A stretch of DNA of 64,000 nucleotides, taken from contig JAFGXQ010000114.1 in NCBI GenBank assembly GCA_016936575.1, forward strand, positions 1-64,000. The letters run 5' to 3'. Position numbers and translations under genes: made by a program. Origin of the DNA: Deltaproteobacteria bacterium (GTDB taxonomy: Bacteria; Myxococcota_A; Polyangia; JAAYKL01). Positions 1 to 64,000 of the stretch are shown here, one piece after another (positions within the stretch are counted from its first letter, which is position 1; the number at the start of each line of letters is the position of its first letter). The notes under the pieces are model-generated. The model was not told the DNA's origin, did not search any database, and saw only the letters and a list, made by a program, of their open reading frames with translations.

Positions 1-9
1 AAGACGACA

Positions 10-36
10 TCCCCCTTGCCCCCTTTTCAAGGGGGA
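10..36. repeat. Short GC-rich inverted repeat (hairpin)
   Basis: A 9-bp arm TCCCCCTTG (10-18) is followed by a 9-base C/T-only loop and the exact complement CAAGGGGGA (28-36). It can fold as a hairpin in either strand and resembles REP-like or terminator-like intergenic palindromes. It lies downstream of the minus-strand gene that ends at 244, but no T-run follows on that strand. I see no gene in the rest of 1-243. Confidence 0.5.
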
Positions 37-243
37 ATCTATGCTGCCGCAAAACGTACTTCTAAAAATGTGATGAATGATCAGGGTATAACCCGTATCG
101 AAGGGCTCCTTAGGTTTGTGGTATTTTTTGGTTGGTCGCAATTTTAATCTGCAAACCAAGGAATTTATTTAAACACTATGGCTGAACCGTCTTTTACATA
201 CATTCTCAAAAACGCAGATGATTCCTACTACGATGGCGGAGTG

Positions 244-1047
244 CTAAAAAAAGACCGGTTCTTCGCAGACTTCGAAGCCGGATGTGCCCGCGGATACGCA
301 ATCGGACATCTCGAGCAGTTCGCCGCCCACAATCTGACGATACAGATCGGAGGTATGCTGAATGCCCGCGCAGGTTTCACCGGCCTCACCGATTCCCAGG
401 CTCAGATTGTAGTCGCCGGGGCGGTCCGTATCGTTCCATACCCAGATTTCATATATGCCCGGTACAAATACCGGGGTGAACAATGTGTCGTCCATCGGGC
501 AGGCCCAGGGGGTGCAGTGAAGACATTCCTGGGTGACCCCATGGGGAAGGAACCACGAGACTTCGCCGTACACGTATTCCAAATCAATGCCTTCATCGGC
601 GCATTGGTCCATGTATTCATCAATGAGGTGATTCATTTCGGCTTCGGTGGTGGTGTAGATGGGACGGGCGTCTTTTTTTACCCTTCGACCGGGGACCACA
701 ATGGCACCCATGCCCGGAGGCAGGTTCGCCGGCAATGCGGCAGTGGGTTCGGGAAGTCCGTATCCGACCAGGGCCATGTTGGGATAAAAGTTCTTGTACT
801 GGATGCAGGCCGGAGGCAGCACATTGCCGGTGATCAGTGCCATTCCGTTCGGCATATCTTCAGGGGTGACCAGCACTTGAAATACATCCATATCGCCTTC
901 ATCGAGGTACGCCACAATGGATTTGGCATTGTTGGGCTGCGTGATGGGCGCATACGCGTACTCGGACTCCGTGTGAATCTCGTGGGCGACGGCGGTGGCG
1001 CTCATCACTGTTATTGTTGCGAAAATGAGATACAAAGATTTCTTCAT
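244..1047 (-). CDS. Secreted protein of unknown function
   Basis: This 267-residue protein starts at the ATG at 1047, which follows an AAGGGG ribosome-binding site at good spacing; the longer upstream reading has no signal sequence. The N-terminus (MKKSLYLIFATITVMSATAVA) is a Sec signal peptide with a likely cleavage after AVA. There is no lipobox cysteine at the cleavage point. The mature part has several cysteines, including a cluster CLHCTPWAC, and a C-terminal stretch (YEIWVWNDTDRPGDYNLSLG) with the look of a beta-sandwich edge found in exported proteins. I do not recognise a named family. It is probably periplasmic or outer-surface. It lies 154 bp downstream of the HepT gene and may have its own promoter. 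Confidence 0.75.
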   Translation of the reverse strand: MKKSLYLIFATITVMSATAVAHEIHTESEYAYAPITQPNNAKSIVAYLDEGDMDVFQVLVTPEDMPNGMALITGNVLPPACIQYKNFYPNMALVGYGLPEPTAALPANLPPGMGAIVVPGRRVKKDARPIYTTTEAEMNHLIDEYMDQCADEGIDLEYVYGEVSWFLPHGVTQECLHCTPWACPMDDTLFTPVFVPGIYEIWVWNDTDRPGDYNLSLGIGEAGETCAGIQHTSDLYRQIVGGELLEMSDCVSAGTSGFEVCEEPVFF

Positions 1048-1201
1048 GGGTTCCCCTTGTAAAAAACATCCTGACCGGTTCCGGTCGTCTGTGGGTTGAA
1101 GTTTCTGTTGTACCGAGACAACGGCGCAGAAGCAATGACTTTTGCTATTTGGGAAGGGTGATTTCGTTTGCAGTATGGGGTAGGCCCACGCCGGTGGGCT
1201 G

Positions 1202-1621
1202 TTATTGTTCCAGGTAGACAACCATTTCTTTGGCGAATGTGCGGAAATCATCGAGATGACGTGTAATGATTGCGTAGATGATATTTACATCAATTTGCTG
1301 GTAGGCGTGCACCGCTGTATTTCTGAATCCGACGGCTTTCTTCATTCGATTGGTGGTTGAGTCCGCGATAATGCCCTGCTGTTGAAGTACGGAAAACGCA
1401 TCTCCCATAGATGATGCAGTCGGTGCCTCAGAAAGCTGACTGATGATATGCATCGCAATATCGACACTCTGCTGTATCGCACGTTCCAAATTTAAAATAA
1501 TGATGTCCTGCCGATCAAGGTCGGCACGCAACACCTCCGCACTGGAAGGTACCTTGCTCTCAATTCGCGCAATACACCGATGAAGACTGTCTATCTTGCT
1601 ATGTATTAAATCAATGTCCAT
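1202..1621 (-). CDS. hepT: HepT-like HEPN toxin (ribonuclease-type)
   Basis: This 139-residue, all-helical protein carries the HEPN signature R-x4-H-x-Y as RNTAVHAY near residue 112, followed by a helix rich in I, Y and D as in the HepT/DUF86 family. HepT proteins are RNA-cleaving toxins neutralised by a partner nucleotidyltransferase that AMPylates the motif tyrosine. I chose the ATG at 1621; a TTG lies one codon upstream. The gene overlaps the end of the upstream mntA gene by 11 bp, so the pair is translationally coupled. All motif residues are present, so the toxin is probably functional. Family membership is seen from the motif; activity is inferred. Confidence 0.88.
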   Translation of the reverse strand: MDIDLIHSKIDSLHRCIARIESKVPSSAEVLRADLDRQDIIILNLERAIQQSVDIAMHIISQLSEAPTASSMGDAFSVLQQQGIIADSTTNRMKKAVGFRNTAVHAYQQIDVNIIYAIITRHLDDFRTFAKEMVVYLEQ

Positions 1622-2015
1622 CAATAAACCTGTCAGCCCGTTCTTTTAAAGTTCGCCGCACTAACGGCAAGAAATCAGCTTCATCGTATACCAGTCGCGT
1701 TAGCAGTTTTTCGTACGCGACAGACGATTTATTGATCAGGATTTTTCCTTTGGTGAAAACCTGTCTGAAGAGCAGCGCAGAGGCTTGGTGCAAATCCAGA
1801 ACATCGAGTTCAGCCTGACACAGGGGCCCAAGTTCTGATATGATTTCCATCTTTCGATCTGTTGTCATTGGATTTCGCAGGTAAAGGGCGATGTCGATAT
1901 CGCTCTGTTGGGTCGCGGTTCCTGTCGCATGGGAACCGTACAGGGCCACTAGCAGAACATCCTCTGATGTGCTGAAGTATTCTTGAATGCATTGTTCCAG
2001 TGACGATTCGGTCAT
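1611..2015 (-). CDS. mntA: MntA-like nucleotidyltransferase antitoxin
   Basis: This 134-residue protein is a minimal nucleotidyltransferase. Residues around 26-42 contain GS-x10-DID (GSHATGTATQQSDIDIA), which binds metal and ATP and is the hallmark of MntA antitoxins. MntA transfers AMP to the HEPN toxin tyrosine and blocks its RNase activity (type VII toxin-antitoxin). I place the start at 2015 (MTESSLEQ); a GAGG lies about 12 bases upstream, and in-frame starts at 2036 and 2063 are possible. Here mntA precedes hepT, the reverse of the well-studied hepT-mntA order. It begins 51 bp after the stop of an unrelated lipoprotein gene, so it may be cotranscribed with it. Confidence 0.88.
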   Translation of the reverse strand: MTESSLEQCIQEYFSTSEDVLLVALYGSHATGTATQQSDIDIALYLRNPMTTDRKMEIISELGPLCQAELDVLDLHQASALLFRQVFTKGKILINKSSVAYEKLLTRLVYDEADFLPLVRRTLKERADRFIDGH

Positions 2016-2066
2016 GCCTGAAATATACCTCGGCATTTGTGCGAAAACAAGAACTGAAACCAAATC

Positions 2067-3356
2067 TCAGTTGCTGGTGCTGAAGGTGCCCTGCAGGGTG
2101 TCGCAAGTGGTTTGGGCGACGCCGTCGACGGCATACATGTTGGAATAGAAAACCACCTGCACGTCGACCGCCACGCCGTATTGGTCCAAATACGTGGGGT
2201 CATTGCATACACCGACCACAGAAGAATCTGAGCAGGGGGTGCTTTGATATAAATCATCGGTTTCGCACCACGACATCTGTTCGCTGGTGGTGTACGCGGC
2301 GCTGTCTCCGGAATAGTTGACGCAGGTGCCGTTGGTGGATGCGCTGTTACATGCCGAAATAAAGCCGTCGGTCTGGGTGTTGTCGTCGCTGTCGTCCGTG
2401 CTGTCTCCGCTGCAAGGCTGTCCGACGACGCAAGGTGTTCCGTCCTTGGCGATGTACCACTGGGCTTCTTCCTGCACCGCCGTAACGGCGCCCCCGGCAC
2501 ATTGCCGCAACCCCTCCCGCAGTCTATCAAAAGACAAACCGCTTTCCTGGACGCCGAGACAATCGGTGGCTACCGAATCCAGAAAGCTGTGCACAAACTC
2601 CGGCGTGTTCATCAACGTATCGAAGCTGGTTTGCTGTTCCATGCCGAACAGGGCTAGCCCCAGACCCTCTTTGGTTACCGCAGCGCAACTGGCAGACGCA
2701 ATGACCAGTGAGGTTCCGCCGGTGGGAACTGCGCTGCTCAAACTGACGAGACAGGTGCCCATGCGAAGCACGGTCCAGCTGAGTTTGGCGGTGTCGTAGT
2801 AAATCTGGCGATCCTCCGGTGCGATGAACGATGGATGCAGCATACTGGGCGAAATCATCTGGGGGTCTAACTCGGTGATGATGTCCATAAAGTTGATTCC
2901 GGTATAGGTGGATTGCGAATCGCCCTCGGTGACCACTACATCCACGGTATAGCTGGAAAAATCCCAGTTGGTATATTCGATGGTGGTGGTGTCGTTCAGG
3001 TATACCACGTCGGGAAGCGGCTGGTACACACCCTGCTGGGGAACAACAATAACATTATCGCCGCTCGGCAGCTGGTGATACACCACCGCCATGGTTTGCG
3101 TGTCGCTGCCTTCGTTTAAAATACCCACAATCGCTTCATCTTGGTTTGTGGTGACAACGGTACCGATGGTGTTGGTGCCGTCCGATGTCTGAATGGCCCC
3201 GAACTGAAGAGTCACGTCCGTTTCTTCGTTTGAGGATGAGTTGCCATCGTTTGTGGTATCGGTATCTGAAGAACCGCCCCCCATCGCCTCTTCCAATGAC
3301 ACACAGCTTCCGATGAGCAGCGAACTGACAAGAACGGTGAATAGGAATTTTCGCAT
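2067..3356 (-). CDS. Large secreted lipoprotein, unknown function
   Basis: This 429-residue protein begins with a lipoprotein signal (MRKFLFTVLVSSLLIGSC), with the acylated cysteine at residue 18. A low-complexity linker rich in G, S, T, D and N follows (about 25-48). The middle region (about 50-300) is beta-rich with Thr, Val and Gly. The C-terminal 110 residues contain many cysteines in a Ser/Asp/Thr-rich context, suggesting a disulfide-bonded extracytoplasmic module. I do not recognise a family. The linker type matches other exported lipoproteins of this window. It is transcribed toward the mntA-hepT pair. Confidence 0.75.
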   Translation of the reverse strand: MRKFLFTVLVSSLLIGSCVSLEEAMGGGSSDTDTTNDGNSSSNEETDVTLQFGAIQTSDGTNTIGTVVTTNQDEAIVGILNEGSDTQTMAVVYHQLPSGDNVIVVPQQGVYQPLPDVVYLNDTTTIEYTNWDFSSYTVDVVVTEGDSQSTYTGINFMDIITELDPQMISPSMLHPSFIAPEDRQIYYDTAKLSWTVLRMGTCLVSLSSAVPTGGTSLVIASASCAAVTKEGLGLALFGMEQQTSFDTLMNTPEFVHSFLDSVATDCLGVQESGLSFDRLREGLRQCAGGAVTAVQEEAQWYIAKDGTPCVVGQPCSGDSTDDSDDNTQTDGFISACNSASTNGTCVNYSGDSAAYTTSEQMSWCETDDLYQSTPCSDSSVVGVCNDPTYLDQYGVAVDVQVVFYSNMYAVDGVAQTTCDTLQGTFSTSN

Positions 3357-3670
3357 GGTTACCTCCAGATACGTCTTTCGCCCATCGGAGAGGATCTTCC
3401 GGTTTCGCTGACGGGCGCATCGTACGATTTTATTTTACTGTATTTCTGTTCGATTTCAACCCTGGCGAAATAGTTCTCAATCCGCACTGTGTACCGAATG
3501 CCACTGGCAGTCAGCGCAGCGGGTGGATTGATGGCAAAAAATATACGGCGTTTGGGAAGGATTGGGGGAATATGGCATAAAATTCGGTTTGTGGAGGATT
3601 GGCATTTTTTTTGCTAAATGCTAACGCATAACAGATTCGCAAACATTTTAAAGTTATGGGGGGAAGTTCT
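3357..3670. promoter_or_regulatory. Divergent intergenic region
   Basis: This 314-bp spacer lies between two divergent lipoprotein genes and must hold both promoters. It is A/T-rich, most strongly in 3590-3655. I see no convincing -35/-10 pair and no further gene. The stretch GGGGGGAAG at 3658-3666 serves as the ribosome-binding site of the plus-strand gene and decides its start at 3671. Confidence 0.4.
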
Positions 3671-4525
3671 ATGACCAATTCAATGACACCATCTACATCC
3701 ACGGCACTGTTGATTCTAATCGGGGTGTGCCTTGGTACGTTGGCCTGTGATGACAACACAGGCGACAACGGCCCTGCAATCGATAATTACTATATCGAAG
3801 CGGCAGCCGAGGAGGGGTTGACGTCGGAAACCGGTGCGTCGATTACCGAATCTCAGATTGTGGGCACCTGGACCATGGGGTCGATTGAATCCGGTATGTA
3901 CGATGAAGTTGACATTAATGCGGACGGCAGCGCTGTATATCGCACGTATGTCGATGTGGAAGGGGCGGACTGGGATGAAACCTACGATATGTCTTGGGAA
4001 TTGGAAGGCAGCATATTCAGTGCTGTAATGGAGGTAACGGATTCTGAAGACGGCGTGACCTGGACAGAGTTTTTTCAAACATCGAGCACGGCGGCGGTTG
4101 TGGGCGACCAGCTGATTCTGGGAGCGTTGATTCGAACAGACGGCGGTAGTGACGGGTATGACGGCACCTGGAAGCGATTCGAGGCAGAAAAAGAAGACGA
4201 GCGGGCAGGTGATGAATACGAGATATATTCTGAAGTGGAAACGCTGACGCTGAATATTTCGGGCGATACATTTATCGGCACGGAGTCGTGGGAGGAGGAG
4301 TGGCGCTGGTCGTTTTCGGGCGAAATCGATGAGGGAACCGACAATGGAGACAACGCGTTGTCGGGAACAGTTTCCCAGGAGGGCGAGTACCTGGTGTTGA
4401 GAACCACGGATGAATGGTATGTTTATACGCTGAAGCCCCTGTCCAACGATGTGATGCTGCTGGCCGAAGATGAGCCCGAGTATGCCGAAGAATATTGGGA
4501 GGGAGCCGTGTTCACGCGACAGTAG
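3671..4525 (+). CDS. Lipocalin-like lipoprotein
   Basis: This 284-residue protein has a probable lipoprotein signal (ALLILIGVCLGTLAC, cysteine about residue 26). The ATG at 3671 is preferred to the one at 3656 because the purine-rich GGGGGGAAG lies between them. The mature part starts with an acidic linker and then a segment SQIVGTWTMGSIESG that resembles the opening of lipocalin-like beta-barrels, which begin with a V-G-T-W strand. Alternating strands with many Trp, Tyr, Glu and Asp follow to the end. It is acidic overall. A ligand-binding or envelope role is possible but cannot be read from sequence. Confidence 0.75.
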   Translation: MTNSMTPSTSTALLILIGVCLGTLACDDNTGDNGPAIDNYYIEAAAEEGLTSETGASITESQIVGTWTMGSIESGMYDEVDINADGSAVYRTYVDVEGADWDETYDMSWELEGSIFSAVMEVTDSEDGVTWTEFFQTSSTAAVVGDQLILGALIRTDGGSDGYDGTWKRFEAEKEDERAGDEYEIYSEVETLTLNISGDTFIGTESWEEEWRWSFSGEIDEGTDNGDNALSGTVSQEGEYLVLRTTDEWYVYTLKPLSNDVMLLAEDEPEYAEEYWEGAVFTRQ

Positions 4526-4551
4526 CAGGGTTCGATGGTACTACCGATATT

Positions 4552-4845
4552 GTGAAAAAGAGAAAACAGCTTTTACTTCAGGTGGGTCCCCACTGCATAG
4601 AAACCGCCGCCAGGCGCGCGCGGGATACCCTGGAACTCGCGTTGCTTGAATCCGATGAGCGCAGCATTTCAACTGAAGATGTCGCAACGTTTGAGCTGCT
4701 GACGAAATTTTTAAGCCGAACCGATTTTCGCCGCCTGCGCTCAGAGAACGCCGGGTACCGTGGGGAAGTACCGCAAATCGTGATAGTAGTGGAGGATGAA
4801 ACCGGATTGCGACTGCACTTCCAAAATGCGGATGCTTCAGAATAA
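4552..4845 (+). CDS. Small hypothetical protein
   Basis: An open frame downstream of the lipocalin-like gene encodes about 97 residues from a GTG at 4552, or 116 from an ATG at 4495 that overlaps the previous gene by 31 bp. No good ribosome-binding site precedes either. The product has an amphipathic helical first half rich in Arg, Glu and Leu and a C-terminal strand VPQIVIVVEDETGLRL. I do not recognise a family. Its end lies 6 bp from the end of the convergent DCC gene, which argues for a real gene filling the space. Confidence 0.45.
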   Translation: MKKRKQLLLQVGPHCIETAARRARDTLELALLESDERSISTEDVATFELLTKFLSRTDFRRLRSENAGYRGEVPQIVIVVEDETGLRLHFQNADASE

Positions 4846-4850
4846 ACCTT

Positions 4851-5228
4851 TCATCTCATTGTTGCGTTTTCATCTAAATCGCAGTGGTCCGTTTTTCCAA
4901 ACCATTGATGTCGGTGGGCGGCGACGAAATCATATACCGCATCGCGTAGACGGCGGGGTATCCCAAAGAAGAGCCACGCCAGGCGCCAGAAGCCGCCGAG
5001 CGCAAACAGAATGCGAATGGCGGCTTCTGATTTTTCATATCGCCTATCGTTGTGAAGCAGCACAACAGTAGATAATTCTTTGTTGTCGGAATCGACGACG
5101 TTGAGATGAAGTTGCAGCGGCGTGAACCGAAAGCGATGACGACGATCGCGTTTGCGGATAAAGCGAACCCAGCCGTTGCACAGGTTGCAGTGACCGTCAA
5201 AGAGCACAATGTATGAGTCTTCATTCAT
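4851..5228 (-). CDS. DCC-family thiol-disulfide oxidoreductase (DUF393)
   Basis: This 125-residue protein starts at the ATG at 5228. Residues 9-17 read FDGHCNLCN, the DxxC-x-x-C signature of the DCC family, a thioredoxin-fold group usually annotated as thiol-disulfide oxidoreductases. The rest (ALGGFWRLAWLFFGIPRRLRD) is the conserved hydrophobic tail of the family. The physiological substrate is not known. It is the last gene of the minus-strand group aspS, DUF6933-like, DCC, with 68 bp to its upstream neighbour. The longer in-frame extension to 5417 overlaps that neighbour and is not expected to be translated. Confidence 0.85.
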   Translation of the reverse strand: MNEDSYIVLFDGHCNLCNGWVRFIRKRDRRHRFRFTPLQLHLNVVDSDNKELSTVVLLHNDRRYEKSEAAIRILFALGGFWRLAWLFFGIPRRLRDAVYDFVAAHRHQWFGKTDHCDLDENATMR

Positions 5229-5296
5229 ATAATCAACGTAAGGTTGATTTGAAAAAATGCTCTTGCTCGGTACAAATGCGACGAAAAGGGAACCGT

Positions 5297-5824
5297 TTAG
5301 TGCAGTTGTTCGTCGCTGTTGCGCAGCAGTTTTTTGGTGGCTTTGAGGGGGGAGAGATAGTCGAGCTTGGCGCTGGGAAAACGATTTACCCGTTTCATGA
5401 TTTCGAGAATATCGCATTGGTGCAGTCCGCCGGCGCGCTCGACCAGGCGCAGGTACAGCGCTTCGATGGCACTCATTTTGGCCAGAAGAGAGCGGTTGGT
5501 GGTTTTGGCGAGTTCCATCATATCAATGCCTTCGAAGATGCGGCGTTTGGAGCGTTCGGAAAATTTTTCTTCGTCGAGCAGGTGGTCGAGTCCGTTTACA
5601 AATGCATTGCCGAGCACTTCCGCATGGTCTTCGCGTACGTTGAGTAACACAAAAGACAGGCAGGTTTTCTCACTCATGAAGATGATGGTATGGTCGCCGC
5701 CCAATCGGAAGATATTGACGTACCAGTTTCCCAGGAAGGCGTCACTCTCCACCGGTTCTGAAAGGTTTTCAGCACGGAATCGAAACAGCTTGCGCGCTTT
5801 TTCTGTGAGTCGAAACTGCAGCAA
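5297..5824 (-). CDS. DUF6933-like small cytosolic protein
   Basis: This 175-residue protein begins with a TTG codon at 5822-5824, preceded by a strong GAGGGGGAG ribosome-binding site, so the unusual start is well supported. The first 70 residues (LTEKARKLF, then LGNWYVNIFRLGGDH, then FMSEKTCLSFVLLNV) match my recollection of the DUF6933 pattern: a W-Y-x-N strand followed by a T-x-x-S-x-V strand. The second half is helical and basic. The biochemical role is unknown. It follows aspS by 18 bp and is probably cotranscribed with it. The family name is tentative; that it is a gene is clear. Confidence 0.7.
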   Translation of the reverse strand: MLQFRLTEKARKLFRFRAENLSEPVESDAFLGNWYVNIFRLGGDHTIIFMSEKTCLSFVLLNVREDHAEVLGNAFVNGLDHLLDEEKFSERSKRRIFEGIDMMELAKTTNRSLLAKMSAIEALYLRLVERAGGLHQCDILEIMKRVNRFPSAKLDYLSPLKATKKLLRNSDEQLH

Positions 5825-5842
5825 GGTTCTCCCCCTCTGTCG

Positions 5843-7624
5843 TCAGGAGTGCAGCCGGATGCCGAGTTCGGCCAACTGGGCGTCATCAACGGTGGAGGGC
5901 GCGTCGGTCATCAGACAGCCGGCGCGCGTGGTTTTGGGAAATGCGATGACGTCTCGAATGGAATCCAGCCCCGCCATTATTGATACCAGTCTGTCAAAAC
6001 CGAACGCCAGTCCGCCGTGAGGAGGCGCACCGAACGACAACGCATCGAGCAGGAATCCGAATTTTTCGCGGGCCTCCTCGTCGGAAATACCCAGCGCCTG
6101 AAACACGACGGCCTGCACCTCCTGGTTGTGAATACGAATGGAGCCGCCGCCGATTTCCTGACCATTTAAAACGATATCGTACGCGCGTGTCTTGACATTC
6201 AACGGGTCGCTCAGCAGTTTATCGACATCTTCCGGACGGGGAGATGTGAAGGGGTGATGCATGGCAGCGAGTCTTCCGGTTTCTTCATCTTTTTCGAACA
6301 TGGGAAATTCCGTGACCCAGGTGAATCCGTATTGATCGGCCGATACCAATCCCTGTTTTTTGGCCACATGGGTGCGGAGTCGTCCAGCAGCAGTGCGGGC
6401 GGTCGATTTGTCGACATCGGCTACAAACAAGGCGATATCACCGTCTTTCATTCCGGCGTTGTTCAGCAGCGCGGATTCGAGCGTGTCATCAATGAATTTG
6501 GCTACCGGACCGCTGAACGCACCGTCTGCGCGTTTGACCCAGGCCAGCCCTTTGGCACCATAGGTTTTCACAAAATCGGTGAGCGCATCCACATCTTTAC
6601 GCGAGAACGATGCGCCGCCCTCCACCACAATACCGGTAACCAGCCCGCCGCCGGTCGCCGGATCGGAAAATACCTTGAACGCTGATTCGCGGCATGCATC
6701 GGTCACATCGAACAGTTCCATGCCGAAGCGGACATCGGGATTGTCGACACCGAAGCGGCGCATGGCTTCGTCGTAAGTGATTTGCGAAATGGGTGTCTGT
6801 ATATCCACATCGAGAATCTGCTTGAACATCTTTTTGAGCATGTTGTCGCAGATTGCCATAATGTCTTCGGGCGCAATAAAGCTCATCTCTAGATCGATTT
6901 GTGTGAATTCCGGCTGGCGATCCGCGCGAAGGTCCTCGTCGCGGAAGCATTTGCAGATTTGCACATAGCGTTCAAAACCCGCCACCTGCAGCAGCTGTTT
7001 GAACAGCTGGGGCGACTGGGGCAGCGCAAAGAACTTCCCTTTATTGATGCGGGACGGAACCAGATAGTCGCGGGCACCCTCGGGCGTGGATTTGGTCAGA
7101 ATGGGTGTTTCCACTTCTACGAATTGTTCAGCGGCAAAATGCTCTCTGGCGATAAGCGCAGCTTTGGACCGCATCAGCAACGCCCGTTGCAACGGTGCGC
7201 GCCGCAGGTCTAAAAAGCGATATTTCAAGCGGGTGTCTTCACCCGCGTCCACTTCGTCGGCAATCTGGAACGGCATCGGTTTGGAGCGATTGAGCAGCTT
7301 CAGGTCGGTGGCGAGCACTTCAATCTCGCCCGTGGCCAGATTGGGGTTCGCTTTGCCGGTGCGTTTGATCACATTGCCCTGAATGGCCACCACATACTCC
7401 TGGCGAAACGATTTGGCCACCTCGAGCTGATCACTGCTCAACTGTTCTTTACCGAGCACCACCTGACATTTACCGCTGCGATCGCGCAAATCGATAAACA
7501 GCGTTCCGCCCAAATCTCGCACCGTATCGACCCACCCCATCAGCACCACCTGCGTTCCCACATGAACGGCGCGCAGTTCTCCGGCCCCATGACTTTTTTT
7601 CAATTCCTCAATAAAACGCGTCAC
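5843..7624 (-). CDS. aspS: Aspartyl-tRNA synthetase
   Basis: This class II synthetase charges tRNA-Asp (and possibly tRNA-Asn) in the cytoplasm. The order is bacterial: an OB-fold anticodon-binding domain (VLMGWVDTVRDLGGTLFIDLRDRSG), the catalytic core with motif 2 (CFRDEDLRADRQPEFTQID), a GAD insertion, and motif 3 (GLAFGFDRLVSIMAG). I chose the GTG at 7624 because a perfect AAGGAGAC precedes it by 8 bases; this gives 593 residues, the usual size. The upstream in-frame ATGs at 7657 and 7717 lack a ribosome-binding site. It heads a group with two small genes and is divergent from glmS. Confidence 0.97.
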   Translation of the reverse strand: MTRFIEELKKSHGAGELRAVHVGTQVVLMGWVDTVRDLGGTLFIDLRDRSGKCQVVLGKEQLSSDQLEVAKSFRQEYVVAIQGNVIKRTGKANPNLATGEIEVLATDLKLLNRSKPMPFQIADEVDAGEDTRLKYRFLDLRRAPLQRALLMRSKAALIAREHFAAEQFVEVETPILTKSTPEGARDYLVPSRINKGKFFALPQSPQLFKQLLQVAGFERYVQICKCFRDEDLRADRQPEFTQIDLEMSFIAPEDIMAICDNMLKKMFKQILDVDIQTPISQITYDEAMRRFGVDNPDVRFGMELFDVTDACRESAFKVFSDPATGGGLVTGIVVEGGASFSRKDVDALTDFVKTYGAKGLAWVKRADGAFSGPVAKFIDDTLESALLNNAGMKDGDIALFVADVDKSTARTAAGRLRTHVAKKQGLVSADQYGFTWVTEFPMFEKDEETGRLAAMHHPFTSPRPEDVDKLLSDPLNVKTRAYDIVLNGQEIGGGSIRIHNQEVQAVVFQALGISDEEAREKFGFLLDALSFGAPPHGGLAFGFDRLVSIMAGLDSIRDVIAFPKTTRAGCLMTDAPSTVDDAQLAELGIRLHS

Positions 7625-7755
7625 CCGTGTCTCCTTCGTTTCGCTTGTGAGCGGCATTATATGAAATGCACACTTCTGTTTGTTCAAGCAAATAGCAATT
7701 ATCGGCTTCTTTGACAATCCGAGCAGTAAATATTGTGCATATTCAGTGTTTTCGT

Positions 7756-7783
7756 TTGCATCACAATTTTTTATTGTTACATA
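7756..7783 (+). promoter_or_regulatory. Possible promoter of glmS
   Basis: TTGCAT (7756-7761) and TACATA (7778-7783) are separated by 16 bp in the AT-rich divergent aspS-glmS spacer, giving a leader of about 55 bases. A second TTGACA stands at 7711-7716 without a clear -10 partner. The spacer of the proposed promoter contains the short dyad ACAAT/ATTGT. This is read by eye only. Confidence 0.35.
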
Positions 7784-7845
7784 GCACGTGAAAAAAAGCC
7801 GTTTTGGCGTACTTTTCGCGCGATTTATAAAGAACGAGGTATTTT

Positions 7846-9675
7846 ATGTGTGGAATCGTTTGTTATGTGGGTAGTCAGAACTGCAGCCGGATAGTGATCG
7901 ACGGGCTTAGCCGACTTGAATATCGAGGCTACGATTCGGCGGGAATCGCCGTGCACAGCGGAACCGAAATTCATATCAGTCGTCAGGAAGGCAAGCTCGC
8001 GGGGCTGGAAGAAAAACTGCGACTGTCTCCTCTGTCCGGTTCCACAGGAATCGGTCATACCCGCTGGGCCACTCACGGCCGGCCCTCCGAGAATAATGCC
8101 CACCCCCATCGCGTGGGAAAAATCGCGGTGATTCACAACGGCATTTTTGAAAATCATCTTGAACTGCGCGCCTCACTTGAAAAGGAAGGCTGTGTATTTT
8201 CTTCAGAGACCGACACCGAGATTCTGGCGCACCTGGTTTCACAGGCGATTGTTTCCGCACCGTCGCTGAAGGAGGCGGTACGGCAATCATTGGGAAAGGT
8301 GCAGGGGTCCTATGCGGTTGCCGTGTTGAGTGAAGATAATCCCGACGAGTTGATTGTGGCGAAAAACGCGTCCCCGCTGGTAATAGGCATCGGCGAGGGT
8401 GAAATGTTCGCCGCGTCGGATGTTCCTGCCATTTTAAAATATACCCGCAAGGTGATGTTCATGGAAGACGGGGAGCTGGCCCGGCTGACCCGCGAAGGCG
8501 CAGAAATAGAGACCATGGCCGGAGAAGCGGTGACAAAACCGCAAAAAGAAATTACGTGGTCACACATCCAGGCCGAAAAAGAGGGCTACAAGCATTTCAT
8601 GCTGAAAGAGATTTACCAGCAGCCCACGGTGATTGAAGATACCTTGCGCGGTCGGGTGTCCATCGAGGGGTCGGGGGTGGCAACCGAACTGATGGGTTTT
8701 GACGACGCAACCGCGCGGCGGATTCGTCGAATTGTTCTGCTGGCATGCGGCACATCGTATCATGCGTCTATGGTGGGCAAGTATTGGCTGGAAAAACTGG
8801 CCCAGGTACCCACCGAGGTGGAGTTGGCCAGCGAATACCGGGCGCGGGAACCGCTGGTGGATCCCAATGATTTGGTGATTCCGGTGTCCCAGTCGGGTGA
8901 AACCCTCGATACCATGGAGGCAATCAAAATCGCCAAAGCGGGCGCCGCGCGCATTCTGGCCATCAGTAATGTGGTGGACTCCGCAATTCCTCGTTCGAGC
9001 GACGGCACGTTATACACGCACGCCGGTCCGGAAATCGGTGTGGCCTCCACCAAATGTTTTACTGCGCAGCTTGCGGCGCTGTACATGTTGGCCGTCCATC
9101 TGGGTCGTCGTCGAAACACGTTGACCAAAGATCAGGCGCGCGAGCTGCTCGAAAACCTGATGCGGGTTCCGAAATTGATGAACGAAGTGCTGAAAAAGAA
9201 CGATGAAATTAAAAAAATCGCTCACAGCATCGCGCACTTGAAAGATGCCTTATTTTTAGGCCGCAATCTCTCCTATCCCATCGCCCTGGAAGGCGCGTTG
9301 AAGCTGAAAGAAATTTCGTACGTACATGCGGAGGGATACGCCGCAGGCGAAATGAAACATGGACCCATAGCGTTAATCGATGAAAACATGCCGGTGGTGG
9401 TGGTAATGCCCAATGATGAATCGCTCAAACGCATTGTGGGCAACGTGCAGGAAGTGATGGCCCGCGGCGGGAAAGTGATTGGTGTGGTCAGCGAGAATGA
9501 ACAGGAGAGCGCGGGTATCGAAATGGAGCGCATTGTGATTCCGGCGTGCCCCCCTGAAGTATCGCCGCTGTTGAGTGTTCTTCCGCTGCAGTTGCTGGCC
9601 TATCATGTGGCGGATTTCAAAGGAACCGATGTGGACCAACCCCGAAATCTGGCCAAAACCGTGACCGTAGAATAG
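7846..9675 (+). CDS. glmS: Glutamine-fructose-6-phosphate aminotransferase
   Basis: GlmS makes glucosamine-6-phosphate from fructose-6-phosphate and glutamine, the first step of UDP-GlcNAc synthesis for peptidoglycan and LPS. The 609-residue length is typical. The N-terminal Ntn-type glutaminase begins MCGIVCYVG, with Cys2 as nucleophile after Met removal, and has GIGHTRWATHG and the SETDTE motif. Two SIS sugar-isomerase domains follow; the first has ACGTSYHA and SQSGET. The end, NLAKTVTVE, is the usual GlmS tail. The start is preceded by GAACGAGG. There is no sign of a glmS ribozyme in the short leader. A strong terminator follows at 9827-9859. Confidence 0.98.
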   Translation: MCGIVCYVGSQNCSRIVIDGLSRLEYRGYDSAGIAVHSGTEIHISRQEGKLAGLEEKLRLSPLSGSTGIGHTRWATHGRPSENNAHPHRVGKIAVIHNGIFENHLELRASLEKEGCVFSSETDTEILAHLVSQAIVSAPSLKEAVRQSLGKVQGSYAVAVLSEDNPDELIVAKNASPLVIGIGEGEMFAASDVPAILKYTRKVMFMEDGELARLTREGAEIETMAGEAVTKPQKEITWSHIQAEKEGYKHFMLKEIYQQPTVIEDTLRGRVSIEGSGVATELMGFDDATARRIRRIVLLACGTSYHASMVGKYWLEKLAQVPTEVELASEYRAREPLVDPNDLVIPVSQSGETLDTMEAIKIAKAGAARILAISNVVDSAIPRSSDGTLYTHAGPEIGVASTKCFTAQLAALYMLAVHLGRRRNTLTKDQARELLENLMRVPKLMNEVLKKNDEIKKIAHSIAHLKDALFLGRNLSYPIALEGALKLKEISYVHAEGYAAGEMKHGPIALIDENMPVVVVMPNDESLKRIVGNVQEVMARGGKVIGVVSENEQESAGIEMERIVIPACPPEVSPLLSVLPLQLLAYHVADFKGTDVDQPRNLAKTVTVE

Positions 9676-9777
9676 ACCTGACCAGTCTGGTCAAGTTGTC
9701 CGTATTGCCTCCGGCAAAAAAAAAAAAATAATTTTGGGTTTTGACCCTCCTTTTTATTTTTCTGGGCACTTACAGGT

Positions 9778-9822
9778 ACAATTCTTTTGCAGTCTTCTGC
9801 TTTTTAGGAGCCCAAGAATTGT
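9778..9822 (+). ncRNA. Perfect stem-loop upstream of a terminator; possible small RNA
   Basis: ACAATTCTT (9778-9786) pairs exactly with AAGAATTGT (9814-9822). The 27-base loop holds a smaller hairpin GCAG-TCTT-CTGC and an AGGAGCCC segment that could be an exposed seed. A rho-independent terminator follows five bases later. Stem plus terminator make a compact unit of about 80 nt in the glmS 3' region. It could be a 3'-UTR-derived or independent sRNA, or simply a stabilising 3' end. A TTGACC at 9741 might be a -35 box, but no -10 fits well. Confidence 0.35.
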
Positions 9823-9826
9823 AACC

Positions 9827-9859
9827 GGGCGGGGAATGCTGGATCCCGCCCTTTTTTTT
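9827..9859 (+). terminator. Rho-independent terminator after glmS
   Basis: GGGCGGG (9827-9833) and CCCGCCC (9845-9851) form a 7-bp GC stem around an 11-base loop, followed by eight T residues (9852-9859). This is a textbook intrinsic terminator for plus-strand transcription from glmS, about 150 bp after its stop. Confidence 0.85.
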
Positions 9860-9984
9860 GGGTTCTATATGCCACGTATGCAATTTTTAAAACAAATAGG
9901 ACGCTGACTCATATCTCATGGTTTTCGCAACGAGTGTCCGATTTCTCCATTCCCGCGAACGCACATCTAGTACTCCCGTTCCAA

Positions 9985-10120
9985 AATTCGTTCCTTAATT
10001 CATGACAAAAATTCCGCTATTCACGAAAAGCGTAGATGGACCGCGCTGCTGAGACGCTCGCACACGAGCTCCTCAGTAGCGCGGCTTACTGCGCAGTGTA
10101 ATTACGGAACGAATTAAGGA
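9985..10120. repeat. 136-bp structured element with inverted ends and a long central hairpin
   Basis: The ends are complementary: AATTCGTTCC (9985-9994) with GGAACGAATT (10106-10115), overlapped by a second pair TCCTTAATTC / GAATTAAGGA. The centre is a near-perfect hairpin: CCGCGCTGCTGAG (10041-10053) with CTCAGTAGCGCGG (10072-10084), 12 of 13 paired, and inside it GCTCG-CACA-CGAGC (10056-10069). It fills the space before the stop of the convergent minus-strand gene. It has no coding potential that I can see. It could be a MITE-like insertion, a structured RNA, or a bidirectional transcription block. Confidence 0.5.
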
Positions 10121-11272
10121 TTACCGGTACTGGTATTTGTTTTGTTCGGTAGCTTCTCGTACTTTTTGAACGTCATTCCGGTATTCCGAGGGCCATTCTC
10201 CGGTGGGGTATGTCAGCAGCAATGACGCGATTTCAGTGCGGCCGAGCGCAGTTTCTATTTTCGCCAGTTGAAGTCTCACAGCGGGGTGTGTGGGCGCGCC
10301 GCTGAAATTCTCGATGATGAGTTGTCGTGCGTCCCAGAGGGCGTGTGCGTGTATCAGCCAATTCGTGCGCTCGACGATATCTTCAGGATCGGACGGAAAC
10401 TGGTTTATGGAAAAAATTTGACGCACCGCTTCCCGATTGCGTCTGGTTTTCAGTAAAAGTACAATCAGGTGTTTGCGAAGCGAATCGTCCTGGTGATGCT
10501 GCGCCAGTATCTGGAAATACAATGACACTGCGGCGCTGGTTTGTTGTGACCGTTCATATTCCTTAGCAATTTTTTGAACGGCGTCAAAATTTTCTCCGCG
10601 CAACGCCAGATACTGAATGTAATACTGCACGGATAATTCAGTGTATTGAAGTTCGTACGATACGGTCGCGGCGGCAAAAAAGATGTCTGCCTGCGTACGG
10701 CAGCGAATGAGCGCCAGCTGGTAATATTGAAGCGCGCGTTTTTTCTGTTCCGCTGTTTGCCGGCGGGAATAGTATTCGGCCAGCCAGACCAGGGATGAAA
10801 TATCGGTGCGATCGGACTGGTATCCCATCGTCGCGGATTCGATGGCTTTTTCTGTGTCGTTTTGTTGCAAGTGATATTCCGCCGCCGCGCACCAGGCCTC
10901 GCCGTTGCCTGGTGACATCAGTATCGCTTCGGCGATATGCACCCGTGCGCGTTCGGGTTGCTTTTTCTGCAGGAGCACAGTTGCCAGTTGGATGTGAAGA
11001 GATGAATCGTCCGGCGAGCCCACAATGGCTTTTTCGTATTCGTCGACAGCGCCGTCCAAATCATTTCGAGCAAGCAGAATATCTCCTCTGATCTTATGTT
11101 CATAGGCGTATGCGTTTCCGAAAATCATTTGGGCTTGGGGAATGGCAGCGGCATCGCGGTGAGTATCGGGAGAGAGCATTTTTTGAGCGCCGCCGCAAGC
11201 GGACACCGTGAAGCTGAAGACAAGTGCGTAGAAGACGAATCTACTTGTTTGTTGTAATCCGCGTGTGTTCAT
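10121..11272 (-). CDS. TPR-repeat lipoprotein
   Basis: This 383-residue protein has a lipoprotein signal (YALVFSFTVSAC, cysteine about residue 26) and then tandem tetratricopeptide repeats across most of its length, e.g. GDILLARNDLDGAVDEYEKA (about 63-82), VLLQKKQPERARVHIAEAIL and AEYHLQQNDTEKAIESATMG. TPR lipoproteins act as envelope assembly scaffolds; the partner here is unknown. It is the last gene of the ribF operon, and its start shares one base with the stop of the preceding gene (TAATG), so translation is coupled. Confidence 0.85.
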   Translation of the reverse strand: MNTRGLQQTSRFVFYALVFSFTVSACGGAQKMLSPDTHRDAAAIPQAQMIFGNAYAYEHKIRGDILLARNDLDGAVDEYEKAIVGSPDDSSLHIQLATVLLQKKQPERARVHIAEAILMSPGNGEAWCAAAEYHLQQNDTEKAIESATMGYQSDRTDISSLVWLAEYYSRRQTAEQKKRALQYYQLALIRCRTQADIFFAAATVSYELQYTELSVQYYIQYLALRGENFDAVQKIAKEYERSQQTSAAVSLYFQILAQHHQDDSLRKHLIVLLLKTRRNREAVRQIFSINQFPSDPEDIVERTNWLIHAHALWDARQLIIENFSGAPTHPAVRLQLAKIETALGRTEIASLLLTYPTGEWPSEYRNDVQKVREATEQNKYQYR

Positions 11273-12318
11273 TATTTCATCCGTTCGTCTTTGGTGGAGC
11301 GGGACGCCAGTAGCAGATAGGTTCGCGCAGCTTCCATACGAATTCGCTCGTCAGGGCTGTTCATCGCCGCTGCCGCCGCGGCGAGATCACCGGCAAGGGG
11401 CGTGGTCGCCTGAATGGCCAGTGCACGCACAGCGGATAGTTGAAGAGAGTCGGTGCTGTGAACGCAGGCTTTTCTCAACATTTCCATAGGCTGTCCTTCG
11501 ACAGAACCCTCTATATACTGATGCAGTGTCGTTCCACTGAAGGAAAACGGGGCGTCCGATGCAGTGTTCGGTCGGCTTTGAACGCTTTTCGCGTTCAGCA
11601 GGCGCAGCAGCTGTTGACGATGTGCGGCTGCCCGCGGTACGGTGATTCCTTCCACGGTTTCAGCCAGTTCCATTCGCCTGGCTGACACAAATGCGATGGC
11701 AATCGCGAGCGGGCCGTTGTCATACGGTGCGGCACGGCCAATCAATGTATTCAATGGTATTTTGTCCGGCTCGTCGACTGTGGATGGCCCAAGTGCCAGT
11801 GCATTTTTCAGAACGGGGGGGTGTTTCTGCTGTTTTAGGTAGGCAACGGCGGCGAACAGTTGGGTGACCGGGTCATCGCCGGCTGTTTTCGCGGGAGGCA
11901 ATGCGGTCGTCGGCGCAGCGGCCAACCAGCGCCAGCATAGTGTTTTAAGTAAAAGGTCGTTCGTCGCCGCGCCCCTGGTCAATTGGCGTTGCACCGTCTC
12001 GGCGTGGGCGTCAATCTGCAGATACTTGATGAATACCGCGGCCCAGGGCGCAATCGAATCGTTTTCAGATGCCAGCGCGGTTTCCAGGATCTGTTTGGCC
12101 TGTGCAGCGTCTCTGGCAACCAGTTCATCGAGGGCGTGGTCCGCAGTGTCCGGTTGTCCGTCAGACGCTGCGGACAGGTCGGATGTGTCTTCCTGTGAAG
12201 AGACAGTGGCGGTTGCCGCAGATGAAGATACTGTCCGGGATGGGGTTGAATGTCCGCAGCCGACGATGAGAATGACACCGAACCCAAACCGCAATGTGGC
12301 GACGAATCGTTGAATCAT
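11272..12318 (-). CDS. Lipoprotein with alpha-helical repeats
   Basis: This 348-residue protein has a lipoprotein signal (FGFGVILIVGC, cysteine about residue 21), a Ser/Thr/Ala/Asp-rich linker (about 23-60) and a long alpha-helical part. The C-terminal segments (LRKACVHSTDSLQLSAVRALAI, then MNSPDERIRMEAARTYLLLA) look like HEAT-type repeats. No enzyme motif is visible. It probably sits in the envelope with the TPR lipoprotein encoded directly downstream. Its start overlaps the trmL stop by 4 bp (ATGA). Confidence 0.8.
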   Translation of the reverse strand: MIQRFVATLRFGFGVILIVGCGHSTPSRTVSSSAATATVSSQEDTSDLSAASDGQPDTADHALDELVARDAAQAKQILETALASENDSIAPWAAVFIKYLQIDAHAETVQRQLTRGAATNDLLLKTLCWRWLAAAPTTALPPAKTAGDDPVTQLFAAVAYLKQQKHPPVLKNALALGPSTVDEPDKIPLNTLIGRAAPYDNGPLAIAIAFVSARRMELAETVEGITVPRAAAHRQQLLRLLNAKSVQSRPNTASDAPFSFSGTTLHQYIEGSVEGQPMEMLRKACVHSTDSLQLSAVRALAIQATTPLAGDLAAAAAAMNSPDERIRMEAARTYLLLASRSTKDERMK

Positions 12319-12848
12319 GGCGATAGCATAAAGGAATTTAACGCACCAGTCACTTCCAGGGTTTTATAAAGTGCAATCGATACACTGTTGGCCAGATTCA
12401 GCGAGCGAACCGATTTTGACAGGGTGGGGATACCGTACTGATCATCGGGGTATCGGCATACAATGTCGTCGGGAAGGCCCACACTTTCCGCGCCGAACAC
12501 CAGTGTGCATCCCGATGTGTACGGCGCCTCCAGAAAACTTTTGTTTGCCTTCGATGAAAACAGAATCGGACGCTCGGTGCCGATATGGTGAAGGCAGTCG
12601 CTGAAGGTGGTATGGGTGCATACGGTCACCAGATGCCAGTAGTCCAGCCCCGCCCGCCGCACAGCTTTTTCATCCAGCGAGAAGCCGATGTTTCCCACCA
12701 GGTGCAGATGGGCGCCGGTGGCCGCGCACAACCGGGCGATGTTCCCGGTGTTCTGCGGGATTTCCGGATTGACCAACACAATGTGAACCGGTTCGGTCGG
12801 CGCCATGCGCAAACGGGATTTCCAGGTCGTATCGATTTTTTCTGTCAT
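12315..12848 (-). CDS. trmL: tRNA (cytidine/uridine-34-2'-O)-methyltransferase TrmL
   Basis: TrmL methylates the 2'-OH of the wobble base 34 in certain tRNA-Leu using S-adenosylmethionine. This 177-residue protein has the short SPOUT fold without an extra RNA domain. The three conserved blocks are present: NPEIPQNTGNIARLCAATGA (about 28-47), LVFGAESVGLP (about 125-135) and the knot motif SVRSLNLANSVSIALYKTLE near the C-terminus. The N-terminus is about 18 residues longer than in the usual enzyme. It overlaps both neighbours by 4 bp in the ribF operon. Confidence 0.93.
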   Translation of the reverse strand: MTEKIDTTWKSRLRMAPTEPVHIVLVNPEIPQNTGNIARLCAATGAHLHLVGNIGFSLDEKAVRRAGLDYWHLVTVCTHTTFSDCLHHIGTERPILFSSKANKSFLEAPYTSGCTLVFGAESVGLPDDIVCRYPDDQYGIPTLSKSVRSLNLANSVSIALYKTLEVTGALNSFMLSP

Positions 12849-13372
12849 TTTTTACCGGATACAGGAAGTGCGCGGGCCATGGGAACAAACGCGCCGTTAC
12901 GTCCGAGAAATCCGATGGCGGCGGTAAATACCGCGCCCGTTGCAGTACCGCTGATTTCCTGCTGGCCCACCGCGAGTTCAATCGCGATGTCCTGTATAGT
13001 GGTGCGGACGCCTCGTGGACCAGGTGCAGCGGTGAACAGGCGAATGATCGTGTGACCGGAATATCGAACCACGCGTTTTGCAAGTGCCAGGCCTTCGTCG
13101 GTGAGCTCCCATTCCATGCAGAGACTGCCTTCGGTGAAAAAGAGTTCTATCCGATCGATTCCCCTGGCAGCGGACGGATGTTGTTCGGGCATTCCAAGCC
13201 CCATTTTTTCGCTCATTCGTTTTCGCAGCGCTTTTACGCGTTCATCATCCGGGTGCTGCTGCTCCAATCGGGATATTACTTCCGATGCCTCTTTAATCAA
13301 ATCCTGAACCATCAAAATTTCGGCCATCGCCACAGTGGTGAACGGCACACTGGGCGGCGTGCTGTCTTTCAT
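12845..13372 (-). CDS. Small TPR-motif protein with a DUF4912-like domain
   Basis: This 175-residue cytosolic protein starts with one helical-hairpin unit of TPR type (VAMAEILMVQDLIKEASEVI then LEQQHPDDERVKALRKRM). The pattern T-M-A-E-x-x-x-x-Q plus E-P-D-N-E is common in TPR proteins of this bacterial group. Residues about 80-170 form a beta-rich domain (LCMEWELTDEGLALAKRVV to FLGRNGAFVPMARALPV) resembling DUF4912, a predicted ligand-binding fold, though the match is by eye. It overlaps ribF and trmL by 4 bp each, so it is cotranslated with RNA and flavin metabolism genes. Confidence 0.75.
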   Translation of the reverse strand: MKDSTPPSVPFTTVAMAEILMVQDLIKEASEVISRLEQQHPDDERVKALRKRMSEKMGLGMPEQHPSAARGIDRIELFFTEGSLCMEWELTDEGLALAKRVVRYSGHTIIRLFTAAPGPRGVRTTIQDIAIELAVGQQEISGTATGAVFTAAIGFLGRNGAFVPMARALPVSGKK

Positions 13373-14304
13373 GCAATTTTCTCCAATTCTGTTCTGATTT
13401 GACGAACATCGGTCTGAATTTGGGCGGTGAGCTGCTCCAGCGATTCGAATTTCATATCTTCACGTATTTTTGATACGAAATGAACGGTAACGGGCTTTCC
13501 ATACATGTCGCGATCGAAATCGAGCAGATGGGCTTCAATGGAACGGCCGTGTTGTAATGTGGGACGGTTTCCGATGTACACCGCGGCGGGATAACGGGAG
13601 TTGTCTTCAATGGAGACAAACGCGCTGTATATGCCGTCGTTCGGGCTGATTACATTTTGGGGATCAATGTTAACAGTGGGAAACCCGATAGAACGGCCCA
13701 CCTGCTGTCCCTGAACCACCACTCCCGGGAGTTCGTGGTAGCGATGGAGCAACACCGCGGCCTGAGTCACATTTCCTTCCGCGATCAGCGTGCGGACGCG
13801 CGTGGACGAAATGATGTCCTCAGAGGTGGAAAGCAGGTTTTCGGCGATTACGTCAAAACCGAACCTGCGTCCCTGTTCCTGCAAAAAACCGATGTCTCCG
13901 GCGCGTTTCTTACCGAACCGAAAGTTTTTGCCCACGACGATCATTTTTGCATTCATGGCTGAAATCAGTGCTTCAGAAACAAACGCATCCGGTGTCATTG
14001 ATGCGAACGAACGATCAAAGGTTTGACACAGCAGAATGTCCGGTGATGTTCGCGATAGAAGCTGCTGTTTTCGCTGCGGGGTAGTGAGTCGAGGAGGGGC
14101 GTTGTCCGGCGCGAACAGTTCAGCCGGGTGAGGTTCAAATGTACATATAATAAATTGTCGGCCATTTTGCTCGGATTGGCGCTGACAGTGTTGAATGACC
14201 GTCTGATGACCACGATGAACACCATCGAAATTGCCGATGGTGACAACAGATCCGTGCGTCACTTCATCACGGGGAATATTTCTGTAGTCACTGTAGAGGT
14301 TCAT
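13369..14304 (-). CDS. ribF: Bifunctional riboflavin kinase / FAD synthetase
   Basis: RibF phosphorylates riboflavin to FMN and adenylates FMN to FAD. The 311-residue length is typical. The N-terminal nucleotidyltransferase has GNFDGVHRGHQ (about 25-35) and ISSTRVRTLI. The C-terminal riboflavin kinase begins with the flavin/ATP loop GQQVGRSIGFPTVNI (about 202-216) and has GIYSAFVSI. I chose the ATG at 14304; a TTG three codons upstream is possible. It heads a five-gene operon in which every junction overlaps by 1-4 bp. Confidence 0.95.
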   Translation of the reverse strand: MNLYSDYRNIPRDEVTHGSVVTIGNFDGVHRGHQTVIQHCQRQSEQNGRQFIICTFEPHPAELFAPDNAPPRLTTPQRKQQLLSRTSPDILLCQTFDRSFASMTPDAFVSEALISAMNAKMIVVGKNFRFGKKRAGDIGFLQEQGRRFGFDVIAENLLSTSEDIISSTRVRTLIAEGNVTQAAVLLHRYHELPGVVVQGQQVGRSIGFPTVNIDPQNVISPNDGIYSAFVSIEDNSRYPAAVYIGNRPTLQHGRSIEAHLLDFDRDMYGKPVTVHFVSKIREDMKFESLEQLTAQIQTDVRQIRTELEKIA

Positions 14305-14664
14305 CTCGCACAAGATACGTACCTAAGGTCCCATGGTCAACAGAAACCCTGCATCGAATTGGCGGCATCGCCGATGACGATGGTGGGAGGAAACAGAAAA
14401 ATTGAACGATTGTGCGAATGAATCGGAGTTCTAACGGCGCAAAATGTTTTAGAAAATAAAAAATAGTCACCGGGAATTGCAGAAATGAAAACGCGATTTC
14501 AGTATTTGTGAATTCCAAAAAAAAAACGGATTTGATAATATAGGGTCTTGAACAAAGGAAATTACATGTTATGCTAGGCGCAATCTTGGAAAACTTCCGA
14601 CATGGGGTTGGAAGTTCCGGTGAAATTTTTCGCTGGACAGTTTTTTGGATGAAGAGGGCATATT
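14305..14664. promoter_or_regulatory. Divergent spacer between ribF and a marR-type gene
   Basis: This 360-bp region separates divergent genes. The part 14440-14560 is strongly A/T-rich and includes TTTGATAATATAG (14531-14543), which resembles a -10 region for the plus strand, without a well-spaced -35. I see no RFN (FMN) riboswitch upstream of ribF and no further gene. Confidence 0.35.
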
Positions 14665-15117
14665 ATGAATCAAAACAACGACAACACCAATAATGTGATT
14701 GAAACCGTTGAGGAAATGGCGCAGGAGCTGATGCGTCGATTGGACCTGCTTAGCGGCAGCAAAGTACAGGATGAAATATCGTATGGTCAATACAAAGTGA
14801 TTTCTGTCATTCACAACCATGGACCGATTTCTGTGGGTAACCTGGGCCGTTTGGTGGGTTCTGCGCAGAGCACGACATCAGAAATGATCGCCAGATTAAC
14901 GAAGGCCGGTTTGGTAACGAAAGTACGTGGTCCGTACGACGGACGTGTTGTGGTTGTTGAACTGACCGACCAGGGACGTCAGCTGATGCGTCGTCGTCGC
15001 ACCAGAGTTCGTGAGGGCTACCAGGGTTTGTTCGGCCGTCTCTCTTCCGCAGAGCAGGAGAGTTTTGTGGCATCACTGAAAAATCTGGACGAGATTCTTT
15101 CTAAACTGACCAACTAG
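14665..15117 (+). CDS. MarR-family transcriptional regulator
   Basis: This 150-residue protein has the MarR winged-helix arrangement: a helical dimerisation arm (1-40), a winged helix with QYKVISVIHNHGPISVGNLG and the recognition helix SAQSTTSEMIARLTKAGLV (about 67-85), a wing (RGPYDGRVVVVELTDQG) and a C-terminal helix pair. MarR proteins are usually repressors released by small ligands or oxidation; the protein has no cysteine, so a redox mechanism is unlikely. Target genes may include the neighbouring Tat lipoprotein, but nothing in the sequence proves this. A GAAGAGGG ribosome-binding site precedes the ATG. Confidence 0.92.
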   Translation: MNQNNDNTNNVIETVEEMAQELMRRLDLLSGSKVQDEISYGQYKVISVIHNHGPISVGNLGRLVGSAQSTTSEMIARLTKAGLVTKVRGPYDGRVVVVELTDQGRQLMRRRRTRVREGYQGLFGRLSSAEQESFVASLKNLDEILSKLTN

Positions 15118-15130
15118 TTTTCGGGTAATT

Positions 15131-15201
15131 GGGCGAAAAATGTTTCGCCCCTATCGTTCTGTACAAATATTCGTCTGTACAGGCAACCCATTGCAGTTGC
15201 C
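15131..15201. repeat. Cluster of three small dyads
   Basis: GGGCGAAA-AATG-TTTCGCCC (15131-15150) is a perfect 8-bp hairpin just after the marR-type gene and may act as its terminator, though no T-run follows. TGTACA occurs twice in 15161-15182 and can pair. GGCAAC-N8-GTTGCC (15182-15201) is a third stem. Similar gap-filling palindromes recur as REP-like elements in related genomes. Confidence 0.4.
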
Positions 15202-15398
15202 ACCGGAATTCCTACGGGGCGGGCGCGGTGACCTGTTCATGCGGTCTCGCCGGAAATAACCGAAAAAGTTCGTGCGTTTTGTTTTTTCGTATCGGGTTTT
15301 CTGATATGGATTACTAAACATCTGTTCTTGCAGGTGTGTGGAATGGTGGGGAATATTGTAATTTGATGACCAGGCGTTCGAACAAAGGTGTGAAAACA

Positions 15399-17780
15399 AT
15401 GGCAGAAAAAATAAATCAACGAGATTGGACCCGAAGAGATTTCATGATTGCCGGTTCTGCGGCGGCGCTGGGTGCCGCGCTGCCCCTCGGATGCGGCGGC
15501 AGTGATTCTACCGAGGAAGGAAAGCACGTCGCGGCAGAAGATGCTGCGGCCAAAGGAACGTCCTGGGTGGGAACGCGGACTGTTTTTGATTTAACCGATT
15601 CCCTGCATCTGGCCGATTTGGACCATTTCGGGGAATTTGTGGATTTTGGAACGGCTTCTCGATTTAAATACACAAATGGCGGGTGGATGAGCGGTTGGCA
15701 GAATGACAGCTCCATGAATGGTGTGGCCTATACCTGGGCCACAAAGTCGCCCTCCCGTATGTATTTCAATCTTGCTGAGCAGACCGATGTGGATTTTGTG
15801 TTCCGCGTGAAAAAGGGGGGAACCGAATCATTTTCGGTCTATCTGAATGATCAGCCGCTTAGTCGCATATCGATGAAAGGGGATGATTTTTCCACTTATA
15901 CGGTCAGTGCTACAGCGGAGCAGACGGTGGCCGGCGAGAACTATTTCAAGCTGATTTACGCCACTTCCGAGCAACTCATCGGTGGGGTGCCGTCCTCTTT
16001 CGCGGTGGATTACATGCGTATACTTCCGAAGGGAACCCCGACGCCCAAACAGTTCAACCCGCCTCATTTTCAGAAATTGATTCAGCAGTACAAAACCAAA
16101 GACAAAGAATACGTTTCACTGATGCTGCCGTGTCCGATTTCACTATCCTATTATATGGAAATACCGTCGGGGGCATTTCTTTGCATGGTTGGAACACCGA
16201 TTCTCGATTCAAAGTCCAACGTATCGCCGGTGGCACTCAGCGTGGGGGTAACCCCGGTGGACGCTGCCGCGGCGGATTCGGTTTTTACGAAAGAGTTCAC
16301 CGAGGACAAATGGCATGAAGTCATGGTGGATTTGTCAAAATACGCCGGAAAACTGGTTAAGGTCGACATTACGGCCAAGGGCGCCGAAAATGCGCGCATT
16401 GCGCTGGGCGTTCCGGCGGTGCGCGTGAAACCGACACCGGTGAAAGTCGGCGCGAAGAAGAAAAACGTCGTTGTGCTGCTGGTGGATACACTCCGTGCCG
16501 ACAAGTTGAAATCCTACGGGAACAAGCGGGTGAAAACCAACGCAATCGATGCATTCGTGGGGGAATCCACGCTGTTTGAGCAGTGTCAGTCCAATTCCAA
16601 CTGGACCAAGCCGTCCTGCGCGTCAGTGCTTACCGGGCTGCACCCGGATTCTCACAAGGCGCGTGGGCATTCTTCTCGACTGAACAACTCGGTGAAAATG
16701 GTTTCCGAGATGTTTCGCGAAAAGGGGTTCCAGACCGGCGCGTTTGTGGCCAACGGATATCTGGCCACTGAATTCGGGTTCAATCGCGGTTGGAGCAAGT
16801 ATGTGAATTATATTCGCGAAACCAAAAACAGTGATGCTGAAAATGTTTTTAACGATACACTGAAGTTTATCGATGAAGCGGGAGACAAGCCGTTTTTCGC
16901 CTACGTGCAGACTATCGACCCCCATGTTCCGTACGATCCGCCCGCGGAGGATTTGAAGTTGTACGATGCCCGCCCGTACGAAGGGCCGGTCAGCCCCCGT
17001 TCCACCGGGAATCTGCTGGAGGAATACAAACGGAAACAGGTGGAGTTGAACAGTCGCGACAAACGATATCTCGAAGCCTTGTACGATGGGGAGGTGACGT
17101 ATCACGATCGCCAGTTCGGAAAATTTGTGGCGACGCTCAAGAAAAAAGGCGTTTTGGACAACACCGTATTTGTGGTGTGTGCCGATCACGGTGAAGAATT
17201 TTTCGAACACGAATCGGTAGGGCACGGCCACACCCTTTTTCAGGAGTTGCTTCACGTGCCGCTGGTGATTCGTGCGCCCGGGTTGGTCCCCTCCAACAAA
17301 AGAGTGATGGTGAAAGCCAATTTATCGGACATTGTGCCGACGGTACTTGATGCGACGGGAAATGATATACAATCGGGTGTAGAAGGTAAATCGCTGCTTT
17401 CGGAAGCAAACGGCGAAGTCGGAAATCTGTTTGATGCGTCTTTTTCGAGTTTCTTTTCTGAAGCCGATGAACGAAATCTGCAGTGGGCGGTTCGTAAAGG
17501 AGATTGGAAGTTGAAGATGAAGGGGCCGGTGAATACATATGTATTCAACTTAAAGGATGACCCGGATGAGAAGGTCGATGTCGATGAACGGTATCCGCTC
17601 GCCCGCCGCGCGTTGCGCATCGCATTGGGTCAATTCATCGGTGCACCGAATAAAGCCGATTGGCGCAGCGGCCAGATTAAAGCCGATGTCGTGGTGAAGC
17701 CGGAATCCAAAGAAGACAAAAATGAGAACATTCCCGAAGATCTGAAACAGCAGCTGAGGCAGCTCGGATATATGCAGTAG
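15399..17780 (+). CDS. Tat-exported alkaline-phosphatase-superfamily (sulfatase-like) lipoprotein
   Basis: This 793-residue protein has a twin-arginine signal (WTRRDFMIAGS, Arg 12-13) ending in LPLGC with a lipobox cysteine at 32, so it is probably folded in the cytoplasm, exported by Tat and acylated. Residues about 45-350 form beta-sandwich-like domains. The hydrolase domain starts near 355: VVLLVDTLRADKL supplies metal ligand D363, and CADHGEEFFEHESVGHGHT supplies later ligands. The nucleophile segment is NWTKPSCASVLTG. The position of the sulfatase formylglycine Cys is Thr403, so a phosphatase or phosphotransferase mechanism is as likely as sulfatase. AAGGTG precedes the chosen ATG. Confidence 0.88.
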   Translation: MAEKINQRDWTRRDFMIAGSAAALGAALPLGCGGSDSTEEGKHVAAEDAAAKGTSWVGTRTVFDLTDSLHLADLDHFGEFVDFGTASRFKYTNGGWMSGWQNDSSMNGVAYTWATKSPSRMYFNLAEQTDVDFVFRVKKGGTESFSVYLNDQPLSRISMKGDDFSTYTVSATAEQTVAGENYFKLIYATSEQLIGGVPSSFAVDYMRILPKGTPTPKQFNPPHFQKLIQQYKTKDKEYVSLMLPCPISLSYYMEIPSGAFLCMVGTPILDSKSNVSPVALSVGVTPVDAAAADSVFTKEFTEDKWHEVMVDLSKYAGKLVKVDITAKGAENARIALGVPAVRVKPTPVKVGAKKKNVVVLLVDTLRADKLKSYGNKRVKTNAIDAFVGESTLFEQCQSNSNWTKPSCASVLTGLHPDSHKARGHSSRLNNSVKMVSEMFREKGFQTGAFVANGYLATEFGFNRGWSKYVNYIRETKNSDAENVFNDTLKFIDEAGDKPFFAYVQTIDPHVPYDPPAEDLKLYDARPYEGPVSPRSTGNLLEEYKRKQVELNSRDKRYLEALYDGEVTYHDRQFGKFVATLKKKGVLDNTVFVVCADHGEEFFEHESVGHGHTLFQELLHVPLVIRAPGLVPSNKRVMVKANLSDIVPTVLDATGNDIQSGVEGKSLLSEANGEVGNLFDASFSSFFSEADERNLQWAVRKGDWKLKMKGPVNTYVFNLKDDPDEKVDVDERYPLARRALRIALGQFIGAPNKADWRSGQIKADVVVKPESKEDKNENIPEDLKQQLRQLGYMQ

Positions 17781-17786
17781 AAAGAA

Positions 17787-18419
17787 TCAGGCGGCGGACT
17801 TAATCAGCGGGCGGATTCTGGAAAGCGCCCGGTGGTGAATTTGGGAAATACGCGCTTCAGATACGCCGAGAAGGCGGCCGATTTCACGAATTTGCATCCC
17901 TTTGAAATAGTGCAAATGAAGAACAAGACGGTCCCGTTTGGGCATGGCTGAGAGCGCTTCCTGCAGATTTTCCAATGTACGTTTTGCGGTCAGCGCATCG
18001 AACGGGTTGGTGCGACGCTCTTTGTTTTCCGGATTGCTCTCCGGGCCGGCGGGTAAGTCATCGAAGCGAATAACAGCAACCGGTTTGGCCGGGCCGCTGG
18101 TCTGCTCTTCCTGATCTTTGGAACGGCTGCGTCTGGGCAGCCAATCATTGGCGCGAAGTTCATCGTATATTGCCCCGCGGATACGCATTCGCACGTAGCA
18201 GGCGAAGGATGCGCCGTCTCCGCCGCGGTTGCGAAGAACAGAGTCAACCAGTCCCAAGGACCCGGCGCTGAATAAATCGTCTGTCGCAATACTTGCCGGC
18301 GCTCTGGATGCCATGCGGCGCGCCATTTTCTGTACGAGCGGCATATGTTTACGGATCAAGTTTTCATCGATGGCGGGTTTGGTTTTACCCCTTTGAGTAT
18401 TACTTGTTTCAGCTGCCAT
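17787..18419 (-). CDS. Sigma-70 family factor of the FliA/WhiG (sigma-28) type
   Basis: This 210-residue sigma factor has region 2 (HMPLVQKMARRMASR, DDLFSAGSLGLVDSVLR, then ASFACYVRMRIRGAIYDELR) and the diagnostic RGAIYDELRANDWLPRRSR, typical of FliA-type factors. A long Pro/Lys/Glu linker follows, then region 4 (LPKRDR-like AMPKRDRLVLHLHYFKGM and ISQIHHRALSRIR). FliA homologues normally direct flagellar, motility or differentiation genes. No flagellar gene is in this window; a role in pilus or envelope gene control is possible. The start at 18419 follows AAGGAC; the longer frame to 18464 lacks this support. It is divergent from the pil operon. Confidence 0.9.
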   Translation of the reverse strand: MAAETSNTQRGKTKPAIDENLIRKHMPLVQKMARRMASRAPASIATDDLFSAGSLGLVDSVLRNRGGDGASFACYVRMRIRGAIYDELRANDWLPRRSRSKDQEEQTSGPAKPVAVIRFDDLPAGPESNPENKERRTNPFDALTAKRTLENLQEALSAMPKRDRLVLHLHYFKGMQIREIGRLLGVSEARISQIHHRALSRIRPLIKSAA

Positions 18420-18954
18420 GTTGCGTGTCCTTTTTTGGAGTTTTGATGGGTGGGTGAGTAGCAAGGGATGTGCCTAAATGAAAAGCTTTGTAATATCAGC
18501 TGTTTAGATCTGTTCCAGTATAGATGGTGGGTACTATTAGACCCTGTGGTGGGGTGGAAGTGGTTCGGTGCTGTCATAACTAACACAGGTGATTTTAGAT
18601 ATTCTGCGGGAAAAACCACCCACCTCGAAAGGGGGGTCTATGGGTACCCCAGGGTCATATTATACCCTGTGGAACAGTGTATGGTTTTTCAAACTAGATT
18701 ATGCAAAAAATTTGACCGTCGGAAAGATACAGGCGACAATGAGGAGGACACAAAATATGCAATTATTTTACTATAACTGAGTGTTAAATTATGTGTAAAT
18801 TAAATGTAACTTTCTTGACAATTAAACGTTTGAAGTGAAGCTTTTATTTTTATTTACGGCTGCATCAGCCACGGTATCTGGTTGAAGAGAGATGCTCCTG
18901 TAAGGGAAAATCGATCAACAACATTTTGAACCCTTCAGTAGGTGGAGGATAGTG
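18420..18954. promoter_or_regulatory. Long leader region between the sigma gene and the pil operon
   Basis: This 535-bp spacer has no convincing full-size gene. It holds a direct repeat ACCCTGTGG (18541-18549 and 18664-18672) with CAGGGT between them (18651-18656), a hairpin GGCTG-CAT-CAGCC (18858-18870) and TTGACA (18815-18820), a candidate -35 box. It also holds a seven-codon reading frame (18757-18780, MQLFYYN) behind a perfect GAGGAGG (18741-18747). Its length and repeats suggest regulation of the downstream HTH-pilMNOPQ group. Confidence 0.45.
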
Positions 18955-19254
18955 ATGACAGATGAATCGGGGATAATCTCGAAAGTCGGCGCGGAAGCCG
19001 CCAAAGAGGAGTCCAAAGATGTCGACGGCAAAGTGACTGCCCCTTCTGAAAAGAAGATGCGCAATCATTTGCGGGAGCTTCGAATAGAGAACATGATGAG
19101 TAAGGCAGAGTTGGCGCGGAAAGCCGGGCTTTCGGTTCTAACCATCACTCGTATTGAAAACGGCTACGGCTGCAGGATGGATACAAAACGAAAAATCTTG
19201 AAGGCGTTGGGACTGAAAGTCGCCGATCGTCGTAAAGTATTCGAGGATGATTAA
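18955..19254 (+). CDS. Xre/Cro-type HTH protein at the head of the pil cluster
   Basis: This 99-residue protein has an acidic, disordered N-terminus (1-35) and a helix-turn-helix of the Xre/Cro type: MRNHLRELRIENMMSKAELA, then RKAGLSVLTITRIENGYGC (helices 2-3) and RKILKALGLKVADRRKVF. It lacks a ligand-binding domain. GGTGGAGG precedes the ATG at 18955. Its stop is directly followed by the pilM ATG, so it belongs to the same operon. It could regulate pilus genes, including its own operon. I infer that role from context only. Confidence 0.88.
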   Translation: MTDESGIISKVGAEAAKEESKDVDGKVTAPSEKKMRNHLRELRIENMMSKAELARKAGLSVLTITRIENGYGCRMDTKRKILKALGLKVADRRKVFEDD

Positions 19255-20316
19255 ATGTTATTTGAAGGAAAGCATTTAATAGGCGTGGATATCGGAACCT
19301 CTTCAATCAAGGTTCTGCAAGTGCGCAAATCCGGCAAAGGTTACCATTTGCTGAAACATGGAATTGAAAAATTACCGCCTCAGTCCATTGTGGACGGCCA
19401 CGTGATGAACCACGGCGCAGTGGTGGATAGTTTGAAAAAATTGTTTCGGGATTTGAAGATTGCCCAGAAAGAAGTCGCACTGTCGATTTCAGGTAATTCC
19501 GTCATTATTAAAAAATTAAATCTGCCTCAGATGAAACCGGACGAACTGGAAGAACAGATTCAGTGGGAAGCGGAGCAGCATATTCCGTTTGATATTTCTG
19601 AAGTGGAGTTGGACTACAACATTTTAGCGTCGAATCCGGAAGCCGGCCAGATGGATGTGCTTCTGGTAGCTGCCAAAAAGGATGAAATTCAGGATTTGGT
19701 TGAAGTGGTAACCGAAGCCAGATTGCGCCCGGCGGTGGTCGACATCGATGCGTTCGCCATTCAGAATGTCTACGAGCTGAATTACGGATATTCCCCCAAC
19801 GAAACATTGGCGTTGCTGAATGTGGGGGCTGAAGTAACCACTATAAATATTGTTTGTGACGGCGTCTCTCAGTTTACCCGCGATATCTCAAACGGCGGGA
19901 ATATGATTACCGAGGAGATTCAGAAGCAGTTGCAGGTGAGTTACGAAGAAGCGGAAGCGTATAAGTCAGGGGGAGATGAAGGAACCAACGAGGTGGTTCC
20001 CCGCGAGGTGGATGAAATTGTAGGCAGTGTGGTGGATTCTTTGGCCGGAGAAATCCAACGATCGCTTGATTTTTATATGGCGACATCCAGTCGTGGAGAC
20101 GTGCAGAAAATTTTTGTTACGGGCGGCACCGCCAACATTCTGCAATTGCGTACGTCCATCGAACGGCGCTCCAGGGTTCCGGTGGAGCTTTTGGATCCGT
20201 TCCGGCGCGTGATGTATGACGAACGAAAATTTAATCCACAGGTGCTTAAGTCTCAAGCGCCGCAAGCATCAATCTGTTTGGGATTGGCGCTTCGAAAGCA
20301 AAAGGAGCGAATCTGA
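19255..20316 (+). CDS. pilM: Type IV pilus assembly protein PilM
   Basis: PilM is the actin-like cytoplasmic ring of the T4P inner-membrane alignment complex and binds the N-terminal tail of PilN. This 353-residue protein shows the ASKHA phosphate-1 motif GVDIGTSSIKVLQVR (about 10-24) and the family block KKLNLPQMKPDELEEQIQWE with EAEQHIPF. A later VTGGTANI (about 286) is the adenosine motif. The length is normal. The ATG directly follows the HTH stop codon, and the pilN ATG directly follows the pilM stop. Confidence 0.97.
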   Translation: MLFEGKHLIGVDIGTSSIKVLQVRKSGKGYHLLKHGIEKLPPQSIVDGHVMNHGAVVDSLKKLFRDLKIAQKEVALSISGNSVIIKKLNLPQMKPDELEEQIQWEAEQHIPFDISEVELDYNILASNPEAGQMDVLLVAAKKDEIQDLVEVVTEARLRPAVVDIDAFAIQNVYELNYGYSPNETLALLNVGAEVTTINIVCDGVSQFTRDISNGGNMITEEIQKQLQVSYEEAEAYKSGGDEGTNEVVPREVDEIVGSVVDSLAGEIQRSLDFYMATSSRGDVQKIFVTGGTANILQLRTSIERRSRVPVELLDPFRRVMYDERKFNPQVLKSQAPQASICLGLALRKQKERI

Positions 20317-20979
20317 ATGATCAGAATCAACCTTTTGCCGATCAAGCAAGACCGGCGTAAAGAAGCAGGGCGAAATCATCTGATTATCGGCGTACTCGTG
20401 ATCGTGGTGGAGCTTGTTGTGGCTTCGGTCATGAGTTTTAATCTCGACAACGAAATCGCAGAGCAGAAGAACGTGAACAGCTCATTGCAGGCGCAGATCA
20501 ATCGAATTCAGCAAAGCGTCGCGGGACATGACCAGATTCTGGCAGAGATTTCGGAGCATGAACAACGACAGAGTGCGATCGCAGAATTGCAGGCAGCTCG
20601 GACCGGCCCGGTTCAGGTGATGCTGGAGTTGTCACGGGTGTTGTCGAAAGACGGTAAGCCTACGATTCCCGATGCAGAGTATCAGGAGATCATTAAAAAG
20701 AATCCATCCCGGGGGTACGATGAAAACTGGGATTTCAGGCGGGTATGGCTGGAGAAATTTGAAGAGAAAGACAAGAACGTAACCATCCACGGGAAAGGTG
20801 TCAGTCATGAAGATGTGGCTGAATTTTTGCGTCGGATTAATTTGTCTTCCTTTTTTATTTCGAGTGAGTTGGTGTCTACAAAGTTGAGTAAGACGGGCAG
20901 CGGCGGCAGGGGGGCAGATAGCGTGAAAGCCATTGATGTGGTTTCATTCGAATTGGCCGGCAAGATAAGGTATCGATAA
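20317..20979 (+). CDS. pilN: Type IV pilus assembly protein PilN
   Basis: PilN is a bitopic inner-membrane protein linking PilM to PilO. It begins with the exact PilM-binding motif MIRINLLPIKQDRRKE. A single membrane helix follows (HLIIGVLVIVVELVVASVMS, about 25-44), then a periplasmic coiled coil (about 48-95) and a small ferredoxin-like domain (VTIHGKGVSHEDVAEFLRRI to the end). The 220-residue length is slightly above typical. It is 14 bp upstream of pilO. Confidence 0.96.
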   Translation: MIRINLLPIKQDRRKEAGRNHLIIGVLVIVVELVVASVMSFNLDNEIAEQKNVNSSLQAQINRIQQSVAGHDQILAEISEHEQRQSAIAELQAARTGPVQVMLELSRVLSKDGKPTIPDAEYQEIIKKNPSRGYDENWDFRRVWLEKFEEKDKNVTIHGKGVSHEDVAEFLRRINLSSFFISSELVSTKLSKTGSGGRGADSVKAIDVVSFELAGKIRYR

Positions 20980-20993
20980 GGGAGATATAAAGC

Positions 20994-21560
20994 ATGCTTG
21001 ACCAGTTTTTAAAGATGCCGATTGCCAAGAAAATTCTTGTGCTGGGGGTTGTGGTGGTGTTGGTCGGACTCGTTTTCTGGCAGTTCTATTATTCTCCGAG
21101 TTTGGATGAGCTTCAGGGTGTAAAAAAAGCACACACCCAGATGCAGTCGAAGCTCGCAGAAGCCCAGGCGCGAAAAAAAACCTACGATGAAGATGTGCAG
21201 CGGATGGAAGATTTGAAAATCGCCTCTGTGAAGCAGCGTCAGATGTTGCCGGTGGAGAGCGAAATGGCCTCTTTCCTGAATAATTTGAATTCAGTGGCGG
21301 AACTGACCGGTTTGGAAATACTTTCGGTGACGCCGATGGCGGAGGCGCCGGAAAAATATTATGCGACCATTCCGGTAAAATTGGAGCTTGAGGGAAGCTT
21401 TCTGCAACTGTCAAAATTCTTCTACCAGGTTGGAAAGTTGGATCGAATCATAAACATCGTCAACATCAGTTTTGATAAGCCGAAGATCAGTGAGAATGGT
21501 GCGGTGATGAAAGCCAGTGTGAGAGCGGTCACCTTCCGTTCTCTGGACAAGGCAAAATGA
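20994..21560 (+). CDS. pilO: Type IV pilus assembly protein PilO
   Basis: PilO pairs with PilN and connects to PilP in the periplasm. This 188-residue protein has a membrane helix (KKILVLGVVVVLVGLVFWQF, about 10-29), a coiled coil (about 38-80) and a ferredoxin-like domain, with LTGLEILSVTPM and IPVKLELEGSFLQLSKFF typical of PilO. GGGAGATA precedes the start. The stop overlaps the pilP start by 4 bp (ATGA). Confidence 0.96.
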   Translation: MLDQFLKMPIAKKILVLGVVVVLVGLVFWQFYYSPSLDELQGVKKAHTQMQSKLAEAQARKKTYDEDVQRMEDLKIASVKQRQMLPVESEMASFLNNLNSVAELTGLEILSVTPMAEAPEKYYATIPVKLELEGSFLQLSKFFYQVGKLDRIINIVNISFDKPKISENGAVMKASVRAVTFRSLDKAK

Positions 21561-22219
21561 TAGAGGAAAACATGCAAAATGCAGTCATAAAAAGAGGAAT
21601 GTTCATTCTTATACTCGCGCTTTGTATCGGTTTCCTGGCATGCGAAGAAGAACAGTCCAATCAGGATTTCAGAAGAGGAACAGGTACACCCATCGGCACA
21701 CCGTCACCCGAGGCGAAACAGGCGCTTGAGGCAAACGGGGCGGGGGCGGTTTTGAATGAAAATGAAGCGAAATCCAATGCGTCGATTCGTTCGCCGAAAA
21801 TTGCCGAAACAGATTTTATCGAGAGTATAAAGCGTAGAGATCCTTTTCGTCCATTTATCGAAGTGATCTTGCCCAAGCCCGAAGTTCATGAATCGATTCA
21901 GCGTGAGATCAAGCTCGAAGAATACGATATTGAGCAACTTCGGCTCATCGCCATTATCACAAACGTCGGTGATCCCCGCGCGATGGTGGTACCCCCCAAT
22001 AACGAAGGCTTCATTCTTCGTCGCGGCGACTATGTTGGAAAAGCCGATTATATAGATCCGGGAAATGGCGCGGAACGAATTCAGATTAACTGGAAGGTTC
22101 ATCGCATTCACGGTTCCGGTGCCAAAGAAGAGCGAGGCATATACCTGGTTCGCGATGATCCGCTAACCCCAACACCCGATGATGTAACCCGTTTTATGCC
22201 GCTGTATCCGCAAGATTAG
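21557..22219 (+). CDS. pilP: Type IV pilus lipoprotein PilP
   Basis: PilP is an inner-membrane lipoprotein that bridges PilNO to the PilQ secretin. The 220-residue product has a lipoprotein signal (MFILILALCIGFLAC), an unstructured linker (about 35-80) and a C-terminal beta domain with the family block RRDPFRPF, YDIEQLRLIAIITNVGDPRAM and FILRRGDYVG. An ATG at 21572 with a good AGAGG ribosome-binding site is an alternative start that trims five residues. A 141-bp spacer separates it from pilQ. Confidence 0.95.
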   Translation: MIEENMQNAVIKRGMFILILALCIGFLACEEEQSNQDFRRGTGTPIGTPSPEAKQALEANGAGAVLNENEAKSNASIRSPKIAETDFIESIKRRDPFRPFIEVILPKPEVHESIQREIKLEEYDIEQLRLIAIITNVGDPRAMVVPPNNEGFILRRGDYVGKADYIDPGNGAERIQINWKVHRIHGSGAKEERGIYLVRDDPLTPTPDDVTRFMPLYPQD

Positions 22220-22360
22220 ACCCCCCGTAAAAAAAAATAAAAAAAATTGGGTGAAAAATTTGAAACCACCTTGTGGGATGGTGTAGGATAGAATCACATA
22301 TAGGTGTACATGTGAGTTCATGTGCATGATTGATGCTCTCTGTGGGAAAAGGAGTGGACA

Positions 22361-25300
22361 ATGAATAAGTCCCGAATCACACAAACCAGAATGTTAAAAG
22401 CGTTGTTTGTTGCGCTTGTGGTGGTCGTTTGCGCCGGCACCACAACTGCGGCAGCTCCCAAAAAGATGAATACGATCCACGCAGTGGACGTATCTCAACG
22501 GGGTGGCCAGACGGTGATCACGGTAAAAGGGTCAAGTCGACCTATGTATACCGCGTTCAAATTGTCGACGCCCAAGCGGCTGGTGCTGGATTTGGCGAAC
22601 AGCTCGCTGAAGGGGGTACCTGCACTGCTTGAAAAATCGACGAACCTGGTTGGGGGGGTTGCGGTATCGGAATTCACGACCGGGAAAGTTCGAGTGAGTC
22701 GGGTAATGATTAATTTTAAGAAGGAAGCTTCTTATCGGGTGAAGGTGAAAGGAAACTCGCTTGTGGTCACTCTGAGCGGTGGCCCGGCTGCGAAAGAGGC
22801 GGCTCCCGAGGAGAATGCTCCCGGTGAACAGGTGATTTCTCTCGCCAATGCGGAAGAGCGCATTGATGCGGTGCAGAAATCTGCGGATGAGCGGGTGCAA
22901 AAAGCAGAAAAGGAAGCCCAAAAAGAAGTGGTTCAGGCGCGACTGGAAGCGGCTGCCGCGAAAAAAGAGGCGAACAACGCGAAAGCCGAAATTTCGAAGG
23001 CTCAAAAAGAGGTCGAACAAGCACAGGCCGGGGCTTCCGAAGCGGAAGTGAAGTGGCGAATGGCGCGCGCTGAAATCAATAAACTGAAAGCCAAGCAGGC
23101 GCATTACGATTCGAAATTGGAGCAGGCTCAAAAAGAGGCGGACGCCGCGCAAAAAGAGCTGGTTCGGTTGCAGAGAGCGCAACAGCAGAATTCGAAAGAC
23201 AGTAATGACACTTTGTCGCGATTTGAAGCGGATGCCGCCAGACAGATTGCCACTCTTACGCGCAAAGTAAGAGACGCGCAAAAAGCGGCCGAGGCAGATC
23301 AGAAAGAAAGAAATCGCCTTGAAAAACGACTTTCGGCGCTGAAATCAGAGCTTGAACAATCGAAACGAGAAGCTGCTGCGGCAAATCGTGCGAAAGAAGC
23401 GGCGCAGGCTGATGTGAACGTAATGAAGTCAAGTGTTAGAGAGGCATTTCTTGAGAAAGAGGCAGCAAAAAAAGAAGCAAAATCTGCCAGGGATGCTCAA
23501 CGGGAAGCCGAGGCTGCGTATCGGGCTGCCGGAGAGAAAGATCGAAATGCGCTGTATAGCAAGTTGCAGCAGCGCCAGCGCGAAACTGTAGAAGCCAAAA
23601 AACGGTACGCAAGTGCTGAAAAGCAGTTCGCTGAAATAGATGAAAAACTGGAACAGACGATGGCGGCGCTGCGCGTCGCAGAAAAACAAAGCAAACGCGC
23701 TCAGCAGGCGAAGGCTGATGCCGAAAAAAACGCGGCTAAGCAACAGGCTGCCTATGAAAAGCAATTGGCAACCCTTAGCAGTGAAGTGGCACGTGCGGAG
23801 TCGGAAGCGCGCCAGGCCAAGTTGGAAAAAGAGCGGGCCGTTGCATCGCTGGAAACGGAAAAAGCGCGCGTGGTGCGTGAATCGGAAAAACTGAAGAAAG
23901 AAGCGGCTGCAAAAATGAAAGCGGCCGAAGAACGAGTACAGCGCGCTGAAGTTGCTGAGAAGGAAGCCAAATCAAAAACCAAAGGGGTGATGGCGAAAAT
24001 TCACGATGTGGAATCGCGTCTGCAGGACGCCAACCAGACGATTCTGTCGCAAAAAGAGTTGATTGCAACACTGCAGAAGAAGGCGGATGAAGCGGCAGAG
24101 CAGGCCAAGGCCGCGGAAGCGGAAAAAGAAAACGCGTTGCGACGTGCGAAAGATGCGGCCAAGCAGGCTGACGCCGAACGTGCGAGCGCGGAGAAACGTG
24201 CTGAAGACGCTCGCAAAGAGGCTGATGCCGCCATTCTGGCGCAGGAAAAAATGGCCAAACAGATGAGCGAAAAGAAGGGGGCTGCCCCGGAGGTTTCAAG
24301 TGAATCTGCAACTGCTCCGAAACGGGAGAAATTGACGCAGGAAGAACTTCGCATGCAGCGTTTGGCGCAGCTTCAGGAAAAGAAGAACGGTAAGGGTGCA
24401 GCAGTTGCCGCGAAAGTGGCGCCGCTCGCGGTAGAGAGTGAGCCGGCTGTATCTGAAAAAGGGAACGAAAACGCTGCCAACGCGATTCAAGATATCAAGT
24501 TCGTGAACAAGGGGGCAAGCCAGAAAGTGGTGATCAGCGGCAGCGGTGAGTTCAAATATTCGAAGTCGGAAGGAAACAACCGAACCGTTGTGATGGAGTT
24601 TTCGGATGCCCGATTGTTGCCCATGCTGGAACGCACCTTGGATGTGCGGGATTTCGGCGGCGTGATCAGTTCTATCAGTTCTTATCGCGAGAACGGCAAA
24701 GTGAAAGTCGAAGTGAAGTTGGGACGATTCGCGAAAAACAAAGTGTCTGTACGAGACGGTGTCATCGAATGGTCGTTCATTGATACCCAGACAGAAACCA
24801 AAGAGACCGTTCAGCCGCTCGGCTCGTCGACGCGGGTGGTTCATCGCGAAAATGATGAGTCCTACGGGTATCCGACGGAGCGTACCGCCGCGTATTCGGT
24901 GACGCTGGCGGATTTGTCACAGCGAAAAGAGAAGTATACGGGGCGCAGAATTGATTTGGATTTCAAGAGCGCTGACATTCACAATATTCTTCGTCTGCTG
25001 GCAGATGTGGGGCATGTGAATATCATCACTTCAAACGATGTGAGCGGGTCGGTGACGATTCGGATGCGTGATGTACCTTGGGATCAGGCACTGGATGTGA
25101 TTCTGCAGACCAAAGGGCTTGGTAAAGTACGACAGGGAAATCTGATTCGCGTGGCGCCTCTTGCCGTGCTGGAAGCGGAATACGAAAAAGCCATTGAGCG
25201 GATCAAAATGAGTAAGGAGCTCAAACCGCTTGAAACACGGTTGATACCCGTATCGTATGCGACAGCTGGGGAGTTGATGCCCCGTGCGAATGATTTGCTG

Positions 25301-26236
25301 ACCGACCGCGGAAAACTGTCGGTGGATAACCGCACGAATGTGATTATTGCTCGTGATGTTCCTGAGGTATTGGACCAGATTGAAGCGTTGATTCGAAATC
25401 TGGACACCCAGACCCCTCAGGTGCTGATTGAGGGACGAATTGTGGAAGCCACCAGTACCTACGCCCGTGAAATCGGTATTCAGTGGGGCGGTGATTTCTC
25501 GGCGAGCGCGGCAACCGGTAACCCGACAGGGCTGGCTTTCCCCAGTACCGTGGGTGTTGCCGGTGGTGCCACGGACAGCAATGCGCCGCTGGCCGGACTG
25601 ACACCCGTTTCGGGGGGGCAACCCAATCCGAATTTCGCGGTGAATCTGCCGGCGGCAACCGGTACCGGATCCGGTGGTGCGCTAGGCATATCGTTGGGTT
25701 CCATTGCGAATAACGCCAATCTCAATCTGCGGCTGAGTGCCATGGAGGAAGAGGGAACCTTGCGGATTCTGAGTTCCCCCAAAATTTTGACACTCGACAA
25801 CCGGGAAGCGCATATTGAGCAGGGTACCATGATCCCGTACAGCCGGGTTTCGGCCAGCGGTGTTCAGACATCGTTTAAAGAAGCCAAGCTGAATCTCACG
25901 GTGACTCCGCATGTGACCGCGGACGGGTCTATTTTGCTGGCCATCAACATGACGCGGGATGAACCGGACTTCAATAACAAAGGCGCCCGAGGCGATCCTA
26001 CCATTCTGAAGCGCGAAGCCAAAACGGAGCTGCTCGTGAACGATGGTCATACAGCGGTAATCGGCGGTATCTTTACGAGAAACCACGGTCGCAGTTACAA
26101 GAAGGTTCCGTTCTTCGGTGATATTCCAATCCTGGGATGGCTGTTCAAGTCCCGTTCGGATTCGGATAGACGTTCGGAAATGCTGATTTTCATTACTCCG
26201 ACCATCGTCAATCGCGCGGAGAGCATTGGCCAGTAG
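22361..26236 (+). CDS. pilQ: Type IV pilus secretin PilQ with a giant coiled-coil insertion
   Basis: PilQ forms the outer-membrane channel of the type IV pilus. This 1291-residue version has a signal peptide (1-31), an AMIN domain (about 35-140), then a charged coiled coil of Ala, Glu, Lys and Gln (about 157-640) with no Cys or Pro, a linker, a second AMIN-like domain (about 705-810), a secretin/TonB short N-terminal domain (IDLDFKSADIHNILRLLADV, about 864-930), an N1/NolW-like domain (about 957-1018) and the secretin core (QVLIEGRIVEATSTYAREIG to FFGDIPILGWLFKSR). The channel part is normal. The coiled coil has no counterpart in the PilQ proteins I know (about 700-900 residues). AAGGAG precedes the ATG. 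Confidence 0.95.
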   Translation: MNKSRITQTRMLKALFVALVVVVCAGTTTAAAPKKMNTIHAVDVSQRGGQTVITVKGSSRPMYTAFKLSTPKRLVLDLANSSLKGVPALLEKSTNLVGGVAVSEFTTGKVRVSRVMINFKKEASYRVKVKGNSLVVTLSGGPAAKEAAPEENAPGEQVISLANAEERIDAVQKSADERVQKAEKEAQKEVVQARLEAAAAKKEANNAKAEISKAQKEVEQAQAGASEAEVKWRMARAEINKLKAKQAHYDSKLEQAQKEADAAQKELVRLQRAQQQNSKDSNDTLSRFEADAARQIATLTRKVRDAQKAAEADQKERNRLEKRLSALKSELEQSKREAAAANRAKEAAQADVNVMKSSVREAFLEKEAAKKEAKSARDAQREAEAAYRAAGEKDRNALYSKLQQRQRETVEAKKRYASAEKQFAEIDEKLEQTMAALRVAEKQSKRAQQAKADAEKNAAKQQAAYEKQLATLSSEVARAESEARQAKLEKERAVASLETEKARVVRESEKLKKEAAAKMKAAEERVQRAEVAEKEAKSKTKGVMAKIHDVESRLQDANQTILSQKELIATLQKKADEAAEQAKAAEAEKENALRRAKDAAKQADAERASAEKRAEDARKEADAAILAQEKMAKQMSEKKGAAPEVSSESATAPKREKLTQEELRMQRLAQLQEKKNGKGAAVAAKVAPLAVESEPAVSEKGNENAANAIQDIKFVNKGASQKVVISGSGEFKYSKSEGNNRTVVMEFSDARLLPMLERTLDVRDFGGVISSISSYRENGKVKVEVKLGRFAKNKVSVRDGVIEWSFIDTQTETKETVQPLGSSTRVVHRENDESYGYPTERTAAYSVTLADLSQRKEKYTGRRIDLDFKSADIHNILRLLADVGHVNIITSNDVSGSVTIRMRDVPWDQALDVILQTKGLGKVRQGNLIRVAPLAVLEAEYEKAIERIKMSKELKPLETRLIPVSYATAGELMPRANDLLTDRGKLSVDNRTNVIIARDVPEVLDQIEALIRNLDTQTPQVLIEGRIVEATSTYAREIGIQWGGDFSASAATGNPTGLAFPSTVGVAGGATDSNAPLAGLTPVSGGQPNPNFAVNLPAATGTGSGGALGISLGSIANNANLNLRLSAMEEEGTLRILSSPKILTLDNREAHIEQGTMIPYSRVSASGVQTSFKEAKLNLTVTPHVTADGSILLAINMTRDEPDFNNKGARGDPTILKREAKTELLVNDGHTAVIGGIFTRNHGRSYKKVPFFGDIPILGWLFKSRSDSDRRSEMLIFITPTIVNRAESIGQ

Positions 26237-26317
26237 AACGAAGGTGAAACTATGTGCAGCATGAAGTATAATACAATACAGAACACAGCCTTTGGGCCGA
26301 TTTCAAGGAGGCTTCCG

Positions 26318-27247
26318 ATGAGGCGAATAACATTTTTACTGGTTGCGCTGTTTACGTTGGGAATTGTGGGATGTGTCGACAACGAACAGTCATTCTATAT
26401 TGAGCATGCGAAAGCAACTCCCGAACCTCCAGATTGTTCAATTTCAGCAGGTGACGCAGTACAGTCCGATTTTACGTTGAACATGATGACGGTTAGTAGT
26501 CCGGGGATAACGTACTTGGCGACAAATGCGGTGATGTCACAGGAGGATTACGGAAGATTGCGCTCAGAGTCAAATGGGATAATTGTTGACGGGTATGAAG
26601 TCTATACCTTGATTCCCGGCGAAGGCGCTGTTGGGGGAACCGAATATTTTGAGTACAATCACTATATCGCACCCGAGTCAACAGACCTGCTCAGTGCGGT
26701 ATTGATGACATCTGAAACCTCGAATTTAATTCGTCAGCAATATGGATGTCGGTATTTTTCTCCTGTGGAGATTGCCGATGCGATTTTTTATGCTTGGTAT
26801 GCCGATGAATTGCGAACGAACAACGTGGCGGTGCCGGCGGATGTTGCAGCGTCTGAAGCAGCGGGAAATACCATTATTGCCCAATTGAATGCGATGGGAA
26901 ACATGCCGAGCATGATGTACGGCGTCGTGCGATTTTTAGGTCACACACAAGGTGGAAAGGAAGTGGAAACACCGGAGTTCACTGTGACGCTGCATACCTA
27001 TTGCGGTGTTGATGGCGGATGGTCTGCGTGTACCGGTGGTGCGATCGGAAACTTGTGCACTGCGTTTTGTACAAAAGATGCCACCGCCGCGAGCTCCTGC
27101 AGTGAAGGATTGGATGAATTCATGACTTGCGCTGACTATATCGCCGGCAACGTGAATTACAGCATTATTTCGCAAGAAGTTGATTCTGTAACTGGTGAGG
27201 TAACCTCAACAACAACGCCCATCTGCGAGTATCTGGGCTGCGAATAA
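26318..27247 (+). CDS. Secreted lipoprotein, unknown function
   Basis: This 309-residue protein has a clear lipoprotein signal (MRRITFLLVALFTLGIVGC, cysteine 19). The ATG at 26318 follows a perfect AAGGAGG; upstream in-frame starts are not needed. The mature part shows no known motif. Residues about 225-300 contain paired cysteines (YCGVDGG, LCTAFC, SCSEGLDEFMTCADY), suggesting disulfide bonds outside the cytoplasm. It follows pilQ by about 80 bp on the same strand and might be an accessory of the pilus, but that is only inferred from position. Confidence 0.8.
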   Translation: MRRITFLLVALFTLGIVGCVDNEQSFYIEHAKATPEPPDCSISAGDAVQSDFTLNMMTVSSPGITYLATNAVMSQEDYGRLRSESNGIIVDGYEVYTLIPGEGAVGGTEYFEYNHYIAPESTDLLSAVLMTSETSNLIRQQYGCRYFSPVEIADAIFYAWYADELRTNNVAVPADVAASEAAGNTIIAQLNAMGNMPSMMYGVVRFLGHTQGGKEVETPEFTVTLHTYCGVDGGWSACTGGAIGNLCTAFCTKDATAASSCSEGLDEFMTCADYIAGNVNYSIISQEVDSVTGEVTSTTTPICEYLGCE

Positions 27248-27318
27248 AAAAGATACATCCTCTCGGAAACCGTTTATACATTTTCTTTCTTTTTATTTTC
27301 CATTACACTCTTCTGTCT

Positions 27319-28185
27319 ATGCATTGGGTGCGAGATACCATTTTAGTATTGGTTGCCGTCGGTTTACTGGTTGCGGTGTTGTGGCCGGCTGCGGAAACAG
27401 CGCCATCTTTCGACGCGGTCGTCGATACCGATACCTCTTCGAGCGGCGGTCATATGACATCTTCGGCAGAATTGAATCCAACGGAACAGATTGCGCCGAT
27501 GATGAATGTTCCCCATCGGCTGTTTCCGATGGTGGAGGGCGGACATTGGCGGTATCTGGTGTCCGGTACCCGTGAACTCATTCCGGAACCGCTATGGAAT
27601 ATTGTACTAATCAAGGCGCCGACCGCTTCTTCGGCGGGAGAAGTGCAGATGGGGTTCGGGGAAACGCTGGTGTCGAAAAAGATCTGGCTGACGGACGGCG
27701 CCGTGCAGATTGAGGATTTGCCGTTTTCGGCGCCGCGTCGCTTTTGGGGGGCGGAAATCGTTGACCGAGAGGGAACGTGGATTCCCGAATTGAAATACGT
27801 GATAGAAGATGCGGTCTGGCAGTACAAACAAACCCGAAATCTGACGTATCGCACCCGGGGAAAAAACAATCAGATTGTTGAGGAGCCCGCGGTGGGGGTG
27901 CAGACCGACAGAGCCCAGATAAAGGTGAAAGAAAAAGTGATCGTTCCCGCCGGTGTGTTTGATTCGTACCACGTTCAATGGACCAGTCGAATGGAAATCA
28001 TCACGCGGAAGAAGCGACGGAAAGTGTTGGATGAGCTTTCCATCGAACCGTATAAAAAGGAGTCCACCTGGTTTGCGCCGGGAATTGGAATGGTGCGAAG
28101 GCGGGTAACTTATTCTTCCAATAACAAGGAAGATATCATTTTTGACTTGGTAAGTTTCACCAGACCGAATATGCAAAACAGGTAA
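27319..28185 (+). CDS. Membrane-anchored periplasmic protein, TapB-like beta domain
   Basis: This 288-residue protein has an N-terminal membrane anchor (TILVLVAVGLLVAVLWPAA, about 7-25) without a lipobox. After a linker, the body begins LFPMVEGGHWRYLVSG and ends with VPAGVFDSYHVQW and ESTWFAPGIGMVRRRVTY. This pattern, in which a value obtained from a V-P-A-G-x-F-x-x-Y segment is followed by W-F-A-P-G-I-G-x-V, occurs in exported TapB/DUF3108-like proteins. Function is unknown. It stands 44 bp upstream of pyrE. Confidence 0.75.
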   Translation: MHWVRDTILVLVAVGLLVAVLWPAAETAPSFDAVVDTDTSSSGGHMTSSAELNPTEQIAPMMNVPHRLFPMVEGGHWRYLVSGTRELIPEPLWNIVLIKAPTASSAGEVQMGFGETLVSKKIWLTDGAVQIEDLPFSAPRRFWGAEIVDREGTWIPELKYVIEDAVWQYKQTRNLTYRTRGKNNQIVEEPAVGVQTDRAQIKVKEKVIVPAGVFDSYHVQWTSRMEIITRKKRRKVLDELSIEPYKKESTWFAPGIGMVRRRVTYSSNNKEDIIFDLVSFTRPNMQNR

Positions 28186-28229
28186 CGCTATTGTGTTGCA
28201 GCAATTGAACAACGATTTTGGGAGCACAT

Positions 28230-28871
28230 ATGAAAAAAGAGATTGCGAAAATACTATTGGAACTGAATGCTGTCGCCTTACAACTCGACCCACCGTTTAC
28301 TTGGGCCTCCGGTCGGTTCTCGCCCATCTACTGTGACAATCGATTGATTATCTCGAACCCGGCACATCGCAAAACAGTGGCGTCGGCGTTTTCTGATTTG
28401 ATTCGAAACAACGGCTGGATGCCCGATGTGATCGCCGGCACCGCGACTGCGGGAATTCCTCACGCTGCATGGGTGGCCGATTTATTCAATCTGCCGATGG
28501 TGTATGTTCGCGGCAGTGCCAAAGGTCACGGAAAGCAGAATCGAATAGAGGGGACATTGGTTGAAGGGCAGAAAGTGGTGTTGATAGAAGACTTGATTTC
28601 CACCGGAAAAAGTTCCATCGACGCGGCGCAGGGCGTGGCGGATGCGGGAGGCAAACTGCTGGGGGTCGCCGCTATTTTTACGTATGGATTGTCGGTGGCG
28701 GCAACCCAATTTGAAGAAGCGCATATGGCATTTGATACGCTCACTTCTTTCGATACGCTGATGGATGTGGCGGAAGAGCTCGGAACACTGAGCCCGGCGC
28801 AGAAACAGATTATTGCCGCCTGGCAGCAAGACCCGGCCAAATGGTCACAGGACCGCGGAGGCGCCGCCTAA
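28230..28871 (+). CDS. pyrE: Orotate phosphoribosyltransferase
   Basis: PyrE converts orotate and PRPP to orotidine-5'-phosphate in pyrimidine synthesis. The 213-residue protein has the N-terminal substrate block FTWASGRFSPIYCDNR (about 23-38), GTATAGIPHAAWVADL, KGHGKQNRIEG and the 13-residue PRPP loop VVLIEDLISTGKSS (about 115-128). Length is typical. The start at 28230 follows TTGGGAG. The stop codon lies inside a small GC hairpin. Confidence 0.96.
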   Translation: MKKEIAKILLELNAVALQLDPPFTWASGRFSPIYCDNRLIISNPAHRKTVASAFSDLIRNNGWMPDVIAGTATAGIPHAAWVADLFNLPMVYVRGSAKGHGKQNRIEGTLVEGQKVVLIEDLISTGKSSIDAAQGVADAGGKLLGVAAIFTYGLSVAATQFEEAHMAFDTLTSFDTLMDVAEELGTLSPAQKQIIAAWQQDPAKWSQDRGGAA

Positions 28872-28904
28872 GGCGGTGAATTCCTTTCTCACCAAGGAAC
28901 AGCT

Positions 28905-31900
28905 GTGCACCCCATAGTACTTATCGCATTTATTTTATCTGGGTTTTCCAGTTTAACGCTTGAGACCATCTGGATTCGATATCTCGAACATGTATTCGGT
29001 GCGACGACTCTGGCGGTGTCTACCGTGCTGACCTGTTTCATGGGTGGGCTCGCACTCGGGTCATGGCTGTTCGGAAAGTATGCCGATCGCATCAAACAAC
29101 CGGTTGTCGCCTATGCGGTAGCGGAGGGAGTGGTCGGTGTCTGTGCGTTTGTGATTCCGCTGATTATTCATCACATGTATCCGTCCATCAACAGTTGGAT
29201 GTCTGCACACCTCGGAAACAATTTCATGTTGTTTTCGTTGGTTCGCTTTATTGCGGTGGCATTCGTGTTGATAGTGCCGGCAACATGTATGGGCGCCACC
29301 CTACCGCTTCTTTCGCGACATTTCATGCGCAATGCATCTCATATGAAGCGAATCGGTCAACGCATCGGACTACTGTACACGGTAAATACGATTGGGGCGG
29401 TGCTGGGTGTATTCGGCGCCACATTTATTTTGTTGAAAACCATCGGCCTTTGGGCAACCAACGTCACGGCAGGCGTCATCAACCTGTCTCTTTGCGCGGT
29501 GATTGTGTGGTACCGCAACCGGCTGATTCCAACCGATGATGCAGACGCTGAAGCCGAAATCGAACTTGACGATGCGGACGGCATCATCGACAAACCGGTG
29601 GAATCGTATCCCACGCCGCCGATTGCGAAATGGTTTGTCATGGCCGCGTTCTTTTTGTCCGGCCTGGCTTCGATGAACCTTCAGGTGGTGTGGAATCGCG
29701 CCATGGCGATGATTATCGGTTCTTCAGTGTATTCCTTTGCCATTGTACTCATCGCATTTCTGGTGGGGCTGGCGTTGGGTTCCGCAGTTTTTTCCAAATT
29801 GTCAAAACGTTTGAAAAATCCCGTGTTCATTTTGGGGTTGGTGGAATTGTTCATCGCAGCATTGGCGATGTTGAGTTATTTATACATCGACGATTTACCG
29901 AAGCTGTTTGCCAGAATGGTAACCGCGAATATCAACGATTATGAAGAACATGTGGGGCTGGTTCAGTTTATCATGTTTGTTGTGGCTTCGCTTCCAGTGG
30001 TGCCGGTAACATTCGGAATGGGAGCGACATTTCCCCTGACCATCAAGGCAATATCCAGTAGTATCGAGACTGTAGGCAAGGATGTGGGGAGTGTGTATGC
30101 GTTAAATACTTTGGGAGCGATTTGCGGGTCGTTTTTGTCTGCATTTGTGTTTGTTCCGCTGTTTTCAAGAACCTTCGGCGGTGCGGGAATGCAAACTTCC
30201 TATTTCCTTTCGTTGGGAATATACGTTGCCGTCGGATTGTCTTTGTTGCTGGTGATGCCGCGGTTCAAACTGCCAACGCGCGTTGCGATGGTCACCCCCG
30301 CTGCGGTTCTTGCGGTGTTGTTTTTGTTTTATGCGCCGGGATGGGATCCGGCGAAGCTGACCATTGGTGTGTTTCGCATTTCGCTGATGGAAGATGCACT
30401 CGATGAAGAGTCCTGGGGCGCTCCTGATATTAAGTATTATTTCGACGGCGTGACAACAACCGTTTCAATTGAAATGTGGGGACGTCATATCGCGCTGAAA
30501 AACAATGGTAAAGTGGATGCGTCCAATGGAGATGACATGCCCACGCAGGTGATGGTGTCCGCGTACCCGTTGCTGTTTCATCCAAAAGGGCCCAAGGATT
30601 TGGACGTGGCAATTGTCGGGTACGGATCTGGTGTAACAGTCGGCGCGGCATTGGAGTTTCCGGTGAAGCATGTGGACTGCGTGGAGTTGGAGAGCGCCGT
30701 GATTGAAGCTTCATCTGTGTTCGGCGGTGTTGAAGGCGCGCCGGCGCAACCCGAATTTGATGTGAATCATCTGGTCTATCGCAATCAGCGTTCAGCGAAA
30801 TTCAACTGGATAGATCCGGATACTTTTGTAATCAATGATCGCTTGAAAATATTTGCCAATGATGGGCGAAATTTTTTGGCGAGTTCAAAGAAGAAGTATG
30901 ACGTAATTATATCAGAACCGTCAAATCCATGGATTACGGGTGTATCGAATATGTTCACTCGCGACGCATTTGAATCTTCTTCACGGGCGCTGAAGGAAGA
31001 CGGTGTGTTTGGGCAATGGGTACAGCTGTATGAAATGTCGCCTGAAAATATCAAAACGATATTCCGGACGTTCGCAGCGGTTTATCCACATGTCATGCTG
31101 TTCAGCGCCGAGGATTTGTCATCTGATACGGTATTGCTGGGCTCTTTCAAGCCGTTGGAATTCAATCTGAAAAAAATTGATTCGATATTAACTCAGGAGC
31201 GAGTGCGTAAAGAGATGAATCGCGCCTACATTTTCAGCGCGACCGATGTGTTTTCCCGCGTGTTGCTGGCCGACAGAGACGAAGTGCTGGCGTACACCAA
31301 TGGCCCCGACAAAGAAATTTGGCATTCGCTGCCGATTAATACCGATGACAATGCGTACATTGAATTTGCTGCGCCCAAAGATTTAATTTCGTTTCGAAAA
31401 TATGCGGGCTATCTGGCAACTATTTATACCAGCAGTTGGAAATTCGGAAAATTGAGCGGAAAACTACGAGGGGTTGGACAAGGGGATGAAAAGGCGGTGA
31501 ACCTGTCGCAGATGGCGATTTCGCTGTTGATGAACGGACGAAAAAAGGAAGCCGCGGCGTTTGTGAAACAGGCGCGTCGGGTAAATCGCATGCATCCGGA
31601 TGTTGAGCTCGCTTCGCGAATGCTGGCGTTGCTTCAGGGACGTGCGATTGCGGAAGCGCCGGTATTCGAAGATGTGGAACCTGCGGCAGGGATGACTCGG
31701 TCTGATATTCAGAAACTTAACAATGGGGTGAAGGCGATTTACGGGTCTTTGGAAAAGCGGGCGTATCAATTTGCACTCGGGCAATTTTTGAACATTCCCG
31801 AGAAAATGTGGCGCATGGGCGGCCCTGCGATGTTGCATCTGAAAGGATACTTGCATTTTCGAAATGCCAGTCCCAACGATTCAACGGAATGTGAGGACGC

Positions 31901-32210
31901 AATTGATTCGTTGACAGAGCTTGCCAGAGAGCACGAAGGGTATGTAACGCGTCATCCCGATATATTTTATTATCTCGGACTCTGCCATGACAACGCGTTG
32001 AACTTTGATAAAGCGGTGAAAAATACGCGTACGTATGTGGAGCTTCAGAAAAAGAAAGAAGCAAACGAACAAATTGCGCAGGCGCAGCAGAAAGCCAATC
32101 TAGATGCAATGCTCAGTGGAATGGAAGGAACCGCCTTGATCATGCTTCCCGCCGATGCATCAGACGCTCCCACCACAGACGCTCCTGGTGAATCTCCGAA
32201 ATTCCGGTAG
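28905..32210 (+). CDS. Polytopic membrane protein fused to a spermidine-synthase-like domain and helical repeats
   Basis: This 1101-residue protein starts with GTG behind AAGGAAC. Two sets of membrane helices (about 1-215 and 245-480) share the repeat F-x-L-S-G-x-x-S(L/M)-x-x-E/Q and GLALGS, as in the major-facilitator-like part of membrane spermidine synthases. A soluble methyltransferase-like domain follows with VAIVGYGSGVTVGAAL (about 566), acidic VDCVELESAV, and IFANDGRNFLASSKKKYDVIISEPSNP with the active Asp. The last 250 residues are helical TPR-like repeats. True polyamine synthesis is uncertain: the family is large and mostly uncharacterised. It is in line with pyrE. Confidence 0.88.
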   Translation: MHPIVLIAFILSGFSSLTLETIWIRYLEHVFGATTLAVSTVLTCFMGGLALGSWLFGKYADRIKQPVVAYAVAEGVVGVCAFVIPLIIHHMYPSINSWMSAHLGNNFMLFSLVRFIAVAFVLIVPATCMGATLPLLSRHFMRNASHMKRIGQRIGLLYTVNTIGAVLGVFGATFILLKTIGLWATNVTAGVINLSLCAVIVWYRNRLIPTDDADAEAEIELDDADGIIDKPVESYPTPPIAKWFVMAAFFLSGLASMNLQVVWNRAMAMIIGSSVYSFAIVLIAFLVGLALGSAVFSKLSKRLKNPVFILGLVELFIAALAMLSYLYIDDLPKLFARMVTANINDYEEHVGLVQFIMFVVASLPVVPVTFGMGATFPLTIKAISSSIETVGKDVGSVYALNTLGAICGSFLSAFVFVPLFSRTFGGAGMQTSYFLSLGIYVAVGLSLLLVMPRFKLPTRVAMVTPAAVLAVLFLFYAPGWDPAKLTIGVFRISLMEDALDEESWGAPDIKYYFDGVTTTVSIEMWGRHIALKNNGKVDASNGDDMPTQVMVSAYPLLFHPKGPKDLDVAIVGYGSGVTVGAALEFPVKHVDCVELESAVIEASSVFGGVEGAPAQPEFDVNHLVYRNQRSAKFNWIDPDTFVINDRLKIFANDGRNFLASSKKKYDVIISEPSNPWITGVSNMFTRDAFESSSRALKEDGVFGQWVQLYEMSPENIKTIFRTFAAVYPHVMLFSAEDLSSDTVLLGSFKPLEFNLKKIDSILTQERVRKEMNRAYIFSATDVFSRVLLADRDEVLAYTNGPDKEIWHSLPINTDDNAYIEFAAPKDLISFRKYAGYLATIYTSSWKFGKLSGKLRGVGQGDEKAVNLSQMAISLLMNGRKKEAAAFVKQARRVNRMHPDVELASRMLALLQGRAIAEAPVFEDVEPAAGMTRSDIQKLNNGVKAIYGSLEKRAYQFALGQFLNIPEKMWRMGGPAMLHLKGYLHFRNASPNDSTECEDAIDSLTELAREHEGYVTRHPDIFYYLGLCHDNALNFDKAVKNTRTYVELQKKKEANEQIAQAQQKANLDAMLSGMEGTALIMLPADASDAPTTDAPGESPKFR

Positions 32211-32229
32211 GCGCAGTTCGCGAACCGCC
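32210..32229. terminator. Possible bidirectional hairpin between convergent genes
   Basis: GGCG-CA-GTTC, GC, GAAC-CGCC forms an 8-bp stem with a CA bulge and a tight turn, placed exactly between the stops of two convergent genes (TAG at 32208-32210, TAA at 32231-32233). The T-run is short (TTTA), so termination may be weak. Confidence 0.35.
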
Positions 32230-32230
32230 T

Positions 32231-35071
32231 TTACAGCATGTCGCCGTATAAAATGCCGAATCCGTTGGTGCCGAAATAAACTCGTCCGTAAATGCGCGGG
32301 TCACCGGTGATGACCTGAATGGTAGCAAAACGATGAGTGTCGTCGGTTACGCGATTCCAGGTGGCGGCCATGTCATCGGAACGCCATATTTCATGCAAGC
32401 CATCCACTACACCGGAAATAAAAATGGTAGGATAATCTCCATCAGGTGCGGCCATGCCGAAACCGACTGCTGCACAGATTTCAACCGATTCCGCTTTGGT
32501 GAAGCTGCTGCCGCTGTCGGTGGAATACCACAGCCCATCCAGTTCAGATTCACTGGAACCTCCGGTCACCTGCGCGCCCCCGGCCAACCACACGTGCCCT
32601 TCATACCCGGGTACTGCGTGGATCTCACCAGACGCGGGTAAATTCGCGGTCACGGTTGCGGTGAAGCCGGCGCCGTTATCAGTGCTCACATAGAACGTTC
32701 CTTCTGCAAACGCGTAAAAAGTTGAGGCATTCACTCTATCGGAGGCCACGGCCGCACCGTCGGGAACTCCGCCGGTAACTGCGGTGAACGAGCTGAATCC
32801 ATTGTTCAACGCCACAGACACCGGGCCATTTCCGGGCGCCCAGACCGCTGAGTTGCCGGCTGCATTCACCGCCACTTGACCATAGGTGCCCGGCAGGGTA
32901 GCCCAGCTTTTGTTCCATGAGTATCCGCCGTCGTTTGACGTGCCGAACCCTTCACTGACACGAACCATAACGGAGGGGTCATTCTGAGCGAAATCAATGT
33001 CTGAGCAGGAACCGTCGTCGGGGACCGTATGGCGTAACGTGGGCGCCACATCTAAATCATCGTGAACCCAGCCGCCGATGTCACCCACCGCACTCACCAG
33101 ATGCGCGGTTCCGGACGGCGGGCTCACCAGACCGAGCACAGATGTTTCTTCAATTCCGTAACCGGCAGATTCAATAGTAATGATGCCGTCCACGGTATCC
33201 CAGTTTGTGAGATTGTTTACCGCGTAGAGGGTGGCGCCGGTACCGTACATCATGCGATCGCTATTGAACGGATCAATGTTCAACCCTTCCATCATCCAGC
33301 CGATTTTCAATTCCTGATCCGGCGCGGCATGGTCGTTGTTGATGTTGAAGTCGGGATTGAGCAGCCAGGGAGCCTGCGAAATGTCGAACTCGTGATGTTT
33401 GATGATTTCCGGATATGCGCCCCATTCCCAGATAGGGGTCCAGGTGGTGCCGCCGTCTGTGGTGCGAAACATCACGCCATCGGGCCACCATGAGTTCACC
33501 CCGGCCACTACAAGTGTTCCAGGGGACAACATGTCCACGCCAAGTCCGCCGTATCCCCACCAGGTGTTGTCCGGATCGGTCGCGCCGTCGATGGGTGTGA
33601 TTTTGGTCCATGTTTCGGTGTCGGGTTCGAACTTCCACACATCGCCTTTATTGCCGCGGTATGGGCCGGCCCAGTTGGAATAGGTTAAATATAACGTACC
33701 ATTTGAATCTAATTTTCCCTGTTTAGGCATCAGGCCGGTTCCTGGGTTGGCCAGCGCACCGTCATCGCCGGTGGCCGTAATATCCCAAGAGACTCCGCCG
33801 GTCATGGTAACGATGTCGCCTTCGAGGGTGCTTGTGGGCTGACCGGGCAGCGCTTCCCATGTGGCGCCGCCGTCTGTGGTGCGCCAGATGTTCGGTTCGC
33901 CGGGTTCCACATGGGCACATCCCACATAAATAGTCTGGGTGGCGGTACCGGCACTTCCGGTGGCGGGATCAAAGGTGACCCAGGTGATGCCGGCGGTGTG
34001 ACTGTCGTAATCCCAGGTGTCATCGGGATTGGTCATGAATGTTCCAGCGCCGGGAAAATCAGTGACTTCCGCCCAGGTAACACCGGCGTCAGTGCTTTTC
34101 CACAACCCATAGTCTTCCCTCGCGGCGAAGTATATGATGTTGCCGTCGTTGGGGTCTACCGCCAAACGCTCGCCCATGCCGCGACCGCCCATATTGCCGC
34201 CCATTTTAAACGGCATGTTGGTCTTCTCGAATGTGGCCCCGCGATCACTCGAGCGCCAGATGACGCCGTTGCTGTTTGCCCATCCGTTGGTATACGTGCC
34301 TCCGGCAATATACAGTTTATCCGGGTCGGAGGGGTCCATGGCCACGCTTTCGCCGCCGGTCCAGTTCCAGTCGTCGGCGCCGATGAAATACAGGAGCTGC
34401 TTCCAGGTTTCGGTTTCGGGAATCCAACGGTACACACCGCCCATATCGGTTTTCGCATAAATCAAGTCCGGTTCGGTCGGATGAAACAACACATTCACAA
34501 TGAAACCACCGCCGGTTCCGGTGCGTACACTCTTGAACTGGTATGTCCCGTTCGGGTCCACATCCAGATTGTTGTACACTTCGGTGTCAATGTCCGAGTC
34601 GGTATCTGCGTCTGTGTCTGCGTCGGCGTCTGCGTCGGTATCGCCGTCGGTGTCGGAATCCGTGTCGGCGTCGGCGTCTGTGTCAGCATCGGAATCGCCG
34701 TCGGTGTCGGAATCCGTGTCGGCGTCTGTGTCTGTGTCAGTATCGGCGTCGGTGTCCGTGTCGGCGTCGGTGTCCGTGTCCGTGTCGGAATCCGTGTCGG
34801 CGTCGGCGTCGGCGTCGGCGTCTGTGTCTGTGTCCGTGTCGGCATCGGAATCCGTGTCTGTGTCGGAATCGCCGTCGGTGTCCGTGTCGGCGTCTGCGTC
34901 CGTATCTGAATCGGCATCTGAATCGGTATCTCCGTCCCCATCGGCATCGGCATCGCCGGTTGACACGATCGATGTCGGTGGTGATTCTTCACTACAAGCG
35001 AGAGAAAAAACGAGTATCAGCGAGAACATGCTGATGATGAAGATTGTTTTTGATGTGGTGAAAATATTCAT
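32231..35071 (-). CDS. GH74-type xyloglucanase lipoprotein with an Asp-rich spacer
   Basis: GH74 enzymes cleave the beta-1,4-glucan backbone of xyloglucan. This 946-residue protein has a lipoprotein signal ([12 protein letters not shown], cysteine 26), then an extraordinary spacer at 39-162 where every second residue is Asp (D-A, D-T, D-S, D-G). The catalytic part is two seven-bladed propellers with BNR-type blades ([32 protein letters not shown]). The two expected acids are present: D209 in [11 protein letters not shown] and D664 in [10 protein letters not shown], the GH74 signatures. It is probably on the cell surface, holding the enzyme away from the membrane. Family is well supported; substrate is inferred. 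Confidence 0.93.
34586..34957. repeat. Hexamer-periodic low-complexity DNA encoding (Asp-X)n
   Basis: About 372 bp of near-repeats with a six-base period (on the plus strand GTCGGC, GTCTGT, GTCCGT, GTCGGT units) encode 124 residues with Asp at every second position. Such DNA is prone to slipped-strand length change and gives long spurious open frames on the other strand. Confidence 0.9.
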
Positions 35072-35392
35072 TACTCACTCCTGAACAGTGCGTGTTTATC
35101 GGTTCGCCCAAATAATTGTGTTGACGACCGTTTAATGAAATAAAGTTCAAAATAATTGTATGGGAGGGCCAATAAAATGAAATGACCGATTGATTTCATA
35201 AACCGAATACATTTTATTTATTGCATACAAATGATGTATGACTGGATTTTTCCGGTCTGACCAAATTGAAGAGCAACCCTTCGGAGCGGATTTCCCGGAA
35301 CGCAAAAATTTTGCCTGTTGGCTTTCCTGCATAGTACGCTGGGTTTGAACGTTCGGTATGGCGACTGAATTGCTACGATAGACGGAGATAAT
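35072..35392. other. Intergenic spacer, AT-rich
   Basis: This 321-bp region lies between two divergent genes. It contains two copies of AATAATTGT (within 35112-35121 and 35151-35160) and a TTGACG, but no well-spaced promoter pair. I see no gene in it; the minus-strand open frame that crosses it runs antisense into the next gene. Confidence 0.35.
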
Positions 35393-36862
35393 TTGTTTCG
35401 ATTTGCCTTTTTGGGGATTGTTGTTTGGGGAATCGTGTACGGTTGCTGCCTTCCGGCATCTGCGGCACCGCCTACTCTGAAAACTGTTCCCGATGATGAA
35501 GTGATGTTGGGAAATGCCTATGTGGATGCGTGGCAGACCCTTCGTTTTGATTTTGATACCTTGCAGCATGGAGATGCGCACCCGGAATTGATTCACGAAT
35601 GGCTGCATGCATCGCCGGACGAGTTGCTTCTGGATTTTATACACCATGGTCAGAATGCAACACTGGTATTGCTGGCGGCGCAGGAATTGTCCACTCGCAC
35701 TTCGAAGAAGTGGACGAAAGAATTTTCGGCATTGCAGAAACAGTGGAAACAGAGTCCGTTGAAAATGCAGTTCGCGGCGTTGCGGGTACTGGGCGGAGAT
35801 ACCGTATTCACGCAGAAATTGAAGCAGCGGTTGACCGAATCGGGAGACTACATTCGAATCTCCGCAGCGGAAACGTTGGCCATTGCAAAAAATGTCGAGG
35901 GTATCAAAGCGCTGCATGAAGAACTCTCTAATTGCGGTTCTCAGGTGTATCGAGCAGCGTGGGCGCTCGCCCGTGTGGGAAAGGAAACCGAACGGAAATG
36001 GTTGGAGCACGGAATTGCAGCCGGCTGTGAAGCCGATGTACTCGAAGCGGCGGCTGGTGAAATATTATTTCGAAAATGGTTTCCGTTTCATTATGAATTG
36101 TTGAAGCGCCGCGATGCCAGCGAATCGCGCTACCGAGTAAACGGGGGAATGTACAGTGTATGGTTTCGTTTCGCCCGATATGCCGACACACAGGGAGTGC
36201 ACACTGCTGCAGCATTTGCAGACGCGGCCATGCGCTTTAAAGATTTTGCATTGTTGTGGCCCAATCGCGATGCTCAGTTGGTTAAACGAAATCTGGATGC
36301 ATTGGTAGATTTCTTTCGCAACGCATCCGATATCATTCAGCGGCATGGAACGACTCCGAGTTGGCCGGAATCCTTTAAGGAGGCGACTTACGCGTTGAAA
36401 GATATTACCGAAGAGGGTTTTGAACCGAGGGTTTCGGCGGCTGTATCACTACTGCGCACGCTAACGCCCAGATTGGAATTGGCGAGATTGCGCGAATCGT
36501 CGGAGGCGCATTCCCTCAGCCCTCGTGGAAGTCGGGCCATGGATGGAAACTGGCGTACCTCCTGGCAGGGGAAGAAAGGTGACTCGCTGATACTGGAATG
36601 GCAGAAGCCGGTTTATCTGGAACAGGTGGTACTTGCCACCGGCTGCGCGCAATCCCCTGGGGGAGAGGTGCAACAGGCGGCTGTGAAAGTAATGGCGAAA
36701 TCCGGCGAACAAACCGTCATCGGAATATTTGACAAGGACGCGCGATTTTATCAGGCCGTTCCGATTTCTGCGGATGACGTACGTCGCATAGAAATTCAGG
36801 TCACACAGGTGTGGAACGGGGCGATTGCCTGCATTCCGGAACTTCGGGTGATTACACGATAA
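35393..36862 (+). CDS. Secreted HEAT-repeat protein with a C-terminal discoidin-like domain
   Basis: This 489-residue protein starts with TTG behind CGGAGATA, the only start that keeps the signal peptide (MFRFAFLGIVVWGIVYG to ASA). Residues about 60-340 are alpha-helical HEAT-type repeats (IRISAAETLAIAKNVEGIKA, QVYRAAWALARVGKE). Residues about 360-489 form a beta-sandwich resembling the discoidin / NADase-type glycan-binding module: SEAHSLSPRGSRAMDGNWRT, then LEWQKPVYLEQVVLATGC and the closing IPELRVIT. A role in binding surface sugars or peptidoglycan is plausible. No catalytic motif is visible. Confidence 0.82.
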   Translation: MFRFAFLGIVVWGIVYGCCLPASAAPPTLKTVPDDEVMLGNAYVDAWQTLRFDFDTLQHGDAHPELIHEWLHASPDELLLDFIHHGQNATLVLLAAQELSTRTSKKWTKEFSALQKQWKQSPLKMQFAALRVLGGDTVFTQKLKQRLTESGDYIRISAAETLAIAKNVEGIKALHEELSNCGSQVYRAAWALARVGKETERKWLEHGIAAGCEADVLEAAAGEILFRKWFPFHYELLKRRDASESRYRVNGGMYSVWFRFARYADTQGVHTAAAFADAAMRFKDFALLWPNRDAQLVKRNLDALVDFFRNASDIIQRHGTTPSWPESFKEATYALKDITEEGFEPRVSAAVSLLRTLTPRLELARLRESSEAHSLSPRGSRAMDGNWRTSWQGKKGDSLILEWQKPVYLEQVVLATGCAQSPGGEVQQAAVKVMAKSGEQTVIGIFDKDARFYQAVPISADDVRRIEIQVTQVWNGAIACIPELRVITR

Positions 36863-36916
36863 GCGCTTCTTTTCTGATGCATGGTTGATTGTTTTGAAAC
36901 GGTGTGACATGGTCCG

Positions 36917-37800
36917 ATGCATTGTTTGAAACACCTGAAAATGATACCATTCCGGACAGTGGGGATTGAACGCCTTGGTCGCCGGTGTTGCTGCGGCAGT
37001 GTGACGTTTCGTTCTGTGATTCTGAGCTGCTTATGGGGAGGGATGGTGTTGTCTGGAAGTGTAGCGCGTGCCGATGAGCAGATGCCGTCTGCGAATGAAA
37101 CGAACGATATTGCATATTTGCTGATTTACGGTGGGCGGGAGACGTGTGCGGATATAGAAGTAATTGAGAGCGTGGTTGCAGAGACCGACGATTTACCGGT
37201 AACTTTCGATGTCTTATATCTGGGGCCGGAGGATGATGCGTTGTTCGAGGAACAGGTGAGGAGTGAAATGACAACACATTGTGCGGATACCGCGTTCTGG
37301 TTTTCATGTGAGGATGGAAAGGTGTACCCGGATTGAATCTGGAAGCCGCCAATGCGGTGATTCGAAGCCGGCTCGAAGCGAGCGACGTTTTGCGGTCTTT
37401 CTTTCTGTTGCCAAAATGGTGCCTGCGGAATTCCAAATGGACATTGTGAAATTATCGTTGCGAAAGCATCCGGTGGCTATTGGAGTGAAGTGGCTGCTGC
37501 CGCGAAAATGGGGCGTTTGGGATGTCGGCGGTGGGTTCGAAGTGGATATTTACCAGCGGAAAGTTTACCTGTACGATGAGTTCGATAATTAAAAAATCAG
37601 TGCTGTCCGCTTTTTTTATTCGTAATGGAATTTCGCTGCACCTGTTTTCGAGCGTTTGCCTGGCTATTTATCTGGGGACGCGACTGCTCGCGACGGTTCC
37701 GGCATATGAAATTCAGGTTTCCGGCCGACGGGTGATTCTGCATGACCCTTGGTTGATTCAACCCATCGGTGGCCTGGGAATTCGTATCGGATTATTTTAA
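36917..37800 (+). pseudogene. Frameshifted gene for an exported, beta-barrel-like protein
   Basis: The first frame (36917-37336) gives a signal-peptide region and YLLIYGGRETCADIEVIESV to CEDGKVYPD, then stops. Sensible protein continues in other frames: LNLEAANAVIRSRLEASDVL from 37333 (shift of -1), FQMDIVKLSLRKHPVAIGVK from about 37413 (a second -1), and KKSVLSAFFIRNGISLHLFS to the end GLGIRIGLF (a +1 near 37580). The rebuilt product of about 290 residues ends in Phe, like an outer-membrane beta-barrel. Three breaks point to decay, or to local sequencing error. It stands 60 bp before the ECF sigma gene and may have belonged to that operon. Confidence 0.65.
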
Positions 37801-37860
37801 TTCATTTTTTTTTGTCCGTTTTCTCATCTTATCTGTACCGATAGGGTGATGATTGAAATT

Positions 37861-38457
37861 ATGACGATTCAGCAGCAACAACCGAGATGGGAGAGCGAAC
37901 AGGCCTTGGTACAGGCGGCGGTGGAAGGCGATCATGCGGCCCTCAGAAAACTGTTGCAGCAGGTATTGCCGCGATTAAAGCGAACCGCGACATTTTTAAG
38001 CGTTGACGAGTCCGAACGCGAGGAGATTATACAGAATGCACTGATTGAAATGGTGAAATCCATCGGTGCGTATCGGGGGGACTGCAGCCTCAACTATTGG
38101 GTCGACAGGGTGACGGTGTTTACCGCGACGAAACAAATCGACAAAACAGTGCGACGGCGTCGGATTCAGGAAAAAACATGGTTTCCACCGGTGGAGTTGC
38201 GTTCTGTTGAAGAGGAAGTAGACCTGGATAGAATGCGAAACCGCTTGTGTGATCATCTAGAAACATTGAAATCTCACGAACGAGTTCCCCTCGTTCTTCA
38301 TTATTTGCACGGATACAAAGTGGAGGAGATTGCGGCGTTGACGAACGTGAAGCTCAATACAATTCGCGGACGGTTGCGCAGTGCGCTTAAAAAAATTAGA
38401 AAACGTGTTGTCGCCGACCCGGTATTGTCCTCCTGGGTGAAGGGAGGCACATTATGA
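37861..38457 (+). CDS. ECF-type RNA polymerase sigma factor
   Basis: This 198-residue sigma factor has region 2 (EREEIIQNALIEMVKSIGAY, then SLNYWVDRVTVFTATKQIDK) and region 4 (HERVPLVLHYLHGYKVEEIA, VKLNTIRGRLRSALKKIRK), the two ECF domains without region 3. The start is uncertain; GTG 37846 and ATG 37849 are in frame, and I chose ATG 37861. Its stop overlaps the next start (ATGA), so it is cotranslated with the FecR-like protein, a common pair in which the partner controls the sigma factor. Confidence 0.92.
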   Translation: MTIQQQQPRWESEQALVQAAVEGDHAALRKLLQQVLPRLKRTATFLSVDESEREEIIQNALIEMVKSIGAYRGDCSLNYWVDRVTVFTATKQIDKTVRRRRIQEKTWFPPVELRSVEEEVDLDRMRNRLCDHLETLKSHERVPLVLHYLHGYKVEEIAALTNVKLNTIRGRLRSALKKIRKRVVADPVLSSWVKGGTL

Positions 38458-39968
38458 AGGTTGACCAGATGGAATGCGGACGATTCAAGGAGCTGTACAA
38501 TCAGCTGAATCGTCAGGTGCCGATTCCGCCCCCGGAGCGTGCGCTGATGGAAGCGCATATGCAGTTTTGTGATGCGTGTCGAGCAGATGCCCGGCTGTCA
38601 AAACTGATGAATGACAATGCCGGTTTTTTAGTCGATGAATTGGCAGATCGGCGTCGTATTGAGTGGGCGATTTCTTATGCGCAACAGCAAAACAGCACAA
38701 CTCAGCGTGATGCATGGACGGATGCGCCGCAACGAATTCGGTATGGAATCGGACTAGCTGGTGCGGTGGCGGTGTTGCTTCTGGGGGTTGGTCTGGTTGC
38801 TTTGTGGTTGTGGCGTCCCACCACAGAGGTGGTGTTCAAGGCAGCCTGGAACGATGGGTATTCGGCGAATACAAGTTCGACAGTGTCCTCGAATGAGAGG
38901 AAGCGATTGACACCGGCGATAACGGCCGCACAGGCGTCCGCGCACCAAAGTAAAAATGCGTTACTCGATAACGGAATTCAAATCGGGAACGATTCCGAAA
39001 GAACGTTTGTGACGATGGGCCAGGGTATCGATGTGTCGCTGGAGGCCGGAAGTTCGGTCGCGATTGTTCATTCAACACCTTCTTTGTTGCGAATTCGTCT
39101 GGAGTCGGGGTTCCTGCTTGCGTCAGTGAACCCTGATATTCCTCATCCGCATTTCATTGTGGAAACTAAATTGGGGAACGTTGAAGTAAAGGGAACCATT
39201 TTTTCTGTGAGCGTGGCAGCGCAGGTGCGTGTGGAGGTATTACGGGGCACGGTTGCAGTGACTTATGACGACCAGGAAAACTACGTTACTATGGGGAGTG
39301 GATTCGAATTTTATACTAGAACCATGTATGCGGTATCTCCTGCGCAGAAACAGGTACTGGCGCAGCGTCTTCAGTTGCTGACACAGACGGTGTCGAGTCA
39401 CAAAATTCAAATGCTGACGCCGTATACAATTCGAGACTCATTACCTGCACTGGCAGAGCGCGGGCGGCAGGGAAGCATATCGGTCGGTACCGACAGCGTG
39501 ACAAAGAATGATGCGGATGATGGGCAACACAAAAACAGCATATCAACGGTATCCGCGGCAACAGACAAACGAGCCGTCGATAACAGCCTGGATAGTCTGT
39601 TGCAGGAGGCTCGCGAGAAAAAGGCGGCGAGAAATTGGGCCGGGGCATTGGCTGCCTATGAGACAATTGTTCGATTGTACCCGGGCAGCGCGGAAGGGAG
39701 TTCGTCGCTGGTTGCCGCTGGAAATTTGAGATTGAAATTTGGAGACGCCAAGGGTGCCCTTGCGCATTTCAATACGTATTTGCGAAATCAAACCGCTCCG
39801 CTTAAAGAAGAAGCGATGTTCGGGAAAATCAAATCCCTGCGAAAATTGAACAATGAAGCCGCTGAACTTTCGGCGATGCGCGATTTCGTGTCGTTATTTC
39901 CCGGTTCGCTGCATGCGCAGTCAATGCAACAGAGAATTGTGATTTTGGAACTGACAAAAACGGAGTAG
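38454..39968 (+). CDS. FecR-domain membrane protein with zinc-finger-like N-terminus and TPR tail
   Basis: This 504-residue protein is a likely anti-sigma regulator of the ECF factor. Residues 1-45 contain C-x-x-C-type spacing (MQFCDACRADARLSK) as in anti-sigma zinc-finger segments. One membrane helix follows (GIGLAGAVAVLLLGVGLVAL, about 98-118). The periplasmic part has a FecR domain (ETKLGNVEVKGTIFSVSVAA, then VEVLRGTVAVTYD, about 230-280). The end has TPR units (ARNWAGALAAYETIVRLYPG, then GDAKGALAHFNTYL). It could sense envelope cues and release the sigma factor. Coupled to its gene by a 4-bp overlap. Confidence 0.88.
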   Translation: MKVDQMECGRFKELYNQLNRQVPIPPPERALMEAHMQFCDACRADARLSKLMNDNAGFLVDELADRRRIEWAISYAQQQNSTTQRDAWTDAPQRIRYGIGLAGAVAVLLLGVGLVALWLWRPTTEVVFKAAWNDGYSANTSSTVSSNERKRLTPAITAAQASAHQSKNALLDNGIQIGNDSERTFVTMGQGIDVSLEAGSSVAIVHSTPSLLRIRLESGFLLASVNPDIPHPHFIVETKLGNVEVKGTIFSVSVAAQVRVEVLRGTVAVTYDDQENYVTMGSGFEFYTRTMYAVSPAQKQVLAQRLQLLTQTVSSHKIQMLTPYTIRDSLPALAERGRQGSISVGTDSVTKNDADDGQHKNSISTVSAATDKRAVDNSLDSLLQEAREKKAARNWAGALAAYETIVRLYPGSAEGSSSLVAAGNLRLKFGDAKGALAHFNTYLRNQTAPLKEEAMFGKIKSLRKLNNEAAELSAMRDFVSLFPGSLHAQSMQQRIVILELTKTE

Positions 39969-40228
39969 CGAGTTGAAAACGCGTGTGGGGGGCACATTTA
40001 AAACATATGAACGGGTGCGACAAACCGCCGGTAATGCGCGGGTTGAAAATGCCGAATGTCCACTTTGCTCGGTGAAATGGACCGTGAATTGTATTTCGAA
40101 TTTCCGATTGATACCTGCGCCGGAAAAAAAACGTATTGGAAAAAACACCGTTCTCAGATTTTGTAATGTTGGAGTTAATAGATATGAAATTGAACTGAGC
40201 TTAAAAAAAGTGATTGCCCTCACTTTTT
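39969..40228. other. Spacer after the FecR-like gene
   Basis: This region has an open plus-strand frame (39973-40269, TTG start) with no family resemblance and no good ribosome-binding site, so I do not call a gene. The final part leads into the terminator at 40229-40264. Confidence 0.4.
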
Positions 40229-40264
40229 GGGCGCGAAGTGGTGTTGCTTCGCGCCCGCCTTTAT
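40229..40264 (+). terminator. Rho-independent terminator of the sigma/FecR operon
   Basis: GGGCGCGAAG (40229-40238) pairs exactly with CTTCGCGCCC (40247-40256) around an 8-base loop, followed by GCCTTTATTTT. The plus-strand T-rich tail indicates termination of the ECF sigma-FecR operon. The minus-strand kinase gene converges from the other side. Confidence 0.8.
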
Positions 40265-40272
40265 TTTAGGGT

Positions 40273-41625
40273 TTAAAAAAACTTCAGATAGGCAAAGTAG
40301 CCGCCGATTGCCAATGCCGCCAGTGCCGCAGCGATGAGAATCCATTTGGCAATAGATGAAGGCGACTTTTTGTTATTTTGGGGTGACATGGATTGGCGTT
40401 CTTCTTCTTCAAATTTTTGCGCCAGATTGTCGGCGATACTGGTCGAAATTGATGTGGAAAACCGATCGGTGGCTTGAGAAGAATCTTCCTTTGATTCTGG
40501 CTCCGGCTCTTCTTCATCTGAGAGCAATGACAGTGTGAACGCAGAAGGTTCGTTGTCTTTGTTTTCTTTCTGGGCATCATTTTCAGGAGTGGTGGGTGCA
40601 TCGGCGAGAAGTGTTTCCGATAACTGTGCCGCCTGTGCTTCGCGCTTTTTGCGTTGTTCCGATAACAGATCGCCAAGGTTTTCCATCAGGAATTCTGAAA
40701 ATCGAAGCTGGGAAACCACCTGACCGGTTGCGTGAAGGTAGTCTTCAATGGCGCGTATAAATTCTCTGCCGTTGGTAAAACGATCATCGACGTTTCTGGA
40801 AAGCGCTTTTTTTACAATAACCGACAGCATGTCGTATTCATCGTATCCGCGGTTAACGATGTCGGGAATAATCGCCTCTTTGGCTTTTTGGAAGGTTTCG
40901 TCCTGATTTTTGGATTTATATAAACGCCTTCCGTTGAGCAGCTCCCACAGAAGAATACCAACTGTAAACAGATCTGCCCGCTGGTCGATGTTGTCGCCGG
41001 CGATGTGTTCCGGCGCCATGTAGGCCATTTTCCCTTTCAGGTGATGTTCGTTAATGTGAGGCGCGGCCGCCTCGATTTCGTCCTGCGCAACTTTGGCAAT
41101 ACCGAAATCGCACAGCTTCACTTCGCCTTCATTCGAAATCAGTACATTCGTGGGAGATACATCCCGATGAATGATGTTGTACGGATTTCCACTCGCGTCA
41201 GCGGCTCGGTGAGCGTAGTCAAGTCCTTTAAGCGTTTCGATGATGATGTACAACGCGAATTGGAGCGGCAAACTGGACCCTGCCCGAGAGAGACTCCCCA
41301 GCAACTTGTTCAGATCCACCCCTTCCACATACTCCATGGCGATGTAGTACTGGCGGTCAATTTTACCGAGTTGCAGTGTTTTCACCACATTGGCGTGCGA
41401 CAGGTTGGAGACTATCTTTGCTTCGTTGATGAGCATCTCACAAAAATCTTCGTCTTCATTGAGGTGGGGCAGAATGCGTTTTATGACGCAGAGTTTTTCG
41501 GTGCCTAGTTCGGTCAGCGTCTTGGCGAGAAAGATTTCGGCCATTCCGCCTTTGCCGATAAAATCAAACAAATAATATGGACCGAATTTAATCGGGAGCG
41601 TCATGCCTGTCTTGGATTCTGTCAC
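40273..41625 (-). CDS. Membrane-anchored eukaryote-like Ser/Thr protein kinase
   Basis: This 450-residue kinase has a complete catalytic domain (about 13-295): glycine loop IGKGGMAEIFLAK, catalytic Lys in CVIKRIL, HRDVSPTNVL, CDFGIAKV and the APE motif as MAPEH. After a long acidic, Ser-rich linker (about 330-415), one C-terminal membrane helix (WILIAAALAALAIGGYFAYL) anchors it, leaving almost nothing outside, so it cannot sense extracellular ligand through a C-terminal domain. It starts with GTG three bases after the Clp ATPase stop, making a tight pair. ATG 41604 is the alternative. Confidence 0.93.
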   Translation of the reverse strand: MTESKTGMTLPIKFGPYYLFDFIGKGGMAEIFLAKTLTELGTEKLCVIKRILPHLNEDEDFCEMLINEAKIVSNLSHANVVKTLQLGKIDRQYYIAMEYVEGVDLNKLLGSLSRAGSSLPLQFALYIIIETLKGLDYAHRAADASGNPYNIIHRDVSPTNVLISNEGEVKLCDFGIAKVAQDEIEAAAPHINEHHLKGKMAYMAPEHIAGDNIDQRADLFTVGILLWELLNGRRLYKSKNQDETFQKAKEAIIPDIVNRGYDEYDMLSVIVKKALSRNVDDRFTNGREFIRAIEDYLHATGQVVSQLRFSEFLMENLGDLLSEQRKKREAQAAQLSETLLADAPTTPENDAQKENKDNEPSAFTLSLLSDEEEPEPESKEDSSQATDRFSTSISTSIADNLAQKFEEEERQSMSPQNNKKSPSSIAKWILIAAALAALAIGGYFAYLKFF

Positions 41626-41628
41626 AGA

Positions 41629-44100
41629 TTACACCGCCGAACGTTCAGGTTGGGAACAATTGCAAAATGTCAGTGCATCGTTCTCAACGGTTATTTCTAT
41701 CGTGTCGCCGCGGCGACTCTCGCCCAGAATCATTCGTGCCACCGGACCTTCCACCAGGCGGGAAATGGTCCGGCGCATGGGTCTGGCACCCAACTGTGCG
41801 TCAAAGCCGCCTTTCTCTACCAGATGTTGCACCACGTTGTCGTTGATGGCAAGACCAATAGCTTTTTCCTTCTGTATTTGCTTCGAGAGGTTATGCAGCA
41901 TGAGCCTGGCGATTTGCGATACATCCTCGGGTGTCAGGGGGTTGAATACCAACGGTTCGTCAATTCGGTTCCACAGCTCCGGCGGGAGCGCGGCACGGGC
42001 AGTGGCAAAAATGCGGTCCTCCACAGACTCAGGTGTCTTTTCTTCATCGCTGCCGAAGCCGACTGTACGCCTGGCGCTTGTTTCAATTTGTCTCAAATCG
42101 GCACCCAGGTTGCTGGTCATGATAATGACGGTGTTTTTGAAATCGACGGTTTTTCCTTTTCCGTCGGTCATTCTACCGTCATCAAGTACCTGAAGCAGGG
42201 TTTGAATCACATCCCGGTGCGCCTTTTCAACTTCATCGAGCAATACCAGACTGTAGGGACGCTTGCGAACCGCGTCGGTCAGTTGTCCGCCATCTTCGTG
42301 TCCGATGTATCCGGGTGGCGCGCCCACCAGTTTTGCTACCGCGTGAGCTTCTGAGAATTCAGACATGTCGAGCCGAATCATGGCTTTTTCATCTGCAAAT
42401 AAAAGCTTGGCCAGGGTTTTGGCAGTTTCGGTTTTTCCGACACCGGTGGGGCCGAGGAAGAGGAATGACCCGATGGGTCGACCGGTTCTGAACCCAGCTG
42501 CATTGCGACGAAGGGTTTCCCCCAGCGCTTCCAAGGCGTGACGGTGGCCTACGATATCTTTGGCCAGATCTGCTTCCAGGTGGAGCAGGCGTTTGCCGTC
42601 ACTTACCGAAAGACGCTCCTCTGGAACACCCAATTTCACGGCGAGCACCGATGCGACATCTTCCTCGTTGACTTCGGTTCCCCCCCGGCGCTTGACCTGA
42701 GATGCGGCCAAATCAATAATGGAAACCGCTTTGTCCGGCAGGTAGCTGTCTGCAATGTAGCGGGTCGATAACAACACGGATGCTCGAATGGCGTCCACAT
42801 CAATTTTCACGCCGTGGTGTTCCTCGTAATCCGGTGCCACACCGGCTACGATTTCAAGCGCTTCTTCTTCTTTGGGTTCCGCCACATCCACGGTGGTGAT
42901 CAGCCGGGCAATAGCCGGGTCCACGTGTTTATTGAATTCGGAATCGGTGGTCGCCCAGATACAGGGTATTTCGCCTCGTCCCATGGCGGTTTTCAATTCT
43001 GTCACCGCTTCGACGGCGTCCGCTGAACCTAAAAGCGCGTGTACATCGTCAAAGAAAAGCACCACCCGGCCAGTGCATTTTTGGATTTCTCGGGTCGCTT
43101 CGGTAATTTTTTCACCAAGTTCGCCCCGAAGGGAGGTACCGCCGAGCAACTGAGCCGTACTTACTTCGATGATCGCGTCAAATTCAAAACCTGCGATTGA
43201 TTCGTACAGCATATCGCAGGCCAGTCCCTCCACAATCGCGGTTTTGCCCACGCCGGGCGGCCCTACCAGACACGGGCAATTCGCGCGTTTTTTGCCAAGA
43301 ATATCGGCAATCTGTTCTATTTCGGTCACGCGACCCACGATGGGTTTGAGCAAGCCGTCGGCGGCTTCCTGTGTCAGATTCCGACCGAGGGATGCGAGTA
43401 CTGGAAACTCTTTTGCATTTATATTCAGTCCGGTACTGAAGGCTGTGGCTTGTTCACCGGTTTTTTTTCTATCGCGTTCCGCCGGTTGTTTCAGTGAGGG
43501 GGTGCGCACCTGGCGCATTTTTTTTTGTGCCTGCTCCAGCTGTCTGCCCATATCTTTGGTTTGGGGCATGACCACCTTTTTTTTGGGTGTCTGCAGCGGC
43601 GGTTCCATTCGGGCCGCGGCAGGTTCATTTTTGGGGCGGGTGTTTTTTTGTACCGTTGACAAACGGAGTTGTTTGTTTTCGCGTCCGAACCCTTGTTCGC
43701 GGGTGAAGCCACTGGTCATGTTGCGAAGCGACTGCACTCGAATGGTATCGACATTCAGATTGCATTCTTGAAGAATCTGATGACCGCGGCATTCCTTCAC
43801 GGTGGCAATGGCGGCAAGCACATGAATGGCGCGTACGCTGCCGGTGCGGACCGAACGGGCAATCTGGACAGCGCTCTTGATTACTTTTTCTAAAATTTCC
43901 TCGGGCTCGTCGCTGTCTTCACGCAGTTTTGCACGCAGTTTGGTCTCTGTGAGTCCTCGAAGCGTGAGGGTGTTGGCGGCAACGCCGCTGCCGGTGAGCA
44001 CGGATAGAAGTAGATGTCCGGTGTGCAGAGGAGTTCCGGCGTTTTCGGCAAAAGAGGAAGCTCGTTGGGTGATTTCTTCGATAGTTTCCGGTGTATTCAT
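41629..44100 (-). CDS. Two-domain Clp-type AAA+ unfoldase with a divergent first ring
   Basis: This 823-residue protein has an N-terminal Clp repeat domain (about 1-125), a basic disordered linker (about 145-225), AAA domain 1 (Walker A GPPGVGKT, about 280-287) and AAA domain 2 (Walker A GPTGVGKT, about 550-557; Walker B LVLLDEVEKAH; pore loop PPGYIGHED). It has no ClpB-type middle coiled coil and has a VGF tripeptide (TVGFGS, about 680) in the loop used for ClpP docking, so ClpA/ClpC-like. In domain 1 the Walker B Glu is Asp (FFDDVH), and the pore-loop aromatic is lost (GTSLRGELG where Y-R-G is usual). Domain 1 may be weak in ATP hydrolysis and grip. It is in one operon with a Ser/Thr kinase. 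Confidence 0.92.
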   Translation of the reverse strand: MNTPETIEEITQRASSFAENAGTPLHTGHLLLSVLTGSGVAANTLTLRGLTETKLRAKLREDSDEPEEILEKVIKSAVQIARSVRTGSVRAIHVLAAIATVKECRGHQILQECNLNVDTIRVQSLRNMTSGFTREQGFGRENKQLRLSTVQKNTRPKNEPAAARMEPPLQTPKKKVVMPQTKDMGRQLEQAQKKMRQVRTPSLKQPAERDRKKTGEQATAFSTGLNINAKEFPVLASLGRNLTQEAADGLLKPIVGRVTEIEQIADILGKKRANCPCLVGPPGVGKTAIVEGLACDMLYESIAGFEFDAIIEVSTAQLLGGTSLRGELGEKITEATREIQKCTGRVVLFFDDVHALLGSADAVEAVTELKTAMGRGEIPCIWATTDSEFNKHVDPAIARLITTVDVAEPKEEEALEIVAGVAPDYEEHHGVKIDVDAIRASVLLSTRYIADSYLPDKAVSIIDLAASQVKRRGGTEVNEEDVASVLAVKLGVPEERLSVSDGKRLLHLEADLAKDIVGHRHALEALGETLRRNAAGFRTGRPIGSFLFLGPTGVGKTETAKTLAKLLFADEKAMIRLDMSEFSEAHAVAKLVGAPPGYIGHEDGGQLTDAVRKRPYSLVLLDEVEKAHRDVIQTLLQVLDDGRMTDGKGKTVDFKNTVIIMTSNLGADLRQIETSARRTVGFGSDEEKTPESVEDRIFATARAALPPELWNRIDEPLVFNPLTPEDVSQIARLMLHNLSKQIQKEKAIGLAINDNVVQHLVEKGGFDAQLGARPMRRTISRLVEGPVARMILGESRRGDTIEITVENDALTFCNCSQPERSAV

Positions 44101-44512
44101 TTATTCTCAATGATTTCGTTGGGTTACAAGTTTGCACCGTAAATATGCCATATTCGGCGCCTACTGAGCAAATTTTCGGTGTTTTCGGGGATGTGATTCC
44201 ATGCGGGATGTACAATATGGTGAATAATAGGGTTCTAAGAACAATGCAACCGCTTGCCATAGATGCAGCTGAGTTTTGCCCGGTTACTTTTTTGACTTTT
44301 TTTGCAACACTTTCATGGAATACCCGAATAGGATGCATGACTGGTAAATCGGAAATCACCCGAACAGGTTACAGCTCTATAGACAAAAATTTTTCAGTCT
44401 ATTTTAAGAATATTTTCCACAGAGGCGATTATTTAGTTTCCTTTTGCTCAACCCTGTGTGGGTTTCTAAGTAACCGGGTTCGGGATAGGCATTTCAGGAT
44501 AGAAGGTGGTAG
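44101..44512. other. Intergenic region upstream of the Clp ATPase
   Basis: This 412-bp spacer lies between a minus-strand lipoprotein stop and the minus-strand Clp start, so it must contain the clp promoter. It is A/T-rich in 44270-44430. I see no clear -35/-10 pair, no repeat and no credible gene; the plus-strand open frame here (44091-44558) has no ribosome-binding site. Confidence 0.35.
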
Positions 44513-45259
44513 TCATTCCGTGCACGATATCAATTCAGTCGCAATTCGGCAGAGATGATCATTGGCGCAGTAGAGTGCACCGGGCGCGGGGCAGTCGGCG
44601 TCTGAAATACAGGGGGTCAGGCAGCGTTCATTCTCGGCGGAACCAGTATCCGCGTCGCTGATGGTTTCAGCTGCACACACCAACCCTTCGCCGCAGTTGT
44701 TATTGTCTTCCGGATTTGAAGAGCATTCGTCGTGAAGACTGGTTCCAAGCTCGCTTCCACCCCCATATCGGCAAGCCATTCCGGTGGATGTCGAGCCGAG
44801 TGGGAGTATTGCGATGCTGCTGCAATTGACAACATCATTCGCGCAGGAATAGCTTTGCAGGGTAATCTCTACATCGGCATCTACACTCATGTCAGTCACC
44901 GAAAATTCAAGATCAAAGGGGCAACTGCACCTGGCCAACTCGTCGCAGTCCGGCGGACGAAGCAGAATTTCTATATCGTTTTTAGAAACACTTGTGATGT
45001 CGCCTGCCACTCCGGAACAATTGCCGGTATAGTTGATAATGTTGAATGCGATAGCTCCGTCGGGTGTGGATTGGTATGCAATACATTGAAGTCCGGGGTA
45101 TTGGTCGGCGACAACCCAGGGGAGTAGAGACATGCTATCCAGATGAGATTTGCATTCACTCGAACTGAAATCCGCTTTTTTATCTTCTTTGCAGCCAGGG
45201 AGTACTATTAATACGCGCATTGCTACCACGGGGATGAAATATTGGGAGAGTCGAAACAT
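44513..45259 (-). CDS. Cys-rich lipoprotein
   Basis: This 248-residue protein has a short lipoprotein signal (AMRVLIVLPGC, cysteine about 23). The C-terminal half carries many cysteines in an EGF- or dickkopf-like spacing (ACRYGGG, ECSSN, NCGEGLVCAAE, RCLTPCISDADCPAPGALYCANDHLC), the pattern of small disulfide-rich domains common in exported proteins of Myxococcota-type bacteria. The N-terminal half is a beta-rich domain. Function is unknown. The start at 45259 follows TAGGT; 45220 is an alternative. Confidence 0.75.
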   Translation of the reverse strand: MFRLSQYFIPVVAMRVLIVLPGCKEDKKADFSSSECKSHLDSMSLLPWVVADQYPGLQCIAYQSTPDGAIAFNIINYTGNCSGVAGDITSVSKNDIEILLRPPDCDELARCSCPFDLEFSVTDMSVDADVEITLQSYSCANDVVNCSSIAILPLGSTSTGMACRYGGGSELGTSLHDECSSNPEDNNNCGEGLVCAAETISDADTGSAENERCLTPCISDADCPAPGALYCANDHLCRIATELISCTE

Positions 45260-45533
45260 AAGAATACCTACTTTCTTTCAAGATACACAATCATACCACA
45301 ACCTCGATAAATATAGCGGCAAATGTTTCAATTGTGATGAGTGAAAAATCGGACTGACGTCGTGGCCGCGTTTGTTTGTGTGCTCAGTGTGATGCTTCGG
45401 CGGATTGGATATGCTGTGATTGCAGTTGTGCGATGGCGCTGCAGCGAACGAATGTTTTCTGTAAAAAATCCCCTCATCTTCGTGTGCGCAAAACACAGAT
45501 TCTGTACGTTTCAATTTATTGTAGGAGGACAAA

Positions 45534-47075
45534 ATGAAGTGGTGGATGATGGCATTATTGTGCGGCGGCGCGCTCAGTTTGGGCGTGGCAGCGCCGGGGT
45601 GTAGCGAAGATGGTAGTGTTTCATCTGATGGTGACACCGATGCCGATACCGACGGCGACAGTGATACCGACGGCGACAGTGATAGCGACGGAGACGGTGA
45701 CAGTGACGGGGATGGGGACAGCGATACGGAGTATCAGGTGGAAAGCCCGACGGTGGAGTGTCCGCCTTGTGCCGATACGTATTATGTGGATCCGGAAACC
45801 GGCGATGACGGCAATGACGGAACGTCAGATGGAAATGCCTGGGCGTCGGCGGTGAATTTCAGCGGGTACATGGGCGGTGCGGCGGGGTCCGGCGACTGCA
45901 TTTTGATCAAGCGGGGAACAACCATGGTCGTATCGGACTTCACGGTGCCCAACGGGGTAATCATTTCGACTTACGGCGACGGGGAGCGACCGTTGATTGA
46001 TGTGCAGACGGGTGATTCCGGTGGCTGGGGTGCAGCGATGAGCCTGTTCGGCGGGAATGCCTGTGTGGAAGGACTGGCGTTGCGTGGAGACACCAGCACG
46101 GCGGTGGGGGTGATGAGCGACAACAACACGGTGATTGATTGCGAAGTGGACGGCAGCGACGGCATTTTTGAACTCGGCTTCAGTGTAATGGGCGAAAATA
46201 ATCTGATTGTGGGCAACTACGTGCACGACTTGTCGGGAATGACCGGCGACAGCGGCGATATGAACACATCGGGCGGCGCCGAAGCGTACATGATAATGGC
46301 ATCCAATAACGAGATTGCATACAATAGTGCGATCAATTGCGCGGGTGAGAACACCACACTGGGTGGGGAAGAAGGGGGGTGTCTGGAGATTGTGAATCAG
46401 AACGCTGGCGCCGTTATTGAGAATGTGCACTTTCATCACAACTACTGCGAATTGAGTGTGGGGCTGTTTGAGGGGTGCTCCGGCGATTTTTCAGGTGGAG
46501 ATTCAATCCAGGAGAATCACGGCATCATTCGCAACAGCTCGGTGTCGTACAATCTGTCGGTGGATGCAAAATGGATGTACCTGCTGCAGCCGGTGAACAC
46601 GGATTTTGACGGTATGGTGTTTTCGAATAATACGATTGTGCATACCGAACGCAATCACACCCATTGGACCGAGAACAGTGGGCACGACATGATTGGTGTG
46701 GTGGTGAACAGCGACCAGGGGTGGGAAGTGAGTATTGACTTTGATAATGCAGATGTGACGGTGCAGAACAATCTGTTCATCGACACATATGACTGGGAGA
46801 GTGCCGGCGGCTGGCGTCCGGCGGCGTTCATGGGGGACGTGTCGGTGCGGGGCGCCAACATGTTTGTTCCCTCGAATTGGAGCTCCGGCTGGAGTGATGA
46901 GAGCGGTGAGTTTTTTGTCGACGATGCCGGCTTGAATGACGACTATAGTGTCGAGGGTGAAGCCAGTGCCGTGGTCGACAAGGGAACCGACGCCAGCTAC
47001 GACGCAGACCTTTTTAACAACCCGGTCCCCTGTGGCGATGCTCCGGATATCGGTTGCGCCGAATACTGTATGTAG
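45534..47075 (+). CDS. Parallel beta-helix lipoprotein with an Asp-rich spacer
   Basis: This 513-residue protein has a lipoprotein signal (MKWWMMALLCGGALSLGVAAPGC, cysteine 23), then a short Asp-Gly/Ser spacer of the same type as the GH74 enzyme (about 33-63). The main part is a right-handed parallel beta-helix (PbH1) with Asn ladders: NNTVIDCEV, NNLIVGNYVHDL, NNEIAYNSAINC, RNSSVSYNLSV, FSNNTIVHTE. The start YYVDPETGDDGNDGTSDGNAW is the usual entry to such folds. It may be a polysaccharide lyase or adhesin; no catalytic residue can be named. AGGAGG precedes the ATG. Confidence 0.85.
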   Translation: MKWWMMALLCGGALSLGVAAPGCSEDGSVSSDGDTDADTDGDSDTDGDSDSDGDGDSDGDGDSDTEYQVESPTVECPPCADTYYVDPETGDDGNDGTSDGNAWASAVNFSGYMGGAAGSGDCILIKRGTTMVVSDFTVPNGVIISTYGDGERPLIDVQTGDSGGWGAAMSLFGGNACVEGLALRGDTSTAVGVMSDNNTVIDCEVDGSDGIFELGFSVMGENNLIVGNYVHDLSGMTGDSGDMNTSGGAEAYMIMASNNEIAYNSAINCAGENTTLGGEEGGCLEIVNQNAGAVIENVHFHHNYCELSVGLFEGCSGDFSGGDSIQENHGIIRNSSVSYNLSVDAKWMYLLQPVNTDFDGMVFSNNTIVHTERNHTHWTENSGHDMIGVVVNSDQGWEVSIDFDNADVTVQNNLFIDTYDWESAGGWRPAAFMGDVSVRGANMFVPSNWSSGWSDESGEFFVDDAGLNDDYSVEGEASAVVDKGTDASYDADLFNNPVPCGDAPDIGCAEYCM

Positions 47076-47093
47076 CGGGCAAACATTTTCGTC

Positions 47094-48569
47094 TTACTGT
47101 ATGCGGATAGCGGCGTAGGTCCAGGCGCCTTTGCGGTAGATGCGGAGGAGCATGTCATCACCTATTTGGGTCTTGCTGACAGCGGCTTTAAAACTTTCAA
47201 GTGTATTTATGGGCATGTTGTTCACTTCGGTGATGATGTCTCCGCGCTGAATCGATTCGGCCGCATGGCTGTCCGGATTTACCTCGGTGACAACCACACC
47301 CCCTGACAGGGACTCCGCGTTCAGCTGGCTGCGGCTCATCGCGTCAAGCGGTGCTATCGAGAAACCGAGTTTTTTATTTGTGTCCGTTTTCTCCTGTGTA
47401 CTGTTGGGTGAACCGATATCATCAGGCATGGTACCGATTTTGATATTCAGTGTTTTCTCCTTACCGTCGCGAATAACCGTGAACGGATAGGTTTGTTCCG
47501 GGCGCAGACCGGCAACCATAGACGGCAGGTCGCGGGCGGAATTGAGACGCTTGTTATTGACCGCCACAATGACGTCTTTCGCTTGAAGGCCTCCAGTGTC
47601 ACCGGGGGAACCTTCATTCACCTGAGTGACCAGAGCGCCTTTGGTGTCTTTAAGCTTCAGCACGTTTTTAAGCGGTTCGTCCAGCGGCTGAAAGACGATA
47701 CCCAGCCATCCTCGCACCACTTTTCCCTTTTCTCTGATGGAGTCGATGAGTCCTTTGGCCAGGTCCGAGGGAATGGCAAATCCGATGCCTTGTCCGGTAC
47801 GGGCAATAGCGGTGTTAATGCCGATAACCTCTCCGGATAGGTTAAACAGTGGACCACCGGAATTGCCGGGGTTAATCGATGCATCGGTTTGGATGAATTC
47901 GTCGTACGGTCCGGCGCCGATAACACGTTCTTTGGCGGAAACAATACCGGAAGTGACGGTATGATCCAGACCGAACGGATTGCCGATGGCCACCACGTGA
48001 TCGCCCACTTTCAGCGCGGAGGAATCGCCGAACTGCACGGTGGGAAGCTTGCCGGCTTCTTTCAGTTTCAGTAGTGCAACATCGGTTCGTTCATCGGAGC
48101 CGACCACTTCCGCCTGAAAAACGCGCTCATCGGAAAGGGTCACCTCAATCTCGTCGGCACCGTCGACCACGTGGTGGTTGGTGACCACATATCCGGCCGC
48201 ATCAATGATAAAACCGGATCCCATGGCCTTCTGAGCATAATCGGGAAGGCCGTCCGGGCGGCCGAAGCCTCTTTCCCGTGGGCCGAAAAAGAAATCGAAC
48301 AGACTCGACGGCCCGCCGAAGCCGGTCGCTTTCACCTTTTTCGATATTTTGATATTCACCACAGCAGGGCTCACTTTTTCAACCAGCGGGGCGAACGACA
48401 GATTGGGATCGTAGCTGAGAGGCGCGAGAGGGGCCTGTTTGGCGGATTTCGTTGCAGGGTTCTTTTTCCCGCCCGACGCGCCGCAGGCCACGGCCGCGAT
48501 GATTCCAACGATGAGCAGTGCGATAACGGTACTTGAGAATTTCGGTTTATTGCTGTTTCTGATGATCAT
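47094..48569 (-). CDS. degP: HtrA/DegP-family serine protease with two PDZ domains
   Basis: HtrA proteases degrade misfolded envelope proteins. The 491-residue protein starts at 48569 behind CGGAGGAAA. It has an N-terminal membrane segment (VIALLIVGIIAAVACG, possibly a weak lipobox at Cys29), a protease domain with H133 in TNHHVV, D163 in RTDVALLK and S237 in PGNSGGP, and two PDZ domains (about 300-390 and 410-490). The triad is complete. It is divergent from the PilB-like ATPase with only 107 bp between, and could serve the assembly of the envelope machinery next to it. Confidence 0.96.
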   Translation of the reverse strand: MIIRNSNKPKFSSTVIALLIVGIIAAVACGASGGKKNPATKSAKQAPLAPLSYDPNLSFAPLVEKVSPAVVNIKISKKVKATGFGGPSSLFDFFFGPRERGFGRPDGLPDYAQKAMGSGFIIDAAGYVVTNHHVVDGADEIEVTLSDERVFQAEVVGSDERTDVALLKLKEAGKLPTVQFGDSSALKVGDHVVAIGNPFGLDHTVTSGIVSAKERVIGAGPYDEFIQTDASINPGNSGGPLFNLSGEVIGINTAIARTGQGIGFAIPSDLAKGLIDSIREKGKVVRGWLGIVFQPLDEPLKNVLKLKDTKGALVTQVNEGSPGDTGGLQAKDVIVAVNNKRLNSARDLPSMVAGLRPEQTYPFTVIRDGKEKTLNIKIGTMPDDIGSPNSTQEKTDTNKKLGFSIAPLDAMSRSQLNAESLSGGVVVTEVNPDSHAAESIQRGDIITEVNNMPINTLESFKAAVSKTQIGDDMLLRIYRKGAWTYAAIRIQ

Positions 48570-48640
48570 GGGTTTCCTCCGTAAACGTTTTTCCCCAAGA
48601 GTTCGTTTCGCCCGGCACAACAATTTTGCGTCGTCGTTTA

Positions 48641-48670
48641 TTTCCACAAAAATGATTCTGTTGCTATTAT
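48641..48670 (+). promoter_or_regulatory. Possible leaderless promoter of the PilB-like ATPase gene
   Basis: TTTCCA (48641-48646) and TATTAT (48665-48670) have an 18-bp spacing. The -10 ends six bases before the ATG at 48677, which would place the transcription start at or near the start codon. No ribosome-binding site is visible, consistent with a leaderless mRNA. Confidence 0.35.
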
Positions 48671-48676
48671 TCCGTC

Positions 48677-50179
48677 ATGATCAGAAATGTAAATCTGTTT
48701 ATTCTTGGATTGCTGCTGGTGACTGTAGGGGCGATATTGCGACACCAGGACGCCATCGGATTGCCGCGCCTGCTGGCCCATCTCCCGACGCTTCCGGGCG
48801 TGATGCTGAACCCGAAAAGTTGGGTAATTGCGGGCGGTGTTTGTATTTTGATCAGCATGGTGGCGGGTGTGAAACTGTCGGGTCGGCGCAAGCGTAAACG
48901 CGACCAGTTTGAGCCGGTGTCCATTGAGCGAATCGGCGGTCAGATTACCGAATGGAGTCTGGAAGCGGAGCCTGATATTCCGTTGATCGTCGACTATATC
49001 GTTTATCAGGCCATCAAACAGCGGGCGTCGGATATTCATTTTGATCCGGGGCAGTCGGGGATGGCGGTGAAATATCGATTGCAGGGAATGATGAAATCGG
49101 TGGCGGTGGTGGACAAACGCGTATGCAGCGCAATCGTCAATCGGCTCAAGGTGTTGTCCAATCTGGTGATATACAAAGATCATGTTCCCCAGGACGGGCG
49201 GTTTGATCGTAACTCCGGTGAGGCGGTTCAGGCGGCGCAGCTGCAGAGATCCGGGCTTTCAAAAACCGATTTTCGTATTGCATTCATGCCCACGCTGCAC
49301 GGGGAGCGAATCGTGATTCGCATTCTGGGCGCACGGGACGAGGATTCGAATCTGGCATCGCTGGGGATGGATTCTCACGAGCTGACAATGATTCGCAGAC
49401 TGGTGGCGCAGCCCCAGGGGATGATTATTCTTACCGGACCCACCGGTTCGGGGAAAACGACAACCATTTTTGCCGCATTGAATGAGATTCTGGAGCAATC
49501 ACACCGGAAGCGATCGATTGCCACGCTGGAAGATCCGATTGAGTTTGACGCGCCTGATATTAATCAGTCCCAGGTGGATGAAACACGGAATTTTACATTC
49601 GAGAAAGGCTTGCGCGCGATTTTGCGTCAGGATCCCGACGTAATTATGGTGGGCGAAATCCGAGATGGAGAGACGGCGAAAATCGCGATTCAGGCCGGAA
49701 TGACCGGACATTTGCTCATTACCACCGTGCACGCCAATACCAGCGCTGCGGCGTTTTCGCGACTGGCGGAAATGGGAATTCCGGCATATTCACTGAATTC
49801 AGCGGTGACCGCGGTAATCGCGCAGCGACTGGTGCGTAACATCTGTCCCCACTGCAAAACGACGCGCGAGTTTACGGATGGGGATTTGCATATGCTGGGG
49901 GTGGATATACCGCCGGTGGGGCTGCAACTGCATACCGGAAGCGGTTGCCCAGAGTGCGAACACAGCGGATACAAAGGACGGACAGCGATTTTTGAAATTC
50001 TGGAAGTGAATGAATCGATTCGCAAATTGATTTCGCAGCAGGCCGGGAGCGAAGAAATATATCAGTTTGCTCGCAAACAGGGGCTTCGAACGCTATGGGA
50101 AACCGGTATTGACGCGGTCCAGCAGGGGATAACCACCCTTGAAGAAGTGGACAGGACAATCGCTTCGACCATGCGGTAG
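48677..50179 (+). CDS. Membrane-anchored PilB/GspE-family secretion ATPase
   Basis: This 500-residue ATPase belongs to the T4P/type II secretion family. Instead of the usual N-terminal MSHEN/N1 domain it starts with two hydrophobic segments (about 5-21 and 48-66) and a basic stop (GRRKRKRDQ), so it seems inserted in the inner membrane. The core is intact: N2-like ASDIHFDPGQ, Walker A GPTGSGKTT (about 253-261), Asp box ATLEDPIE, Walker B IMVGEIRD, His box GHLLITTVHANTS, and a zinc module with CPHC and CPEC. It may drive a second pilus-like or motility machine. It is not beside the pilMNOPQ genes. Confidence 0.94.
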   Translation: MIRNVNLFILGLLLVTVGAILRHQDAIGLPRLLAHLPTLPGVMLNPKSWVIAGGVCILISMVAGVKLSGRRKRKRDQFEPVSIERIGGQITEWSLEAEPDIPLIVDYIVYQAIKQRASDIHFDPGQSGMAVKYRLQGMMKSVAVVDKRVCSAIVNRLKVLSNLVIYKDHVPQDGRFDRNSGEAVQAAQLQRSGLSKTDFRIAFMPTLHGERIVIRILGARDEDSNLASLGMDSHELTMIRRLVAQPQGMIILTGPTGSGKTTTIFAALNEILEQSHRKRSIATLEDPIEFDAPDINQSQVDETRNFTFEKGLRAILRQDPDVIMVGEIRDGETAKIAIQAGMTGHLLITTVHANTSAAAFSRLAEMGIPAYSLNSAVTAVIAQRLVRNICPHCKTTREFTDGDLHMLGVDIPPVGLQLHTGSGCPECEHSGYKGRTAIFEILEVNESIRKLISQQAGSEEIYQFARKQGLRTLWETGIDAVQQGITTLEEVDRTIASTMR

Positions 50180-50308
50180 CGGAAAGGGTCAAGTATTCGG
50201 TAAACATAGTTCGCTTATTGATGAAATTTCCAACATTCATCCATTCCACTCTACTTGAATTTGTGCAAATAAATGTCATGTACATTAACGTTTGTCGAAA
50301 AGGCTCAT

Positions 50309-51802
50309 ATGGAACAATATCCTAACAATTCGCAGCATTGTTTTCCACGTCAGCGAGGTATGCACTGGGTGCGCTGGTGGTTTGCGGCGGCGGTGCTGTT
50401 CTGGTCTGCTTCTGCGGCATCGCAGAATTATGAAGGAAAATGGAATCGCACATTTTTACAGTTTTCTGTGACGGTTCAGAGCTGGGGCGATGACTGCGGT
50501 GTGATGCCCCGTTCATACAGCAGCCGGAAAATCAAGACCACGGAAATTCTGCAGAATAACGGACATCTGTTTTTTTCCACCGGGGGGTTGCGAACCGATC
50601 GATGCAATTCTCCCAATCCGGCGCTGGTAACGCTCGCCACGTCCCGATCGGCGAACATGTGGACCCGCACCTGCGAAACGCCTCAAAGTGCTTCGAAATT
50701 CGAGCGAATTGACTATACATTTGACGGCAACCGAGATGTGCTGACCTATGAAGCGACATCATCTTTTGACTGGACGCTGAACTCGGATCGTTGCAAGGTC
50801 AGCTGGGTTGAAAAGAGGACGTACCAACGGGTTTCCGAGGGTTCTGACGCGGCAGCCGTCGCGGATGGCGGTGCATCCCCGATACTGAAAGTACATGAAG
50901 ACGCGTCGTTTGCAGAGGGAAGCGCGGACGGCAGCCGGGAAGCCGGTTGTGAACCAACGGGTAAGTTGAAGCGGCTGATTATCGTGCCGCAGGATGTGAC
51001 CATCAGCCCCTCGGAACGACTCTGCTTTCAGGTTCGCGGCGTTGATTCTTCCGGGTGCCGATTTGCGGTCAGCCCCGTGTGGTCGGTGTCTCAGAATGGG
51101 GTTGCCCGGAACGACTTGATTGATAATCGCGGCTGCTTTACTGCAGGGGACAATGCCGCCGAAACCGATGGCGTGTATCAAATTGATGCGCGTTTCAAAG
51201 GTGAGAATGTCACCACCACATTGGAAATTTCTTATCCGGATGTGGGAGATTTGGCCCGGGCGCGTTTGGATCTGGATGGCGAAATCGGCGATGAATTGGT
51301 GGATTCCGAGGTGGCCGTATTGGGTTCTCCTGTTTCTCCGCCCGCTCTGGGGTCTGCTTCGTCGGTAGGTATGGACGGATCGAGGAAAAAAGACGCAACG
51401 GACCCGTTGTTGATCACCTTGTTGATAGTTGCGGTCGTGGTGCTGATTGTGCTATTGATTTCAATGGCTTGGCTTCTGAAGAAACAGCGGAATGAAGACC
51501 GGGAGCCCTCGGGAGTCGTTCGAGGTTCAAGTCCCGATTTGTTGTCTCATTCGACTTCGGGAAGCTTGCGCGCGCCCGAGAAAATGTGTCCCACCTGTAA
51601 GGCAAGATTCCCGCTGGATGCCAAATATTGTCCTGCTGACGCCTCTGAGTTGCAGGTGGTGGGGGCGAATTTGCGTTCATCGATTCCACCGCCCAAAGGT
51701 ATGATATGTCCAACATGTAAGCGGGGATATGACATAGGTTCAAAATTTTGCCCCCATGATTCGACTGCGCTGGTGGAATATGAGAAGTGGCGACGGATGT
51801 GA
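50309..51802 (+). CDS. Bitopic membrane protein with cytoplasmic double zinc ribbon
   Basis: This 497-residue protein has a signal peptide (WWFAAAVLFWSASA), a periplasmic beta-rich part with several cysteines (about 40-340; the first half YEGKWNRTFLQFSVTVQSW, the second half Ig/Big-like with VVPQDVTISPSERLCFQVRG-type strands), one membrane helix (LLITLLIVAVVVLIVLLISM, about 366-387) and a cytoplasmic tail holding two zinc ribbons: CPTC near 427 with YCPAD, and CPTC near 467 with FCPHD. I do not recognise a family. It sits 130 bp after the PilB-like ATPase and before the GltJ-like gene. ATG 50360 is an alternative start. Confidence 0.82.
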   Translation: MEQYPNNSQHCFPRQRGMHWVRWWFAAAVLFWSASAASQNYEGKWNRTFLQFSVTVQSWGDDCGVMPRSYSSRKIKTTEILQNNGHLFFSTGGLRTDRCNSPNPALVTLATSRSANMWTRTCETPQSASKFERIDYTFDGNRDVLTYEATSSFDWTLNSDRCKVSWVEKRTYQRVSEGSDAAAVADGGASPILKVHEDASFAEGSADGSREAGCEPTGKLKRLIIVPQDVTISPSERLCFQVRGVDSSGCRFAVSPVWSVSQNGVARNDLIDNRGCFTAGDNAAETDGVYQIDARFKGENVTTTLEISYPDVGDLARARLDLDGEIGDELVDSEVAVLGSPVSPPALGSASSVGMDGSRKKDATDPLLITLLIVAVVVLIVLLISMAWLLKKQRNEDREPSGVVRGSSPDLLSHSTSGSLRAPEKMCPTCKARFPLDAKYCPADASELQVVGANLRSSIPPPKGMICPTCKRGYDIGSKFCPHDSTALVEYEKWRRM

Positions 51803-51937
51803 ATGGCCTTCGAAAAACGGGAAACAGATCCTTCGACCGTGAGTAACGTCTGAACAAATGAGGAGACTGAAAAACCGCGACCGAAGTCGAAGAACGGATT
51901 AATTGTATATTAATTGTAAATAAATAGATTTGACGGC

Positions 51938-51966
51938 TTGATTTGAGAGCATCCTTTAATTAAGAT
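51938..51966 (+). promoter_or_regulatory. Possible promoter of the GltJ-like gene
   Basis: TTGATT (51938-51943) and TAAGAT (51961-51966) are spaced by 17 bp in AT-rich DNA, giving a leader of about 93 bases before the ATG at 52066. The rest of the spacer 51803-52065 has no gene that I can see. Confidence 0.4.
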
Positions 51967-52065
51967 GTGGTTCTGAATTTTGGGGATATCAGGATTCTAC
52001 GTCAATTAAAACACGCAACGAAACGAAGTTCGCTTGCTATTGAGTTAACAACCTGAGGATAAAAT

Positions 52066-54024
52066 ATGAAGATCATTTGTGACAATTGTGGCGCCAAGTA
52101 TTCGATCGCTGATGAAAAGGTAAGAGGGAAAGTTTTCAAAATCCGGTGCAAGAAATGCCAGGAGTCGATTGTTGTCCGTGGTGATGCACAGGAACAGCCT
52201 GAAGCGGCGGAGGCAGCGCAGCCGGTTGATACAGGCGCAGGTGAAGGCGGCGATGTCGAGACACGGGTATTTGATTACTCCGGCTACAAGGGAAATGATC
52301 CGGTTTGGTACGTGGCGGTCGATGGCGGCGAACAGCAAGGCCCATACACAACGGAGCAAATGAAAGAATATCTCCAGGCAGGAAACATTGCACTTGAAAG
52401 CTATGTTTGGCGCGAAGGGTTGGATGATTGGAAGACGGTTAGTGATGTTTCTGAAATATCGGGCGTTCAGGCACATGGCGCGGCGCCGGCGGCAACAGCG
52501 GCAGGGGCAGCGGTGGCGGTTGCCGCGACCACGGCTGACGCTGGGGAAAGTGGCGGTGGGTTGTTTGATTCAGCACCAGCAGCGGGCGATGGCGGCGGGT
52601 TGTTTGATTCGGCTCCGATCGCGGGTGAAAGCAGCGGCGGTGGATTATTTGATTCGGCACCGACTTCAGATGACGGTGGTGGGTTGTTCGGCGGCGGCGG
52701 TGACAGTGCTTCCCCCGGTGATGTTTTTTCTTCGGCTCCGGCCGATACTTCTACCGGCGGTTTGTTCAGCGCAGACCAGAATGCGGCGGCTGCGACCAAG
52801 GACGGAGGCGGACTATTTGACGGTCCGGATGCGGCGGGAACAGGCGGTGATCTGTTTGCGAGCACGGATTCGGGCGACGACGGCGGTGGCATATTTGCCT
52901 CCACTGAAGCGCAAAGCGACAGTCCACGCGTATCTGCAGCGGCGGCCATGACCGGACAGCGGAACGAGAACTCCGTGTTGTTTTCTTTGTCTAATCTTCA
53001 GGCATTGGCTTCTGACAGAGCGGATGCGGGCGGCAGCGCAGCGGATTCGGGTGGCGGCGTTTCGGGTGGTGCGTTCGGTTTGCCCGCCGGCGGCAGTGAA
53101 GCCTCTGGATTAATTGATATTCGCGCGATGGCAAGCTCTCTCGCCGACGAAGCGGAAAAAGCAGACGATGTAGATGACATGCTGTCATTGGGCGGCGGAG
53201 GGTTTGCCTCTACACTGGGTGCACCTGTTTTGACAGCTGCCAAACCCACCGGCATGAGCATGGGAGCGAAAATCGGTATCGGCGCGGGCGCGCTGGTCGC
53301 CGCAGTGATCGCGGTGGTTCTAATCGTGATGTTGGCGCAGAAAGATAAAGATACTGCGGCGCAAGATGAAAAAATTAAATTGTTGATGCAAAAAATAGAA
53401 GAGATGCAGCGTGGCGGTGCAAATGTTGAAGACATTAAAAAGGTTCAAGCCGAGCTGCAAAAAACGAAGAATCAGAAAAAAGCCATTGAGTCCGGTGACG
53501 TTGTCGCAATGAATGGTCAGAATGCTCAGGAAGGCGACGCGCAGAACGAAGCAGCGGATAAAGCTGACAACACAGGTGGAACTAAAAAGAAAGCCACCGG
53601 CGGTTCCGCTGCTCCGGCAGCGAAAAAGTCATCAAGCTCTGACTTGCTTGATGACAAAACCGAGGAGAGTGCCGCCCCGCCTCCCAAGAAGAAGACCAAC
53701 ACATCTGCGTTGGACAGCTTGCTGGGACCCACAAAAACAACCGCACCGAAACCGAAAGCTGCGTCATCGGAGAAGTTGACGCGACAACAGGTGATTTCAG
53801 GAATGAATGCTGTCCGCAGCGCGGTGAATCGCTGCGGCGCGGGAAAATCAGGTACATTTAAAATCAGAGCCAAGATTGATCCAAGCGGTCGTGTTTCAAG
53901 TGCACAAGCTGTGGGGGATTTTGCCGGCACGCCGGCGGGAACCTGTGCCGCCAATGCAGTTAGTCGTGCACGCTTCCCCTCCAGTTCCGCGGCGACAAAC
54001 GTTACATACCCCTTCAAAATCTGA
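52066..54024 (+). CDS. GltJ/AgmX-like zinc-ribbon, GYF and TonB-C envelope protein
   Basis: This 652-residue protein has an N-terminal zinc ribbon of the MJ0042 type (CDNC at 5-8, CKKC at 28-31), a GYF_2 domain (WYVAVDGGEQQGPYTTEQMK to YVWREGLDDWKTV, about 80-125), a disordered Gly/Ala/Ser/Asp region with repeats of GGGLFDSAP type (about 165-290), a membrane helix (KIGIGAGALVAAVIAVVLIV, about 402-421), a charged linker and a C-terminal TonB/TolA-like domain (about 571-652). This is the order of M. xanthus GltJ/AgmX, part of the gliding focal-adhesion machine, where the zinc ribbon and GYF domains contact cytoplasmic regulators. The resemblance is strong in layout; the function here is inferred. 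Confidence 0.85.
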   Translation: MKIICDNCGAKYSIADEKVRGKVFKIRCKKCQESIVVRGDAQEQPEAAEAAQPVDTGAGEGGDVETRVFDYSGYKGNDPVWYVAVDGGEQQGPYTTEQMKEYLQAGNIALESYVWREGLDDWKTVSDVSEISGVQAHGAAPAATAAGAAVAVAATTADAGESGGGLFDSAPAAGDGGGLFDSAPIAGESSGGGLFDSAPTSDDGGGLFGGGGDSASPGDVFSSAPADTSTGGLFSADQNAAAATKDGGGLFDGPDAAGTGGDLFASTDSGDDGGGIFASTEAQSDSPRVSAAAAMTGQRNENSVLFSLSNLQALASDRADAGGSAADSGGGVSGGAFGLPAGGSEASGLIDIRAMASSLADEAEKADDVDDMLSLGGGGFASTLGAPVLTAAKPTGMSMGAKIGIGAGALVAAVIAVVLIVMLAQKDKDTAAQDEKIKLLMQKIEEMQRGGANVEDIKKVQAELQKTKNQKKAIESGDVVAMNGQNAQEGDAQNEAADKADNTGGTKKKATGGSAAPAAKKSSSSDLLDDKTEESAAPPPKKKTNTSALDSLLGPTKTTAPKPKAASSEKLTRQQVISGMNAVRSAVNRCGAGKSGTFKIRAKIDPSGRVSSAQAVGDFAGTPAGTCAANAVSRARFPSSSAATNVTYPFKI

Positions 54025-54057
54025 TTTCTGTTTAACTTTTTTCCTAACCACGTGTTG

Positions 54058-55518
54058 TTATTTTTCGAGATACTCGAGTGCGGTCAGCACCATGAAACCG
54101 GTACCCCCTTTGGGGCACGCAAATGAAGAGGTGGTGGCTCGTGCGGGACCGGCGATATCAAAATGCACCCAGTTGGCAGAAGACGTGAATTTTTGCAGAA
54201 AAAGGGCCGCAGAAATTGTTCCACCAAATCTTCCGCCGCTGTTTTTCAGATCAGCGACATCACTTCTCAGTTCAGATTCCAACTCTGTGGCGAGGGGCAA
54301 CGGCCAGATGTATTCTCCATTTTTTTCTGCGATATCCATCCATTTGCCGAGAAGGGGTTTGTTTGAACTGAATACGGCGCCTCTCTTTCGACCCAATGCA
54401 ATGGATGATGCCCCGGTCAGTGTGGCGAAATCGATGATTTCGTTGAAGTTTCGGTTTTCTGTGTAAGCCAGTGTGTCAGCCAGCAGAAGTCTGCCTTCCG
54501 CATCGGTGTTGGTAATTTCAACCGTACGTCCGCTATAGCTTGTAAATATATCACCCGGGCGCATGGCATTTTTACCAATGGCATTTTCCGCGAGCGGAAT
54601 ATATGCAGTGACATGGTGAGGTGAGTTCAGGTCAGCAAGTGCGGCTACTACAGATAATACCACCGCTGCACCGGCCATGTCGGTTTTCATATTGGTCATG
54701 TATTCCGCAGGTTTCAGGTCGAGTCCGCCCGAGTCAAATACTACTCCTTTGCCGATGAGAGCGATGGTACGCGAACCGTGCGGTTTAATTTTTGAAGGTA
54801 CATATTTCAGTTCCAACAGTGCCGGTGACTGGTTCGATCCCTGACCCACGGCATTGATCAGTCCGAAACCTTTCTGGGTAAGTGTGGTGCCTGATATAAC
54901 TTTGCATTGAAGCGACGAGGCTTTCGCCGTTTTTTGGGTGAGAGAAATAAATTCGGTCACGCCCAATCGGTTGGCAGGTTCATTCACCAGATCCCTGCAG
55001 CGACAAACGGCATCCGCGCGTATAGTGGCTCGTCTAACCATTTTGGTTCCAACGGCATGAGATGCGGCGCGAGCAATAACACCCACCTTTACCTGGGAGA
55101 CACAAATGGGAACAGGGTTGGTTTTGTATTTGTGGAATCGATATACGCCGAACGTGACGCCTTCCACACAGTATGAGATATGCGATTCCATCAATGTATC
55201 GAGAAATATGCTTACCGTTTTTATTTTTTTATTAATAGCGATGGTGATGCTTTTTGCAATCGCGTCCCGCCAAGTATTGGCCGACGGACGCTTTCCAAGG
55301 CCGGCAACGATAAGGGTCTGCTCAGGTTTGGGGAGGACCGTAAGTATTTCGCCGATCTTGCCTGTGAACTGATGATGCGCGGCGGTTTGCGACAGCAGTT
55401 GCTCAAATTGGCTATTAAAAGCTGTAAACGCGATGTTTTTCGCATTTTCGATAAAAGGAAGAATGATAAGTTGAGATTTGCATTCTGTATGATTTTGTTT
55501 TGTGTAGAGTCGTTTCAT
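54058..55518 (-). CDS. pepA: Leucyl aminopeptidase (M17)
   Basis: This cytosolic two-zinc aminopeptidase removes N-terminal residues from peptides. I chose the ATG at 55518 (486 residues, a normal M17 length) behind CGGAGC; an open extension to 55689 has no family resemblance. The catalytic part has GKGVVFDSGGLDLKP (metal Lys and Asp), MKTDMAGAAVV and the M17 signature NTDAEGRLLLAD, then DFATLTGAS. The N-terminal half is the less conserved macro-like domain. It converges with the GltJ-like gene, 33 bp away. Confidence 0.95.
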   Translation of the reverse strand: MKRLYTKQNHTECKSQLIILPFIENAKNIAFTAFNSQFEQLLSQTAAHHQFTGKIGEILTVLPKPEQTLIVAGLGKRPSANTWRDAIAKSITIAINKKIKTVSIFLDTLMESHISYCVEGVTFGVYRFHKYKTNPVPICVSQVKVGVIARAASHAVGTKMVRRATIRADAVCRCRDLVNEPANRLGVTEFISLTQKTAKASSLQCKVISGTTLTQKGFGLINAVGQGSNQSPALLELKYVPSKIKPHGSRTIALIGKGVVFDSGGLDLKPAEYMTNMKTDMAGAAVVLSVVAALADLNSPHHVTAYIPLAENAIGKNAMRPGDIFTSYSGRTVEITNTDAEGRLLLADTLAYTENRNFNEIIDFATLTGASSIALGRKRGAVFSSNKPLLGKWMDIAEKNGEYIWPLPLATELESELRSDVADLKNSGGRFGGTISAALFLQKFTSSANWVHFDIAGPARATTSSFACPKGGTGFMVLTALEYLEK

Positions 55519-55809
55519 ATCTGCTCCGTTGTCTGCGTGAAAGAGATAGCGTTCGTTGTTACACAATAACATCGAATTGATTTCTTCCAAGTTTCTGTGT
55601 CCCATTGCATCGGCCGAAAACGGCCTGTCATCGATGATTATTTCTATTCTTTGTTTGACTTTAGCCGTTTTGAGCCAGGCACGAATCAACCGTATTTCAA
55701 CCTTTCTTCAATAAAAACGGAGCGTTGAACAAAACGTGACTTTTGGCATGTGGTTCGCACAATGTGCCGGGTAGTGGGCACACAGGATTTTCGCAGAAAG
55801 GAATACATT

Positions 55810-56013
55810 TTGGATTCAGTAAAGCAATCAGAAATCGCCCCGTCACACAGATCGAAAATATATAAAATATTTTCTATCGTTGAGCTGCCGGGAAAAGAAA
55901 AAAATTTGTGGATTGATATTGGTGTAGGACGTCTGAACCGCGATGAATCGATTACGTGCAGGCTGAACTGCCTGCCGCTAAACGGCGTGATTCAGATTCG
56001 TCCCAGGCAGTAG
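55810..56013 (+). CDS. Small conserved cytosolic protein
   Basis: This 67-residue protein probably begins at a TTG (55810) behind AAAGGA; the longer frame from 55750 is less likely. The body KIYKIFSIVELPGKEKNLW, then IGVGRLNRDESITCRL and LPLNGVIQIR, matches a small-protein pattern I recall from related genomes, of the type W-x-x-I-G-x-A-x-x-N-R-D-x-S-x-x-x-x-L-x-x-x-P-x-N-G-x-x-x-I-R. The role is unknown. It is 61 bp upstream of comEA on the same strand. Confidence 0.68.
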   Translation: MDSVKQSEIAPSHRSKIYKIFSIVELPGKEKNLWIDIGVGRLNRDESITCRLNCLPLNGVIQIRPRQ

Positions 56014-56074
56014 CGGTCAATTCAACCAAAACATTCGATAACAAGCCGAAGAAACGGCGAAGGAGGAAAGTGAA

Positions 56075-56413
56075 ATGAAAGATGTTAGAAAAGTATGGTT
56101 TCAATTGCTAATTGCAGTGACGGTATTCAGCGCTTCGGCTCTGGCCTATGCCGCAGACACCACCAACACCCATTCGGATTCCCCGATGGTGAACGTGAAT
56201 AGTGCCAGCGAAGCGGAGCTCGCGTTTTTGCCGGGTGTGGGACCGTCGACAGCAAAGCGAATTGTTGCTTATCGGGCAAAGCAGCCGTTCCAACAGGAGC
56301 AACACCTGATGCGCGTGAAAGGTATCGGAAGAAAAACATTTCTAAAACTGAAACCGTTTATCTGCGTAAAAGGGGCGACCACCGCGACGAAAAAGATAAA
56401 AATATCAAAATAA
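56075..56413 (+). CDS. comEA: ComEA-like helix-hairpin-helix protein
   Basis: This 112-residue secreted protein has a Sec signal peptide (LIAVTVFSASALAYA) and a helix-hairpin-helix pair (VNVNSASEAELAFLPGVGPS then KRIVAYRAKQPFQQEQHLMR, VKGIGRKTFLKLKPFI). ComEA-type proteins bind DNA in the periplasm and pull it in during transformation together with type IV pili. The presence of a full pil cluster in the window fits such a role. A strong GAAGGAGG precedes the start. A tail of basic residues follows the second hairpin. Confidence 0.9.
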   Translation: MKDVRKVWFQLLIAVTVFSASALAYAADTTNTHSDSPMVNVNSASEAELAFLPGVGPSTAKRIVAYRAKQPFQQEQHLMRVKGIGRKTFLKLKPFICVKGATTATKKIKISK

Positions 56414-56462
56414 ACGTCAGACCATTTTGGCCGGAACCCGTGAATGTATTTGGAATCCGTTG

Positions 56463-58880
56463 TTATAGTTTCGCGTTTGGTCGGAACAGTTGAAGTAGTG
56501 CGGTCAATTCTTCGGTAAGCTCTTCCATTTTGTTCAATTCAATATATGCGGGAGTGTAGGTGGGATCGAGTTCAATAGTATCGTTGAAGTATCGAACAGC
56601 ACCTCGCTCATTTCCCTGTCTTTGAGACTCTACACCGTAGCTGAATGTGACTTCTGCGTCTTCCACTTTGCTTTTATATAGATCAACGGTGTAGGCAACC
56701 GCTTTAAACAGGAAGTTCCCTCCGCGGCGAAGGTTGATACGTATGATTGCTTTTTGCACTTCCCACGATTCAGACATGCCTCCAGCGCGTCCGGCGGATT
56801 TGATCATTGCTGTTAGATAGCGATCTGCGTCTCCTCGTTCTCCCAGTGCACTCATCGCTACGGCTTTAATTTCTGCCATTTCAGCGGTCCATATTCCGGC
56901 CTGGCCTATTGCACTGTCGACGCTTTCAATGATTTCAATCGCATTTCCGGTGTCTTTTTTCTGGTCAAGGATCAGCATTTTTATTGCCGGGTGGTCTTGA
57001 GTACCGTCATCTTCACCGTATTTTTGCAGTAACGCGGAAGCTTGTTTTTTCTGATTCAATGCAATTAGTCCATGATATTGGAGCGCAACGGCTTCTGGAT
57101 AATTGCTGTTTTGGGTGAGATCGATGACTTTCTGATATTGTTCCATTCGAAGATATGCTTCAGCAATGGCGGTTATCAATGGACCGGTTTCGTAATTATT
57201 GGCGGCGATCTCATTTAATTCCTTGAGTGCCGCAGCGTATCCCTTGGTTTTCCATGTGACCAGTGTTTTGTCTACTTGTGTTTGAATGAGTCCCGGACCT
57301 TTGGGCAGGCGGCGTACAAGTTCAGTCAGTGTTTCCGGAGAATAATTATCTTTCATCAGCCGCAGACTTAACGGTATGACGCAGGAATCGGTGCTGTTAC
57401 CGAACAGATGAAACAATTTGTGCAGCCGGTTGTTGTGCCAGTGGCCGATGGCATCGGCACAATCGGTTAGCCCTCCCGCCGTCATTGCCGATGTAATCGC
57501 GTCGATACCGTCTTTATCACCCGTGCGACGAATGAGATCATACATTTCCAGCGCAGGTGTCTGCAATCGTTTGCTGAGTGTTTTAGGAACGGTTTTTTTC
57601 GCTTCTTCCGAATCGCCTTTACGTACAGCGAGCAGCCATTTCAACTCGCTCAAGTCGTAGTCCACCTGGCCGGTGAGTGCAGAAATGGCTTTTTCGGCTT
57701 CGGCAACATTGTACAAGGAGAGATAGGCTCGCGCCCGAAGATCATGAATTTCAAAAGGGGGGGTTTCACCGGCAGAGGCCAATGCATCCAGCGCAGCCCG
57801 CGGACCGCGTTCCTCCATAATAGCCTTGCCGTACCAAGCCAATATATTGAGATGTTCACTATCATCAAGCATGGGTTTGAATATCTCAATGGCTTGTTTA
57901 TAATTTCCCAGTTCAGACTGAATTCGACCTTCCATGAAGCTGGAGTAGATCTGTAATTTTTTCGGAGCGGTTTTCACTTGTTCGCGTAAATCCTTTTGCA
58001 CCGAAACCAGCTCCTGTAACTCCGCCGCAGAAAGGGGGTCCTTATTCCATCCGGGTAGACGTACCAGCAGCGAAGTGAGCGCCCCGAAAAGATTTCCGGT
58101 AGATGCGGTCAGCAGCTCTGCGCTGTATGTGGCAATGGATAAGTTGTCATTTCGCGAGATTCCAACTTCAATCAATGTGTACAGGGGAGGGAGATATTCG
58201 GGGAACCGTTCCCGAAGTTCCGTCAGTTTTTTCACTCCTGAATCGGTGTTGTGCTGGGCCAATTTCAGCCAGGCGTCTGCCAGATGAATGCGGGGTTCGG
58301 TGTCGTGTGCCGTAAGTCCGTCGTTGATTGCAGATTGCGCTGTTTTTAGGTCACCGGCGAAAATCAGCCTGACCGCATTGGCGGCCATGCCGATACTGCT
58401 TGTGTCATCTTCAATGGCATCGAATGCATCATCGGCTTGCTTGATAAGAGTTTTATCTTCTCCGAAGAGACGCGCGACAAGCATGGTATTCCAGGCGAAT
58501 GCAGCCTGAACATTCAGGCGGTCACTGTATTTCTCAGACATGGTGCGGAGGACTCGATTACTCTCCAGCAACACCTGAACATGTGCGGATTCTTCGCCTA
58601 TAAAAGAGTCTTTTACGCGTTGTTCCACGTTTTTGCTGACCAGAATATCGTTCGTGAAAAATCCGACAACCGCCAGAACAATGACTGCGGTGATGACCGC
58701 GAGCGGCCAGCGAATTTTGTTCCAGATTCGTATGGATGTAGGAACCGCCAGAACCGGAATACTGGTTCTGCCGGGCTGAAGCATTGACGAACGCGAGTCA
58801 ACGTTGCGTATGAAGGAAGGGGTGTCGTCTCTATCGCGTTTCCCTTTCCATTTTTGGTCGTTACCGGTGTCCTTTACCAT
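56463..58880 (-). CDS. Large membrane-anchored TPR protein
   Basis: This 805-residue protein has a basic cytoplasmic N-terminus (about 1-57), one membrane helix (RWPLAVITAVIVLAVVGFFT, about 58-77) and a long, irregular TPR solenoid outside the cytoplasm (AESATAYSAEL-like units such as LADAWLKLAQHNTDSGVKKL, GRIQSELGNYKQAIEIFKPM, AEAYLRMEQYQKVIDLTQNS, RQGNERGAVRYFNDTIELDP). It probably serves as a scaffold in envelope assembly. Its gene follows the small periplasmic TPR gene by 33 bp, so the two may act together. Confidence 0.85.
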   Translation of the reverse strand: MVKDTGNDQKWKGKRDRDDTPSFIRNVDSRSSMLQPGRTSIPVLAVPTSIRIWNKIRWPLAVITAVIVLAVVGFFTNDILVSKNVEQRVKDSFIGEESAHVQVLLESNRVLRTMSEKYSDRLNVQAAFAWNTMLVARLFGEDKTLIKQADDAFDAIEDDTSSIGMAANAVRLIFAGDLKTAQSAINDGLTAHDTEPRIHLADAWLKLAQHNTDSGVKKLTELRERFPEYLPPLYTLIEVGISRNDNLSIATYSAELLTASTGNLFGALTSLLVRLPGWNKDPLSAAELQELVSVQKDLREQVKTAPKKLQIYSSFMEGRIQSELGNYKQAIEIFKPMLDDSEHLNILAWYGKAIMEERGPRAALDALASAGETPPFEIHDLRARAYLSLYNVAEAEKAISALTGQVDYDLSELKWLLAVRKGDSEEAKKTVPKTLSKRLQTPALEMYDLIRRTGDKDGIDAITSAMTAGGLTDCADAIGHWHNNRLHKLFHLFGNSTDSCVIPLSLRLMKDNYSPETLTELVRRLPKGPGLIQTQVDKTLVTWKTKGYAAALKELNEIAANNYETGPLITAIAEAYLRMEQYQKVIDLTQNSNYPEAVALQYHGLIALNQKKQASALLQKYGEDDGTQDHPAIKMLILDQKKDTGNAIEIIESVDSAIGQAGIWTAEMAEIKAVAMSALGERGDADRYLTAMIKSAGRAGGMSESWEVQKAIIRINLRRGGNFLFKAVAYTVDLYKSKVEDAEVTFSYGVESQRQGNERGAVRYFNDTIELDPTYTPAYIELNKMEELTEELTALLQLFRPNAKL

Positions 58881-58913
58881 ATTACCCTGATTTCTTCCCG
58901 TTGGAGCGTGGTG

Positions 58914-59465
58914 CTATTGCGATTCAGTGCTTTGAGCGATTCGGTCTTTCACAATCTGATATTTCTGTTTCTGCGCTTCCCAGTTCTCCATCGCAATGAT
59001 TCGTGCGTCAGCGATGGCAACAAAAGCGCTCTGGCTGGGAAGAGAATTCGCGTAGGATTTGTAATCTGACCAAGCATACTTGGCTTTGTCGATGTTGCCG
59101 GCTGTCTCCCATGTCAATGCGATTACATATAAGGCTTTGGCGTGAATGACTGAATTATCCACACCGGCCACAGTGACTGCAGAGGCAAGCATCGAAGTAG
59201 CTTCCTGGTAGCGTTTTTCGGCTTTCAACGTACAACCGATGAAATAATATGCATCTGCTCTACCCGGATCGGCGCTTTTGGCTTTTTGATATTCCGTCAA
59301 TGCCCCGGCAAAGTCCTTTGCCACATATTTTGCGTGACCCATGGCAAGAAGCCCTTCGTAGGTGTAGTTACCGGTGGTCTGCCCGGAACCGGATGTGTTG
59401 GATTGGGCAAACGCGCCAAATGCAATGAAAAATATCAGTGCGAATACAAATAAAGAACGAGTCAT
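58914..59465 (-). CDS. Periplasmic TPR protein
   Basis: This 183-residue protein has a Sec signal peptide (RSLFVFALIFFIAFGAFAQ) without a lipobox, then TPR units: YEGLLAMGHAKYVAKDFAGA, LTEYQKAKSADPGRADAYYF, LKAEKRYQEATSMLASAVTV and ALTWETAGNIDKAKYAWSDY. The ATG at 59465 follows GTGGAGGAG. It lies just upstream of the large TPR gene, in the same direction. Function is unknown; the pairing suggests a periplasmic scaffold. Confidence 0.85.
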   Translation of the reverse strand: MTRSLFVFALIFFIAFGAFAQSNTSGSGQTTGNYTYEGLLAMGHAKYVAKDFAGALTEYQKAKSADPGRADAYYFIGCTLKAEKRYQEATSMLASAVTVAGVDNSVIHAKALYVIALTWETAGNIDKAKYAWSDYKSYANSLPSQSAFVAIADARIIAMENWEAQKQKYQIVKDRIAQSTESQ

Positions 59466-59582
59466 GGCTCCTCCACAATTGAATAAGTTTGGTTTACGCC
59501 GATGCCTTATTAGCAAGTGAAATATTACAAGCCATCTTATACGATAATATACTACATATAAACCTGAAATCGGTCATTGCGT

Positions 59583-59601
59583 CATTATTTCAAAAATAAT
59601 G
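59583..59601. promoter_or_regulatory. AT-rich palindrome, possible operator
   Basis: CATTATTT (59583-59590) and AAATAATG (59594-59601) form an 8-bp perfect dyad around CAA, in a strongly AT-rich divergent spacer (59510-59640) between a minus-strand TPR gene and the plus-strand DUF1015 gene. The form and place suit a regulator-binding site for one or both genes. Confidence 0.35.
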
Positions 59602-59749
59602 TAATATTTTAATATATATTGTTTTAAATTTCTGCTCATTAAGTGGATTGAGGCCTGACTATTCCTGAAAAATAGTGTAAAGCGATAGCCGACGACCTCC
59701 ATATCGTTGCCATATGCACCAACTGCCGCCACGGCAAGGAGTATTGAAA

Positions 59750-60994
59750 ATGTCAATAATAAAGCCTTTTTATGGTATTCGACCGATTAAAGAAAAAGTC
59801 GCGGAAATCGCAAGCCCCCCGTATGATGTGCTGAACTCCAAAGAAGCGGCCCAGATGGCGCAGAATAACCCGAACAGCTTTTTGCGCGTCGTGAAACCCG
59901 AAATCGATTTGCCGGACGACACCGATCCATATAGTGATGCGGTGTATGCACAGGGCAAAGCCAATTTACATCGGTTGATAGATAACGGGCTCATGGTGCA
60001 GGATTCTGAGGCGTGTTTGTATCTGTATCGTCAAATAATGGAAATTCAAGGGAAAAGTCATTCCCAGGTTGGAATCGTCGCAGGCGTGAGTGTCGAGGAA
60101 TACGAGCAAGGATTAATAAAGCGGCACGAGTTTACTCGTGTTGCGAAAGAAGCGGATCGAACCCGACATGTTGAAGAATTGAACGCGCAGACCGGGCCTG
60201 TTTTTCTGACATATCAGGCGAACTTGGTTATCAACGAAGTGGTGGCGAAACGAATCAGTAATGAGCCCACGTACGACTTTACGGCCAGTGATGGAATTCG
60301 TCATACGTTCTGGGTGGTGAATGACGCCGCTGAAATAGATGTGCTTGTACGAGCCTTTGCGGAAGTACCCTGTTTATATATTGCCGATGGACATCATCGG
60401 TCCGCATCGGCATGCACAGTGGGAAAAAAACGACGAGAGGCGAATGCCCATCACACCGGAGAAGAACCGTATAATCATTTTCTGGCAGTCATTTTCCCGC
60501 ACGACCAGATGATGATTCTTGATTACAATCGGTTGGTATTTGATTTGAATGGGCTGGATGAAGAGGCATTTTTGAATGCAGTTTCCGAGAAATTTAACGT
60601 GTCAGAGGCGAATCAGCCCAAACCGAGCAAAGCGCGCGAGTTCGGCATGTATTTGAATGAGAAATGGTATCGACTTTCGGCCAAAGCAGGTACGTTTAAT
60701 GAATCGGATCCGGTTGAAAGTTTGGATGTGGCGATTCTTCAGAATAATTTGCTGTCGCCAATTCTGGGTATCGGTGATCCGAGAACAGATGAGCGAATTG
60801 ATTTTATCGGTGGCATTCGCGGTACAAAGGAGTTGGAAAAGCGAGTGAAAGAAGAAGGAGCGGTTGCGTTCGCTATGTATCCGACATCGATTGAGCAATT
60901 GATGTCGATTGCCGATGCCGGAGAAGTCATGCCGCCGAAATCGACCTGGTTCGAGCCGAAACTTCGTTCCGGGTTGGTGGTCAAACCTCTGTAA
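59750..60994 (+). CDS. DUF1015 family protein
   Basis: This 414-residue protein has the DUF1015 order: IIKPFYGIRPIKEKVAEIAS at the start, PPYDVLN, a helical middle (GIVAGVSVEEYEQGLIKRHE), and the hallmark LYIADGHHRSASACTVGKK (about 219-237) with GHHR. The family is often found near serine-metabolism genes; its reaction is unknown. The start at 59750 follows AAGGAG. serS lies 0.8 kb downstream on the other strand. Confidence 0.92.
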   Translation: MSIIKPFYGIRPIKEKVAEIASPPYDVLNSKEAAQMAQNNPNSFLRVVKPEIDLPDDTDPYSDAVYAQGKANLHRLIDNGLMVQDSEACLYLYRQIMEIQGKSHSQVGIVAGVSVEEYEQGLIKRHEFTRVAKEADRTRHVEELNAQTGPVFLTYQANLVINEVVAKRISNEPTYDFTASDGIRHTFWVVNDAAEIDVLVRAFAEVPCLYIADGHHRSASACTVGKKRREANAHHTGEEPYNHFLAVIFPHDQMMILDYNRLVFDLNGLDEEAFLNAVSEKFNVSEANQPKPSKAREFGMYLNEKWYRLSAKAGTFNESDPVESLDVAILQNNLLSPILGIGDPRTDERIDFIGGIRGTKELEKRVKEEGAVAFAMYPTSIEQLMSIADAGEVMPPKSTWFEPKLRSGLVVKPL

Positions 60995-61095
60995 TAGCAA
61001 TAAATAATATTCCGCTATAAATCTTGCGGATTGGGCACCAGGTGGGTTAAGGCCTGGGTATTCGTGTCCATTTTGCTGCCCGTCGATGCACTGGA

Positions 61096-61124
61096 TTGAC
61101 TGCAGGTAGTACATGTGCTACACT
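61096..61124 (+). promoter_or_regulatory. Promoter of cdnL with an overlapping palindrome
   Basis: TTGACT (61096-61101) and TACACT (61119-61124) are 17 bp apart, with a TG one base before the -10 (extended -10). The imperfect palindrome GTAGTACATGTGCTAC (61106-61121, 14 of 16 symmetric) fills the spacer and overlaps the -10, a classic repressor-operator layout. The leader would be about 90 bases. Confidence 0.6.
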
Positions 61125-61219
61125 GCATGCTCGTTTTTACGTAGCCTGTTCGGAAAAAGGGGGAGCGGGTTACGACAGTGGATTGGCCAGAACATTTTTT
61201 GCACAGGAAAGTCAATTTC

Positions 61220-61717
61220 ATGGCTGAAGCAAAGCAATTTAAAGTCGGTGATAAAGCGGTGTATCCAGCTCACGGCGTAGGCGAAATTACCGATATTATG
61301 ATTCGCAAGCTGGGCGGTCAGGAGCGCCAGTTTTATACCTTGAAAGTTTTGGAAAACGGTATGAAAATTATGGTGCCGGTGGCCACAGCGGCGGCAGCGG
61401 GATTACGCCCCATCGTTTCGTCGAAAGAGGCGAAAGAGGTTTTCAATGTATTGAAATCCGATGATGTCGCGGTAAAAACGCAGCCGTGGAATAGACGATA
61501 TCGCGAGTACATGGATATGTTGAAAAGCGGGTCTCCTTTTGAGGTTGCAAAAGTATTGCGGGATTTATATCGACTCAAGTTTGAAAAAGAGTTGTCTTTC
61601 GGTGAACGACGTTTGCTGGATACCGCAAATACCTTGCTGATTGTCGAGCTTTCATTGGCATTGAAGACCAAAGAAGAAGACATTAAAAAGCAGGTCGAGG
61701 AGATTTTTGTTTCCTAG
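61220..61717 (+). CDS. cdnL: CdnL/CarD-family RNA polymerase-binding regulator
   Basis: CdnL stabilises RNA polymerase open complexes at rRNA and growth promoters by contacting the beta subunit and upstream DNA. This 165-residue protein has the N-terminal Tudor-like RNAP domain (FKVGDKAVYPAHGVGEITDI, then LKVLENGMKIMVPVATAAAA) and the helical DNA-binding half (MDMLKSGSPFEVAKVLRDLY, LSFGERRLLDTANTLLIVEL). Length matches CdnL rather than the longer CarD with an AT-hook tail. The start at 61220 follows AGGAAAG; 61178 is less likely. Confidence 0.96.
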   Translation: MAEAKQFKVGDKAVYPAHGVGEITDIMIRKLGGQERQFYTLKVLENGMKIMVPVATAAAAGLRPIVSSKEAKEVFNVLKSDDVAVKTQPWNRRYREYMDMLKSGSPFEVAKVLRDLYRLKFEKELSFGERRLLDTANTLLIVELSLALKTKEEDIKKQVEEIFVS

Positions 61718-61755
61718 ATTATTTCTGGTAATTAAGAAGTATTTTTTTGCGAATC

Positions 61756-61788
61756 AGGGCGCCATCTCATAAGGGAGGCGCCCTTTTT
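61756..61788 (+). terminator. Rho-independent terminator of cdnL
   Basis: AGGGCGCC (61756-61763) pairs exactly with GGCGCCCT (61777-61784) around a 13-base loop, followed by TTTT. It stands 39 bp after the cdnL stop and before the convergent serS gene. Confidence 0.85.
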
Positions 61789-61813
61789 GTAATCTGACGC
61801 GGCGCATGAAAAA

Positions 61814-63088
61814 CTACTGCTTGGTAATTCGTTCCTTACCACCCATGTATGGACGCAAAACTTCGGGGATGATGACAGTACCGTCTGCCTGCTGATATTG
61901 TTCTATAATGGAGATGACCACTCTGGGAAGCGCGAGTCCGGAACCGTTCAGCGTGTGTACGTATCTATTTTTGCCGTCGTTATCTTTAAACCGGATTTTC
62001 GCACGTCTGGCCTGGAAATCCTGAAACAAACTGCAACTTGACACCTCAAGCCATTCGTTCGTTCCCGCAGCCCAGGTCTCCAAATCGTATTTGAAACAGG
62101 CAACAAAGGATAGATCGCCTGCTCCGATGGTGAGAATTCGATGGCGCAAACCCAGCAGTGAAAGTAGTTTTCTGGCGTCTTCGGTCAGTTGTTCGAGGGC
62201 GGCGCGGCTCGCATCGGGGTGTTCAAAGCGGACCAACTCCACTTTGTCGAATTGGTGGCCGCGTTTGATGCCGCGCGTGTCTTTGCCATGGCTCATTTTC
62301 TCCCGGCGGAAGCAAGGCGTGTAGGCCACATGCTTGATGGGAAGAGAGTGAACCGACAGGATTTCATTTCGATAAAAGTTGGTCACCGGAACTTCAGCGG
62401 TGGGTACAAACCAATGGTCTCCCTCAATGTCGCGGTAAAGATTTTCGCCAAATTTCGGAAGATTCCCGGTGCCGAACAGGCATTCTTCGCGAACCATCAC
62501 CGGCGGATACAGTTCCTGGTATCCGTGTTGTTCCGTGTGTACGTCGAGCATCCACGAAATGAGTGCCCGCTGAAGCTTCGCACCCTGCCCGCGAAGAACG
62601 TAAAAACGTGAACCGGAAATCTTCTGTCCACGTTCGAAATCGATGATTCCCAAATTTTCCATGAGCTCCCAGTGGGGCTTCGGCGTGAAATCGAACTCAG
62701 GGAGATCGCCGAATACTTCTTTTTCTGTGTTGCCGCTTTCGCCGTCTCCGACCGGGACTTCCGCGAGCGGAATATTTGGGACAGTGAGCATGAGTCGTTC
62801 GAGTTCCTGTTCCACTTCCGGAACCTCGTTGCCCAGCGCCTTCAGGTCTCCTTTCAGGGACGATACCGCCGCAATGAGCTCCTGACGTTTATTTGGGTCG
62901 TTCTCACGGCCGATGTTTTTCGAGGATACGTTCAATTGCGCGCGCATGTCGTCGCCTTTTTGCTGAAGGGTACGACGCTTCAGGTCGAGCTCCAGAATTT
63001 GGTCGACAATAGCGCTATTGGTGCCGGCGAGTTCAAGGCCCTTTTTGACGGCATCCGTTTCCTGACGGATTCGTTGAATATCTAGCAT
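61814..63088 (-). CDS. serS: Seryl-tRNA synthetase
   Basis: SerS charges tRNA-Ser and tRNA-Sec. The 424-residue protein has the N-terminal coiled-coil arm for the tRNA variable loop (about 30-105: ILELDLKRRTLQQKGDDMRA, VSSLKGDLKALGNEVPEVEQ), then the class II core with motif 2 (CFRREKMSHGKDTRGIKRGHQ) and motif 3 (LNGSGLALPRVVISIIEQYQ). Length and order are standard. It is 30 bp downstream of the response-regulator gene and probably cotranscribed with it. Confidence 0.97.
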   Translation of the reverse strand: MLDIQRIRQETDAVKKGLELAGTNSAIVDQILELDLKRRTLQQKGDDMRAQLNVSSKNIGRENDPNKRQELIAAVSSLKGDLKALGNEVPEVEQELERLMLTVPNIPLAEVPVGDGESGNTEKEVFGDLPEFDFTPKPHWELMENLGIIDFERGQKISGSRFYVLRGQGAKLQRALISWMLDVHTEQHGYQELYPPVMVREECLFGTGNLPKFGENLYRDIEGDHWFVPTAEVPVTNFYRNEILSVHSLPIKHVAYTPCFRREKMSHGKDTRGIKRGHQFDKVELVRFEHPDASRAALEQLTEDARKLLSLLGLRHRILTIGAGDLSFVACFKYDLETWAAGTNEWLEVSSCSLFQDFQARRAKIRFKDNDGKNRYVHTLNGSGLALPRVVISIIEQYQQADGTVIIPEVLRPYMGGKERITKQ

Positions 63089-63118
63089 AATATTTTTCCG
63101 GGGGTTGAAAGAAACAGG

Positions 63119-64000
63119 TTATTCGTTGAGCAGTTCATTTAACTTTTCGCGGATGATGGCTTCTGCCAGATCCGGGACCACTTCCCAGACCACTTTTTCG
63201 ACCACATCCTCGGTCAGCGCCATAATTGCCTGAGCTTGTTCACTTGTCAAGCCCTCAACGCCACCGGCAACTGCTGCCGCTGCACGACTTGCCGCTTCAG
63301 CGATTGGAGAAGCAGAAGCCGGAGCGGGCGCCTGTGATGTACGGGAAATGGGCGGTATTTCATCGGTATGCGCAGCCCCTTCGAGTTCAATGGCATCATC
63401 CCGTACTTCTTGAGGAATATGGCCGCCCTGTTCGTTCATTTGCGCCAGTTCAGCAAGTGTACCCACTTGAATCTCGCTGCTGTTGTCTTCATCGGCCAGT
63501 TCGATGGGTTCGGGCTCGACAGCGGCGGGAGGGACCTCAATTTGCGGTTGTGTTTCCGGGAACTTGGGTGTGGATGGATCTGCCACTGCGATAGGTTGAA
63601 CAGCAGGAGCGGGCGCATCGGAGAGACCGGGGCGCGGAAATGCGTGAAGCGTCGAATTGGTGGACGGCGCTTCGCTGAGTGCATCTTTCCTTGGAACCGG
63701 CGGCATATGCAGGTTCGGACGTGCAGGCGCAACGCCCAGGCCGCTAGACACTCCAGTCACGCTGGGACGCTCGGCTTCTTCTGCACATAGTTCCTTCACG
63801 CGTGTGATCAGCTTGGTGGTGTCGAACGGTTTTTTAATGTGCTCGGTTGCGTCCACCGTTTTACCGCGGGATTCATCGTACGGATTGGAGATCCCGCTCA
63901 TGATGACAACCGGTGTAGCCGAAAGAGAACCATTGTTTCGAATGGCTTCGCAAACATCGTACCCGCTGACTCCGGTCATGCCGGCGTCGGCGATAATGAT
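63119..64000 (-). CDS. Response regulator with a Pro-rich linker (partial, cut at the window end)
   Basis: The frame is open to the last base, so the start lies outside the window. The visible part begins IIIADAGMTGVSGYDVCEAI, in which the Asp of ADAGM fits the phosphoacceptor position. The receiver domain continues with TPVVIMSGISNPYDESRG and IKKPFD, which has the conserved Lys. A Pro/Ala/Glu-rich linker follows (about 200 residues), then a helical tail EDVVEKVVWEVVPDLAEAII to the C-terminus. This tail recurs in response regulators of deltaproteobacterial type. There is no DNA-binding domain in the part seen, so it likely acts through protein contacts. Confidence 0.85.
   Translation of the reverse strand: MIIADAGMTGVSGYDVCEAIRNNGSLSATPVVIMSGISNPYDESRGKTVDATEHIKKPFDTTKLITRVKELCAEEAERPSVTGVSSGLGVAPARPNLHMPPVPRKDALSEAPSTNSTLHAFPRPGLSDAPAPAVQPIAVADPSTPKFPETQPQIEVPPAAVEPEPIELADEDNSSEIQVGTLAELAQMNEQGGHIPQEVRDDAIELEGAAHTDEIPPISRTSQAPAPASASPIAEAASRAAAAVAGGVEGLTSEQAQAIMALTEDVVEKVVWEVVPDLAEAIIREKLNELLNE

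Follow-up and report, generated by a model that had tools for sequence, protein, structure and literature searches.

A long helical rod between the two AMIN domains of the type IVa pilus secretin PilQ in Myxococcota

The pilQ operon and the domain organization of PilQ

The window, that is, the whole 64,000-nucleotide stretch of DNA analysed here, lies on contig C227 of a MAG that comprises 252 contigs and 5.9 Mb. It contains a pilQ gene with pilM, pilN, pilO and pilP immediately upstream, in the order pilMNOPQ. The genes of the operon and the features encoded within pilQ are as follows.

19255..20316, + strand: pilM (TIGR01175, 268 bits)
20317..20979, + strand: pilN (PF05137)
20994..21560, + strand: pilO (PF04350)
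21557..22219, + strand: pilP (PF04351, 21.6 bits, below the cut-off of 25.6; E = 2.3e-4, together with the operon position)
22361..26236, + strand: pilQ, type IVa pilus secretin, 1291 aa (TIGR02515, 439 bits over residues 861–1284)
22361..22453, + strand: predicted signal peptide, residues 1–31 (read off the sequence: K/R-rich start, hydrophobic core, AAA before residue 32)
22484..22774, + strand: AMIN domain 1, residues 42–138 (PF11741, E = 2e-10; AlphaFold2 beta sandwich, pLDDT 90–96)
22856..23527, + strand: predicted helix 1 of the hairpin in the insert, residues 166–389, 224 aa, about 34 nm (AlphaFold2, pLDDT mostly 83–92)
23516..23563, + strand: putative turn motif AYRAAGEKDRNALYSK, residues 386–401 (AlphaFold2 break at 390–391; situated where the helical insert is best conserved in the family)
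23534..24259, + strand: predicted helix 2 of the hairpin, residues 392–633, 242 aa, about 36 nm (AlphaFold2 model)
24287..24490, + strand: Pro-containing, low-confidence linker with a conserved TQEELRMQRLA helix ahead of AMIN domain 2
24491..24754, + strand: AMIN domain 2, residues 711–798 (PF11741, E = 9.8e-9)
24956..25159, + strand: N0/STN domain, residues 866–933 (PF07660)
25235..25420, + strand: short Secretin_N domain, residues 959–1020 (PF03958)
25739..26209, + strand: secretin domain, residues 1127–1283 (PF00263, E = 1.4e-49)

The PilQ core scores 439.4 bits against the curated TIGR02515 cut-off of 284.35, with the full profile (1–428) matched, and the two PF11741 matches, both above the Pfam cut-off, are situated N-terminal to N0. 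Together with the N0, Secretin_N and secretin domains and the pilMNOP genes upstream, these matches confirm the identification made in the preliminary description and mark the protein as a genuine PilQ of the type IVa pilus. The PilQ proteins of Myxococcus xanthus, Pseudomonas aeruginosa, Vibrio cholerae and Neisseria possess the same order of AMIN(s), N0, Secretin_N and secretin domains and the same pilMNOPQ operon; unlike the window PilQ, however, no rod of 300–1350 residues has been described in any of the four.

Several partners of the pilus machine are encoded elsewhere in the genome. PilB is present above its cut-off (1e-243). A TsaP homologue of 424 aa, with a LysM domain at residues 119–165, is located on contig C28 and matches Myxococcus xanthus TsaP (3jc8_Ta) with an E value of 2.3e-47. 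The insert between the AMIN domains had been proposed to replace TsaP, and this proposal is rejected because the homologue exists in the same genome; the insert would add to TsaP instead. In a search covering the window's genome, with the insert-lacking relatives outside it, the FimV core was not found. Many TPR proteins are encoded; the TIGR02521 matches sought as a Tgl-like TPR pilotin are all sub-threshold, with none above the PilF/PilW cut-off, and the Tgl search also gave a lipoprotein candidate of 260 aa (L187:1369–2151). In addition, a second PilB/GspE-type ATPase lies in the window at 48959–50158 (E = 5.6e-125) and probably belongs to another secretion or pilus system.

Composition and periodicity of the insert

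Between AMIN1 and AMIN2, residues 155–642 of the window PilQ constitute a 488-residue run without Pro or Cys; a Pro-free run of this length has a chance of about 2e-10 at 4.5% Pro. The almost unbroken helix pattern reported for residues 157–640 is exact in its coordinates and lies inside this run. The sole Cys of the protein is residue 24, inside the signal peptide, and only five Gly residues occur in the Pro-free run (155, 224, 391, 542 and 640). The insert is composed of 24% A, 14% E, 14% K, 9% Q and 8% R. Its hydrophobic periodicity peaks at 3.53 residues, a peak reached by none of 1000 shuffles, which upholds the earlier view of a genuine insert of the coiled-coil type; the heptad signal of its initial 126 residues taken alone is not significant. 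A disordered insert, raised earlier as the opposite outcome, is contradicted by this heptad periodicity and by the confident helical model described below. At the DNA level, no tandem array beyond trivial 9–10-mers was detected in the window itself, and a tandem-repeat origin of its insert was rejected.

Predicted fold of the rod

For AlphaFold2 (AF2), residues 39–867 of the window PilQ were modelled with an alignment of 26 sequences. The model consists of two AMIN sandwiches and two long helices, with the pLDDT of the rod mostly at 83–93 and the Pro-containing linkers at low confidence. The helix break at 390–391 (Gly391) coincides with the midpoint of the insert and lies within its most conserved motif; conservation of the helical region in the family peaks at about residue 379, with high positions extending over 373–412. 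Outside the window's family, an HMM search for the turn motif returned only the scores that any coiled coil would give, at scattered positions. The pTM values were low (0.31 and 0.36), so the models do not define how the AMIN domains are positioned against the rod.

Measured from the turn motif, the lengths of the N- and C-terminal arms are correlated with r = 0.94 and a slope of 1.00 in nine of the 11 family members (permutation p = 1.5e-4, calculated with kinship ignored). Such 1:1 co-variation implies an antiparallel hairpin of about 34–36 nm, a length given by 224–242 residues at 0.15 nm each. Compared with the window protein, the arms of L036 are longer by 40 and 55 residues, and those of L044 are shorter by 31 and 33. 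The genus g2 (L038 and L045) is off this symmetry, with an N arm of about 190 and a C arm of 470–530 residues. In a Foldseek search, the rod model matched the middle fragment of an SMC protein (5nnv) with a TM score of 0.75 on the target, and also a chemoreceptor hairpin (2ch7), Rad50, PrgA and the MukB elbow. The antiparallel pairing was read from the helix lengths, the turn, the arm co-variation and these matches, which together make it likely that the rod in the window's family is an intramolecular antiparallel hairpin of this length. The preliminary description had allowed that the insert may fold back, and the AF2 turn and the co-varying arms bear this out; its straight coil of about 70 nm does not survive as the likely form, given that the AF2 helix breaks at Gly391 into two arms.

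In the case of a second, Bradymonadia-like class (16 sequences), AF2 predicts three helices of 57, 151 and 145 residues with breaks at conserved Gly motifs (ASGE and KGNE). The arm co-variation is weak here (r = 0.25–0.54), and the model matches a coiled-coil segment of SMC (5xg2, TM 0.63). The rod of this class is thus predicted to be a three-helix zigzag with a small net reach. In both classes, the predicted fold brings the ends of the rod back close together, which would resolve how a 70-nm coil is accommodated in a narrow periplasm.

Distribution of the insert among relatives

PilQ cores were used to find relatives in 59 related genomes, in 63 loci belonging to named MAGs and in 334 genomes from the phylum, and full-length PilQ was rebuilt from the loci before the insert was measured. 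Altogether, 73 distinct PilQ proteins, spanning at least two classes of Myxococcota, have an insert of 293–1356 aa (median 536) at the same AMIN1/AMIN2 site; in L114, L117 and L118, where AMIN2 is too diverged for the profile, its far end was placed from the PilQ core. In the window's family, all 10 full-length relatives carry it (426–766 aa), each in an independent assembly. The single-contig genome G065 (5,045,683 bp) encodes a 293-aa insert at locus L152, and G193 (8,047,206 bp) one of 401 aa. Because the same architecture recurs across numerous independent assemblies, among them single-contig genomes (G065, for example), a misassembly or a coiled-coil gene fused to pilQ, conceivable for a MAG of 252 contigs, is already refuted. 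The longest open frames, 2255 and 2298 aa, were found in family f31 (G063:C42 and G101:C91), and the usual PilQ length of 700–900 residues, as given earlier, fails in Myxococcota. Among 119 genomes of Acidobacteriota, 97 possess PilQ, with frames nearly all of 450–1100 aa and a maximum of 1197. Two further PilQ frames (G171:C37 and G088:C113) contain one in-frame stop each, TAA and TGA, respectively, reflecting a pseudogene, a frameshift or an assembly error.

Polyangiaceae-type and some other families encode PilQ without the insert. Within the same class, it is missing from an extensive clade (f11, f14, f21 and f22; PilQ of about 550–900 aa), in which f11 includes 13-Mb genomes; f5 and L076–L078 lack it as well. 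On a quick maximum-likelihood tree built from 126 PilQ cores, where a few short entries (L066 and L120) may represent gene fragments or disrupted genes, insert presence needs six state changes, compared with an average of 40.7 in 500 shuffles. An early origin in Myxococcota, with later loss in several families, is the most probable history of the insert; since the root of the core tree is weak, repeated gains may instead explain its distribution.

Evolution of the rod

In most lineages, the rod shows a periodicity of 3.5 residues, with z values up to 30, and the rods there are hence coiled coils. Between close relatives in these lineages, 19 of 30 indels are multiples of seven (1 in 7 expected; binomial 1e-9), a figure to be read with the non-independence of the pairs and the tendency of heptad alignment itself to favour such gaps. 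The corresponding number is 5 of 28 in the lineage resembling a single helix and its nearest relatives. This lineage comprises L052, L055, L058, L064 and L094, fen MAGs of a family near f4. Its rods contain only 6–9% hydrophobic residues (ILVFMYW), display no heptad peak and are enriched 1.9–2.5-fold over expectation in E-to-K/R pairs at i+4; those of L058 and L064 also contain a 9-residue repeat. Judged by sequence, the rod of these five resembles an ER/K single alpha-helix, and the lineage appears to have naturally exchanged a coiled coil for a rod of the single-alpha-helix type at the same site.

The length of the rod changes by other routes as well. In genus g2, the C-terminal arm grows one-sidedly via 21-aa (three-heptad) repeats, with L038 and L045 one 63-residue indel apart. 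In L161, the 721-aa insert carries a strong internal repeat of 103 residues, with 54% identity at lag 103. Many rods are basic, with net charges up to +185; the strongly basic inserts of L109, L150 and L118 (+185, +184 and +157) might bind wall polymers or DNA. Sequence turnover is rapid, the window protein and L036 being 55% identical in the insert and 95% in the PilQ core. Selection would keep a stiff helical rod and leave length and sequence free to vary. The variable length and the switch to the single-helix type argue for stiffness and bulk, and against a ruler or a specific binding surface.

Possible role of the rod in the pilus machine

The window PilQ runs from the signal peptide through AMIN1, the long helical rod, AMIN2, N0 and Secretin_N to the secretin domain, and its proposed arrangement is as follows. 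In this family, the rod would fold as an intramolecular antiparallel coiled-coil hairpin that turns back at the conserved motif AYRAAGEKDRNALY, a fold that is predicted to set AMIN1 and AMIN2 side by side at the rod base. Every subunit of the secretin ring would carry one such stiff rod, which would extend into the periplasm from the AMIN ring on the cell wall. With two AMIN domains holding its base, the rod would be in a good position to spread pulling force or to space the layers of the envelope. As a strut or outrigger, it may brace the pilus machine in the wall, spread the pulling force and space the outer membrane, the wall and the inner-membrane complex, and it would complement TsaP. The strut or outrigger role is tentative, falling somewhat short of an even chance. 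The whole explanation, a bona fide PilQ with a hairpin rod, a strut role and an old insert with losses, is assigned a probability of about 0.5. The longest inserts count against it, for 1356 aa as a single hairpin would measure 100 nm unless folded several times.

Alternatively, the insert could be a straight tether, a long helix or parallel coil holding AMIN1 on the peptidoglycan tens of nanometres from the secretin, comparable to the stalk of SlpA or OmpM. A peptidoglycan-binding domain at one end and an outer-membrane channel at the other are also found in Deinococcus SlpA (PMC9388160), and the lineage resembling a single alpha-helix, with its few hydrophobic residues and its E-to-K pairs at i+4, suits an unpaired straight helix. 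However, the turn predicted at a conserved motif and the 1:1 arm co-variation in the window's family are at odds with a tether, inserts of 1356 aa would reach 200 nm when straight, and the second AMIN domain holds the secretin itself near the wall, leaving this alternative unlikely.

The 12–15 hairpins of a ring might also stand side by side as a periplasmic cage or tube directed towards the PilNOP ring. HlyD/MacA adaptor proteins form such hairpin barrels from antiparallel helical hairpins with a tip, and a hairpin between two small beta domains, the symmetry of the secretin ring and the conserved tip agree with an arrangement of this kind, but rods varying over 293–1356 aa, and almost devoid of hydrophobic residues in one lineage, fit a barrel poorly and render it distinctly improbable. 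A large extra periplasmic structure in much of the Myxococcota, a cage or crown of spokes around the machine that is formed by 12–15 hairpins per ring, anchored to the wall at their base by the AMIN pairs and touching another envelope component with their tip, is doubtful. If true, it would add to the type IV pilus machine a layer not seen before, with its size tuned in each lineage through the addition of heptads.

The rod might finally be a tolerated filler, a low-complexity helix whose length changes by repeat slippage and whose only role is solubility. Its fast evolution relative to the core, the internal repeats of 21 and 103 aa and the loss of the insert in several families would be in keeping with this, but the exclusion of Pro and the heptad register are maintained across hundreds of residues, the arms are equal, the turn is conserved and most of the core tree carries the insert; a filler is accordingly a poor candidate, with very little probability left to it.

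Comparison with known systems and significance

In M. xanthus, AMIN domains bind peptidoglycan and recruit PilQ, with flexible linkers between the AMIN domains (PMC10653833), and a survey of type IVa pilus secretins recorded only 0–3 AMIN repeats ahead of N0 (PMC7545093). The combination of a wall-binding domain, a long periplasmic coiled coil and an outer-membrane barrel in one protein is shared with SlpA, OmpM and Omp-alpha, the trimeric coil of Deinococcus SlpA being about 28 nm long (PMC9388160). Those proteins, however, utilize a parallel homotrimeric coil, an SLH domain and a porin-like barrel, whereas the rod of the window PilQ is a predicted intramolecular hairpin with AMIN domains on both sides; no SLH domain was matched in the window PilQ, and a secretin domain takes the place of the porin, which sets it apart from SlpA-type connectors. 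SMC/Rad50 arms, PrgA and chemoreceptors possess an antiparallel helical hairpin with a tip, like the rod predicted here (Foldseek), but their host proteins and locations differ, and the likeness is structural, with sequence kinship unclaimed. TsaP is likewise a peptidoglycan-linked partner of PilQ, but it is a separate LysM protein encoded in the same genome.

Full-text searches of the open-access literature found no description of a coiled-coil or helical insert in any PilQ. As far as that literature extends, a long helical rod in a pilus secretin, with its predicted fold-back hairpin architecture, could not be found described and appears new among pilus rings. For type IVa pili, the reference architecture is that of the M. 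xanthus machine, yet the secretin of many of its relatives bears this undescribed rod, and PilQ domain surveys built on Proteobacteria and a few models overlook major variation. The natural length series, from 293 to 1356 aa with losses in sister families, offers a ready-made experiment on force transfer. If the rod is a brace or a cage, it would bear on how the pulling force of the pilus is transferred to the cell wall in these bacteria.
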